Assembly (NCBI GenBank): GCA_017506865.1
Contig: JAFCMP010000072.1
Location: forward strand, 186,001-250,000
Direction of reading: 5' to 3'
Origin: Tribonema minus
Taxonomy: Eukaryota > Sar > Xanthophyceae > Tribonematales > Tribonemataceae
Length of the DNA: 64,000 nucleotides
How positions within the stretch are numbered: the first letter of the stretch is position 1; each line of letters begins with the position of its first letter. Under the pieces are notes generated by a model that did no database searches, had not been told where the DNA came from, and saw only the letters and a program-made list of their open reading frames with translations. Below, piece after piece: positions 1 to 64,000 of this stretch. A program made the position numbers and the translations under genes.

Positions 1-134
1 CGCAGGCCGCAGATGCGCATGTCGCGGTGCACTGCGCTGGGCTGCGTCGCGTCAGCTCTGCAACACGCCAGCGCTGCGTCGCAGTCCAGCTAACGGTAAT
101 CACTCCACCGCCTGCTAAACAAGAGCAACCAGCC
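1..134. other. Window edge, downstream of the SET gene
   Basis: Short stretch beyond the stop codon proposed for the minus-strand SET gene. It is probably that gene's 3' untranslated region. I see no gene or clear polyadenylation signal here. Confidence 0.3.
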
Positions 135-3100
135 TCACATTGACAAGCGATGGGGTTGCCGAAGCAAGTGACTCTCCGTACCCAGAAGGTAAGGCACTGT
201 GTTCCTGCCGAAAGACAGCCAAAAGATCAGAGTGCAGCCTTCACAGATGTCAGGCTTTGAAGCGCCGCGCTGCATCAATAGATGGCAGCGCCGGCAGCTG
301 CCATGCCTCACCTTGTGGCAAAGCACCAGACACACCACCGCAAGCCCTGGCCCGTGCATCACTCCAACCCTACAACTATTACTTGAATACATACACATAT
401 GGCCGAGGTCTTGCGGGTCATCACCTGCAAAATCCATGTCGCTCCCTGTTCCGTGCACAGAGTCCTGCCAGCCGCGCGCCTCTGCGCCCGCTGCCGCTGC
501 TGCTGCTGCCAGCGCATAGGCATCAGCGCTAAGCGCAGGGGCAGCGGGCGGGGCCGGCGCGAGCGGCGTGGCGCCGCGGCCTGCCATCGACGGCACCGCC
601 GCCGCAGCGCTACCGCCCAGAGAACTGGCCTGCTGCTGCTGCAGCTGCTGCTGCTGCTGCAAGTGAGTAGGCCACTGGCCCAGCCACGCCGGCAGCAGGT
701 CGTCAGCCGCAGCGCTGGCACCTGGCCCATCTGCCCGCATCGTGACCTGAGCGAGAGACCGAGCGGATGCGCCGGAGACCTCGTGCTGCCGCACCCGCTG
801 CGACGGCGCAACCGGCTGCGGCTGCGGTGTCGGCGGCAGCGGCTGCGGCGTCGGCGGCTGCGGCTGCTGCTGCGCGCGGCGCGGCGGCCTCTGCCGCAGC
901 GTCTGCAGCAGGTCCTGCAGGTCCTCCTCCTCCAGCGCAGCGGCCGCGTGCGGCGACGGCGGCGGCGACAGCGGCGGCGGCTCGGGCGTTGGCTCGCGCG
1001 ACGGCGCGAGCCAGTCCTCGCTTACGACGCACTCCTCGGTGGGCGGCAGAATGACCTCCGTCTGCCGCCGCTTGGGCTTCTCCGCGACGAGCGCTGCCTC
1101 GAGGGCCACGCGCTGCAGCGCGGCGTCGCGCGGCGCTCGGCGGCTGCCGAGCTGTATCATGACCTCCTCCTTGACGTGGCGCAGGTTCGGGCGCCGCTGG
1201 CGCTTCTGCGGGAGCTCCGCCTCGGACGCGTCGCTGTCGTCGGTGACGTACTCCACCCTGCCGTAGCGCGAGATGGAGTACTGCTTGGGGCGCGGCTCCT
1301 GCTCCTGCTGCTGCTGCTGCGCCTCGGCGCTGCTGCCGTCCGCTGCTGCCGCACCGCCGAGGTCACTCACTGCTGCAGCCGCATCGCCACCAGCGCCGCC
1401 CGCAGCATCGAGCCGAACGCGCTTGTTCGTCGATCCGTCCTCGCTGCCGCCTGCTGCCTCATCGCTGACGCGTTTTCGCACAGGCGCTGTGGCGGGCGCA
1501 CTGAAACCCGGCAGGTAGGCCTCGACCGCAGCTGCTGTTGCCGCCGCCGCGGCAGGCGGCGGAACTGATGGTGCAGCTGCGCAAGCGACCGTTGCAGCAG
1601 CGGTGGCGCTGCCCGCACCAGCAGCAGCTGGGGCAAGTGCCTGGATGTCACTGTCGCCGCAGAAGTCGCTAGCCGCAGCGCCATTGCCTATTGAGAGGGC
1701 GGCACCGACGCACGAAGCACTTGCGCCAGTGCCATAAAGGCCGCTGCCAGCTCCTGCGCCACCAAGCAAGGTGCTGCCGTGACCGCCGCCGCCGCTGCTG
1801 CCGAAAGCGCCGCCGCCGCCATCGCCCGCGCCGCTGCTGCCGCCGCCGCCAGCGCCGCCGCCGATGACGCCATAGCGCCCGATGCTGGCGGCGGCCACCG
1901 CGGCGTAGATGCTGGGGGAGTAGCGGCGCGTCAGCGGCGGCAGGTGCGGCATGTCGGGCAGCTCGCGGCCCGCGCGCACGCGCAGGACGCGGAAGACGGC
2001 GTAGTTGGCGGTGGCGGCGGCGCGCGCCTTCCACGTCACGGGGCGCGTCTTGGCGGCCCTGTGGCCCTGCTCAGCAGCAGGGGGGAGAAGTATGAGCAAG
2101 CGTTGCAAAGGGGGTGTTACCGGCTGGCTTGCGGCAAGCAGTTGTTGCACGGCGCTGCGGGTCGCATAAGATGCGTTCACGCACGAGTGCTGCGCACATC
2201 CGTGTGCACAGCGCGCGGCACCTCTTATGACCACCATCAGCACGACAGCGCCATTGCCTTGGTACAACTTCGGCCTAACCACTGCACTGTGAAGTGCGCG
2301 CCTCTCGTCCATTGTGTACGTCTTGACCACCACGCCAACGACTTCTTGTGCTGATGCCAATCATCAAAAGCATGCACCTCTCTACCGGTGCTTGCAGTCA
2401 AAGCGCGGGCCGAGCCCTCTGCCACACAATCGCAACTCAAGCGTTGCCAGCGCTGCCGCTGCCAGCACCTTACCCGCATCCACCCGCGCCACGCGGAAAC
2501 TACTGCTGCTGCTGCTGCCGCAGCACTCGCACGCGCCGCACCGACCGCCCCCCGCACTGCGCCCACAAGACAACAGCCCCGACATGGCAGCACCTCTTCT
2601 GGCGTGCAGCAGCGCTCACCGCCGCCTGCGCGCGCGCCGCCGCCTCCAGCGCCTCGCGGCGCACCTCCGCGGTGAGAGCGCGCTTCACGCGCAACACCTG
2701 CGGCACCTGCGCGCGGCCGCGGTACAGCGCGCGCTGCCGGTGCTGCGCGGGGTGCAGTATCGCCTCGACGCCGGCCGGCAGCTGCGCCTCGGGGAATGCG
2801 TACGCGTACGGCTCGCCCGCCTCCTCGCAGCACGCGACGCACGCGAAGCGCGTGTGCTGCGCGTTCTGGACGTAGAGGCCGCGCCCGATGCACGCAAAGT
2901 GGAAGTACCAGCCGCAGCGCGTGCAGAACGTGGACAGGCCGAGGCGCTTGCGCTTGCCGTCCGCGTTCAGCGCTTCGCCGCAGTGGCCTGCCGGTGGATG
3001 CCGTGGCAGTGGGAGGAGGGGGGGGGGGGGGGGGGTGAATAGAAAGCTTCGGGTTTGAGCGGAACAGCGTGGGGGGGCTAGAAGCAGGAGGTCTATGGAG

Positions 3101-6100
3101 GGGGGGGTCACAGACAGGAGTTGAGGGCAAAGTGTGACGTGCCATGAGGCAGTTTTGCACGCCGCCTATGAGCTACGCCGCCACCCAGTGCACCCATGAT
3201 CATCATACAATCGGCTTCAACGTGTGACGCTTGTGTCAGCGCTCAGCTGCACCTGCTCTCGTTTGGACAAAGGCGTTGACAAGCGCACGCGAGCGTGTGA
3301 TCGCTGCGCAATGCAACGACGTGACGCTCAGGCCGGGTACACACTTCAGCATTTACAAACACCAGATGGACATGAGCCGTCATCTACCCAAACTTGCAGT
3401 TGACGGCAAGAACATATACGGCCCACAACGTTGAAGAACCGGTGAGCACAGACACAAAACACGCATCATTGCGCAGCTCACATGGCCCCTCCAGCGGCAG
3501 CCGCACGCCGCCCCCCGCATCCCCCCGCGCCTTCGCCGCCGACGCCGACGCCAGCGCTGCCACGCGCCGGTGGTGGCTCGCGACGGCGCGCACGTAGCCG
3601 TGCTCGCGCGTAATGATGACGTCCCTGTTGATCTCCTCGAGCTCTGCAAAGTGGCGCCACGCGCGCGTGAACGGCGCGTCGGCGGCGCTGCGCAGCGCGC
3701 GCACGGCGCCCGCCGCGGCGTTGGCGATGGCCAGGTAGGTGGGTACGCAGCGCGCGCCCACGACCCCCCACAGCCGCTCCCCCTCTAGCAGGACGTGGAA
3801 CAGGAACTGCGGCGGGGGCAAGGAACAAGGATATTGTATGAGGGGGCAGTGCGGATGCCGCGCGGCATTGTTGATTGCTACATGTGTTCTGAACAAGAGC
3901 GCGGTTCTGACGCCAATCTCAGCAACGGCCGCTCCAGGGCAAATTGCCAATGGCAGAGGACCGGGCTCACGCGCTTGCATCGCCGCATAAAAAGAGGGGT
4001 GGGCGCATGCGGCGACATTCGCATCAACGACGGCAAAATACCTCCATGCCGAGATAGGGGCAGTGGCTTCACATGACACCTTCGTCAAAGGCAGGCTGCA
4101 CTCCTGCGCATTGAGCCGCGTGCATACAGGCGGCGTGCACGCCAGCAACCACCACCGAGCCCCCGCGGTCCCTGCAGCATCCTCCATGCACACGATTGCA
4201 CAGCCGCACAGTCAGACTCATCCTGAGTAGTCCTCAAGAGCAGCCAGCCTTGGCGCAGCAGCGCATCAATTCCTCGAGAGCAGCCACCCCCCTGGCAGCG
4301 CAGCGCAGCGCTCACCTGCAGCGTCGGCGGCGGCTGGCGCCCCGGCTGCGCGCGGTACGTGGCCAGGTCCTCCGGCGACAGCGGCGCGCTCGCGCACGGC
4401 GGCGGCGCCTGGTCCGCGCGCAGCGACGGCGGCAGCACCGGCTGCGCGAGGCTGCCCACGGCAGCGGGGTGCACCACGGAGGCGGCCAGGCGCCAGATCG
4501 CCTGTAGTCAAGGGACGGGGGGGGGGGGGGGGGGGGGTAAGGTATGAATGAGTATGATGGCGGCGCGCCGTACAGGCGACGCGGGCGCCAGACCACGTGC
4601 ACAATTGGTGCAAGGGTCATGGCGTGGGGGGGTGGCGTTGGTGGTGAGCGAGAGAGCGAGTCAGCGCTCAGCGGCAGATTCTGCGGCGGGGGTTACTGTA
4701 GAGTGCAAACGTTTTACGCGTGTTGCTGCTCACAACAGCCGACCCACATACAAGCATGCGAGGACGATCCCTGCACTCGCATACGTACATACCTGGCGCA
4801 GCCGCAGCTCCTCCGTCTCCACGTTGACGACGGTGAACAGCGCGCCCTCCAGCGACAGCTCCGCGAGCGTGCGCAGCAGGGACGCCTCAAACGCAAAGTC
4901 CCGCCCAACGCTCCGCAGCACCAGTCCTTCATCGCCGCCGCCGCCGCTGCCATGCGCGTCCTTTGGCTGCTCCGCGCCGGCGCTGCCGCTGCTGCCGCCA
5001 TCAGCCTCCTGCTGCTGCTGCTGCTGCTGAGCATCACTGCCACCTGATTCCGTGTGCTCCGCCACTGGGCCAGCGCTGCTGCTGTCGCCACCGCAGCTAT
5101 CGACCACCGTCGCTGCCACTGCTGCCACCGCCGCCGCCGCTACTGCCGCCGCTTCACTGCTGCAATCGGCCTCCATTGGCGGCGGCGGCGTCGGCGGCGC
5201 CGTGGCCTCCGTGCCCTCATCGCTGCTGTCGCTCGTGAGGCGCTGCTTGCTGAGCAGCTGCTGCGCAAGCTCCATGTCGCCGCCGGCATCGCCGCTGGCG
5301 AGGGCCGCCGCTGCCTCCGCTACCGCAGTTGCGACCACTTGAGTTTCACCGCCACTACCGCCAGCGACCGCCATCGCGTCCGCCCCTCGCTGCTGGGCTG
5401 CCAGGGGCGCAGGGCTAGGGTTACGGCTAGCGTTCACCGATGACCCCGCCGATGCCGCCTTGCCCTCGCCCGCTGGCTTACCCCCCGCCGCCGCCGCTGC
5501 CGCTGCCGCTGCCGCCGCCGCCGCAGCGGTGCCGCCGCTGCTCTCCGGCGGCGCCGCGGCCGCAGCCTCGCAGTAGCGCGCGAGCGCGTCTATAGCCGCC
5601 TCCACGCGCGCGTGCCAGCGCGCGACCGTGTCGCGCACGCGCAGCACGCTGACGGACGCGCGCAGGCTGCGGATGGGCAGCGCGGCGGCGGCGTCGGCGA
5701 TGCCGGTGAGCCACTCGACGCTCGCGAGGCCGGACGTGTACGCGACCAGCGCGCGGCGGCGCTGCTGCGGCGGCGCCGCGGCGAGCATGCTGCAGACGGC
5801 GGCGCCGTGCTGGCACGCGGGGCACGTGAAGGTGGCCGAGGCGCGCGAGACGGCGCGCTCCGCGAGGTGCACGCACGCCGCGTGGTACCAGCGCGAGCAG
5901 GCCTGGGGTGGAAGGGGGGGGGACAGGGATAAGGGATGGGTGTTGAGATGTTGGCCGCTGCTGCCATGTGTGTGGGAGGGGGGCGCAGCATACAGCAGGC
6001 AATGTAGGGAATGCTACAAGCGCGCTACACAGGCCTGCTGCCAGGTGTTTGTGTAAATGCGCCGGCAACGCGGGGGGAAGGTACAGGTGCGTCACACAGG

Positions 6101-6446
6101 CTCTGCATGCGGTGCAGCACGTACAGTCCGAGCACGAAATGGTCGTCGACAGCTGATGGCCACACACTATGGCGGCGTACGCATTGCACACCCTCGCAGC
6201 AGCAGGGCGACGGGTACGGGGTGCCTCCCCTCTGCATCAGCACGCAGAGCGCGCATCGCAGCAGGCCGACATGCGCATCAACAGACCGCAGCTACATTCG
6301 TCAAGTCGTCATCATCACAGGCGCGCACGCACCTCGCACTGGACCATGAGGTTGGTGCGCGACGCCGACGTGCGCGTGCGGCACAGGCAGTGCAGCAGCG
6401 TGTCGTCGTCCTCCTCCGCCGCCGCCGCCGCCGCCGCCGCTGCCGC

Positions 6447-6477
<31 letters not shown>

Positions 6478-9400
6478 GCCACCTCCGCCGCCGCCACTTC
6501 TGCCTCCGCCACCTCCACCTCCCTCTCAAAGATCTTGCAGTCATCGTCAGCCGCCTCCCTGACCGCCGCCGCCGCCGCTGCCGCCGCCGCGGCGCTGCCG
6601 CTGCCGCGCTCGTCCGGTGACGGCGAGCGGTTGCGCCGCGAGCGCACCGACTTGCGGCGCGAGCGGCGCGCGTTGGCCTGCGCCTCGGCGAGGGCGCGTG
6701 CGCGCTCCGCGGCGGCGCGCTGCCGCTCCTCGCGCGCCAGCTCCTTCTTCTCCTGCTCGGCGCGCTTCACCTCCAGCTCGCGCGCCTCCGCGTAGCCCGT
6801 CACCTCCATCTGGCGCGCGCGCGCACAGGGGGCAGCGGGGGGGGGCGGGTGGCGATGCTGGTATTGAGGTGCGGCCTTGGTGCATTCTTGCGTGCGCGAA
6901 AGAGGTGCGCTGATGCGGCAAAGGCTGAGCAGCAGCGTGCATCGCAGCTCCCTGCCAATCCGCAACGTTGTATCCGCAGCACGCCCTCGCGCCTCCACCG
7001 CGCCACGCACACACACTCACAAACACACACGCACAAACGCCCCCCTCCCCCCCCTCCCCCACATGCGCCTCGCCAGCCTCTCCTCCAGCCCCCCCCCTCC
7101 CCCCCAGCTCCCCCCCCACTGCGACAACTCACCAGCCTCTCCTCGAGCGCGTCCAGCGCATCCGACGCAACGCCGAGCCGCGCCCACCGCGCGGGCTTCT
7201 CCCTGTCCCTGTCCCTGTCCCTGTCCTTCGCCGCCCCCGCCCCCGTATCAGCGCTCGGCAGGAAGCGCCCCCCCTCGCCCCTCTCCGGCAGCGCCAGCGG
7301 CGCCGGCGGCGGCCGCCGCACCACCTCCACGCGCAGCCCCTCGCACGCGCGCGCGGCCCACGCCTCCACGAATTCCGCGATCTTCGCTAGTTGAGCGCTG
7401 CCACGCAGCTCCACGCCCTCGCGCTCCGCCGCCTGGATGTCGCGGATGGCGGCGGCGAACTGCGCGGCGGTGGGCGCCGCGGCGGCGGCGGCAGCGGCGT
7501 TGTGCGGCGGCGGCGGCGTTGCGCGCGCGTGCGCCTGCGGGCGGCCATCGTTGTTGTCGGCGTCGCTGTTGCGGGGACAAGGGGTGGCGGCAGCGGTAAA
7601 ACTTGGTGAGGCGATTTATGGCACGGCCACAACATCACATGCTACTGCTGCCTCGCAGTCACTGTCGTCCGAGATACCTCACACCGCTGCAGAAACAGTT
7701 CGCAGCCTCGTGAAACGGCAGCGAAACAGCATACGTTACAGCGCCCCACTGGACACGACCGCCACCCGCGCGCCACAGCCGCCCCGCACGCACCTTCCGC
7801 CGCCGCCGCCCTCCTCCTCCTCGTCGTCCAGCGGGACCTCCACGTCCACACCGCGCGCGCGCGCGGCGCGCACGATGGACGTGATGGCCGCCTGCGCTGC
7901 GCTCATGCGCGCCAGCAGCCGCTCCGCCGACGCGAGCTCGTCCATCTGCAGCTCCGGCGCGGCGTCCACCAGCTTCTCCAGCTCCGCCAGCGTCATGAGA
8001 CAGTTGTCAAAGGGCTGCGCGCCCGCTGCGCTGCTGCTGCCGCCACCGCCGCCGCCTCCGCTGCCGCCGGGGTGCGGCGACGCGCGCGCAGAGTCGCGCC
8101 GCTGCTGCTGCTGCGCGCGCGCCTGGTCGTGCAGGTACGGCGACGAGCGCTGCTGCGCATGCGCTGCGGCATGGCTCAGTGCCGGGGAGGCGCGGTTGAG
8201 CGCGGGTGACGCGCGGTTCGCCCCCCCTGCTGTGGCGGTGCTCAGAACTGGTGAAGCAGCGCTCAGCCTCCGCGGCGCGGCGGCCTGCTGCCACTCCACG
8301 GGCCAGAGGCTTTCGCTGTCCGCCTCCTCCTCCTCGTGGCGGCGGTCCGCGGCGGCAGCGCTCGCGGCGCGCTGCTGCGGCTCTTGCGCTTCGCCGCCGC
8401 TGCGCGTCTCGCCGTCGCTGCTGCCGTGCGCGTGGTGCTCAGCGGCGGCGGCGTAGCGCTGCCTGCGGTGCTCGGCGGCGGCGGCTGCGTCGCGGCGAGG
8501 ACGGTAGGCATGGGTTTGGACAAAGTGAGTACCTAGTGGCTCAGAGCACAAGCAGAGTTGGTTTGTTGTTCAGAGGAGAGTGTCATGAGCAGGCAATGAT
8601 TGGGGCTCGTTAGACCGCTGCAGGCCAGCCCATGTGCCTGATGGCAGGCGAGATCTCCCCTCAATGCCTGCACAAGACATCAAGCCTCATCAGCACAACG
8701 TGCCCCCCCAACGTACAAGGCAGCCTGTGCCAAAAACAATTCATGGCCTTCAATCCCCCTGGAGTTGCCCTGGGCCAGCCTGCAGACAGGCCCATCCGCA
8801 CGCTTTGCATTGGACCTCCACCAGACATCGAAAGCTACAGTGTCCTTCCAGCCATAGGACGACTATGGCGTCGCACTCCTACTAACCTCCATGTATCTTC
8901 TTGGCGGCAGCAGCGCAAACGCCGCAGCCGCCCTACTCCGCGCTGCTGCGGTATCTCCACATCTTCTTCGATGCGACGCAATACTGCAGCCCCCTTTCAA
9001 CACACAGCGAAATGTGTGCCGCTCGCAGGCCCCCCCCTCGTCGCTGGCCGCCTCTGTCATATCACCATACGTACCGCTGCCAGCCTACTACACGTGCGCA
9101 CTCACCCCTGCGCGCCGCCTGCTCCGCCAGCTCCGCAGCGCGCTCCACCGCCGCTGCCGCGCGCCGCGCCGCCGCCGCGCGCCGCCGCGCGCGCCGCTCC
9201 GGGTCGAACACCCCCTCGCGCGCGCGCAGCCACGCCTCGCCCTCCCGCTCCAGCACCGCCAGGCACTCGAGCTCGCGCCCGCGCGCCGCCGCCGCGCCGA
9301 GCGCGCGCCCCTCCTCCAGCAGCGCCGCCGCCTCCGAGAAGCGCGGCAGGCGCTGCCGCAGGACGCGCACCGCGCGCTCGCGCCACCACGCGGCCTCGGC

Positions 9401-11209
9401 GGCGCCCGCGGCGGCGGCGCCGCCCGCGGCGGCGGCGGCGGCGGCGGAGCGCAGCGTGCCGCCGATGAGCCCCGGGCAGCGCGGCGCGCCGCAGAGGCAG
9501 CGCTGGCGCGTGACGCAGCCGTCGAGCGTGTCTGCGCGGTAGTTGTACGTGAGCTCCTCGCCGGGCTGCAGCGTGCGCTTGGCGGCCATGACGACGCGCG
9601 TCTCGCCCATCACGCTCCTGCAGAGGTGCAGGGGATACCGCGCGCGCGTCGCGGTCAGACGGTGTTGAAGTGAGGGTTGAAGTTGACATGCCCATGTTGG
9701 TGAGCGCGTGCGCGCAGCGCGAGGGGGGGGCTTGTTTGTGCTCATCACTTCGAGGTCTTGCTGCGGCAGCATATGTTGCGAGAACAGGATATTACTTACC
9801 ATTTCTGCAGTTCGCAGTTCGGCGCGCAGCTGTGGTTGGCGAAGCGCGCCTCGTTGCCCATGGGGCCGGCATCCAAAATAAGCTGCCCGTCCAAGCTGGC
9901 AAAGTAGAAGTCGCCCCTCTTGCCTCTCTTGCCCAGCTGCTTGAGCCGCCTCTTGCACTGCACACACGGCAGCAACATCAGAAGAAATAAGTGCAGTCAT
10001 GATCAGATGTCACAGCGTCGCCTGCATGTTGCTGGCCTGGTTGCAAAGCGCCTCAGTGATGCGCGACAACGGTGACTGGGTGCATGGGAGGGTCGGATGC
10101 GTAGGGCAGTCTGGAGCGCAGCGCTTGCTTGCAAGGTTATGTGTCTGCTGGGCCAGCCTCATATTCTCACTTGAGGGATAGAACGAACCTAACTGCATGC
10201 GTGTCTGTCAGTTGTCTAAATTTCAGCAATGCACAACTTCAACTATTGGCAGCACTGCAACAAAAATGCCCAACTTCAACTGTTGGCACTGCAACAATCT
10301 GATGCACGATCTCTTTGGCGGCGGCATGGACATTGAATCCATCAGTACAGGCTACGGTAGCAGGTCAAAATACAGTGCGGAATGCATATATTGTCCGAGA
10401 TGTAGTTGAAGTTGCCGACGAAAAGCCACATCACGCACCTCATCGACAGAGATGACCTCCCCGACATACTCTTTGAGCAGGGTTCCCGCCGTCACTGGCT
10501 CCGCTGTTGTGCACAGCCTCAGGCCCCACCCCCTCCCGTCCGATGTCCTGAATGCCTCTGTAGGGGGGTACCGCCTCTCCTGAATAGCGCTGTTCTCGCA
10601 GTACCGCCTGCCGTCGGTGAGGCCTCGCAGGGTGGGGCAGCGGCCTGGCAGGCACTCCTGCATCAGCCGCCTGTTGAGGCAGTCATCCAGGCAGTGCCCG
10701 CCCGGCTCGCAACAGCAGGTGGAGCACTCCTTGGCGGCCACGAGGCCCTTCAGCGCGGCGTCGGGGTACTGGTTAGTCCTGATCTTCTTGTAGTCGGGCT
10801 CAGGCAGCAACTCCCTCAGCCGTTCCTTCAGCATGTCTAGCGGCGGCAGATAGGGCTCGGCCATAGAATCATCAGGCCAGATCCCCAGAGCCAACGCCCC
10901 GGAGCCCAGGGGCAACTCGAAATCTGCAGCTGAGGACTTGGGAATTGGCTTCGCTGCGACTTTTAACCAGGCCTTCATTGGATCGTCTGGACCGAGATAG
11001 GGCAGGCCAGCAGCTGCAGCGTCGGCCCCAGCCGCAAAAGCTGCCTCAGCTGCAGCAGCCGCCTCTGCTGTTCGCCGCTTTCTGGCGCTCGCCTCATATT
11101 TCGCCAGCTCCTCCTCGTACTGGCGCCTCTCCTCTTCCTCCTCTTTGCGGGCCTTGAGTCTTGAGCTGATCTTCTTGGGCTTCAAGCTGCCCCTCGTCAT
11201 TAACGGCAT
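135..11209 (-). CDS. SET-domain histone-lysine methyltransferase (ASH1/SET2/NSD-like) with two PHD fingers
   Basis: Predicted chromatin enzyme that methylates histone H3 lysine, most likely K36, in the nucleus. Model (minus, 5' to 3'): 11209-10439, 9957-9800, 9617-9106, 8532-7794, 7565-7133, 6809-6333, 5902-4793, 4501-4316, 3806-3482, 2987-2620, 2066-135; about 2336 residues, phases consistent throughout. Residues 161-210 form the Cys-rich AWS; SET follows with GRGWG (226-230), [15 protein letters not shown] (297-305) and ELTYNY, then post-[11 protein letters not shown] (350-357). PHD finger 1 (C4HC3, 1012-1060) is split by an intron. PHD finger 2 (1571-1623) gains its first Cys by joining T of one exon to GC of the next. 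Ala-, Gly-, Gln- and Pro-rich linkers fill the rest. AWS-SET-post-SET followed by PHD recalls ASH1, but I see no bromodomain or BAH. The ATG is the first in the open exon. The last about 75 residues look less coding-like, so a further 3' intron (possible donor near 420) is possible. Exon 4's acceptor (CTAG) is the weakest. Confidence 0.85.
4517..4537 (-). repeat. C21 homopolymer serving as a polypyrimidine tract
   Basis: Twenty-one consecutive G on the plus strand are C on the coding (minus) strand. The run lies 15 bases upstream of the acceptor that opens exon 8 of the SET gene (4501). Its place between branch region and AG suggests it acts as the pyrimidine tract of that intron. Confidence 0.7.
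6417..6480 (-). repeat. GCC/GCG trinucleotide tract coding polyalanine
   Basis: Near-pure GCC repeat on the plus strand inside exon 6 of the SET gene. Read on the minus strand it encodes about 20 consecutive alanines just before the first PHD finger. It is a likely site of length polymorphism. Confidence 0.85.
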
Positions 11210-12106
11210 GCTAGCGGGTCGCTGTTGCCCGCGTCACTCCACTATCAACACCCCAACGATATTTATTCAAGCTTCATTTGATCGTGCGTATACAAGATGC
11301 CGGATAAAAGTTAACGATCAGTTGCTCTGCAATCTTCTAGTCACCGCCAGATCAGCACTGCCGCATGCGCCGCCCCGTTGAAACTTCAGGGGCCTCTCCG
11401 CTCCATGCTGCGACAACTGCGAGGATCGAGCGCGAGCCCCCGACCGACGAAGGCAGGGGCACCGGGGGTTGAAGTTCGGCGCGTAACCGTTTAAGACGAC
11501 AAGCGAAGAGCTTCCGATACTTGTCAGAGGGAATACATAGGCCAGAGTAATCTCGTGAGGCGCGCCGTCACCCCTCGCAAACAGGTTAGCTAGCGCGGCT
11601 GCCCCTCAGCGCCATGCCATGCCTGACTTGCTTGCCTGGGCATCCTTTCAATACACAATTGCACGCTACGTGAAAACGCTGGCGGTGCAGCTGCAGATGT
11701 CATTGGACTGTATAACGGGGTCTTGTGAGGTTCTGGCTGCTCAAGCGCTGACTTGAGTTTTCAACTTCCTGCAGATGAGGGCATTTGGAGCCTTCGTGTT
11801 GGAACAAGACAATGTCGTTGAGGTAGCGCATTTCAGCATTACGCAGAGTATTTGTTTGTTGTTTGTTTTTGGTGTCGGTCAATCTGCAGCTCATGGTCCA
11901 GACCCGCATGCCGCTGTGTTTTGCTGTATCTTCCAAGTTTCTTCCATCAGGCACGGACAGCAGCAGCAGCACGCAGAGAAGCAGCACGCAGCAACAGCAG
12001 CACCAGCTTCTTCGATTAAGCTGCAGCAATAGCAATAGCAATAGCAAAAGCAAGATCAGCGGCAATATCGAAGGCTGCCAAGGGCTGCCTAGCCAAGTAG
12101 CGCATC
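11210..12106. promoter_or_regulatory. Divergent intergenic region, SET gene / bactofilin
   Basis: 897 bp between the start codons of the minus-strand SET gene and the plus-strand bactofilin, so it must hold both promoters and 5' leaders. No clear TATA box seen. A run of CAG/AGC-rich repeats at about 11960-12060 lies in the likely bactofilin leader. No protein-coding signal recognised. Confidence 0.5.
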
Positions 12107-12559
12107 ATGTTCAGGCGCTCATCAGTGGACGCGTCGGCCGTTCCCGACATCATCAAACCCGCGGACGCGGCAGCCGTAGACCAGGCGCTGCTGCACGCTG
12201 GAGCCAGCGACAGCAAGAAGGCGCCCCTGTCGCTGGTGGACGACAAGCCGGACAGCGTGATCTGCCAGTCGCTGCACATCAAAGGGGAGCTGGAGTACCA
12301 GAAGCTGCTGCGCGTCGACGGCACGTTCCAGGGGACCCTCATCACAAAGGGCAGTCTCATCGTGGGCCCCGCGGGCAGGTTCATAGGCAGCGTGGCAGGG
12401 CTCAGGGAGGTGATGGTGGACGGGGGGCAGGTGGACGGCGACTTTGACTGCGACAAGCTGACGCTCAGGTGCGGCGCCAGGTTTGCGGGCAACGTCGTCT
12501 GCAACGCGCTCGTGCTCGACGGCACGTGCAAGCTCAAGGGGAAGGTAGAGGTGCGTTGA
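12107..12559 (+). CDS. Bactofilin (polymer-forming cytoskeletal protein), intronless
   Basis: 150-residue protein in a single exon, ATG to TGA. Residues about 45-148 read as a bactofilin domain: successive short beta-strand turns with Gly and hydrophobic residues at regular spacing (GELEYQKLLRVDGTFQG, LIVGPAGRFIGSV, MVDGGQVDGDF, LTLRCGARFAGNVV, KLKGKVEV), giving the right-handed beta-helix that self-assembles into non-polar filaments. The N-terminal 40 residues are an unconserved tail. In bacteria bactofilins scaffold cell-shape and wall enzymes; the role here is unknown. No signal peptide or membrane segment is visible. Length is typical for the family. It is the only intronless gene found in the window, while every neighbour has 7 to 15 exons, which fits acquisition from bacteria. 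Base composition is like that of the neighbouring exons, so a transfer would not be recent. The family call is firm; the function is inference. Confidence 0.88.
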   Translation: MFRRSSVDASAVPDIIKPADAAAVDQALLHAGASDSKKAPLSLVDDKPDSVICQSLHIKGELEYQKLLRVDGTFQGTLITKGSLIVGPAGRFIGSVAGLREVMVDGGQVDGDFDCDKLTLRCGARFAGNVVCNALVLDGTCKLKGKVEVR

Positions 12560-13639
12560 TGTGTCGTGGATGGAGCTGGGTGGTGACCGCTTCGCGGCTT
12601 TGAGCCAAGGCTCATATGGATGAACCGCCGCTCGCCAGCTGCTTTCATTTCCGTAGATTTTGCTGACAGCGGCCTCGTAGGCTTTCTGTAGCTCACATAA
12701 AGCTTACACACTTAATTTTATGGGCAGCATTGTGCTCTTTCCTTCTCATGCTGTTCCAGCATGATGCTCTTGATGCAGCATTATGCTCTTGCCTTATCGT
12801 GCTGTTTCCGCTGTTCCTCACATACACCAGACACGCCATGTGTATACATGCCCGCAGCGGGTCCTGCACACATCAAGATACTGACGGTCTCAGTCCACGC
12901 GTGTTCGCCCAATGTTCTTGGCCGTTGACTGTTGCTTGCTGACACCATGTGCATGGGCATGGGCATGTATATCCCCTGCACTGCGGAATTGCAGGCTTGC
13001 TTGCACAAGTGCTGTGCCCTGCATCAATATCGAGGTGGTCAGGGGATCATATCCCTACAGAAGGGATATGTAGATGCGAGCTCTCAAGTTCCGCAGCAGA
13101 TAGATACCATTGCATCCCCATGTGAAACTTTATACAACCGCAGCGAAAACTGCTGTTGTGGCCCCCACCAATACCAATCAACAAATGCTGGTACGTAATT
13201 CTGCTGCTCCCGCTGTTCACCCACAAAGCCTATCCACGTTGCTTTGCTGCAACCTGCATACAAATCTGGTCATACTGCACTGATGGCTACGAATAGTGAT
13301 GCACAGTGTGTCGTGACATGCTTGTCGGCACAGAGATGAGATGGAAACTTCAACTTGAAGCATATACAGGTGAACCCCAGAGCGGCAATGCAGCTACAGT
13401 GGCATCACATGTACGCATGCGTTACGATGACTTTCCGATGTCATTGCACTGGCTCGCCTTCCAACTTGTGATTTGGTGTGTCACTGTCACCTCCCTGTTT
13501 GGTGCGTCACCTCGCTGTTTGGTGCGTCACCCCTCCGAAACTTCAACCTGTTTTTTTTAGAAGAACTTCAAGGACCCTGGACGAGGCGCGACCCCAAGGA
13601 TATTTTCAGAAGCAGTAGCCAGCAAGAGGTTGAGACGGG
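12560..13639. other. Intergenic, bactofilin 3' end to PDZ gene
   Basis: 1.08 kb between two plus-strand genes. It should hold the bactofilin 3' UTR and the promoter of the PDZ gene. Small direct repeats are visible (GCATGGGCATGGGCATG near 12952; a repeated CTGTTTGGTGCGTCACC near 13495-13525). An ACTTCAACTTGAAG motif sits near 13348. No coding signal recognised. Confidence 0.5.
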
Positions 13640-16600
13640 ATGGAGGACCCCGGTAACACTTCAGACGATAACGCGTCTCATGGACACCGCAGCAGCACTG
13701 TGAGCGTGGACCTAGAGGCATCAGACAACGAAGCCGACTTTGAGAGGGATACTCCAGAGGTACTAAGCTTTAGTTTGCAAACATGTGTGTTTCATTCAAG
13801 ACTGTTGCATGTCGCCAGGCTGTGAAAGCTCGGTCTGCCCGATGTCGGCGCTGGTGGTGTGCCGTGGGTCTATGAGTCTCGTAGAGCTTCAATGCGGCAA
13901 TTTCCCGTCTCATCTCGATCATGAGGTTTCATGTTGCCTACGCGCCGAACCTGCATATATCAGCCAGCGCCGCTTCACTGGCGTTGCACGTTTGTAACCA
14001 GCATACCTGGTAACTGCATAGCTGGTTCTTATCACTGTCTCTCTCCTCGCAGCGAGAGGCGCCGACTGAACAGCAACCTGCAGAGCAAGCCGCCACCGCC
14101 GGCACCGCAGCCACTGCCACAACAGCAGCGGGCAGCGCCTCCACTGAGACTAGCTCGGGATTTAGCTTTCCCAGGCGCGCATCATGGCGTGGCTCCGGCG
14201 GGAGCGGCTCGGAGGAGGGGTCTGGCATCAACATCAAGAACAAGCTGACGGTGATGAGGGCTGCTGCGGGGGAGAAATTGGATGCTGTGCAGCAGACGCT
14301 GGGCTCCCTGGTAATAGGGAGCAAGAAATCGGATCACGCCGGCGGCGAAGGTGAGCGCTGCTGCACACCGCTGTCATCGCATTTACCTCAGTGGCTGCAT
14401 CACGCTGGTGTTGATGCGTTGTCAGCTGCCGACAAATCCCTTGCAATCAGATCGTGCGCAAGCATTACATGCGCAGCTGCTACACGTACATGCCATTATT
14501 GTCGAGCGGCGTCACTCCCTGGCTTGCGTCAGCGCCGGTGCAAAACAGCGACAAACCGTCTGAGCAGAGATGCGCAGCCGCCCTGTGCGAGGCACCATGC
14601 ACAGCGCCCCTGCAGCAGCTGGCTGAGGCTGATCCTGTGCCTAGTTTGAGAGAACAGAGGCGATTCTAGCATGGATACGGGCAGTCATGTCCGCAGCTTT
14701 GTGAACCGTCACAGGAGCTGAAGTGGTGCTCAGGTGTCAGTGCTCGCATGCGGCCGAGCGATGGTGATGCGGCGCGCATGCCACTTCGCGCCTGAAGCCG
14801 CTTCAGGTGAAGCTGGTGCCTGGCAGGTGCAGATGCCATTGTCACGTGATATGGTCTTGGAAAGTAGTGCGTGGTAGCTTCACAGGCTCAATAGATTTTT
14901 ATGTCCTACCTCGGAGTGTTGCCAGAACGTGACGTGCCCATGTCAGCTCCAAAGGCAATGTGGTCGCGGTCCCACGCTCTAAAGTCAATGCTGAAAGTGT
15001 AGCGGCACGGCCCTCCTGTTCTCTTTTCAAAAATTTACATCAAGCTGAAGTACACCAGGTGCTGTGGCCGCCCGCGAGCAACGTCACGGCGGGAGCGTGC
15101 AGCAGTGCTCAACATACAGCACGCGGCAGTGCTCAGCGCGCATGCGCATCCAACCGCACAAGAGCCGCGTGCGTAAGAGCGGTGCGGCGCCTCGTGCCTG
15201 CCGTCGGGCGTTGCAGTGCGACAGGCGCAGCCACATGGTAGCCGCTGTTGGCGTGCCTGGGTTGGGTGTGGCACCGGACAATACTTCAGTGAATTTCACA
15301 CTTCAACGTCCAGAGTGCCAGCGCCGTATCCCATCTGTCTCACTGGATGTAGTTGAGCTGTATCTGTTGCGACATTGAAGGTGCGGCGGCCCTGCTGCTG
15401 ATGCGCTCACAATGTCCACTGCAACCATTCGTTGTGCATCGCTGCAGCACGTCGATTGTGACGCCTAGGCAATTTTAGCAGCTCGCTGCCCTTGATCCCT
15501 GTTTCTGAGTGGACTGCTAGGAAGCTTGATAAGCTCATCGCGTCGCACTGCAACAGCAAGTACTTCAGGAGGCACGTCACCCATTACTGCACCACCTGCA
15601 AACTTCAACTTGCACGCCCTCCCTCGCCTTCCGGCACAGCATCGTGGTGGCGTCGCATGTGCCCATTGTGCTGTTGCAGCATCAAAAGCTCTCCAGGATT
15701 CTCCAGGATTGCTATTGCTGAGTACCTTATGCTCTTAATGACGTCTATAGCAGTGGCAGAAGAGCGCCTCTGCCTGAACGGACACAGACCGCATTAGCAG
15801 TGATATACTGCCTGGCTATCACTTATTTGATCCAGACAAGTGCTTTGATGATAAACAATCAAAACCATCAGTCTAACGATTTGGTTTGCTGAACGCCTCG
15901 TCAGCCCAGGCCTTCTGGTACTGTCAACAGATGTCATGCTCGCTCAGTACCTGCGACCTGCACAAGCAGCATCCCCCTGGCGTTGCCGACGTGCCCAGTC
16001 GGAGCACTGTCACAGCGTTCATGCCAGCCACGTTACGCGCCTCAGCGGAGAACCATCACCTCCAAACTCTGCAGCCTCCAATAATCATCTTTGTTCCCCC
16101 TCGCCTGGTGTTGCCAGGCGCTGAGGAGCAGCAGTCGCTGACAACCCCCACGAGGCCCACCACCCCCCCGCGCGAGTACGAGCTCACGTACTCCTCTGCA
16201 CAGCTGCCGTTTCACTTTGCGCCGAGTCCGCACGGCAGCGGCGTGGTGGTGGCCTACGCGCCGGATGCACCGCCGCCGGCTCCCGAGGTACGTATTATTC
16301 TAGCAGCGGCGACCACGGTTATTGGTGGAATGCACTTGCGGCTAACCATCCCTTGTCACCTAGCGCTCTACGATCTTTTGATTTGTTTTCATTCCGTTAA
16401 CTCATGCGTGACGCATGTCAGTATGTTGGCAGCACTGCTCCTGAGCCTGATGCGCTAACCAGTGCCAGCCGCAGAGCAGCCGTGGCGTGGTGTGGTCGCC
16501 ATGCGTGCCCCTGAATGTGCCGCCGTCAGCTGCGACAGCGACGCGCCGAGTGTGCTGTGCCTCCACGGCTGCACGAACGCTGGCGAAGATTGTGTGCTGC

Positions 16601-19600
16601 AGATATGCGCCGCGCACCGATGTGCGGGCAGGCCACGAGAGGTTTGCTCAGCGGAGCACGCAGCTGCTTGCGTGCCGTTGCTGAGCGTCGCATGCTGCTG
16701 CAGCCGACTGCCCGCCGCACACCCGCGCAGTCGGGGGTACCCCAGCACTCCGTTGCACGGCGCACCGAGCACCGTCCGCACGCACAACACACCATCAGAA
16801 AATGCCACAACGCAGCCCGCCTGCTGCCGCAACAGCGCCGCTGACCGCCCGCCGCCGCTTTCATGCTCTGCGCCGCCGCCGCCCCTGCCCTGCCGCCGCC
16901 GCTGCTGCCGCCGCCGCGCCGCGCGCCGCAGGCCCCCGCGCCCGGCGTGCAATTAGCGGCGCTCGACGGCGAGCCGCTGCTCGACGCCACGGTGGAGGAG
17001 GTCACGGCGCGCATCGCGAGCCTGTGCGAAGCCGCCGCCGCGGACGCCGCCGCCGCCGCCGCCGCAGCCGCGGCCGCCGCGGGCGCCGACATGAACAGCG
17101 ACGCGAGCGACGCGGCGGTGGCGGCGGTCATGGCGGCGGCGACGCCGTCGTTCACGCTGCGGTTCCGGGACGCCCCGGCGTCGGCGGCGGCGTCAGGGGC
17201 GGCTGGAGGGATGGGGTCGCCGCTGCGGCCTGCGCGCATTGCCGTTGGTGCGTTGAATATATGTTGTTGGTGGAAGGCACTTGCGGCGAACCATCCCTTT
17301 TGTCACCTAGAGCTCTACGATCTTTCGATTCGTTTTCATATGTATAGAGCTCTTGACGGCCGGGGTCTGGCGTGCACAGTCGGTGCTGGTGTGCGGCGGG
17401 GCGGATGCGGTCGGAACGGCGGCGGCGCCGCCTTGCCTCGCAGCGGCCTCGCTGGACCCCTACGGCGGTGATGCAGTGCTGTGACGCCCACGTGTTGTTC
17501 ATGCTGCAGTGTGGATGCGCGGCCGAGTCCGCGGCGTGCGCACGGAGCAAATATGCTTACTTGATTGGGGGGCTGCTCACTCTGGGGCGCGCGATGGGCG
17601 GATGCGTGCCGCCCGCATTCGCCTCTGCAGCCGCACATGCAATGTCGCTGCCGGTCGCTTTGCGTGTCACCCCAGACCGCAGCCGGAAGCTGCAAGCCTA
17701 CATGCATGTATGTACTCTTACAATGTATATACACAGCATCGCAGCGTCATGCAATCCCTCTCTCCGCGCCTCACGCGACGCACACCGCACCCGGCCAGCA
17801 GCAGCGCTCACACCACCGCGCTTGCGCCCGCGCTCCCGCAACCCGCCCGCGCAGGCACGAACCTGGGCGCCGCCGCCGGCGGCTTCACGGGCCGCGTGAA
17901 GGCGCTAGCCAGCGACCTGCAGCAGGGCGGCATGACGCTCTTTGAGGGCCTCGGGGACCTGTTCTCGCCCCACCCGCGCGAGGCGCCGCCGCCGGGCACC
18001 ACGCCGACTTCAAGTTCAATGTCGGCGGGCGCGCGCTCGCCGCAGCCCGCGGCGCCGCCGCCGCCGCGCATGGTCGCGGGCGTGGTCGGCGTGTCGAAGC
18101 TGCTGGAGGTGGCGGTGCCGAGCGCGGACGCGGTGCCCTTCTCGCTGGCGCAGCGCTCGGGGGCGGAGGTGAGCCCGCCTGCCTGCTGTCGCTCTCGGCG
18201 GCTGCGCCTTGCGTACTGCCGTGTCAATTTGTGAGGTAACGGGCGAGCTCTGCAGAGCGCGCCGTGCAGCGCGGCGCGCACGCACACGGGCTGCCGCTGA
18301 GTGGGCGGCGCTGCCGTCGTGGCACGGCAGCGGCGCCGAGACATTGCGGCTGCTGAGTTGCTTTTTTGCTTCTGGAGTATTCCGCACTTCACTGCTGTGC
18401 TACGCTGGCTTCGGATGACACCCATACCTCGCGGCCAGCAGTGCTCACGCACATGCGCTCCTCTGCGTTGCTGAACCGGTCTCCAACGGCCCGCATGCGC
18501 CAGCGCGTTGCGTGCGCACTGGCACTCCCCATGCGCCATCGGCCACTCTGGCCTGTCGCGTGTCTCGTGCACCCCCTCGCTATACTGGCCAGTCTGACGT
18601 GTATCCGGTGCACGCCATCCCGCTGTCGCGCCCCGTGACGCCGCCGCACCTCGATGCCATCATGCGCCACATACTGCATCACCCCTAACGGCCGCCACTG
18701 CTGACTCAAATCCTGCGCGACCAACGGCAAACCCGCTCTCGTGTGGCAACGCTCAGGACATCATCATCGCGGACGTCCAGGCGGCGTCGCTGCCGCCCGA
18801 CCAGCCCTTCTCGGGCGAGCTCGGCCCCGGCGCGACGCTCCTCGCCGTAGGCTCCCACAACGTCAACGGCAAGCCGCTGCACGAGGTGCTGCAGCTCATA
18901 GAGCGCGCGGCGCCGCCCGTGCGGCTCACCTTCAGCGCCATGCCGCCCATCTACCGCGCGGCGCGCGCCGCGGAGCTCACGGCGGGCCCGCCGCCGACGC
19001 CGCTGCACGTCGGCACGTGGTTCCCCTCGCCGTCCATGGTGCTGCACACCGGTGAGTGTGTGTGTGGGTAGGCGTGCTGCGAGCGCGCTGCGTCACACGC
19101 GGGCCTCAGTGCTCAGCGCTGCGAATCGTGGTAGTCTGCCTGCGCGCCACCGTGCAAGCGGCGGAGTTCGGCGGCGAGGGCGCGGTTTATTCCCCCCGCG
19201 CCGTGGCACGTTGACGTGCGGTGGCCTTGCCGGCAAAGGGCTTCACTCATCTGAACTTCATGCTGCTGTGTACGCTCGCACCGTCATCTGCTGCGTTGTT
19301 GGCGCACCCTTTCTTTGCTCCTAAATGCACGTCACGCATCTGGCTCTACGAGGGCTGTGTGCACGTGGGCAGAGCGGGCATGACACTCACGGCCGGGCGC
19401 ATCGCACGGCAACACGCTTCTACCCTATACCAGCATCCCCCATCCCGCTCCACACTTTGCAACACACATACACAAAACGGCTACCATCCTGCATTCTTGG
19501 TCAGCGCGGCGTGCCCCTCACACACTCGTCCGCTGCCTTTCCGCTGCGGCGGCGGCGCGCAGGGGCGGGCGGGCCGGGCGAGACACGCTACGACGGCGTC

Positions 19601-20375
19601 CACGACGCGGCGCGGCGCGCGCTGCGCTACCTGGACGGCCTGCGCGCGCACGGCATCGAGGTGGAGCTGCGCGGGCTGGAGACGGTCGTGCTGCCGCGCG
19701 CAACGCCGGCGGGCGCGGGCCTGTACGACGGCGTGCTGCGCGACAGCTCAGGGCCGTTCTCCGACATGCCGCGCGGCTTCTGGCAGGTGGGTTTGCGCAC
19801 GCGCGCACATGGGGGGGGAGGGGATCTGCATATGTTAGGTAGTGACTGCGGTGGGGTCGCACCGGTGGTTGCCGTGGTTCAGCCAGCGTGTCGTCTCACC
19901 GCCCAAGCTCACTGTGCGAGCCGTCAGCACCATCAGCCGCTGCCGAGGCGGCCCAGAACCGTGAGCACGACATGCGCTGCTGGTGTTGGTGCTGTCATGA
20001 CACCCCCCAACCCCCACCCACCCGCCCCCCCCCCCCCCCCCCCCCCCGGCGCAGGCGGCGCGCATGTGGTTCACCTTCCCCGCGGCGCGGCGCATCACGG
20101 TGCGGCGCGCGGCGCGCGGCGCCTTCGGCCTCGCCGTCGTGCGCGACGGCGCCGACGGCTCGTGGATAGTTGTGCGCGCTATGGACGACGGCGCGTGCGC
20201 GGCGGCGGGCATCTCCACCACGGAGAACTACATTTTGACGCACGTCAACGGCATCGACACGTGCCCGGAGAGCTTCCGGTCGCTGGCGCCGCGCCGGCCG
20301 GGGCCGGCGACGTGGGCGCTCGCGGTGACGCCGCTGCTGGAGGCGGCGGACGAGTGCGAGCTGACGCTGGTGTAG
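13640..20375 (+). CDS. Three-PDZ-domain scaffold protein
   Basis: Predicted scaffold or adaptor protein; PDZ domains bind C-terminal peptides or lipids. Model: 13640-13759, 14053-14350, 16118-16287, 16932-17247, 17855-18168, 18757-19051, 19563-19786, 20055-20375; 685 residues, all phases consistent. N-terminal 110 residues are acidic and Ser/Gly-rich. PDZ1 (about 155-285) has an LPFHF carboxylate-loop equivalent, then GVQLAALDGEPL, and a poly-Ala insertion before the last strand (FTLRFRD). PDZ2 (about 365-450) shows VPFSLAQRSGAEDIIIADV, GATLLAVGSHNVNG and VRLTFSAM. A conserved-looking unknown segment with a helix (residues about 510-575) precedes PDZ3 (about 595-685), which has GAFGLAVV, WIVVRAMDDGACAAAG and ILTHVNGID. 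No signal peptide or membrane span seen. Each PDZ is interrupted by, or abuts, an intron. The second intron is unusually long (1.77 kb); I looked for a hidden exon and found none that keeps phase. Confidence 0.78.
16318..16400 (+). repeat. Dispersed intronic repeat, copy 1
   Basis: Lies in intron 3 of the PDZ gene, starting 30 bases after the donor. Shares long words with copies at 17262 and 38685: a GGTGGAA.GCACTTGCGGC block, AACCATCCC, TGTCACCTA, GCTCTACGATCTT and a final GTTTTCAT-like end. No terminal inverted repeats or coding capacity seen. Confidence 0.8.
17262..17342 (+). repeat. Dispersed intronic repeat, copy 2
   Basis: Lies at the very start of intron 4 of the PDZ gene (donor at 17248). 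Most similar to copy 1: TTGGTGGAA, GCACTTGCGGC, AACCATCCCTT, TGTCACCTAG and GCTCTACGATCTTT are shared in the same order and spacing. Confidence 0.8.
20025..20047 (+). repeat. C23 homopolymer serving as a polypyrimidine tract
   Basis: Twenty-three consecutive C end 7 bases before the acceptor GGCGCAG that opens the last exon of the PDZ gene at 20055. It fits a polypyrimidine tract built from a homopolymer. Confidence 0.75.
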
Positions 20376-22273
20376 TAGGGGGGGGGGGGAGAGGGAGGTG
20401 GGGGGGGGGGGTCTGAAGGTCCTTGTGACTGCGCGGAGGTGCTGCACACCCTCGTACTTCAAAAGGAAGTACTTTGGAGTATTTCATTCACGCTGTGTTC
20501 GAGACGTGTGAGAGCGCAACATGGCTCACGGCATCTTGGGGAGGAGGGGGGGGGGGGGGGTGAGGGGATATGAATGTGTCTACCTTGGTGCGTGGGGCCA
20601 ATTCTGCATGATGTCCAGGAATCGTGGACAATTATGTACCCGGAGCTCACACGCGATGGGGACAGCAGTGTGCATGGATGCTCAACAACAGGGGGGCAAC
20701 AGGGGTTGCCATTCAAACAGTCTCAAGTTTTTTTTTGTTGAACGACAAGCCTGGTGTGCAGAGCTGCTTCAAGTACTTGAAGTGTGCACAGCAGGTGTGA
20801 TGTTGTTGGTCAAATAGCACTCCCTGCTGCCTGCCACTGCTCCTCATTATCTGCAACGAAGGGCAGCTTGATTGGCACATCCGGCATTATGTTTCCAGCC
20901 CTCTCACATGCACCATGCTCTGCACGAATGCTGCTGTCTTCGTATGCGCATCTGCTGCTTTGGCACAACAACGCATGAGATGACACAAGTTTAACTTGAA
21001 GTTCACAAGTTGAGGACACGCGTGGGTAGAGAACAAACAAAGCTTGTGATGCACCAGTACCGTGTAAACCCTGATGTGCTCATAGACATTTGACAGTCGA
21101 CAAGGTAGCAGTCAAAGATGATAGTATGGGGATGCAGCCTCTTGTCTGCACACTTGCACATGTCTGAAGTGTCAATGTCTGCATATTGGAACTTTGCAAA
21201 TGCATTGCGCAGGCTGGCTGCGATCATGCACTCTCTGTGCTGGCAAGCACGCCAATCAAGGAGCTGAGGGGAAAAAACAGGCTTTAGGGACTCCAGCCGA
21301 TGTGAATGCATGCTCCAGCTGACAGGCAGACACACAATGAGCAGAGAGTGAATCAACATATGGCAAGTATGGCACGCCGTGCATGCCAATCTGTGCATAT
21401 AGATCGAAGTGAACACATGTGCGCAACCCCCCGACAACTAACCCACCCCCCCCTGCCCAGCTGCAGGGCAATCGTCAATAGGACATAGCAGCTTTGACTG
21501 CCGTAGCCCCCGCTCATAGGGACCTCTCGCCTGCCCCTGCCGCTTCTAACGTACACACAGCGACACACGATACGAAAACCATGAAAAGGTTGTTGCTGGC
21601 AAAGAGGCAGCCTGGTATGCGCCACCCACAGCCAAGGGCACAGACACCAGAACAAGTCCCAGCAGCAAAACCTACCCCCCAACTACCCCTCTCCCCCCCC
21701 CCTTCCCCCCCCAAAAAAACAGCCCCCTCCTACACGTTGCCACGCAACCACTGATGCCTACGCAGCACACCAACGAACTGAGCGACCCGCCTCCCCGCTC
21801 TCCACTCGCTGACTCCTGCCGCCACGCCTGCTGCCATGGCAGAGAGAAGCGGAATTGTTTAGGGGGGGAGGCACCCTGCCGACCCGCGCTTGCGCCGGCA
21901 GTGTGACATGTACAAGTGCGCGAGAGCGTCGTGCAGCTGGCGTGCAGCCACGCGCGCCACGCTCCCCCCCAGAATCCGCTGCCGCGCCGCTGCCGCCGCC
22001 GCCACACGCTTGCGTGATGAGTGCCGGAATGCAGCTTCGGCGTATGGAGATCAGCGGTGCGATCGTGGTCGCAGTTGCGTTGACCGCTTTGAGCGCAGGC
22101 GCTTTGGGCTGCGGTGAGGCCGCGGCGCGCGCCCCGCCGCTGCCGCCGCGCCCCGCAGCTACTGCCGTCTACACCGCCGCCGCCGCCACTGCAGCTGGTG
22201 CGACTGGCCGTAACCGCTACTGAGCGCCGCCACAGCCGCTTTCCCAGGTAGCCGCGGCTGCACAGCGGCGCCG
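20376..22273. other. Convergent intergenic region, PDZ gene / Zn2Cys6 gene
   Basis: 1.9 kb between the 3' ends of two converging genes. It starts with G runs just after the PDZ stop (20382-20390, 20400-20410) and another at 20549-20560. A TCAAGTACTTGA palindrome lies near 20770. Open frames here are short and show no recognisable domain. A possible green-algal TGTAA polyadenylation signal at about 21062 is some 690 bases after the PDZ stop, too far to assign with confidence. Confidence 0.5.
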
Positions 22274-25200
22274 TCAGTGCGCGCCGACGCGGAACAGGTC
22301 GGCGAATGGCAGGTCGTGCGGCGAGGGCCCCGGGCCACCGCCGCTCGCCGCGAGCAGCGACGCCATGTACCCCTTGGTGTCCATGCCCGCCATCACCTCC
22401 TGCGTCGCGTTGAAGAAGCCCGTCGTGAACGCGTACGGCGGCAGCTCCGGCAGCTCCGCCTGCGCGAGCAGGCGCGCGTCCACCGCCGCGTTCGCCGCCG
22501 CCGCCGCCGCCGTCAGCACGTCCAGGCTCTGGTGCCCCGCGCTGAGGTGGTGGGGAACTGCGAGGCCGCTGTCGGTCCTGCTCCCGCGGCCGCCGCCGCC
22601 GCTGTGGTCGCTCTCCACGGAGGCGGCGCTGTTGGAGCGCGCGCTGGTGGCGGCGGCGGCGGCAGCGACGGCGGCGGCAGCGGCGGCGGCGGCCTGCTGC
22701 TGCTGGAAGGCTTGCTTCTGCTGCAGCTGCTGGATCTGCAGCGCTTGCGCCTGCCATGACAGAGGAAGTAGACATGTCTCTGGTCAGCTGCAATATCTGC
22801 TATCATGTGGCAGAGCAAAGCCTGATGAAACTCATGTACACTGGGCCGCACTCATGGAGTGACACCGGAGCTGTGGTTGCCCAGCAAAGATTCTGCATGT
22901 CAGATTGGTGGCAGCTAGCAATTGCAAGACGAGGCTCGTTGGCAGCATTCTGCTGTTGGAAAAAAGGTCCGTCATAATCATATGGCGGTTGAGCACCTTG
23001 CCACCCTCGAAGCCCTGAAGCCATGTGGTGCGCACAGGAGAGGTAGGCACGAATGCACCGCCAGCTAGGTACAAGTCTTTTGTGTGGTGCGCGCTCAAGC
23101 CACACAGACTACGTCATGTAGATGCTGCTTGGTGCCAAGCATATGAATGTTGGTTGATGTCTGATCGCTAAGCAAGTTGCAAAGCTCTCAGGATGTCACC
23201 CACGCTTATTTGGCAATCCTCAGTACAGCCACTGTGCCAACTCAAACAAAAAAACCTACTGGGTCCTGTGAGCAAGGCTGTAGTCTCGATGAGCATCACC
23301 ACAGGCCAAGCGCCATGTGCACGACGCTGCGTCGCACTACTACGTCGCGCCGCTGCAGTCGCAACCAGCCGCCGCGCGCGCCTCACCTGCTGCAGCTGCT
23401 GCAGCTGCAGCGACTGCTGCTGCTGCCGCAGGCGGAACTGCGCGCCCGCGTCGCCCGTCCCCGCCACCATCCCGCACCCATTCCCCGCGTACACCGCCAG
23501 CAGCTCCGCGCCGACGCTGCAGCACTTGCTCGCAAACGGGAGCCCCGCGGCGAGCGGCGACATGGTCGCAATGAGCTTCTCCGCGACGGCGTGGCGCCCA
23601 AAGCGCCGCAGCCCCTCCAGCACGCAGCAGCTCATGGTCCACGTGAGCGGGAACTGGAGGATGGTGGGGTTCATGGCGACCATCTCGGCGACCGTCTCCG
23701 AGATGCGGATCGCGTCCGCCGTGTGGCCGAGGCGCAGCAGCAGGTAGCCCTGCAGCACGCAGCCGATGACGACCGACATGTCGTCGGGAGCCTTGGTGCA
23801 CTCCACGAGGCCGCGGATCTCGCCGGCAAGGCTGCAGCAGGGGGCGGGGGGGTGGAGGGGGGTCACTTCGTGAAGTTTTGATTGAAGTTGTACAGTGACT
23901 TGCTGGGGCAGTGGGGGTTTCTGTCGGGGATGCATAGTGTGGGTGAGGGCACATCTGGCACTGAAGGTGGCTGCTGTGACGCTGCTGCAATGCGTCAAGC
24001 ATGATGAGGACAGATGCTGCCATGTGCGCAGCGCTCAAACAGAGTGAGTGCAGGCGCGCCTCAGAAGTAAATGGCATACACGCTGCCCAGGCCAGGATCA
24101 CGAACTGGATGACCGCTACCACGACAGAGTGGCAGCATGGCGCCTCTCGGCCACTGCGCAGTGCCGCGCAGGTGCATCCTACGTCTCTTTCACACGCGAG
24201 CGCCGCGGTCGCAGAGCGCGTCAACCAGCAGCGCAACAGACGTCGCAGCACGCGCTTGCCGTCGCCAGCCTTGCGCATTGACTGACACCGCAGCAGGCGT
24301 TGAGCATCGATTTGCCACCGCGCAGCTTGCTCACCTGAGCAGGTGTTCGTCGCTGACGATGGGCACCGTGCCGAATGGCCGCTGATCGTCCGGGCGTATG
24401 GAGGTGTAGATCGACATCATCAGGAACGAGATGATGTGGAGGCAGCGCTGCTTCGCCACGGACGGCGGCAGGTGCAGCATTGTGCGCGGCGTGGGGACGG
24501 TCACCTCCGGGGGCTCGCCGGCGCCTGCCAGATACAGTGATACCTGTTCGTGCACACGTGAAGGTCACGTATGCCAGTGATTGAGTTGGTGATTGGAGAC
24601 TGGCGATTGTGGAGACTATAGAGATATGACGGGGCAGGCCCGTGCGCCACAACATGGACCAATACCATGCCGTCACTGGAGTTGCAAAGAGGCGCAGCAC
24701 GAGATGCACTGGCAGTACAGGGACAGCCGATGAGTAAGCATAGTGTTGCTGCCAATACCATACGTGGTGCACAGAAAGATTGGCAAGACACGACTGTTGG
24801 TGCGGTGACCTTCCACTGTAATCTTCAGAGTATCGGTGTGCCCGTCAACGACCAGGCTAGCTGCCAGAGTCCACTGGCGGTTGACATCAGGCTATTTGAC
24901 ATCGCAGAACAGGACACATTGATGAGCTCTGCATTGTAGAGCAGCAGGCCATCCGTGCCGCAGCACGCATGCGGACCGGCACCGCTGTGCAGCAAGCACC
25001 ATGAGTGTGGCTGCTGCTGCAGCTGCTGCTGCTACTCGAAGCCGTTGCTGTGCATGTCAGCCCGCTGAAAGAGGATATTGAGCTGAGCGGTCAAACTTCA
25101 CGCATTCCATGGCTGCAGCACCGTGCCATCATAACATCTGCTAATCGTCCGCGTCTCTCCTTCTCCTGTGACATGATGCCAAGAGTTGGCCTGTGCACAC

Positions 25201-26647
25201 AGCGCTCCCGAATACCTTGCGACATACATGAGACCACGCCCTCATCAAGGATGAAGCCAGCCACTACTGTTGAAGGCTGAAGCTGAAAGACTAGGCAGTC
25301 GCGCAAGGGGTGCTCTGGCTGCTGGCTCACCTGCAGCATGCGCACGCTCGCGGCAATGTCCAAGGGTATAAACGCCAGCTCCCGCAGCGACTGCCGTGCG
25401 AACCCCGCATACCGCACCAGCTTAGCGTTGTCCAGGCGGTGCAGGTAGTATATGGTCAGCACCAGAAACACGCTCGTCAGCTCTGTGACGGGCGCGTCGA
25501 AGCACTCCTTCAGCTCCAGCCTCGCGCGCTGCAGCATGTGAGGGACAGGGCAACTGATGTGGGCCGCCAGCAAAGTTGTTCCGCATTGCTCAGTCGCGAT
25601 CAAGATTCAAATGTTGCTGTTGGATGAGTTTGCAGAAAGTCAGAGTTGAAGTTGAATGTTGCAGAAAACCTGCGCGTTGACGCTGAGCTGTTCATGTGTG
25701 CTAACCCTACGAGCCCTGATTACAGGTGGTGCTTACCTGGTTGTAACGAGCTCCCTCCGCCTCATTCTTGCAGACCAGAGCGCCGAGGGACACGCTTCCC
25801 CACAATGCAGCTCGGCAGGCATGGCGCCGGTGGCGATCGATCTCCACGGCTCCAGACGGCAGCGGCCTGACCGCTAGAGTGAGCATGCCTTCGTTCACCA
25901 CCGGCAGGTAAGCGTTCAGGCCCAATACAAACTGCCTGAGCCACTCTTTCTCCGCCGCGTTGAGGGAGGTGGCATCGAAGGTCGACGGCACGTGATTGAC
26001 AGAATACTCTCCCGGCCGCGAAAACGATCCACCGCCGGAGCGCGAAGGAGAGCTGGACCCATCCTCCTTCTTCTTGGGACCGCATCGCCGCTTTTCACTG
26101 CAACCACAGACGACAAGCACAGGTCAGGTCAGTCAGTCAGTGCTGCGAATGGTCGACCAAATCGACCAAATGCCGCAAATAGGCATTCAAATCAAATCCC
26201 GAGCGGAGCGGACCAACGAAGCCTTGCCTGAACACGCACTCCTTCCCACGCTTGCGACACCTCTCGCAAGGCCTGCCTCCCACGCAGCGAATCTTGCTGA
26301 AGGTGCAGCTGTCGCATGCCTGAGAGCAGGAAGCGAAGTCTGAAAGATGAGCACGGGGAAAATTACCGGACACAGGCCAGGCACACATGTGCGCAAACAC
26401 GAGCGATGAAGCGATGCTGCAATCCGACAGCTGGCTCGCAAGTCTTGCTCACCGAGCGCATGTTCTCGTCCTCCGAATTGGATGGGGCTGTGGGAGGACT
26501 GTACACCCGCTTCTTTCTCGAGGCATTGTTGACGACCTGCTGCTCGTCCTTGACGGGAATCTCTACAGACAATGGCGAGGGAGAAGCTGCGTGAGGGGAG
26601 CCATCTGGCGAGTCCAGAGAGATTGGATCGCGGTCCTCTTCGCCCAT
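22274..26647 (-). CDS. Zn(II)2Cys6 binuclear-cluster transcription factor
   Basis: Predicted nuclear DNA-binding regulator. Model (minus, 5' to 3'): 26647-26453, 26319-26228, 26097-25737, 25528-25331, 24543-24335, 23831-23387, 22750-22274; 658 residues, phases consistent. The cluster is at residues 67-93: C-x2-C-x6-C-x5-C-x2-C-x6-C, matching the fungal GAL4-type spacing exactly, followed by basic EKRRCGPKKK (97-106). The middle region (about 130-460) is helix-rich with a long hydrophobic regulatory-type segment, resembling the fungal-specific regulatory region in general character. The C-terminus has Gln-rich then poly-Ala stretches, typical of activation regions. Exon 2 ends with AG|GCAAGG, a GC donor; this 130-base GC-AG intron is the only way I find to keep all six Cys and the basic tail in frame. 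Start chosen as the first ATG in the exon; an upstream leader exon is not excluded. Confidence 0.8.
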
Positions 26648-26967
26648 CGTTTCCAGTTCGCCTCTGACCAACGCTCTAGCTTTGATTCTCCCCTATCCCC
26701 CCGCCAATCGCTCGGGCGTGCCTCCAGCTTGCGTGTGCACGCTGTCCGCACGCCGGCCCTGCTCCGACGACACCTGCGATATGCTCTGACGCCAGAGGGA
26801 CGGCTGGCGGCCTGGCCGTGTGTGTAAGTACGGGGGACGGCGGTCGCTCGCCAAAGGTCTCAGGTCAGCTCGCCTATACCTACGGTATCTTTGATCCCCA
26901 AAAATCCGCACCCCAAAAAGTTTTTTTTTTACCCCCAAAAGTGAGGCAGATTTTACTTTGGGGGGGC

Positions 26968-26984
26968 CTGTCGACTGTCGACAG
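26968..26984. repeat. 17-base perfect palindrome within a larger imperfect inverted repeat
   Basis: CTGTCGACTGTCGACAG is a perfect palindrome around its central T. The flanks extend it imperfectly (TTTTACTTTGGG on the left, CCCAAAAGTGAAAA on the right), giving a hairpin of about 48 bases some 320 bases upstream of the Zn2Cys6 start. It could be a dimeric regulator site or the end of a mobile element. Confidence 0.6.
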
Positions 26985-27030
26985 CCCAAAAGTGAAAAAT
27001 ACTGGCCAAAACTGCGTTGTCGACTGCCAT

Positions 27031-27558
27031 TTATTCTTGCGATGTCGCCTTCGTAGTAGTACACAGCGCGAGAGAGCAGAAGCTTTCGCCCAAGAGGAGA
27101 GTATGAGAACTGCATAATAGCTGTGCTGCAATCGTGGATTGGGCGGCCGGGCGCTCGTCACGCTCAGGCCGATGCTGCCAAATACAGCCATCGTCTCTAG
27201 AGAGCTTGCAGGCCGAGCTGGTGTGAACGTCGCTGCAACAGCATAAGACTGAAGCGCATTGCCAAGTACCCTTGACGAGCTTTCTATGACAAGCAAAACC
27301 AACACGACAGGACGCACACTCAAGCGACGCTCCATTGATGCGGAAGTCGCGAGGTGCACGCTCTGCGCTGTGGAAAGTTGAGTAGAGCATTGCTGACAAC
27401 AATGCTCTAGCATCATCAACAAGACAGCACGGCAGCAATGCTATAGCATCAACAAGACAGACAGCCCCATAAACTGCTGCAACTCCGCCTCGGCCGTCAT
27501 CGTTCAGCACCTCAGTGGCCATCACACGGAAGGCAGGTGGGCATTTTCTCTTTGACAT
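27031..27558 (-). CDS. Doubtful hypothetical ORF in the AT-richer island
   Basis: Uninterrupted 175-codon ATG frame (MSKRKCPPAFRVMATEV...). It contains an internal near-repeat of about 33 bases around 27415-27480 (CTGTCTTGTTGATG occurs twice) and several Cys (ECASCRVGFACH). I recognise no domain, and codon use differs from the GC-rich exons nearby. It may be a chance frame, a fragment of a mobile element or an exon of an unrecognised gene. Confidence 0.15.
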   Translation of the reverse strand: MSKRKCPPAFRVMATEVLNDDGRGGVAAVYGAVCLVDAIALLPCCLVDDARALLSAMLYSTFHSAERAPRDFRINGASLECASCRVGFACHRKLVKGTWQCASVLCCCSDVHTSSACKLSRDDGCIWQHRPERDERPAAQSTIAAQLLCSSHTLLLGESFCSLALCTTTKATSQE

Positions 27559-28353
27559 AGGGCTCTCTGCTGCGATGCAGCATCTGCAAGGCTCCTTGCT
27601 TTGTTGGTCACAACCGTGCTGTTGCTATTTAGCCATACAAAGAAACTTTCGGCAGCAGCGCGTGGATCAATTGTCAAGGGCCTGCTGCAGATAGCAGCTT
27701 TAGTGTCAGCAATTATTATACCTGCCGTCCTGGCGTGCCACTGCGTAGTCACTGCGATCTGCAGTAAGCTGCAGTCATGACAAGTGCTCAACAAAAACTG
27801 ATTCGGGACCTGACTTTAACAGAGCCCCAGATTGTTGCTGACCACATACCACCATTCGCAGCCTGCCAGTATGATGACAGTTTTCATCTTCAACAACTTG
27901 ACCATGATGCGGCTACCGCTTCTGGTGGCAGCAGTATCGACAGCATTTGATCAAGCACAACAGCCCGAGCACAAACACTGATATTGTAGTGACCATGCAT
28001 GCACTGCATGCAGTCACAGTCAAGCTGCTTGTGGCAGCAGCATGAGCATCACAGACAAGCGAGCTCATAGTATGTTTGTGTTAACAATTGCATTCAAAGT
28101 TTGCTGCTCCAGGAGCCGAGCAGCCTGAGGCAGAAACTTAAGTGCCACACAAGTGAACTACGTTGAACATGAAATACTGCTAATAGCAGTATTAGTAGTG
28201 GAGATGTGCGACGCTGCTGCAGCCGCGCTTTCGGACGCTTGATAGGGCGCAGCTGACGGTTGGGACAGCATTGTGTGTACGGGACCGGGTGTGTGCATTC
28301 TGCAGCCGCTGCGGGGTTTCAGTGCTTCATACAGCGATGGTCAATTCTCAAGT

Positions 28354-28507
28354 GTTCCTGCTGCCATTGTTTTTGTTCGGCAGCAAGAAAATTATTCCCG
28401 CTGCCATTTTATTGGTTGACAGCAAGAAAATATTACTTCTATAAAATGATTTCTGTTTGACAGCAAAAAGTATTTGTTGCTGTCGAAAAAAAAGTGGCAG
28501 GGGGAAC
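28354..28507. repeat. MITE-like foldback element
   Basis: About 154 bp with imperfect terminal inverted repeats: the left end begins GTTCCTGCTGCCATTG and the right end, reverse-complemented, begins GTTCCCCCTGCCACTT; both continue into a CG(A/G)CAGCAA word. Two internal tandem units of about 40 bp each carry CTGCCATT...GACAGCAAGAAAAT. No coding capacity. A possible 3-base flanking AGT duplication is weak. Confidence 0.55.
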
Positions 28508-30718
28508 AGTTAAAAGTATATTGGCGTCCTGGCTTCCGCACAATAATCTGAGGTTATAGCAATTCGTGGTGCGTACCGAGTATTACTACTACCAGTAAAT
28601 ATACAGTTCTGTAGCGTTGCCAATTTGGCTTAACAAGTGCTTGCTCATTGACAAGCAATTGGCTCAAACCATGCTAACTTCACTTATTGAATAGTATACA
28701 TATGTCATGTATGCAAGACTGAGTGCACTGGCAAGTATCTTGCTCAATTGACACAACTACTAGTATGATTGGCAGCTGCAGCTGCAGCTGCAGCCGCTGA
28801 TGCTGCACACAAATGCCTCATGCTTGATAATGTAACATACACTATATATTTACATATATGATAGCTGCCTGAGCCAACGGTATCAGCCGCGCTCTGGTAA
28901 TGCATTCAATTTGGGACTTGGTACTGCTGTGGTTACAGCAGTAACGTGAAATACCTGTTGGAGGATATTTGTGGGTGTCAATGTGGGTTGTATGGCGACT
29001 CAAGTTTACATTTTTTCCTAAGACGTCTAGTCGGCATGTGTTTCCCTAAGGCGTCTGCCAGTCTGCCAAGTTCCGTGGCTCTTTCCTGCATTCATGCACT
29101 GCGGCAGGCACCACAATGGCATGCGCGCAATAATACAATTTCAATTGCCATAGTGCTCATGATGATTGGTGATAGGGTCTCCTTTCTCAACTGCTCAAAC
29201 AAACTGTTGCTACAGCTGCTTCACATTCATGCGCCACATTTACCTCTTGTGGTCCCTGTTTTGTCACACGACAACGTTTGGACAGCTTGGCTGTGAACAT
29301 TCAGTTCAAGCTGGTCCATGTGGTGCCGTGGTCGTGAGTGCAATGACTGAACTGTTAAACGGGGGGCTGAGTGCCCGCAATGCAAGTGAGCTTCCCAGGG
29401 GTTTCTTCAATTAGTTATTGGGCAGCCCCTTCAAGTAATCTTGTCTGTTTGCTCCACAGCCTGAAGAACTGCATACTGTGATGTCTGAACTGCAGATATC
29501 GCGACGTGTACGCCAGTGGGAGCCAGCTGGGAGAGCCAGACACCTCCCACATGTGCAGAGACAACTGTAGTACATTGCCGTATTGCAGCCTCACGTGCAT
29601 GAGCTCAAAAGCATGAGGAGCGCACTCTACACGCTTCAAACGATAGTATTTGTGCATTGCAATCATGTTTCACCCTGTCCTGCGCTGTCCCATGCAGAAT
29701 ACACCAAGAAATGTGCCTCAGCAGAAGCAGCAGCAGCAGCTAAATAAGGAGCTAAATCTTCCTCTTTTCTTCCCCTTTTTTTCTCTTTTTTCCCCCGGCC
29801 TGCCAACCCTACAAAAAATTTGCCCAAAAGTGGCATCGCATCCGGTGTTTATTCTTAGGGGTGGCGACCCCCACACAACCCCACACACTGCGTGACTTGT
29901 CGGATCAGAGCCACGTGACAACAAATGCGCGGGTGGGGCATGTTATGTGGGGTATAACTCAAGTGGGGTCAGGGTCAAAGGCCATGTCATAGGCAAAGAA
30001 CTGGAAGGAATTAACCGTAACTTGAAGATGGGGGTACTGGAGTAGAACCCCCTTTTCCCGCCTTAAAGGCTTAAGAAAACACAGACTGAGCTTAATAGGC
30101 GTCGTCAACACGCTTCAAAGACCACAGCGAGGTGCAGCAGCTCGTATTGTGCGCGGGGGGGTGGCAAAGTGCCAGCAGGTGGACGTAGGGGGTTTGGGGG
30201 GGGGGGCACCCCTACAAATTTGCACCACAGAGCACTCCCTCAGGTGGTGCACACATTAGCCGACGACGCGAGCTGGCAATGTGTCAAGTCTGCATCGGCT
30301 GGCCTGCCGTAGTGCACGCACGGCATCGCCCACATGAGCTGGCATTTTGACACAGGAGGCTGTGGCAGCAGACACAGTGACTGTGGACCGTTGTGTGATG
30401 TGCATTTGTGACAACAAGAGTCCCAAACTCCCTCTTAAAGTGCTTTGTGCTGCGAATGGCATGGAGGTCACGCGCTATGCAGTCAGTCGGATGGCCGGAG
30501 CTTATTTCTTCATCACACGCGCTCAAGTCAGCGGTGATAAGAGCACGGAGGCTGCACAAGGCGCCTTGGTGCCCGTTGAGTAGGGACGGCAGCACGCACT
30601 TTGGGGGCAGTCGCTGCCACACCTTCTACAACTGTCAGCGGCCACCCCTTTCTAGAACTGTCAGCCAATGCGCAAGCCGTATTCAAACACTCCTCGTGCA
30701 AAGCCGAGGGGGGTTGTG

Positions 30719-30723
30719 TTTAC
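30719..30723 (-). terminator. Candidate TGTAA polyadenylation signal of the GH10 gene
   Basis: TGTAA on the minus strand, about 100 bases after the GH10 stop codon. TGTAA is the usual polyadenylation signal of green algae. The distance is plausible; a 5-base match alone is weak evidence. Confidence 0.4.
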
Positions 30724-30821
30724 AGAAAAAAAGCCCGTTGTAAAGTTGCAGGACACACTGGAAGGGATATCGTCGTCTACTTGGCAGGAACAGCGTTGCT
30801 GACTGCAGCATCCAATACGTT

Positions 30822-33800
30822 TTAGACAGCCGGCACCGGCGGCAGCCCTGCCGTGCATTTCCATCCTGCTGGTGTGATGGCGATCGGTGCTGCTCCCACT
30901 GGCACCTCGAACTGAGCCTGGCAGCGGCCGCCGGCTCCATAGTACACAGTGTACTGACCGTGGAAGCCACGGAAAGCAACGGCATTGGGTGCCGCCTGCG
31001 CAGAAGTGCCAGATGCAAGAGGTAACGGGGGCGTTGATTTGAGTCTTTTGAGGCCTGCGCTGCGAATGGCTGCACGTCTGGTTCACCACCCATGAAGGCG
31101 GCCAACGGCAGTAGTGTACTGGCTGCACAGATCCATGGAAAATGCGAGATGCGTCTTGCATGTTGAAGGCGGTGCGCATTACGTAATTCATCGCGTTCAT
31201 TTCTTGCACTGCGTAATGCATCAGAGCGCGGTGTGGTTGCTGTGAGCAGTACGCAGTGCAGCGCCACAAACCCTTGGCTGAGCAGTGTGGCAGTGACAAC
31301 CATCCATACATACGTACCGGTGTGCCCACGACGGCATCGACGGTGGTCATCCACTGCTTGGTCAGGAGGCCGTTGATGCCAAACAGTCGCTCGCCTGCCG
31401 GTGTCAGTGTCCAGTCTGCCATTATGACGCACGAACAGACACGGGGGGGGGGGGGGAAGGGGTCATGTATGCCGATGGTCTCTCCATTGAGAGCAAATTA
31501 TTATCAACAACAGCTGACGTGCAGCGCTTGCACAGTGCTTCAGGCCAGGTTACGTCATCACCTCAGTCGCTCGACTGGTCATGCACGCTGACCTCTGATG
31601 TGTCTTCGAGCAAAGTCCACATTACGCTACTTCTGATACCTACCCATGTGTCGGTGGCATCGTTCACTGCATTGAATGCTAAGAGTGGGCTCGTGGAGGC
31701 GCACATGGGGAGGCCAGTGTGATGATCATCATCGCTGGCAGACCACACAAGAGATCTGATCCAGTGGTGTGGCTTGAAGTTTGCTGCGATACACCGCACT
31801 TGGCACACAGCGACAGTGGCTCCATGTCTTGCTGCCGCGCAGTCGCGGTCATTGTGAAAAAAAAAGCACGTTTGCACGGCGGCCTCGTGACATAGTTCAG
31901 TTGGGTGCTGGCGTCACCATCAAACTGAGCACTGGGTGACCGATGATCGTGGAGTAGTCAGCGACGAATGGGTTGAGACCGTGGTCTTGGTTCCCTGGGG
32001 GGCTGTTTGAGCGCCGCGCGAGTCAGTGCTCAGAGGCCTATTAGGTGACTAACCCCACCAAGTGCACTCAACGTTTAACAACACCTGCTACACAGCACAT
32101 GAGGTACTTCAAGGAAGTACACGGCCCATGTACACGTGGCACTGCCTGGCTGCGCACTATTGTCAGGCGCGCGCAAAGCGTGTTTCACCATGCGCTGCCG
32201 AAGTGTTACCTTGGTTGACCAGGTAGGCGTCCTTGCGCCATTGCGCGCCCTGCCAGAAGCCCCACAGCACTATGCCGCTCACCGCTGGTGAGGCGAAGAA
32301 AGCGCGAAGCCTGGCGCGGCAGTGACGAGCAGTGGCATGATGTGAGCAGGCATCGCGCTGAGCAGATGAAACAAACGAGGGGGGGGAGGGGGGGTCTGGC
32401 ATTGCAGAGATGCTGGGGAGAGATGCTCCACTATGTCAACACGAAACAAGGAAGCCACCAGTCATGGTGGCAGATATGGACACAACAGCAAGAGAGGGCG
32501 CTGTAAGGACGCAGCGGGTAGGGTACGACGCCGTAGAGCTGCTGCAGATTTGATGTGTCTATGTGATTAAACTTGGTAGAAGACAGCGGCAGCATTGCTG
32601 CAGAGATGACACCAACAAACAACAGTCCCTCCGCTCCTATAGAGTTACAGTATGGGGCACGCAGTGCCGATTTTTCACACCATTCAATTGAATACTTGAT
32701 GCATCTCCAGTACACTTCGTATGGCACAAGAGCTTCTCGTGTTGGTCAACCTCACGGCGCAGTGTTCAGAAGAACTTGTTGCACTGCTGCCAGTCCCTTA
32801 GAAGTAAGTGTGTGCCACATATCATCTCCGCTGTGAGCGGGTCAATTGTGACTGGAGTGTCACACAAAGTTAAGCATCGCCTGGTGTTCACCCTACACAT
32901 GTTTGCAGGCAATGGATGTGCCAAGTTTTGAAGTTGCAACTAGGGGTAGGGGTTCATGCCAAGCAAATACCGACTTCAAGTGGTGACTCACGCATGCTCA
33001 TAGCCGTCGGCCTTGGAGATCGGGTCGGGGTCATCCAGGTCAAACTCGGATATCTGCGGGGGTGTAAAGGCACAACGCGGCATGAAGATGAGGGCAAAAG
33101 GCAACAAGTGCAAGGCAGCTGTGTTAAGCCAACGCAGCATAGGGCTGAGGCACTGGAGAAGGCATCGCGGTCCACGAGAGCCACGCGACTACCATGCTGT
33201 AACATGGATGTGTACCACACACAGTCGAATGCCGGAGTGGACAGTACGCAGCACAAAGCGAGCCACTACAGCGTGACGCTGACGCGCAGCGCTCGGGTGC
33301 AGCAGCGCTCAGCTGCAACACAGCGTCGTTGGCGTGTTCTCCTCAGTAATGGCTTGGCACGCACATGCCTTCTACCAAAGGCCCTCACCGTCCGGTAGCA
33401 ACGCGCGCTGCCATGTGCCCACCACAATTGCGCATACATGTATAGCTGCGCAGCAAAGCGCTTCCACGGCGCAGCGACTCGGTGCGGGCAGTCTGAGGCA
33501 GAATTGCGCGAAACTGTGCGAACATTTGCATGCGCGCCATACAGCGCAACTGCGACGTTGCGGCTGCCCGCGGTCTATCGCAGCGTAGCCATTGAACATG
33601 TCAGGGCAGTGCTGATGCATCCCCATGTCATCATGAGCGACAGAGGAAACCAGCGGAGCGCTGACGCACATACATACTTACCCAGAGGTCCATGTCGGCG
33701 CCCAGCTGCTCCTTGATCGACGCCAGCTTCAGCAGGGTGTCGGGGCCGGCGGTGTTGGCGCCCAGGTTGTAGTGGCCCTGCAAACGGCGAGGGGTAGTGA

Positions 33801-36800
33801 TGTTGAAGTTGGGGAGTTGAACAATTGACCAGCGCTACACAGTCATCTGCCACTGCAAGGGGTGCCGCGCAACGTGCACTGCGGTACTGACTAGCGAGGC
33901 GCGTGCGCCCCGCACGGTAGCATGCGTGAAAGGCGCGCCCAACGTTATCACGCGCCCAGCGACCTGTCGTCTGTGCACGGTGCCGCATTCTGCAATCCAC
34001 AACGCACCAGACAACACCGACACTGACATGAGGCTTGCCCAGTGGGAGCAGAGTGACTGGATTACTAGTCATTTCACCTGGTCAGCGACGCCAGTGACAG
34101 CCCCCCCGGTCTCCACGTTGAGATTTTTGACGAACTTGACAAAGCTGCTCAGGTTGCTCTGCTCCGGCTGGCAGAAGCCGGTGACGCAATACTGCATGGG
34201 AGAGCGGAAGGTGAAAGGAAGTCGGTGAGCCGCTGCTTCGAATGAATCTGATGCACGCTTCAGGCTTCCTGCTCGAGCACTCACAGCTGCACTTCTTAAT
34301 GATAGACAGCGGCGATGCAGCACTGCGGGGATGTGGGGATGCATGGGATTTGTCTGAGCTTGCTGGCATGCGGACCAGGTTTGGATCAGATGTGTTCGGG
34401 TGTCAGCGCAACGTTGGGCTGGTGGCGTCACTGACCAGGACTGTGGCAAGTGGGAAGTGATTTTACCATTGCCCACCGGTGCATGGATCCTTTGGCCATT
34501 CACCTTCGCCCACGCCTCGCCGAGAGCAGTGCCGCACACAGAAAGCGCGGCGGCGCTGCCTCAACCACAACGTCACCAAAAGTTGGCTGCATTGACTAGC
34601 ACTTCTAGGTGCTGTGCATGGCAGTCAGCGCCCAGTGCCGAGCCCCACTGATGAACCAGGCGTCTGACTCTGAGTCACGTTCTCACCTCGTTCACGACCA
34701 GGCGGTCTGCGGGGGCGAGACTTGCGGCCAGCTTGAACGCCCAGGCGTGCACAGACACGCCCTCCTTGACCGGGAAGATGTCATCCGGGCAGGCGGGCGC
34801 GTAGTCGCAGATGCAGGGGCCTGCGATCATACAGGGGGAGCGTCACAGTTGAAGTCCAGGACCTGCTTCCAGTGTATGCGCCTCGCAGCAGACAGCGCAG
34901 AGTGGTGATGCCGGGATGACTGCGGTGGCTGACGAGACTGCCGGCAGTGGTGCGGGTGCAAGCAGCGTCACTGTGCTTGCTTGGGGGGCTGTGAGCATTT
35001 CAAACGCGCAGCCAACGTGATTGAACGCTTGCTTGCTTACGGCAATTGGCTGCTGACCGACTTGCAACTTGGCACATGGCTGTACGAACAAAATTGACCC
35101 ATGATTGGGTGCGAAGGTTCCTCTGCTATATTGGTGGAAGTACCTGCAAAGCTGCCATCAGGGGGGGGCATGATCGACATGCAGGGGTCGACGTTGACAA
35201 GTAGAGCGTGGGCAACGTTTGGGCGGCACGCCACTTCGTTGAGCAGCCAACCATACAAAGGTCGCCTTTTACTTCGCAATCACGGCAAGCATGGTCATGG
35301 TACGCTGCACTTGTCACCCCCTGCTATTCTGCTTGCCGCCCATGATACCCACTCACCAACGCCGTCGCATGGCAGGATCTTGGGCCACAGCCTGGAGTTG
35401 AGCATCTCGTTGAGCGGCTCAATGTCTACCACGCGGTCCTTGTACTGCCCCATCCACAGCAGCACGCGCTCATGCAGTTGCTGCTCATGCGAGGAAGGGG
35501 GGCAGGGGAGGGGGGGGGGGGAGGGGGGCGTACGGTGAGTTGTTGACAGAGCAGAGCTCAGCACATGTTGGGTTGGGCCCTTGGTGCGCACTGGCTTCCC
35601 ACCTCATACAGGGTTCGCATCGTGTTCTCCGTTCACTTCTTCTGTTTGAAACACATGCTCTCGTGAGTTGTGTCTGATTGGCTGCTTGGTCGTCCACCTC
35701 TGGCACGGTGGTGGCGCCATGCGCTGTCAGTTGTGTATTGCAGCATGAGCACCGTTGAAGTTTGCTTTGTGCCACCATCCATGTCAGCTGAAAGCAAAAG
35801 AGGTCCGTCCGCATTGCGGCAAGCCATTAGACACTCGCGACTCATTGTTCATGCGCATGAGTCAGACGAGCCAGCATGGGACGTGTGTACGCACTCCCAG
35901 TTGGCAGCGCGCATTACGCAAACTATCACAATACACCACGTGCCTGCAATGCCGAGTCTGCATGCAGTGCGCGCGGATGGAAGCCCGCTGCCGTCAGTGG
36001 CCGACACACCCTGCGCATCATGCTGGACGCAGAGCTCTGCGCAGCTGATGGCAGCACACGTGCTGCCTATGCCAAGCCTGTCCTTGATCGTGCGCACCCT
36101 GCCTCGATGCCCGCCTACGTGCGCACACCAGCCTACATACCCCGATGGCGCGGTGCACACGTGGGGGTGCACTCACCGCCTGCATGGTGCCGTCCATGGG
36201 GGTCGTGAAGACGTCCCAGCCGCCGTTGAACGTGTCGCTGAGCTCGCCCATGATGGTGTGGCCGCGCGTGGGCATGTCCAGCGTGTCGCAGAAGTTGACC
36301 ACCTGCACGCGCGCGGTCCGAGCGCGCACCGATATGACATCTTCTCTCTTAGAACTGCTCTACTTCAAGTACAAATGCTACTTGAAGTCTGACATATGGT
36401 GCGCTGATTCGTTCCGCGCAACTCATGTGTGCTGCGTGTTTGCTTGCTCACGTGTCAACCTTCAATACGTCACATAAGGTCATGGTCAGGTGTCTGCCGT
36501 GCAGGCAAGCGCCGTCACGGTGTATGCATTTATGTGCGCTGGCGACTTTGATTCATCCCTGGTCCGTCAACTGTTCCGCATTGTGCGGCATGTATCTGCA
36601 CACGAGCAACTGCAACTTAGTGTGCCGGACCGTAGAGGGCGGTTCGTGCAGATGAACGTGCAACCGTCATACACGGTGCACGACGTTTGCTCTGCATTGC
36701 GTGTGTGACATAAGTGTAAGCCTGAGCAGCTGGTGCCGATCTTTGAGTATCGCAATACTGTTTACAACAGTGACAGCAATCATACAGCAGCATATCATTA

Positions 36801-39800
36801 CTGACATATGAAAAATGAAAAACGAATCAAATATAAAGGTACGCACTGCTCACGGTGACAGTGATGATGATTCGGATGACGATGAAACAATGCAGCGCAC
36901 CAACTTTGAAAGTCACACGTGACGCACGCACTCACGGTGTGATCAAACGGCAGCTTGTCGTTGATGAACGTCTCCCACGCCGTCACCATGGCGTATTCGT
37001 CGGCGCAGTAGTTGAAGTACTTGGAAAAGAAGGCCCTGTGTAAGGCGGCGCAGGGGTGAACAGCACAGAGTTGAGTGCTTGGGGACAATGACAGATGTGA
37101 TGGACGTGGCATGATGACACGAGTTACACAAATACATGAAATGACATTTAAAACTTGTTGCGTTGCATGGGATAGCGCTGACCTATGCCGCAGTGCTGCT
37201 TCACAATGCTCGCTTGCAGGTGACTTGTCACGCGGTGAGGCAATTCCAGTACCAATGGTGGAATAAAAATTGTACCTTTCTGTGTGGTGAAACAGAGTGC
37301 GGGCTCCAATGGACTGTTGTCTGCACAGTGGCAGAGATGCATACTTTGAGGTACCAGATTGAGCGCGACTTTCTGGACACTGGTCACTGCTGGGTGCAAG
37401 GGGCACAGCTTTCAGCGGTATGCTTTCTGAGCCCATGTACCCCCTTAGTTCAGATGGCAGGTGCGAGTAGCAAGGCCATCATGAGCAGCGTACTGCAGCG
37501 GCACGACACATGCGCATACGCAGCCTGACGTTGTGATGCTGCAATCAGTCATATAAAGCATGCTGAGAACTGCATGACAGCTGCGTGACAAAGAGGCAGA
37601 GCGGCCGTGCGCTAGCCTGGCACTGACATCACAATGGTCCGAGCCTACGTCGGACCGCGATGCCAGTCGGCCGATCATGGCATGGCATGATGGCCATGCA
37701 TAGATGGATGCGCTGAGACGACAGTAGCAGTAGCGACACCGCTGAACGGTATAGAGGTACCAGTGCGACTTGCGCATGGGGTTGGCCGCAGACGGCAGCG
37801 CTCAGCACGTGCGTGCGCCGTCAGAGGGTCACACCGCCGCGAATGCTTGGAAGTCGATGTGGCGCGTCGCAGCGACGATGCAAAGCGACAGGCAAGGCTA
37901 CTTCGGCAGCTCCAGTCCAAAGTCGGACCCTTGGCAACAGCGACCATCTACGTTTTGTTGTACCAGCTATGCTGGACACTGCTCACTTATATTGGGGGCC
38001 ATTCACGGGGTCGATCATCGTGCCGGGGTTCAGCACGGAGCCGATGGGGAACGCACGGCGCGTCTGCGCTATGTGCACGGGCTCCGCGACGCCGCCGGTC
38101 TGGCCTGCAACGATGAGCAAGGAGGTGCGGCATCAGCGCGCAGTGCATGAGCGTTTTTTGGGCTTACAGGTACGGTTTTGGTGAGGGAGGCATTGTTGTC
38201 CATGTCGCGCACTTGCACGTGCAACTCAAAAATCATTGTCGATTGCTGCAGGTACATGAGTACAGGCAGCGTCGGCTCGCATTTGGCGCCGCCCACCTCC
38301 GCTCGCGCGCTCACGGTGAGACACTGACTTGGCATTCATGCTATGGGTGTCGACGCGTGTCCTGATGCAGGTAGAACAACGTGCGGGTGAAGTGGCATGC
38401 AACGGCAACAGCGGTGCAGCAATCTTTCTGCGGGACACCAGCCCGCGATGTGAGCACGGTAGGTGTGTCCCCAAACGCTGTGACGCACTCGCTCTCCAAG
38501 CAGAGGCCTGGCGGCGATATCTCAATACAGAGCCGGTGTCAAACGGAAGCTGCGCAAGAGACCTCTCCACTGAACACCCATGCCTCGAACGCTAAAAATT
38601 TTGCACACTGAAGTCTTTTAAGACTACTGTGGATATGGTGGCACTGTTTGACTCGTGGCGAATCGCCGCAGCAGCGTCAACCACGGTTATCTGTGGAAGG
38701 CATCTAGTTTGACGGCTGACCGCATCTTGTCACCTAAAGCTCTGCGATCTTCTGAATCGTTTCCATACATACTGCATGCGTCAGTGCTCACCAATGTTAA
38801 GTTGCACGTCGCGCTTGCGGAGCGCGTCGATGGCTGCGTCGCTGGCGGGCCGGAAGTCCTCCAGCGTGGAGCGCACTACCGCAACGTCGTCGACGCACAC
38901 CTGGCAGCAAGTTCATGTTGAAGTTGAGCAAGTTCATGATCAGCTCTGGGCGAGTGGTCAGACTGCTGCTGTCTCTGCGCATCACGAGGGCAGCGCGTCA
39001 GACGCACCCATCCGGCGCAGGCGCGCTTGCGTGGGGTTGCCTCAGCGGCAGTCCGTACTGCACGCGGGGGCTGCATGCGCAGCGCTCAAGCAGCACCGCT
39101 CGGCATGCAGCCGGCACATTATGCCATGCATCAACCGCACAGCAAGGCCGATGGCACTCACCGCCTCGCCCTGCGTGAGGTGCGTGATCTCGAGGCGCAG
39201 CGTGCCGAGCGCCTGCTCGGGCGTCATGAAGAACACGCCCGAGATGACGTTCCACGCGCCCGCCTGCGCCGTCACCAGGTTGCCGCCGCCCACCAGCAGG
39301 TTGCCGCCGCCGGAGGCCGGGTCGTCGGTGGTGACGGCGAGGTAGGGGCACAGGGAGTTGTCGATCGCGAGCGCGCACGCTGAGTTCGGCGCTAGCCACA
39401 CGTTCGCGGTCACGTGGTACGGAGCGCCTGCTTCTACGGGGTCCAAGGTCTGCCAGAGCGCTGTTGCGTGGCGTGCAGCGATGGCGGTGAGAGCGGTCGC
39501 GGGAGGGTCAGAGTCAGTGGCGGCATTGGTGGGTTGGGACGGAGGCGGGATGCACGAGGTATAGGATTGTGCTCAATGGCCATACTTGCTTGAAAACAGA
39601 TGTGCGTGCCATGGGGAGAATGACACGAGGAGCAGGGGCAGACAAAGTGACCTCGGATAGATGAAAGCAAGTTTGTGAGGCAAGGTCTCCGTACCAATCA
39701 ATCAGAGACCAGCTAGCTGCTGCGCAGAAGTAGTGCGAACACCATGTCATGTAGTGCAACACCAACAAAGTAGACAACACCTTCAACAAAGTAGACAGTT

Positions 39801-40148
39801 CACCAATGATGATGGACACCGAAAGAGTCGATGAATGAAAAAAAGTTTTGGCGGTTGTGATCAGCAAGCATGGATCAATAGCAGCAGCAGCGACCGCAGT
39901 GATGAACAGGTAGACCGCGCCGCGTACTGACCCGTCGTCTCATCGTAGGGGGTGACCGAAGCAGCATATTTTCCAGTCAAAGGAGCCGCGCAAAGGCCTA
40001 TTTTGCCCTTGCTCACAGTCCACACTGCACTGGCGGGTATTAAAGCCTCGAAGCTTGGGTCCTTGACGAGATTTGGCTGCTGGACAGGGGCAGGAGCTGC
40101 TGCCGCTGCGATGCAGACGCATGCAGAGATGGCTAATTTCAACTGCAT
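30822..40148 (-). CDS. Secreted GH10 endo-xylanase-like glycosidase with N-terminal CBM
   Basis: Predicted extracellular beta-1,4-glycanase acting on xylan-like wall polysaccharide. Model (minus, 5' to 3'): 40148-39932, 39460-39162, 38900-38792, 38211-38168, 38099-37987, 37035-36936, 36302-36177, 35480-35357, 34820-34687, 34191-34078, 33777-33682, 33053-32992, 32310-32210, 31415-31318, 30995-30822; 636 residues. A signal peptide (MQLKLAISACVCIAAAAA) is followed by a CBM22/CBM4_9-like beta-sandwich (about 25-205, with ALWQTLDPVEAG), then GH10: RGH at 307-309, acid/base E361 in PLNEML, nucleophile E495 in SEFD, and VLWGFWQGAQW. The tail (AFRGFHGQYTVYYG) matches the C-terminal beta domain of plant GH10 proteins. 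Oddities: WDVVNE is IEPLNE, and the usual WH after RGH is missing, so activity or substrate may differ. Exon 4 (44 bp) is the least certain. It shares a 304 bp divergent promoter with the propeller gene. Confidence 0.85.
31897..31994 (-). other. Candidate alternative exon in the GH10 gene
   Basis: Between GH10 exons 13 and 14 there is an open stretch with a good acceptor (CCCCCCAG) in the phase needed after exon 13. It reads GNQDHGLNPFVADYSTII and on to a stop. Inclusion would end the protein before its C-terminal beta domain unless a weak inner donor is used. Skipping it gives the family-like junction VNQDWTLTPAGERL, so I left it out of the main model. Confidence 0.3.
38685..38768 (+). repeat. 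Dispersed intronic repeat, copy 3
   Basis: Lies in GH10 intron 3, antisense to that gene, close to the donor end. Shares ACCACGGTTAT with the start of copy 1, then TGTGGAAGGCA, TTGTCACCTA and GCTCTGCGATCTTCTGAATCG with both other copies in the same order. It is the most diverged copy. Confidence 0.7.
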
Positions 40149-40452
40149 GGTTTTCACCAACAGCGTTTGCCGTGAATGCTGTAGGTGCTGCTGTGCAGCA
40201 GTGGCCACGGCTCTGGCGCGCCTTTGTCAGCAGGCCTCCACACACACGTCTCGGCTGCAAGTCCTGCCGTGTCCCGCAGTGTCCGCGTTTAGATTTTTAT
40301 CTGTGGCATCAATCATCAATCTCGCCGAAATGGTGTTTCCAAGGTCGAGGCAGCGAGAGCCCCCCAGAGTAGCAGAGCGTGGCAACAGAGAGGTCACCTC
40401 TCCTGCTCTGCCGCAATCACCTACGCAGCGGGCCCTACGAGTGCCTGTCGTC
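40149..40452. promoter_or_regulatory. Bidirectional promoter, GH10 / beta-propeller pair
   Basis: Only 304 bp separate the start codons of two divergent genes, both encoding proteins with signal peptides. Both core promoters and leaders must fit here, so co-regulation is likely. No TATA box or known operator recognised. An upstream in-frame ATG (near 40330) could extend the plus-strand protein but would bury its signal peptide. Confidence 0.55.
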
Positions 40453-43400
40453 ATGCCTGGCACAGAAAAGCATGGTTTGTGCGCGTTGATTGTCGCGTGC
40501 TGGTGGACATGCCTTCTGGCGGCTCCCGTCGTGGTGACGCCTGTGTGGCAATACCAGGGCGGCTCACAGATGGTGAGTACGCTGTACGCTGGCCTTGCGT
40601 CCCTTGTCGTCTTCATCGTCTGCGCACAAAGTTCCTGCAACATGCGAAAACGAGTGCTTGTTTCATGATAGAGGTGCTTTGAACTCGCTTGCGATGCTGA
40701 CAGCAGACACTGCGCATTTGGTTATATGTTCCGATCTCTATCGCTAAAGCATGAACGGAATGCGTTGTTGCTTCTCTGGGTTCAATACCCGCTGACTGCG
40801 CGCATTGACGCGGTCAAGCGGATTTCAGTCCTTTTTCCAACTTGCCAAAGTTTACCTGCTGTCAGAGCACTGGCTGCGGTTGTCACTTCAATGTCGAAGA
40901 GCCCGCTTTGTTCGCAGCATCAATGCTCATTTCTTTACGAACCTGCACAAGTGACCAATCCAAGTACCAGCGTTTTGTGCTGCTTCTTGAATGTCATGTT
41001 GACAGTATGACAATTTCACGTGGAGCCAAGCAACGAGCCACACTCCAATATGTTATTCAAACTCGGCATGGCCAGGCGTCATCCACCACCTGCAAGCAGA
41101 TGCTCCGTATCAGCGGTCAAAAACCATAATCCTGCCCCCCTATATCCCCTCCCCCCGCCATGCAGCAAGATAAGCTGAGCGCATGTGCCGTCGATGCTGG
41201 CAGAGGCGTTGTCTACGTCACCGGGTCAACGTGGGGTGACTTTGGCACACCCCACTACAAGCCGGGTACCGGTGAGCACCAGCTGTGCAGTGCAGCGCAC
41301 CGTTTGCAGAAGCAGCAGAAGCGGGAGCTGCGCACTTGTACTTGTGGACCTGTGTTGATGTTATAAAATTCACAAGGCCCCAAGGGACGCCGGGTGTCCT
41401 ACGCATTCCTACTAGTAGGGTTTACTCCTATGCAGCAGCCTAGTCTGCAACTCGTACGCACAGCTGTTTGAGCAGCGTCAAACTTCAACAACTCAGCTAT
41501 CGCGTGGTGTTGCCACCACCCCCTTCTTGCTCTGTATCACAGAGGGCTCGCAGCTGATGGACTACTACAACGACTTCCTGGCAATGCGCATGGACTATGC
41601 GACTGGTGAAATTGTGTGGTCATACCAGGTACGCAAAGGTTGTGCTGATATTTACACAGGCCGCACAAAATGAAGACGTGTGCTTTTGGCGCATGGCAAA
41701 CTTCAAGGTTCGCCGGCACTAAGGCAGTGAACCATCTGACCCACAGAGTTGATGATACAACGGCTTTTTCATTCGCGCCTAGCTGTGGGCTCATGGTGCA
41801 AGTGTGTAGAAGCGCAAGTGCAAGTACTTGTAGTTACGATGGTCGCAACGAGCAATGGGCCCCCTGTGGGCCCTGCGGGTCTCAAGGAAGTTCAGGCGCA
41901 AGTACTTGAAGTTGTATGACGAGGTCGTCAGTGCTCATCATGTCACGCCCCCCCTCCTGGACAGATCATCTTGCATTCCACTGCCGAAGCGCCCGCGTCG
42001 ATCAACGGAGCAGCATGATAACCCTAGCGCGTGCATTGTCTGTGGCGTCTGTTGTCAAATTGAGAGATGGAACCGCAAAGTGCATCACAATGGATCGCCT
42101 TTCAGAAGCGGCTGCTGATAGCATTGTCCCTGCTGCTTCAAAGTAGTTGTGTGTGTGTCGCGCGCTCGCCATGTGCGTGCGCAGCAAGTCACGGCTCAAA
42201 CAGCATGCCAGTCAAGAGTAACTGACCAGAGCTTTCTTGCACTACATGACCAAGCAAGTTGTGTTGTTTGTGTTGCTCACGCGTGACTCTCTGCTGTTGC
42301 AGGACCAAGGTGGCAAGCAAGATGAGTTTGTGACTGCCGACATTGAGCCAGCCTTTGGGGACCTGCTAGTGGCGGGCACCACCAGCACACCTTGGGGGTA
42401 GGTGCCACTTGCGTTGTGGTAGTGGTATGAAAGCACTTCATCATGACTTGTTTGGTGCTGCAGTTGACAGACAGCGCGGAATTAGCAGACATCCACTGCT
42501 CTGTCCTGCCTGTTTGTGAAGCAATCAAACATATCGCGACGTGCTGCATCTGCATGGTGGGCCAGCAAAGCCCCACCTCCTATCACGCAGGTCCTTTGCC
42601 CTGTTCCAAGGTAGCACGTGGCAGATCATACTTCTATACTTGAAGTATACAATAGACGAACATATACTTGAAGTATACAATAGTGCGCCCGCCCGCATGG
42701 TGCCAAGCTGAGCGTCAAGGATCATACCTGCCCTTCACCTGCCCTGCACACCTTCTGTGCGGACACGATTGGACCGCATAAACATGCATGACCGTAGGCG
42801 ACGGGCACGACACGATGCTTGACATTTGCACTTTTGGCTGGGGGCTTGCGTGCCTTCGCAGACAGGACAGCCGCAGTGCATTGCCGCCCGCACCCTCGCC
42901 TTCCAGCCCCCCCCCCCCCCCCCCCACGCGCACACTGCACACTCACACGCCTGCGCCAGCCAACTTCAACTTTGTAAAGCTACGTCAAGTCATGAATCCT
43001 CACACTACAGCCCCTTTCGCCTCCGCCGCGCGCAGCACGCCTGCGCCAGTCAACTTCAATGTTGCAAAAGCTACTCAAGTCAGGACTCCTCACACTACAC
43101 TGTGATCCTTGTGCATCCGCCGCGCGCGCGCAGCTGCACGGACGCGACGTGCCCGTACTTTGCGGAGAGCGTGGTGACGCGGCCCGACTTTGTGGCCGCG
43201 CGCCTCGCGCTCGCGGACGGCCAGCCGCGCTGGAAGTGGCAGGCGGGGACGCGCGGCAGCGAGGTCACCTACGCCGCCTCCTACAGCGCCGTCACAGGTG
43301 CGATGCGTTTGCGCCCTGCTGCTGTGTGATGAGATGGTGATGGCGTAAATGTGCGCTCAGCATGTCGGAGTGTAGCGCGCGCGTCGTCGTTGAAATGCTG

Positions 43401-46400
43401 CTGCCAGTGCGCGGTGTGCTGGCTGGAAGTGACTGTTTGGGAGCACATGGTGGCGTCAAGCAAACGCTGCGGAGGGTGCCATGCGTCAAAGTGCAGCATG
43501 GACTGCTGATGACCGTATCAGGTGTGCTGTGCTGACCGGCCACGGTGTCTGCTCGGTGCCTGGAGAACGACTTCCCGCTCTTGACTTGCTAAAAGAAGCA
43601 GTGGAAGTTTGGTCTTGGGTGCTTGCAGCCATTGTGAGGCTAGTCGCAGTAGGTACAGAGCAAGACACCCGGTCTGGTGCCCTTGCGCGTACGTGGCGCT
43701 TTTGCAGACACCAACGCATCTACCCCTCACCCTACCCCGAACTACCACAGACTTGACTCAACGCTCAGAAACAACGGCGCGTGCAGTATGGCAGCTGCCA
43801 GTACCTCGCCACGCAGTACGCAGCCAGCCGGCGGTGCTCGCAATGCAGTGCTGCGCTGCAGCGCTCGCCTAGGATGATGGCGCACTTGCACCGCGCCGTA
43901 GCCAGCAAGAATCGCTCGTGCACCGTGGCAGTTGCCAATCTTTCATCTTGCAGTTCGCAACCAGCCGCTGGCGCACGCAATGCAGTGCTGCACAGCAGCG
44001 CTCATGTGGATGATGGCGCAGCGCGCCGCAGCATGAGCTTAACACGCCTCACAACGCCGCTCCTTGTGTTTACCAACTGCGCGCAGGGCAGTACGTGGTC
44101 GCGGGCGCCACCGCTAGCAACTACGCCAAGGAGCGCGTCGGCATGGGACTGCGCGACACGCGCGCGTACCCCTACGACTCCGACATGGCCAGCACCACGT
44201 GAGTGCTGTGCACGCGTACGCGCACTCGTGGTGCTCTATGTAGCGTGTGCTGGTCGTGTTGCGTGTGCGGTGGTGCAGGATGTGCCGGCTGTTTGCAGTA
44301 TTTCCGCAACAGCAGTGGTGGTAGTAGCACTTGGGCCAGTTTGTGAACGCACGGTATGGCAGTGGAAGTGATGGATGCACCTTGAGCCGGCTCCGCCGGG
44401 CATGAGTATGGCAAAGTCAAAGAAATATCTACCTATGCGTCAGCCAGCACACTGCCTCCGTAGTGCCGCCGGCATTCTCAATGCGCCACTCTGCTGTCAA
44501 ATTGTCGCACTCTGTTCGAGGCACCAATGTTGATGTTGTGCTCCACGCTATTGGTATCGATCTGCGAAGGCGATGCACAACGACCTTTGCGCTCCAGACT
44601 CCAACATTCCTCCATTGCTGCGCGCGTACCGTCCACCTGCAGGCTGACCGCATTCGCCAAGCCCGTTGCCAAGTGGCAAGACGGCACCGCCCGCGGCGAC
44701 CGCATCACCGCCGTCGCTCACGCGCCAACGGGCGAAGTGTACCTGGTGAGATTTGCTAAAAACGGTAACGGCCGCTGTGTCTTCTCCTGAGACCTGTGTG
44801 CATGTATTAGTCGAACGGTGCTGCTGCATCTAGACTGAGATACCGGCACTCATGTGTACTCCGACATTTTGTCTGGTCATCTGGGCAAGGTGTGATCGCA
44901 GAAATTGAGGCTGTTTCAACGCCACCTGTTAGTCGAGTGTCGTGGTGACGGTGTGGTGTAACTGCTTGCATGTTGCCTGCATTCTTGCTCATCCAACGCT
45001 GCCTGACGAGGCATATGCTGACAGCACCAGCGCAACTGGTCTGGCTGTATGCTCAACTTGAAATTCTAGGACCTACTAGTAGCGTGTTTGTACAAGATGG
45101 CCCAGGTGCTCAGAGCAAATGGGCATCTTGCGTGTACTCTCATTTGCGTGTGCCCAGAGCAGCGTTACAATCATGGCTCACCGTTTTCACGAGGCTCAAA
45201 GCACAAGCGGTACTACATATGGTGCCTCTCGGGTGCAGATATGGGGGTGCGCTTGATGCTGTGTGGTGTTTGCTGCACCCAGTGACGAAGCGTACTTGGT
45301 GTACGAGGATGTTCCGTGCGCAATGCGCTCGTTGTACCGTACGAAGCGCAGCGTATCGAGTGCAGCAATGCGTACGCAATGCACAGCAAAGCACGATTGG
45401 TGAACTGCACTGACCCTGGCAGTTGCTTTGTGCACGCGCCCTTGAAGCACCATTCCAGGCGCACGTGTGCAGAACGTCGCCCTCCTCCACTCCTCCACGC
45501 AAACCGCACAACGCTTGCGCGAAGCAGCCCCCAACCCCACCTCTAACACAAGTTATAACCCTCGGCTGGCGGCCATCATGCTATGAGCTCAAGCCCCGTA
45601 CACCGCTTTGGTCGTGTGCGGTGTAGTGGAACCGCTTGCGCAGTCGTAACGCATCACAACCTTGCGCCACCTCGTCGTGATGCACGGCAGGCCAATGACA
45701 CTGGCGCGTGTCGGCTGTGACTCGTATGCTGCACATCAGGACGCACACCAGCACAACTCACCTGCTCTGTGCCACCGCCATGCAGGCGGGAGACACTTCC
45801 GGCGCCTTTGCTGATGACGCTGTGGCGTCCCTGGGCGCCAACATGGTTGTAATCAAGCAGGGCGCCGACGGCGTTGAGCTGTGGAGGCACCAGAACGCCG
45901 GCATCGTCGATACGCGGTGCGCAGCCGCTGCCTCACTGTGCTCAATGGCTTGTCTGTTGCAAGTGCTCACTGCTGAAGCATGTGCTTCGCGCAGTGCAAC
46001 ATTTCGGAGTACATGTTGCGTGCAGCACAATATCTAAACGGCGCATGTCCAGCATTGACTACTGAATGCAGAAGTACGGTGTGCGCTCTGTGACTCGTTA
46101 TCAGGGCGCGACCGCATGCGCGCTGTTGAAGTGCAGCGAGCGCTGCGTACTCTGAGTCTCAACAGCTTCGTCAAGTCTCCTGTGAGCCAGCGATTCAAGT
46201 TGACAACAGAGCATGGGGCACTGGCTTTATGCCGCATGCATGTGACGGGCAGCAACAACCTTGATCATTCGGCACTGACAGCATGAATTTGGGCCAGCGG
46301 CCATTATGGCAACACTCAGGGAGCACGGCACAAGCGCATCTGGTCAATGCCAGTTTTTCCTAGCAGTGTGCTCAATGTCTGTTTTGGAATCTAGTCACCA

Positions 46401-48019
46401 GTGCTCATCTCATCAGCTCTTTGCCGTTGCTCGCTGCCGCTGTTCAGGATCACGTGCGCGGCGACCGACGCCGACGGCAACGTCTACGTCGGCGGATACG
46501 CGCGACTTGCCGCGACCGAGGAGGACTTCTATGTGGCCAAGGTACTAACACTCACTCCACAACATCATTAACGACATATGCAGTGAGGAAGTTCTCCTTG
46601 TGGCAGTGTTCAGAGTGTGAGGCTCTGACAAGCGCGCTGAGGGGGGGAGGCGTCTGCGTGTGCACCGACGCCACAATGGCGTGCCCGGCGCCCGGCAAAC
46701 GTTCGCTCTGATTGGTCGCAAGCTGCCGTTGTTTGCCATATGCACGGCTCAGCGGCGTGTGCTGCATCAGTCTTGCTCGTGCAGTTCTGGTTGCCCGCAT
46801 CACTTGACTAGAGTGCAAAGGTTGTGATTATTGCAGCGCTGCGACAGCGCATTGTTGCCTCAGCCATCCGGCACTCCCTACCATGCACCTTCATCAAGCG
46901 TGATCATCCCTGCTCATCGTATGACCTGCTTTGAACAAAAAGCTTTCGCCTGCGGCGCGACACCTTTCACTGAGCACTGTCATCCTTGGGTGCCTGTTCT
47001 GCTCGCTGCACAGCTGGACGCCGCGACAGGCGCGGTGCTCTGGGAGTACAAGGCCGGCACGGCCGAGTCGGACATCATTCAGGGCATCGCCGTCGACGCC
47101 GCCGGCAACATTGCCGTCGCTGGGTACACGGCAGGTGAGCTACAGTAGCACATTGTCACGGGCACGTCACATGCTACAATTGGGGCATCAATACCGAATA
47201 GGCAATGCCATTAGACATGCATCCGCGGCGCCGTGTGAGAACACGGCCAGCGCACTGGGCTACCGTGCTGCTGGGGGCAACTCAAGTAAACTGTTCGTGC
47301 GCTTTCGTGCATGTCGTAACCGACACTGATTCACGCCTGCTGACTGTCTTGCATTGCAGGGAAGTTTGGCGCCGTCAACAAGGGCCTGTACGACTTTGTC
47401 GTCGTCGGGCTGTCACCGCTGGGAGTACAGCAGTGGGCCTGGCAGGTGAGGTCTCGCCCCGCTGCTCAGCAAAATTGCCTGCCACTTGTGACTGCCGTGA
47501 GGTGCTGTGTGCTTGCGTGCTTGCAGCTGCAGAAAGCACTCTGTGGAGGCATGTGACTGCGCATTTAAAAGAAGCGGCTGCCTGAGTCGCACAACTTTCG
47601 ACAGCACCTTGTGTTGATTGCAGCCACAACCATAATGCAGCACAGAACAAGACGTGTCGCTGATGCATATCATGCCTTTTGTTCTACCACTTTGATGTGA
47701 TCCATCGTGATGCGCCTTCGCGCATCGGCACACGTTTTCGGCGATGGCTGCAGGCTCTTGGCCTATACAACCTGGACCTGCAACGTCACCCTACACAATA
47801 CTGTATTTTTTCATACTAATTGACATGTACGTATGTATGTGCACTGTCGTCATACCTACCTACGTGCAGGACGGAACTGATCAGTCAGACCGCCTTAACG
47901 CGATTGCTAGCGACACGGACGCTGGCACGTTTGTCGTCGCGGGTGACACGTATGGGACATATACGGCCCCGAACGCCGGCAGCTGGGATCTCATCGTCAT
48001 GAAGCTCACTGCAGCATAG
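40453..48019 (+). CDS. Secreted beta-propeller protein (SBBP/PQQ-like repeats)
   Basis: Predicted extracellular or surface protein. Model: 40453-40572, 41166-41271, 41543-41628, 42303-42397, 43134-43297, 44087-44198, 44643-44745, 45786-45916, 46448-46541, 47014-47134, 47360-47445, 47870-48019; 455 residues, all phases consistent. The N-terminal signal peptide has a hydrophobic core (LCALIVACWWTCLLAA, residues 9-24). The rest is a run of blade repeats of about 55-65 residues, each with a pattern like A.DA.GNVYVGGYT.G followed by D..V.K....G...W..Q and then DGT or AGT; clear examples are VDAGRGVVYVTGSTWG, TDADGNVYVGGYARL and VDAAGNIAVAGYTAG. This is the signature of bacterial SBBP and PQQ-like beta-propellers. 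No catalytic residues can be named. Exons correspond roughly to half-blades. Introns 4 and 5 carry tandem duplications. The divergent neighbour is the secreted GH10 protein, suggesting a shared wall or extracellular role. Confidence 0.82.
42635..42683. repeat. Two identical 21-base units, each with a 15-base palindrome
   Basis: In intron 4 of the propeller gene. Each unit (42635-42655 and 42663-42683) starts with the perfect palindrome TATACTTGAAGTATA and ends CAATAG; the spacer is 7 bases. It may be a protein-binding site or mobile-element debris. Confidence 0.75.
42946..43133 (+). repeat. Tandem duplication of an intron 3' end including its acceptor
   Basis: Two direct repeats of about 90 and 98 bp (42946-43035 and 43036-43133). 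Both begin CACGCCTGCGCCAG, share CAACTTCAA.TTTG-like and TCCTCACACTACA words, and both end CCGCCGCGCGCAG-like, that is, at a splice acceptor. The second acceptor opens exon 5 of the propeller gene. Using the first would add about 98 bases and run into an in-frame TGA. Confidence 0.8.
43790..44034 (+). repeat. Diverged tandem duplication in intron 5 of the propeller gene
   Basis: Two units (about 43790-43911 and 43927-44034) share GGCAG.TGCCA, GC(A/C)ACCAGCCG-like, GCAATGCAGTGCTGC, CAGCGCTC and GATGATGGCGCA in the same order. The second lies just before the acceptor of exon 6. Confidence 0.65.
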
Positions 48020-49427
48020 TAGACCCTGAGTGCGCCATAATGGCTTTGACTGCACGAAGCTGCGCACACAGCGAGCAGCCCAGTCGCTCTGCCAAGCAGG
48101 CACTGAGCAGGCGATAGGGCGCTATTGAAGTTTCTGATGTACAGTCCACGCGTCCTTGCGACGCAGACAGCGCCAACGATGGCACATTATCCAACGGAAA
48201 CCTTGTGTGATCAAAAGAGGGCCCTTGTTAGATACAGGGCAGGCTCGGGGTAAACGGTCCAGATACAGAGGCTGCTTCTCCAGCAGAGGCTTTACTTTCT
48301 TCCATCACATACAGCACACGATGAGCGAGGCGCTGGGCAATCGTGTTGCCACAGCCCTGTCCCCATTAACCATTGCATGGTGCCAACATTATGAATGATT
48401 ATGCAAATCATGAGCATGTCACTTGTGGCAGCCAATGCAGTGTCTCAGTTGCTGCCGTCCCTTGTTGCTATGCTCGCTACCGGCACATGAATTGCGCACC
48501 GTTTGTGAAGAGCGATGTTGTGGGTATCAAGCACACCTCTGCACTTCCGAGGCGCTAACCCTAACTTAGGGTTATGACTTAGGGTTAGGGCCGGAAACCC
48601 TGATCGCAGAGCGTGGTGGTGCTGATGCGCTAAGCGTGGCAGGACGGCTTAATGGCAAGGTAGATGTAATCCCGCAGCATGGGCATAACATGATCTCAAT
48701 GCAACAGGAAACATGAGGTGATGCGCATCTTTCAGATTTTTTTACAGCAAATGTTGAGGTGGTGTCTCTGTGACTTGCTTTAAGCGCAACTTACAAAAGA
48801 GGCTTGTCTGTTTCCGGGTCGCTCGCCCCCCATTCCTTCAGGAGGGGGGTGCTTTCTTGTGTCCATTCAAGTCCACATTGGCGCTGTTGCAAGTTGCGAG
48901 CTACACTCTCTGTAGACAAGCGGTCATCATCAGACCATGTCACCAGAGCTGAGAATGCGCACAAGCATGCCAAGAGCCACCATCAGATACTTACAAGTTC
49001 ATACAAGCGTCGAGTGTATGTACATGGCAATGTAGTGCGCTGCTGTAGCGCTGCGCATTGCAGACAGGCGCTTCAGCTTAGTGCGTGAACCGTGCAATGT
49101 GTGGCAGCATGCCATCATATGCTGGCGCCAAAGACCGCGAGATTGGCCGTGCTATGTACATCAGATCGGGGCCCTGCCATGGTGCTGTGTTCCGTGTCAG
49201 ATCAGGCCTGCCCTGCCATAACAGAAATATACCATACTTTACGCCCGGCAGCAGCAGGACACATCGCCGATGCTGGCGTCTTCTGCAGCACCCACAACGT
49301 TGCCACACCTGCCACAGGCTTTAAAGCACTGCTAGTGTCTGGCGCTGGGCCAAGGCCGTGGCCCATAGCTGCCATTGCGAGAGTGTCCATTACTTCCAGT
49401 CTGACGTCGGTGCTCGTCCCACAGTGT
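48020..49427. other. Convergent intergenic region, propeller gene / F-box gene
   Basis: 1.4 kb between converging 3' ends. It holds a short telomere-like inverted repeat (48555-48590). TGTAA candidates occur on the plus strand near 48665 (about 645 bases after the propeller stop) and on the minus strand near 48993 (about 435 after the F-box gene stop). No gene recognised. Confidence 0.5.
48555..48590. repeat. Interstitial telomere-like repeat, inverted
   Basis: CTAACCCTAA is followed at once by TTAGGGTTA and, after four bases, by TTAGGGTTAGGG. The two strands of a TTAGGG-type repeat therefore meet head to head. Genes lie on both sides, so this is not a chromosome end. Confidence 0.7.
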
Positions 49428-52400
49428 CTAGCGCAGGCGCGCGTTGATGTGACGTGACGCAGACAGGTCAGCTCCCCATGGCGCATTCTTCACGGCCGCC
49501 TCTGCAGCTGGCAGTTCCTCTGTCATGTCTTCCTCAAAGTGCTGCAGCAGCATAGGCGCTGGCTGGAACTGCACACACAAGCAATGGAGACGCTCAGGGT
49601 GAGGCTGGTTTAATGAGGAATAAGACTTGTCGCCAGAGCGCCTGCAAAATGCACTTGCACATGATGTTAAGGGCCATCGTGTCCAGCCCTTGGTTTACAC
49701 ATGATGTCAAGCCCTTGGACCATGTTCATTCGGTGTTATGTAAAGTGCCAACACATGGCATCTGAGCAGCGGGGCCATCCGTAACAAAATCTGGCGGGCG
49801 ACATTTTGACAGCAGAAGCGCTACTGAGGGGTCTGAGGGTTAGGGTTAGGGTTATCGGAGTCCCGCTTTCTGCTGTCGAAACACTGCTCAGCAACCAGAG
49901 CAGCAGTGCATGGAGGAGCTGCAGCCGAGCACTGCAGCCGTGCACGCTGAGACAGACGTGCTGCAGGCGTCAGCAGTGCTCACCTGCACTGCCGAGAGGC
50001 GGCGGCAGAAGAGCTGGCCAAGACCGCTGTTCCTGATGGTCAGGGCCTCCGCTGGCGTGCACGGCGACAGCTGCGCCGGGGTCAGGTGCGCTGGGCCGAC
50101 GATGCCCTCTAGGCCAGATACGTGCTGTAGCGTCCGGTACTGCGAGGGGGGCAGGGGGAGCGAGGGCAGACATGTGATGATGGCGCGTCACAGGCGGGCG
50201 CAAGCGCCATGCGACCAAGTTTTCAGGAAGACACCAGGTCGCACTGTGCTGCACTGAGCAGTGTTTCTTCGCTGTGAACAGTGTTTCTTCTCTGTGAGAA
50301 TACTAGGGCAAGCAAGTGCACTTCTTGCAGCACGATCTGAACATCGCCGCTTTTCAATGCGGTGCGCTTCGCTACGCGTGAGAAGGGAGCAGCGGGCAAC
50401 ATGCGTCAAGCTGCTGCGCACTGCTGCGGCTGCTGCTGCTGCTGGCTCTGGCGCTGCAGACTGTGGCTGGCCACATGGCACGCATTCCACACCAACAGGC
50501 CATCCAGCACAAGGAAAGAGTGGGCGAACTATCAAGGTTGAAGTTGAACGCACAGTTCAAGTGCTGCGAGTGGCAAGCACGCGCGACCGCGAGTCTCAAA
50601 GCTCCAGTCACGCGCTCAACTCCACGCCTGACACAACACACACACGTTAAACAGGTTCGCATCATCGTCACTGACCCTCAGCTGCCCCGGTGCCAACATG
50701 CTGCGCTGCCGCCACGCCACCACCCCCAGCGTGTCGCCGCCAGCGGCGCCGCTGATGCGCACGCACTGCCCGATGCGGAAGTGCTCAGCGCTTGTCGGCG
50801 CTCTCCCCTTCACTGGCTCGCCAAACCTGTGCGCTTCGCACCCCCTGATGGACATTGTGTGGCCGCCCACGGGCCGGGGGCACTCGCGCGCTTTCTGGCG
50901 TTCCTCCCAGTAGCGTGCTCTGTGCGGGCGGAAGGGCGGGCGCGGCGCGAGCGTATGAGCGTCACGCGCCACCATGCGCAGCAACTTGAAGTTCAAACGG
51001 CAGCCCAAAACTGCAGCGTCAACTGGTACATATTGTAGGTTTAGGACTGCGGCCATTACCAGCGAGCGCTGATGAGCAAGCTTGCCCGGTGTTGGTCGTT
51101 GGCTGCTGAAGAAAACACAACTTTAAATTTGCCCATTGTACCCACAGTGCACGGTAGGTATGGTGTGTCTCCAATGAGGACCGGCGTCTTTGTATAGAAG
51201 TAGTCTCCACCCAATGTGTTTTGAAAGAACCTGAAAATGCAATTGAGAGGATTATTATCTCAGTCCAGTGCGTACATGTGGTTTAAAGCAGCAGCAGCTG
51301 AGCGCTGCCAACATTGTGCTCCCGCATGATGCACAAAAGACATGCCACCAAGTGCTGAACTGGCTGCGTCTTGACCCTGCCTTCATGCATGCCCTGCTAG
51401 CTGCACACCCTGCAGCTCGTCTTATTCCGAACACAGTGCCACAGTGTGTGGCTGTTGCACAGCGGCTCGTGTGCCGCGGTCATGTCCAGCATACGCTCAG
51501 CAATCCAGCTGTACTGCACTTAGAGCAGCTGGGTTGGTAACCCGGTTTACACATCAGCCTTGCATGGTGCATTGTCAGGTCAAACGTCGCCCGTAAGACA
51601 TATATTTTGAAGTACTTGTTTTTGAATGTATGATCAAAAGCTGATGACAAGAGGATACGTACTTACCTAGCCCCGCGCGCCCACAAGTATCGGCCTGGCG
51701 ATGGCAGCACCTCTGCATCCTGCTCTATCAGCCGCCACTCGTCCAACTTGACCGCAACGCCATGCCTGCAGCGTTGAAAGGAAGACGGGCAAGCAGCAGT
51801 AGGGGGGGAGCGGGTGAACGTTGGCCATGTCATGCCATGCGCGGGTGGGCCGCAGCGAGCGCCCCTCGTGCGGCGATGCCAGCTTGACGCACCACCATGT
51901 GTCAGCACGGCTCAGTTATACGAGAGCGAGCTGGCGCGCGGCGTCGGCGTCTGATCTCTCGCGTGCGCCGACCACACCACGCCGCAGTAGCGCAGTGCGC
52001 TGCATGCGCCGACGCTGCGCGGCAGTCCGCCCTTGTAGTGCCTTGCTGCCGCCGCAAAACGGAGCGGCCGGTGACGAGCACCTTGACGCCCCCCATCTGC
52101 ACACGCAGCGCCGGATGCATAGCCCTGCGCAAGGCCTGGGACCGCAGCTGCGAACGCATGCCCTCACAACGACCACCGCGTGCCTGCCGCATCGACACTA
52201 GCGAGCGCTGCTGAGCACTGCGGTAAGCACAACGCACAAGGCCAAAGGCGCGCTGCCAGGGCCCTCTGACCCGCCTCTAAGCGTGCATCGCGCTGCGGCC
52301 CGCGCACGAGCAGCAGCGGACGCGTCGCTACGTACCTGATCCCCTGATGGTGGTCGCGCCGCAGCGGCGGCGCCAGCGCCACCAGGTGCGACAGCAGCAC

Positions 52401-55400
52401 CGCGTGCGTCCCGTGCGGCGGCGGTGCGACCAGCGGGTCGGCGATCGGACCGCTCTGATGCAGTGCCTCGAGGTTGGCGGCGTAGCGCAGCCACAGCTGC
52501 GGCAGCGGCAGCGGCGCCGCCAGGCAGCGGCGGACGTGCGCCTCGTCGCCCAGCGCTTCGCCCAAGACGGCCTGCGCGCCGGGGACGTGCAGTGACGCGC
52601 GTGTGTCAATGACAAACTTCAATGATGAACTTTACAAGGTGGGGCGCGCGGCGGTGAAGACGTGCAGAAATGCCCGCTTGCTAGATAGAAATCTGTCGGC
52701 CAGTCGCTGCGCTTAGATCAGGCCGACAGCGGTGACTGAACGCCTCATTGCGTTCGTCCCTAGCAAGATGGCAGTGCACTGCAGTTGCGTGCAGAAAGTG
52801 CCGCACTCTCCAGACACTGCATGAGACACTGCATGAGGTCCCGCACCCAAACAAAAGTGATGCCAGCATATCAAATCTAAGATATTTTGATTGGTTGCTA
52901 TCAATTGCTACATAGTGCAACCATTAAACTGTACAGCATGATGTCATATGCTAATGAGAGCTGCCAGTGTGCATTGCGTCGCGAGGCACTGCCTGGTCGG
53001 GATCTCCACTCCAGCTACACCCCTTGGCCCGCAGGTGCAGAGCGCAACGGTCACTGCCCTCGACGAGTGCGTCAGCCCTCGCCTTCAGCGCACTGCCCCA
53101 AGTACGAACTTCAACAAGTAGCCAAAGCGCGTGTGGATACGCTCAAGGCGTCTGTGCACACAGTGCGTTAGTACAGCTTACTATGTACGGCCGTTGAGCA
53201 TCAGCCACCGCTCGCACCTGGCAACTCAGCTGCCGCCCCCCGGCAAAGGCGTCAATATACACGACAGTTTCGGCGGGCGGCAGCGCTCCGCGCTCCCCCT
53301 CGGGCAGCAGACAGCCCGAAAGAAAGTGTTGCGGCGCGCCGAAGCCGTGCAGCTGCGCGCCGACCCCCGCGCTGCGGCACACCTCGATGTAGAGGATGCT
53401 CAGCGCGATGGGGAGGCCCTGGCGCTGCGACAGCACCTGCGCAGGCGCCAATGCAGGCGCGGTGGTCGGCGCTCAGTACAATGGCATGGAAATGTGTGCT
53501 GCAGGCTGTAGCGTGGTGTGCTGAGAGGACAGTGGCAGCGGGGGGGGGGGGGGGGTGATTGGAGCAGCGGTGAGGTGCAACGTGGTGATTAGGTCAACGG
53601 AATGCAGGCAGCGCGTTGCGAGCGTGACTGCGGCGCGTCGCAGATGTTGAAGAGCTGCTGGTGATGCAAGATTCTCCTGTTGACACTTTATTGCGTGCCA
53701 TTCACCGCTGCCGAGAGTGCTTCCGGCTGCAGCAACAGTGTGGCATGCGCTGTGATGCGAATGTGCTGCCGATGACCATACCTGGGAGAGCAGCGACACC
53801 GCGTTACTAAAACTGCAGCTACTAATCACATGCAAGGCCAATGATGCACCTGGAGGCTACAGCACCTTTCGTTGGCAATCTCTGACACACACAATTCCAG
53901 CTTGACTGATACAAACAAGAGGTATCATACATATTACAGCTACGTCAGAGTGCTCCGCTCGCCTGCCGTGTATGCTTCTGAGCACTGGGGGAGCCTCATG
54001 TGCAATGTCACAAAGGCCGCATGCTCACCGTGTCCATGTAGCTCGCCTCAGGCGTGTAGTACTCCTGTGTCGTCGCGCCCCTGAAGCCCAGCTCATCATA
54101 CAGCACCGCGTTGACGTGACCAAGCATGCTGAGCACTGGCAGGCGCTGGCAGTGCGCCCGCGCTGCGGCGGTGTTGCCCACCCACTGGCCGCCGCTGCCG
54201 CGCGTACCTACGACAGCAATGACAATGATACTATGCTCTTGAATCATATAGAGTAGGTGTTATTGGTGCATAGAAAGGCGCACCCAGCGTATAACGGCAC
54301 GCGCACCCTGGCAGAGGATCCTGGCGCTTGTCGCTGCGCCATGGTAAAAGCCAAGACTGCAATGGCAGTTCTCAGTGACCTGCTAACCTCCTGGCAATTA
54401 GAATATGACCTTCCAACTCCTTAGCAGCATGAATGTCTGCAGGACGTCACGCTATGAAACACGTTGGTGGGACGCTACCTACCATGCTGGTCATCCACCG
54501 GATGCACATGGCAAGGCACCTCATCGGTGTTCATGGACGACACCCAAGGATGACACCACACCAAGGCAGCAGTTGCGGATGCATACATCCTCGCCGCTGC
54601 ATTGATTGCTGCTGCATATACTGCATACACATACCCTCTGATACTGCATATACATACCCTCTGATACGCCCGCACACACCTTGGTCAGCGCGAAGCCACA
54701 CGCGAGTCACAATGTCGCGAATCGCCTCGTCTAGCTGCTCTCTGGTGAACGTCGGGTTGTTGGTGTGGGTGATGAGGAATGCACCGTCCATGGGGGTGAC
54801 ACCCACATCTGCACCCGCCCCCTGTTGTTCCTTCTGCAGCAGCGCCACCCATTTACGTTCTAAGACCTGTGTGGCACGGCAGGAAATGTGGTGTTGTCGA
54901 CCGGTGTAAAGGACGTGTGAGTGCAGAAAGAGGAGTCCTCGGGCATATTGCTGTGTCGTGTTCTAAAGTGCAGGCTGTCGGTTTGCTGTAGCTGAGGATA
55001 AAGGTAATTATATAGGCCATATTGATCTACGTGGCGGACAGGAGAGTGGAGTGACAGGTGTTGTTCGTATGCAGAATGATGAGTTTCCAGAAGGTCAGCA
55101 TCACGACCTTGTGTGAATTGTGGCGCACGTAGGTGCTCGAGCAGCCTACATGTATGAGCGCACATCGAGCGCAGGTACGCAGACTTGGCAGTTTCGCTGG
55201 TGTCGCTCGCAATAATCATCTTCCTCTGCGAGGCAAGCGCATCATATGCATGCAAGGTCTCACGCGCTTGTCAGGCGGACTCACCATGGCAGACACGGAG
55301 GCGAACGCGCGCGACGCCGCCTCCAGCAGATGCAGATCGAACAGCGCGCGCTCGCGCAGCGCGTCCGGCACCACCTCCAGCATGTACGCGCTAGCGCTGG

Positions 55401-56540
55401 CGTGCACGGCGGCGGCATCGACGGTGCCCGCCTGCAGCACCGCCTCGCTCTCATACAGCATTCGCAGGTGCCACAGCAGGCGCAGGGTCTGCTCCGCATC
55501 GTCCAGCGCGCAGATGTTGGGCAGGAGCTCCGTGCTGTCGGGCGCCGCATCCGCGTAGGCCTGCGGAGAGGAAGGAACGCGCCGCGAGTGCAATGCTGAG
55601 CTGAGATCAAACGCGCAGCGAGTGCAAAGCTAAGCAGAGCGGGGGCGACTGAATGGGGGCAGCAGCCGCCCTGACGCGGGGCAAGTGTCGCATCAGTAGA
55701 GGTCGGTGCTTGGTGTACACCATTGTGGAGAGTATCGCGGTCTGGCTGAGGCCTGATATTTACTGAAGGTCGTTGACCACGTCGCCTCAAGTGCCGCACA
55801 ACATATCTGATGTTATCTACATATAACAGCGCTCGAGTAAAGCTGCGGTCTGCTCAAAACGGTGTTCTATGCCTGGTAGAGTAGATGCAGCTGTTGCTAG
55901 CTTTCCGGTTGTGAGATTCTGACATTCCGTTCAGGACAGTAGCTCTGCTGCATCTTTCCCACATACATGCCATGCGCAGCGGCAATCATGCAGACAACTG
56001 TGAACCGCACAAAACTGACACAAGTGTATGTGGGTGGTAGGTACAATCATGTAGTCTGAAGAATACGAGGGCCAAGGCACTTGAATGCCGCTGTTCCCGT
56101 GCCGAGCTGTGTTGAGAAACACATTTCAGAGACCTTCCACAAAGGCTGACACCGCACATATGACTTGCCATACAGCAGCAACGTGTGAAAAACCAGGACA
56201 TGGACTTGTGCCACAGCAAAAGCGAAGCGATTCGCACCTCAAGCAGCTGGATGCACTGTAATTCCACAATAGCCACCCTGACGAGGCGTTTCTTGGCTCC
56301 ATGACCTGTTGGTAGAGTCTGCTGGCAAATTGCTCTTGCCCCCTGCCGCTTCAGTGTCAAAGCGCCCCAAAGCTCATCGTGCGCTGCAGCAGCCCTCAGA
56401 GAGCTGCAGGAACGCGACGCTGCAGCAAGGCTTCTGGCGCCGAGGTACGATAGGACGTGCATGACAGACACGTGCGGCACACGTATGCCGCACCAGACCA
56501 GATGAGAGCAGTCGTCGTCTGAACCGGCGGCGGCGTACAT
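49428..56540 (-). CDS. FBXO21: F-box / SirB1 transglutaminase-like / YccV-like protein
   Basis: Predicted substrate adaptor of an SCF ubiquitin ligase, FBXO21-like. Model (minus, 5' to 3'): 56540-56238, 55560-55285, 54866-54680, 54207-54029, 53436-53218, 52571-52336, 51765-51667, optional 51230-51060, 50826-50676, 50139-49984, 49568-49428; 648 residues without the optional exon, 705 with it. The F-box is at about 18-62 (VMHVLSYLGARSL...ELWGAL). Residues about 230-390 form the SirB1 transglutaminase-like domain (YDELGF, then YYTPEASYMDTVLSQRQGLPIALSILYIEV and FGAPQHFL). Near the C-terminus FRIGQCVRISG...LGVVAWRQR resembles the start of the YccV/hemimethylated-DNA-binding domain, and GLGQLFCRR its end. 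The optional exon keeps phase and has good splice sites, but its codon use is AT-rich and it matches nothing. Shares a 172 bp divergent promoter with the ATXR3-like gene. Confidence 0.78.
49803..49882. repeat. Telomere-like repeat inside a hairpin, intron 10 of the F-box gene
   Basis: Inverted arms of about 18 bases (ATTTTGACAGCAGAAGCG at 49803-49820; CGCTTTCTGCTGTCGAAAC at 49864-49882) enclose GGGTTAGGGTTAGGGTTA at 49837-49854. The arms resemble the TTTGACAGCA words of the foldback element at 28354. Confidence 0.65.
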
Positions 56541-56712
56541 GCTTGATGGATCTAGTAGGGCTTTCTTACAATTGGCGAAAACTGAACTTCAAACTTCAAG
56601 TATATTTTCGCGTGAACAAATTCAAACATTGAATAGTGCAGCTTTGAAAGGAGGACTGCACACCATCCTTGCGAAGGTGATGGCCAAGGTTTGAGCTGGA
56701 CTGTCGAAAACC
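56541..56712. promoter_or_regulatory. Compact bidirectional promoter, FBXO21-like / ATXR3-like
   Basis: 172 bp between divergent start codons must hold both promoters. It contains AACTTCAAACTTCAAG near 56585, an instance of the dispersed ACTTCAA motif. No TATA box seen. Confidence 0.6.
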
Positions 56713-59700
56713 ATGCCAGCCAGAGGCTCGCCCGCCGCGAAGCAGCTGCAGGGAAAGGGCACTGACTCGGATGTTGCCGATAAGCCAGGTGCTTTGGCGC
56801 CTGGAGCAAAGCGTGGCCCATCAAGATATGCCGTGAATGACATAGTGAAGGTGTCAGAAAGGCGGTGGTCAGGATGCAATAAGCCCGAGGCCGTGGCTCG
56901 CATCGTTGCGGTTCACGAGGACTCGGCCAGCTGCGACGTGACCTGGATCCTTGGAGGGGACGAAAATGGAGTGCCGATGAAGTTTCTCACACTCACACAG
57001 CAGGGCGGAGAACCTCGAAGCAAGCGAGCTCGGCGCAGTACAAAGCCGTCAGGCCACCGTGACGATGGAGCGGACGAGGGCAACGAGGACCCAGTCGGAA
57101 GCACTGCTGCAGGGCCAACTGCCTCGCTGCCATGGCTGCAGCCGCAGCTGTTCAAGCAAGTGAGGGACATGCAGAGCCTCCTGGACAAGGTCCTCGCCAA
57201 GGACGCCTACGATTGCTTCAGAGATGGTGACCCAGTCGAGAGGATGCGTCGGCATGACGCCGATGAAGACACAGACAGCGACGACAAGAGTGAACGGCGC
57301 CCAAGCGCGCCATCAGCAGCAACTCTTGCAGGCCCTGGGCCAGCAGGCACTCCAGGCAGCGCCAACGGACTTGCAAACCGGCCCGTAAACCTTCTGCAGA
57401 TCAAAGCCTGCCACGCGGCTGGCGCGTACCTGCCAGATGAGGCCTGGTCCGTCAAGCGCCCCGCCTCCGACCTGGACATCGACGCGCTGCCGCCGCTGCT
57501 CCTCCGCTACGACGCCGTGCAGGCCGACCTCCTGTCGGTCCTGCAACCGATCGCCACGGCGCCGCTCCCCGCTGCCGCCGCGACCGCCGGCGACGACGAC
57601 AGCGCCACCGTCGCCAGCTCCGAGCCGCAGCGCGGCGAGCCACGCTACGAGGCGCGTCGCGTCATGGACTTTGCCATGGACGCGCTGGCCAAGCTGCGCG
57701 CCAGGCACGAGCGCGACGCGGGGGGGACGGCGCTGGCCGACCGCGTGCTGGCGCGCGCGCGCGCGGCCGCCAAGCCCGCCATGCAGCGTGCGAACCCGCG
57801 GCGCGAGGCGCACCCGATGCGCGTGTACAAGCAGTACCTGGAGGAGGAGTACGTGCCGGCGCACGACCTGGCGCCCGAGGACGCTGCCGCAGTCATGAGG
57901 GAGCTGGAGACGTCGCTGCCCGGTGAGTGCAGATTGGCGGTGGTAGCATGTCGCGCCATCTGGATGGACGAGCACGTTCTTTTGTACCCTTGCGTGTGGG
58001 GCAGAGAAAGTGACGACAAGTGGGCTGTTGTGAATATCGCGAGTAACCTGACCTGGGGTGTCGGCTGCTGATATCTGCGCAGCGGCTACAGTGTAAGCGT
58101 GGATTGCTATGCTGGTTGATGCAATGCTATGTGCACCTGATCTCATTTTTCCCGCCTTGTCAGGGCATGCATAGCATCGCTCTCTGTATAGCTTCAAATG
58201 CTGCTGAACACCTTCCAGCAGCAACACGCCGCAGTCGGCTCACCACCAGCGCCACTCACATGCGCATGCGCACCCCACCCCGCAGACGGCTACCACGGCC
58301 AGCCCTACCAGTACGAGGACCACCTCCTCAGCGAGCGCTGGATGCGCCTGCTGGACGAGGAGGAGGGCGGCGGCAGCAGCAGCGGCAGCAGCAGCGGCGG
58401 CGCGCCCGCCGCCGCCGCAACTGGCGCCGCCGCCGCCGCCAGCGACGCCGCCTCCACGCGCGCCCAGGTCTCCGCGCTGCTCGGCCGCATGGTGGGCGAG
58501 GTGGTGGACCGCGTCGCCAACGAGCGCGGCGCGCTAGCGCGCGCGCCGCTGCGGCGCCGCGGCGCCGGCGTCGCGGAGGCGCCCGTGCGCGGCCTGGACT
58601 GCTACACGCGCCACAACGTGGAGCTGGCGCTGGAGGAGGGGATGGGCGCGGCGTGGGCGCGTGCGCACGCGCGCCGCTTCGTCGAGACGGTGCTGCTGCC
58701 CACCATCAACCGCCAGTGCGGTCCGCTGGCGCACTCGATGGAGGCGGCGCTGGGGGAGCTGGCGGGGGAGGGGGCGGCGGCGGGGGGGGAGGTGCAGGGC
58801 GTGGGGGGGGAGGCGGCGGCGGCGGCGCTGCTGCTGCCGGGCCCCGTGGAGGTGCTCGAGGAGGACCGCAGGGCTGCGAAGGCGGTGCTTGAGATTGCCA
58901 GGGTACGTGCTGCTGCGGTAGTTGAGGTGGAGTTGATTGGACCTTGTGTGTTGCATGCTTGTCACAGAGAGCATGCAGCTCATATACAAAAAAAAAGCGC
59001 GCGCGGTCTAAGCCGTGACCTGCTGAGCATTGTTGGCGCATGCTCGTTGGTGATTCATTTGTCAAGGACTGGTCTACGTCGGGAGGGCAACACAAATTTC
59101 AGGGCCACTGCTATGTGCTGTGTGCTTTAGGGTGCAAGACAATTTGTAGTTATGTCAATATGTTTGATCACTTACTTGAACATCTGAGCACTTGAAGGCT
59201 GAAGGAATGTCTACAGGTGAAGCTGAATACAGTATCAGCTTGAAGCTCATGCAATGCACGGCTCACAACATGCGTTTCAATGTCTGTTGCCATGGAGCAG
59301 GCTGCGGGCCTGATGAATTTCTTCTGTCACCCTAAGGGAACGGGCGTGATCTGCACCGACCCCATGGGGATCCCTGCTGAAACTTTTGTCAGCATGTACC
59401 TCGGCGAGCTCTATCCGGCATGGCGCTGGTGAGACATTTCTGAAGTTTTTCCAGCAGCCAGTATCTGGTGCAAAGCTGCAATCTTCAACATGTTCATGTG
59501 CTTTGCTAGATTGCGCTTCAAGTATGTGTCTGTGTCACTTTCAAAAGAAAGCAGACATCTAGATGCCCGTGTTGGACATCTAGTGACTGCTTCGTGTGAT
59601 GTTTGCAGGACTGGCATTTGTAGAATGAAATAAATATGCAAGTTGCAAGAGTTGGGTGACTTCGTTTTACCCATCATCCCCATGCCCTACTCCAGCCGGC

Positions 59701-62700
59701 ACGACAAACGGCCACTCAGCGCCAAGTTGAAGTATCACAAAGCCCTGCGGCACCGCACGCCCGCAAAAGTGTATTGCCCATGCAAATGAGAGGTCAGAAA
59801 GCACATAGGGGTGGTGCTCGCTGTAGCATGATACATGCGGCCATCATTGGCCCAGGGTTGCAGTTGCTAGGCTGGCAACGGCATTTACACATGAGGCAGA
59901 TGCTTCGAAAGCTTTCTTTGTCTAGATTGATTGTGAGCTGTGTGCCATTCAGTGTATGAGAGAGACCCCAGAACTTGCCAATGCTGCGCTTTGTACTGTC
60001 ACGCACCTGAAGTACGACTGTCGTGCACATCACGGTGCACTGCTTCATCACAGGCCTTTGCGGCACCTGGCTGATGCAACTCACTTAAACGGATGCGGAA
60101 CAACAGTCTTGCATTAGAAAACACGCAATCGCGTGAGTGTGGACAGCGTTGACTCATCCCACGCCTTCGAATTTGCCTCAACGAGAACACCCCTCCTCCC
60201 CCCCCCTCGCCATGCCCATTGCACACCTTATGTGCCAACCCACCACCGCCCCGACACCTACGCCGCACACGCTTTTGCGCTCCGCGCGCGCAGGTGCGAG
60301 AGGATGGAGGCCGTGGAGGACGCGCGCCGCCGCCACAACCTGCGCCCCACGCTCCCCGACTTCTACAACATTGTTCTGGAGCGTCCACGCCGCGACGCGC
60401 GCGGCTACGCGGCGCTGTTCGTGGAGGCAGGCGCCGGCACGGCCAACCTCAGCTCCACCATGAGCCACAGCTGCGCCGCCAACTGCACGACGGCGGTCGT
60501 GGTGAGGAACGGGCGGCTGGGGATTGCGCTGACGACGACGCGCGCGGTCGCGTGCGGCGAGGAGCTGACCATCGACTACGGGAGCGTCACCACCAGGTGA
60601 GCAGTTTGAAGATGAAGCTGAAGTGCGGTAGGTGCACCGGCGCGTGGAGTGCGATGACCTCGTGACGCGTCTGCTGTTGAGGCCGTTCGCGCCTCGTGGC
60701 GCTATCTATACATGTCATGCAGAGGCACTGCTGCGTAGCAAGCGAGCACAATGCTCATGAAGAGCTTATGAAAGGATGTCAACCGCCTGGTGACGTGCCT
60801 GGAGCTCATGCGGAATGATCTCTGGTTGCGAAGCTAGCTGCAGCGTAGTCCTGCACCCGTAATGACGGCAGCAGCAGGCTGCTCTGACGGCTATATCAGT
60901 GAGTTGGCTGGCGATCCCTTTTTCAGGTATTGAGGGCAGCGTCTGGTGCATTGTGCGACGCACAGGTTTTTGGACTTTTCTGCCCAAAACAAAGATCCTC
61001 TCGCTGCTTGGTCGGCAATCCCTCAGCGCGCTGTCGTGCTTGAGGGCCCAGGGACCTATGTGCTCATACACCCCCGCCGTTTGTTGCGACGCGCCCCGCC
61101 GCCGCAGCGAGGTGGAGTGGAAGGAGTCCGTCTGCCTCTGCGGCTCGCTGAACTGCAGGGGGAGCTTCCTCACGTTCGTCGGCGCCAAAGCCTTCCAGGC
61201 GGTGCTGGACAGCTATGGAGCGCTGATGCAGTTCCAGGACCTGGTGCGCTGCACGCTGTGCAAGGGCCTCGACCGGGTGCGTGCAGCTCAGTCGTTGCCT
61301 GATCATTTGCTGTTTGATGCAGTGCGCAATGCGCTGCGCCCGCCCGCCCGCCCACTCGGCTGGGTCTTGCGTGCGGTCGCAAAGAAAAAGATGCGAGCAC
61401 GGGTTGCGCCGTGGCGCATGGAAGCGCTTCTGACTTCCATGCGCCACTGTATTACTTATAACATGACATGCAACTGGGTGCGGAATGTATCGCAGAGTGT
61501 GTTGATGATTTGTGCTGCCGATTGCCAGATGTTGCTGGTCGCGGAATGATGCTCAGAGCCGCCAGTGGTTCTCACTCGGCATCTGCTGCCCGACGTAGGC
61601 TGATCACCGACCACACTCCTCGTGAATCTCATGTAACAGGAGAGCCAGGAAACGTTAATGCAGCATGGCTTTGGCGAGGCGGCCCTCGGCGAGCACTGCC
61701 CCCCATGGCTCGCGCACTTCTGCGCCAACCAGCTGCGCTACATAGAGATGGAGCGGCGCAAGCTGCCCATATCGCTGTCGCGCCTGCACGCGGCCAGCAG
61801 CACCGACAGCAAAAGCGCCGCCGCTGCCGGCGGCAGCGGCGGCACAGGCGGCATCGCCTCTGGCGCGACCGGCGCACAGGACGCCAGCAGCAGCGGCAGC
61901 GGCGGCGGCGGCGGCGGCGGCGGAGGCGCGCTGGACGCAGAGAAGCGGGCGCAGCTGCGCGCGCAGCTGGATGCGGATGCGCGCTGCGTCATGGAGCAGC
62001 GCGTGCAGAGCCTGGTCACCGTCATGGGCTGCGTGTACCACCTGCTCTCGCTGCAGCCCGCGGCGCTGCAGCGCGGCGGCGGCGGGCGCGGGCGCGGCGG
62101 CGGCTGCGGCGGCAGCGGCAACAGCAGCGGCGCGGCGGTGAGCGCGCTGCCGCCGCCGCTGCGCATGCTGAGCGGCGCGGAGGCGCAGGAGGTGCTGTGG
62201 GGCGGCAGCAGGAGCGTTGCCGGGCGCCTGGTGGCGCGCTTGCAGGCGGCATTCGGGACGGAGGCGGCGCCACGTGCCGCGCCGCAGGCTGTGCAGCCGA
62301 TGCCGCCGCCGCCGCCGCCGCCGGCCGTGGCGGAGGTGGCGCCGGAGGAGCTGGAGGTGGAGATGGAAGAGTACAAGTGAGCGGCAATTGTTTTCAGTGT
62401 CAGAATCGGTGTACTTCATGTGCGAATGCTATGAAGGGCTGTGAACTGCATGCTCTTCACCATCAGCGCGTTGGCTTCTGCGCACACAAGGAATTGTAGG
62501 CCCCGCGACCCCATAAGTATTGCATACTTATTGCATCACAGTTGTAACAACTCTTTCTGCTTACCGTGGTGAGCCTGCACCTTGTACTGTCAGGATCAGA
62601 TCACCATTGTCTTAACTATGCTAGTGCGCTGCACATCAACTCATGATGACGTGATCAGGTAGTATTGCAAACACTTTCGCGCTGCACGCACTCTACTGCC

Positions 62701-63333
62701 CATCCATTGTATGTAGGCCCATAGTGACATCACTACAGACACTACAGGCTTCGCTCAACCGCTCCATTATCTCAATAACGCAACAGGCCGCTGGTGAATC
62801 CCGGCCACTCCAAGCGCGCGCGCGAACGCGCGGAGCGCGCGGCGGCGGCGCACCTGGCAGCAGCGCGCGCAGCCGCTCAGCAGGCGGCCAACAAGAAGTC
62901 GGCGAAACTGGCGGCGCGGCAGAAGGCGGAGGCGGCGGCGGCCGCCGCGGCGCTCGTGGTTGAAGTGGACCTGTGGGACTGCACGCAGCGGCAGCAGGCG
63001 CGCGCGCCGCTGGCGGGCATCGTGGAGTACCTGCTCGCGCGGCCGCACCTGCAGCTGTATGCGGGGCAGGACAAGCAGCAGCAGCGGCAGCGGCAGCACT
63101 CTAGTGATGGGGCGCGGGCCTCAGAGGGCAAGGCGGCGGCGGCGGCGGCTGCGAGGGGAGGCAAGGCGGCGGGCAAGGGGGCGGCGGCGCCGCCGCCGCC
63201 CCCTGTTCAGCAGGATGAGGGAGATGAGTGGGGGAGCAACGCCATGCTGTCAGCGGCTCAGCAGGAGGGCAGCGAGCCACTGGGGATGGCGCTGGCTGAG
63301 AAGCTGTCGAAGGATGCGAGCTTGCCGGCCAAG
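56713..63333 (+). CDS. ATXR3: ATXR3/SDG2-like histone H3 lysine-4 methyltransferase (3' end beyond window)
   Basis: Predicted nuclear H3K4 methyltransferase. Model: 56713-57922, 58286-58902, 59301-59428, 60294-60596, 61108-61276, 61640-62376, 62787-63333 and on; 1237 residues visible, phases consistent. Residues 38-94 (YAVNDIVKVSERRWSGCNKP...) look like a Tudor/PWWP-type chromatin-reader fold. A long linker follows, then GLDCYTRHNVELAL, a segment like the ATXR3 pre-SET region. SET runs about 615-753: GTGVICTD, YLGELYPAWRW, LPDFYNIVLERP, SHSCAANC (709-716), GEELTIDYGSVTT; post-SET is VCLCGSLNCRG. The PDFYNI, ERP and Y/NSVT signatures and the following helical region (LPPWLAHF-like, RYIEMERRKLP) are characteristic of ATXR3 rather than other SET families. 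Poly-Gly, poly-Ala and poly-Pro inserts lengthen the C-terminal half. The last exon seen ends at a clean donor (AAG|GTACG), so the gene continues past 64000. Confidence 0.85.
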
Positions 63334-64000
63334 GTACGCCATGACATGTCGTCCGCACGTACATGGGGGGGGGGGGTAATGTAGCAGGGTGCTTTAGTGA
63401 GGTGACAGTGTCATGGCATAGCTATGCTGGAATTGGATCTTAGAGAAGTATCATAGAGTTGGTCGAGTTACAACCTGCATGACGTGAATATGTGTCAGGG
63501 ATTCGTTGAAGTGCTTCCATGTAGGTGCGACAGACAGCAGTGTACGTGCATTCTACTGTAGACCTTGACAGATAAAATCTCAACTGCCAGATACACACAA
63601 ATCAGTTGGAGAACGATGCTTTCCATACATTCATGAGCTGGAGTGCTAGCATTTTACGTCAGTTCCTTGCTGCCAAGGAGATGTAGCTTATAAATAAGTT
63701 ATTTATAAAATAGATGCGCACGTCTCAGTGATCATCACGCTTTAGTATGATTACAAAGATATGCTGCAGCGCCCTGCAAACGGCCTGTATACTCACTGAA
63801 AGCTTTTGTTACCATGCGCCATCCGCTAGATTGTATTGCCGCAAACATAGCAATACTGTCGCAAGCCTGCATGCCTGGAATGCACAGCACACATGCCAAC
63901 ATGACCTGTGTCTGTGTGGCGCGCAACTGATTTGTTGCTGAACTTTGCGTCGAACTTTCTGTGCATCTGCAAACATCAGTGCGCTACACCAAAGTGCTGT
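63334..64000 (+). other. Probable intron of the ATXR3-like gene, to window end
   Basis: Starts at the GT donor after 63333. It has a 10-base G run near 63366 and AT-rich sequence near 63690-63715. I see no phase-compatible exon with a recognisable domain before the window ends. Confidence 0.4.

Follow-up and report, generated by a model that had tools for sequence, protein, structure and literature searches.

The window, as we call the whole stretch of 64,000 nucleotides that was analysed, contains an uninterrupted frame whose 150-residue product had been taken for a bactofilin in a reading based on the letters alone (the sequence-only reading). The profile search placed it in this family, whose members form filaments and are mostly bacterial. 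The protein matches PF04519 over the whole domain (profile positions 1-97 of 98, E 4.4e-17) with 62.6 bits, against a curated cut-off of 27.9, and Bactofilin is the single Pfam family matched. The protein had no match in NCBIfam and PHROGs, nor the window in Rfam. The nearest solved structures by sequence (phmmer) are 6ria (E 6e-9) and then 2n3d (E 0.004), which we take to be the bactofilin of Thermus thermophilus and BacA of Caulobacter, respectively; both have the domain family in common with the window protein, at low identity. The length of the frame alone is not significant, as 115 of 2000 shuffles of positions 11210-13900 contain a + strand frame at least as long. The evidence is the family match. 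The features of the locus are listed in Table 1.

Table 1. Features of the bactofilin locus (positions in the window)
Feature	Positions	Strand	Basis
Bactofilin coding sequence, 150 codons and TGA, uninterrupted	12107..12559	+	translation of the frame and PF04519 match
Bactofilin domain PF04519, residues 50-147, predicted all-beta	12254..12547	+	profile search
Codons for MFRRSSV, similar to the membrane-targeting sequence of bacterial bactofilins	12107..12127	+	sequence likeness to the consensus MFSKKKK
In-frame TAG nine bases 5' of the ATG	12098..12100	+	sequence
Site of the phase-0 intron of paralog C530, intron absent in the window copy	12409..12410	+	comparison with the paralog
GAG/GTGCGT (slash at the candidate junction), possible splice donor just 5' of the stop codon	12548..12556	+	sequence; leaves a downstream exon possible
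Neighbouring gene, weak AWS (10355-11209) and SET (9065-10000) matches in separate frames	9065..11209	-	both below the Pfam curated cut-off

The gene had been described as intronless. Indeed, no interruption occurs in the frame along the entire domain, and the introns of its paralogs C530 and C157 are missing from it. However, it ends in a donor-like string, and the same string is found at the likely exon end of the neighbouring SET-type gene. AGGTGCGT occurs three times on the + strand of the window, the site in the bactofilin gene included, and four times on the - strand. Splicing from the end of the frame to acceptors before position 13640 produced only unconvincing tails. As far as can be judged from these sites, an intronless gene is probable rather than proven. 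Among the bactofilins it is not the sole uninterrupted frame, since the paralog C542 is a second short one (124 aa).

The GC content of the frame is 65% (64, 43 and 88% by codon position). The earlier statement that its composition matches the surroundings holds for the three other window ORFs, with GC3 of 71-77%, but not for the 1-kb flanks (54 and 51% GC). The left neighbour, in the opposite orientation and with an apparent ATG at position 11209, is a split gene of the eukaryotic chromatin type by its two domain matches, both weak. To the right, there is a + strand ATG at position 13641 preceded, by eye, by an in-frame stop. Two tandem copies of a 20-bp unit, GTCACCTC(C/G)CTGTTTGGTGC, occupy positions 13486-13525, downstream of the bactofilin gene.

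The central domain of the protein is confidently predicted to form a compact beta-helix. The AlphaFold2 model, made from an alignment of 20 sequences (the window protein, 18 chlamydial proteins and one algal paralog), has a mean pLDDT of 82.8. Residues 51-150 form strands only, with block values of 93-98, and residues 1-40 are of low confidence (block values 47-57). In bactofilins the domain is typically flanked by an unstructured tail at either end; here a C-terminal tail is absent, unless the gene has another exon.

At its start, MFRRSSV, the protein is similar to the pattern of MF followed by basic residues that is common, although not universal, among bactofilins and targets them to membranes. 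According to PMC12448750, the consensus over 14,337 bacterial bactofilin homologs is MFSKKKK; residues M1, F2, K4 and K7 of Caulobacter BacA are important in binding to membranes, and polymerisation is stopped by the F130R substitution. An MF start precedes the domain in every one of the 30 chlamydial proteins in the set, and 13 of these begin with MFRR. By eye, the N-terminus of the window protein lacks any evident hydrophobic stretch of the signal type. Short frames starting with MF were observed upstream of C530 (L015, position 1028) and C157 (L079, position 1633), neither of them tied to its gene.

Bactofilin loci in the genome

The genome searched comprises 158.2 Mb in 554 contigs. The PF04519 profile yielded 10 matches on nine contigs, all above the cut-off. 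C157 was recovered in addition, in three pieces (E 1e-4, 0.02 and 0.3), when C530 served as the query of a protein search. C70 and C489 were counted as one locus because their domains and upstream frames are identical. Eight distinct loci were found: C72 (the window gene), C530, C157, C542, C70, C24, C66 and C390. Thus the window gene is not the lone bactofilin gene it had seemed to be. Of the paralogs, C24, C70, C66, C542 and C390 score above the Pfam cut-off, C390 on a partial frame.

The match in C93 (28.6 bits, above the cut-off) was dropped from the count as low-complexity by eye; this weak match lies in a repetitive frame (C93:26198-26455, L016) and is probably spurious. The region C489:1-10000 (L011) of an 11.8-kb contig repeats a stretch of C70 in which the matches to bactofilin and to light-harvesting proteins lie, and could be a haplotig or a recent duplication.

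The paralogs differ in structure. C24 and C70 have an N-terminal bactofilin domain followed by long low-complexity tails with the common sequence TGTIADFYG. The motif FSFTNVFS is also common to these tails (L012 and L010), which are otherwise of low complexity. C530 contains a phase-0 intron after Gly-Glu inside the domain, and further exons by reading. In C157, the reading of donors and acceptors places introns after Phe-Lys and after Val-Gln, and there is none at the C530 site. These different sites fit an intronless arrival and later gains; losses or separate arrivals are also possible. The sequence-only reading had considered the gene long established in the genome, and the presence of several diverged paralogs with introns at different places agrees with this.

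The introns of C157 (L079, that is C157:312000-318999, approximately positions 2660-3990) contain several apparent decayed near-copies of the exon pieces of the same gene, as if its exons had been tandemly duplicated.

Likeness to chlamydial bactofilins

A prokaryote-wide scan with C530, which covered 84,980 species and requires exact peptide matches, produced 256 pattern matches. Four were confirmed, and all four are from Chlamydiae (47-54% identical). Bactofilin matches were found in 57 of the 151 Chlamydiota genomes searched, in 55 of them above the cut-off. The algal copies were compared with 30 chlamydial domains, one per genome from 30 of the 57 matching genomes and the best-scoring of those fetched, and with 11 other bacterial domains, a thin sample made up of nine from plasmid records (two of them from Caballeronia) and two PDB fragments. 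The comparison set consists of algal and bacterial sequences, without any other eukaryote.

The chlamydial domains have a mean identity of 61% among themselves (minimum 47) and of 27% to the other bacteria. C530 is 42-56% identical to the chlamydial domains (mean 49%), against a mean of 28% and a maximum of 37% for the other bacterial ones. The corresponding means are 41% and 25% for C157 and 34% and 25% for the window copy, whose best match among the rows compared is chlamydial and 39% identical. The MF start of the window copy and the motifs PET and LLR(I/V)DG are further points of likeness to the chlamydial proteins. Of 43 columns conserved in Chlamydiae, 34 are identical in C530, 31 in C157, 24 in the window copy (a further 11 being similar) and 23 in a Caballeronia protein. 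With only 24 of these columns kept, close to the Caballeronia count, and with its long branch, the window copy is linked to Chlamydiae through C530.

All trees omit C390 (a partial frame), C489, C93, L030, L035 and second copies of the same gene. The 40- and 41-row trees also omit, because of long branches, four divergent algal copies and the Halomonas, Thermus and Caulobacter rows. In the 41-row tree, 33 algal and chlamydial rows are separated from the eight others with support of 91/98, below the starred mark of the tool. The window copy and C530 are joined at 98/95 (starred), the branch of the former (2.35) being about eight times as long as that of the latter (0.28). C157 stands apart from this pair: its branch, a long one, arises within the chlamydial rows, where the local support is weak. 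Constraining the algal rows to a single clade (p 0.37), or the chlamydial rows to one (p 0.31), did not lead to rejection in the AU test.

The split of the 41-row tree is not recovered in the 40-row tree, made without C157. There the outgroup never forms one side of a branch, and the best branch (27/74) has one chlamydial row together with the outgroup. The window copy and C530 are joined at 87/95, not starred. Three groupings withstood the AU test: chlamydial and algal rows together on one side (p 0.49), chlamydial rows by themselves on one side (p 0.44), and Caballeronia with the algal pair (p 0.45). A starred split (98/85) of the 47-row tree places both Caballeronia rows with the chlamydial ones, and the AU test did not reject the 11 other bacterial rows as one side (p 0.40). 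The four divergent algal copies are together on one very long branch of this tree (99/94) and may have another origin.

The sequence-only reading had proposed a transfer, with a phylogeny of bacterial and eukaryotic matches as one of its checks. A bacterial source is supported, and the scan, the identities and the 41-row tree point towards Chlamydiae, but with the thin non-chlamydial sample the three trees do not settle the origin.

Origin and possible function

We favour, with moderate confidence, the reading that the window gene is a transferred bactofilin of the chlamydial type, adapted to its host as a membrane-bound scaffold filament, and one of eight bactofilin loci in an alga of probable red-type plastid ancestry. 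The canonical copies (C72, C530 and C157) would descend from chlamydial-type bacterial genes that entered the genome without introns and then took on the codon composition of the host; they would have been duplicated there, or have arrived more than once. Introns would have been gained separately in C530 and in C157, the window copy staying uninterrupted.

By analogy with bacterial bactofilins, the beta-helix of the expressed protein would polymerise end to end, independently of nucleotides. The resulting filaments would be non-polar and held at membranes in the cytosol by the MFRR sequence of the N-terminus. A filament system in the alga is inferred from this analogy. A static scaffold, cytosolic and attached to membranes, appears to be the best supported function, and it would hold client proteins and not serve a peptidoglycan wall. 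An exon-by-exon search of the genome for the transpeptidase PF00905 gave no matches (the control found it in 10 of 14 prokaryote genomes, and a gene in many short exons could escape). Since the transpeptidase was not detected, a role in plastid peptidoglycan is unlikely.

The nearest known system is the chlamydial bactofilin, BacA of Chlamydia trachomatis and its relatives in Chlamydiota. In contrast to it, the window copy is more diverged (at most 39% identical, compared with 42-56% for C530), is one member of a family of several genes, and resides in the nucleus of a eukaryote, an alga in which the transpeptidase was not detected. According to PMC9499288, the C. trachomatis protein is tied to the size of the cell rather than to its division.

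A less probable course of events, and on balance an unlikely one, is that the gene is a true bactofilin that came by another road: from an older eukaryotic gene (e.g. of stramenopiles), from an unsampled bacterial phylum, or from a giant virus. A passage of PMC9448923, citing Deng et al. 2019, describes some bactofilins in stramenopiles, which are likewise bactofilins of a eukaryote and are likened here by description only. A passage of PMC12192438 reports a bactofilin in giant viruses of the Imitevirales, also outside cellular prokaryotes. In addition, the non-chlamydial comparison consists of 11 bacterial domains, and the AU tests rejected none of the groupings named above. On the other hand, the scan with C530, within the limits of exact peptide matching, confirmed chlamydial relatives alone (4 of 4). 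No viral relative of the algal copies was confirmed in five scans of viral contigs, the patterns of which were too strict to exclude one, nor in phage records or PHROGs.

It is rather improbable that the window copy, as a duplicate in decay or with a new function, has lost the ability to form membrane filaments, the ancestral function being carried by C530. Its branch is far longer than that of C530 in the same tree (2.35 against 0.28), it has a one-residue insertion at VDGGQ relative to C530, and the possible splice donor lies at the end of its frame. However, the frame is intact with GC3 of 88%, identical or similar residues are retained at 24 and 11, respectively, of the 43 columns conserved in Chlamydiae, the all-beta model is confident through the last block of residues, and the Met-Phe-Arg-Arg start is preserved.

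Under the favoured reading of a chlamydial-type transfer, a wider picture can be drawn, although we regard it as tentative and rather doubtful. Starting from a bactofilin of a chlamydia-like bacterium, the alga may have built up a family of filaments, bound to membranes and free of nucleotide, whose genes were duplicated, gained introns and acquired long tails, and which would work in the absence of peptidoglycan. Such filaments would add a further class to the eukaryotic cytoskeleton, next to actin, tubulin and related proteins. There is a debate on chlamydial genes in algae, and an algal bactofilin family would bear on it.

A bactofilin in a eukaryote is not in itself new: besides the stramenopile proteins (PMC9448923), a passage of PMC12364344 refers to bactofilins in 'a few eukaryotes', and one of PMC13393453 also mentions them in a few or some eukaryotes. 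In these passages the eukaryotic bactofilins are mentioned in passing, without a function. The literature search, at the level of the titles and abstract openings listed, found no study of an algal bactofilin. The eight loci, the likeness to Chlamydiae and the start of the window copy, which is similar to membrane-targeting sequences, make the use of bactofilin filaments by a eukaryote testable in a setting where peptidoglycan may be absent.

Host genome and nuclear location

The light-harvesting family PF00504 has 92 exon-level matches in the genome, and thus the host is an alga. The comparison of these proteins with PDB gave no clear lineage. Its best-scoring entry comes from a paper on Euglena, but long chains with several matched stretches inflate this score. 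No RuBisCO small subunit (PF00101) was found by an exon-by-exon search of the genome. There are two fragments of the RuBisCO large subunit, not on a recognised plastid contig, which read like the red type in comparison with known sequences. The host is probably an alga with a red-type plastid.

The proposed nuclear location of the window gene is upheld by the intron-split paralogs, the high GC3 and the split SET-type gene approximately 1 kb away. An assembly artefact or bacterial contamination is extremely improbable: the frame is uninterrupted, as in bacteria, but the contig C72 (341 kb) also carries the split SET-type gene, the contigs of C530 (677 kb) and C157 (1,231 kb) carry these genes in intron-split form, the GC3 is high, as it is in other window ORFs, and in the comparison set the domain has no match above 39% identity.

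The fragments of the RuBisCO large subunit (L080 and L081, on C334 and C112) are broken, and apparently represent plastid DNA inserted in the nucleus, of the red type by eye. Arrays of the CCCTAA/TTAGGG type were observed in L013 and L079; the CCCTAA array in the latter, from C157, is at positions 3745-3762.
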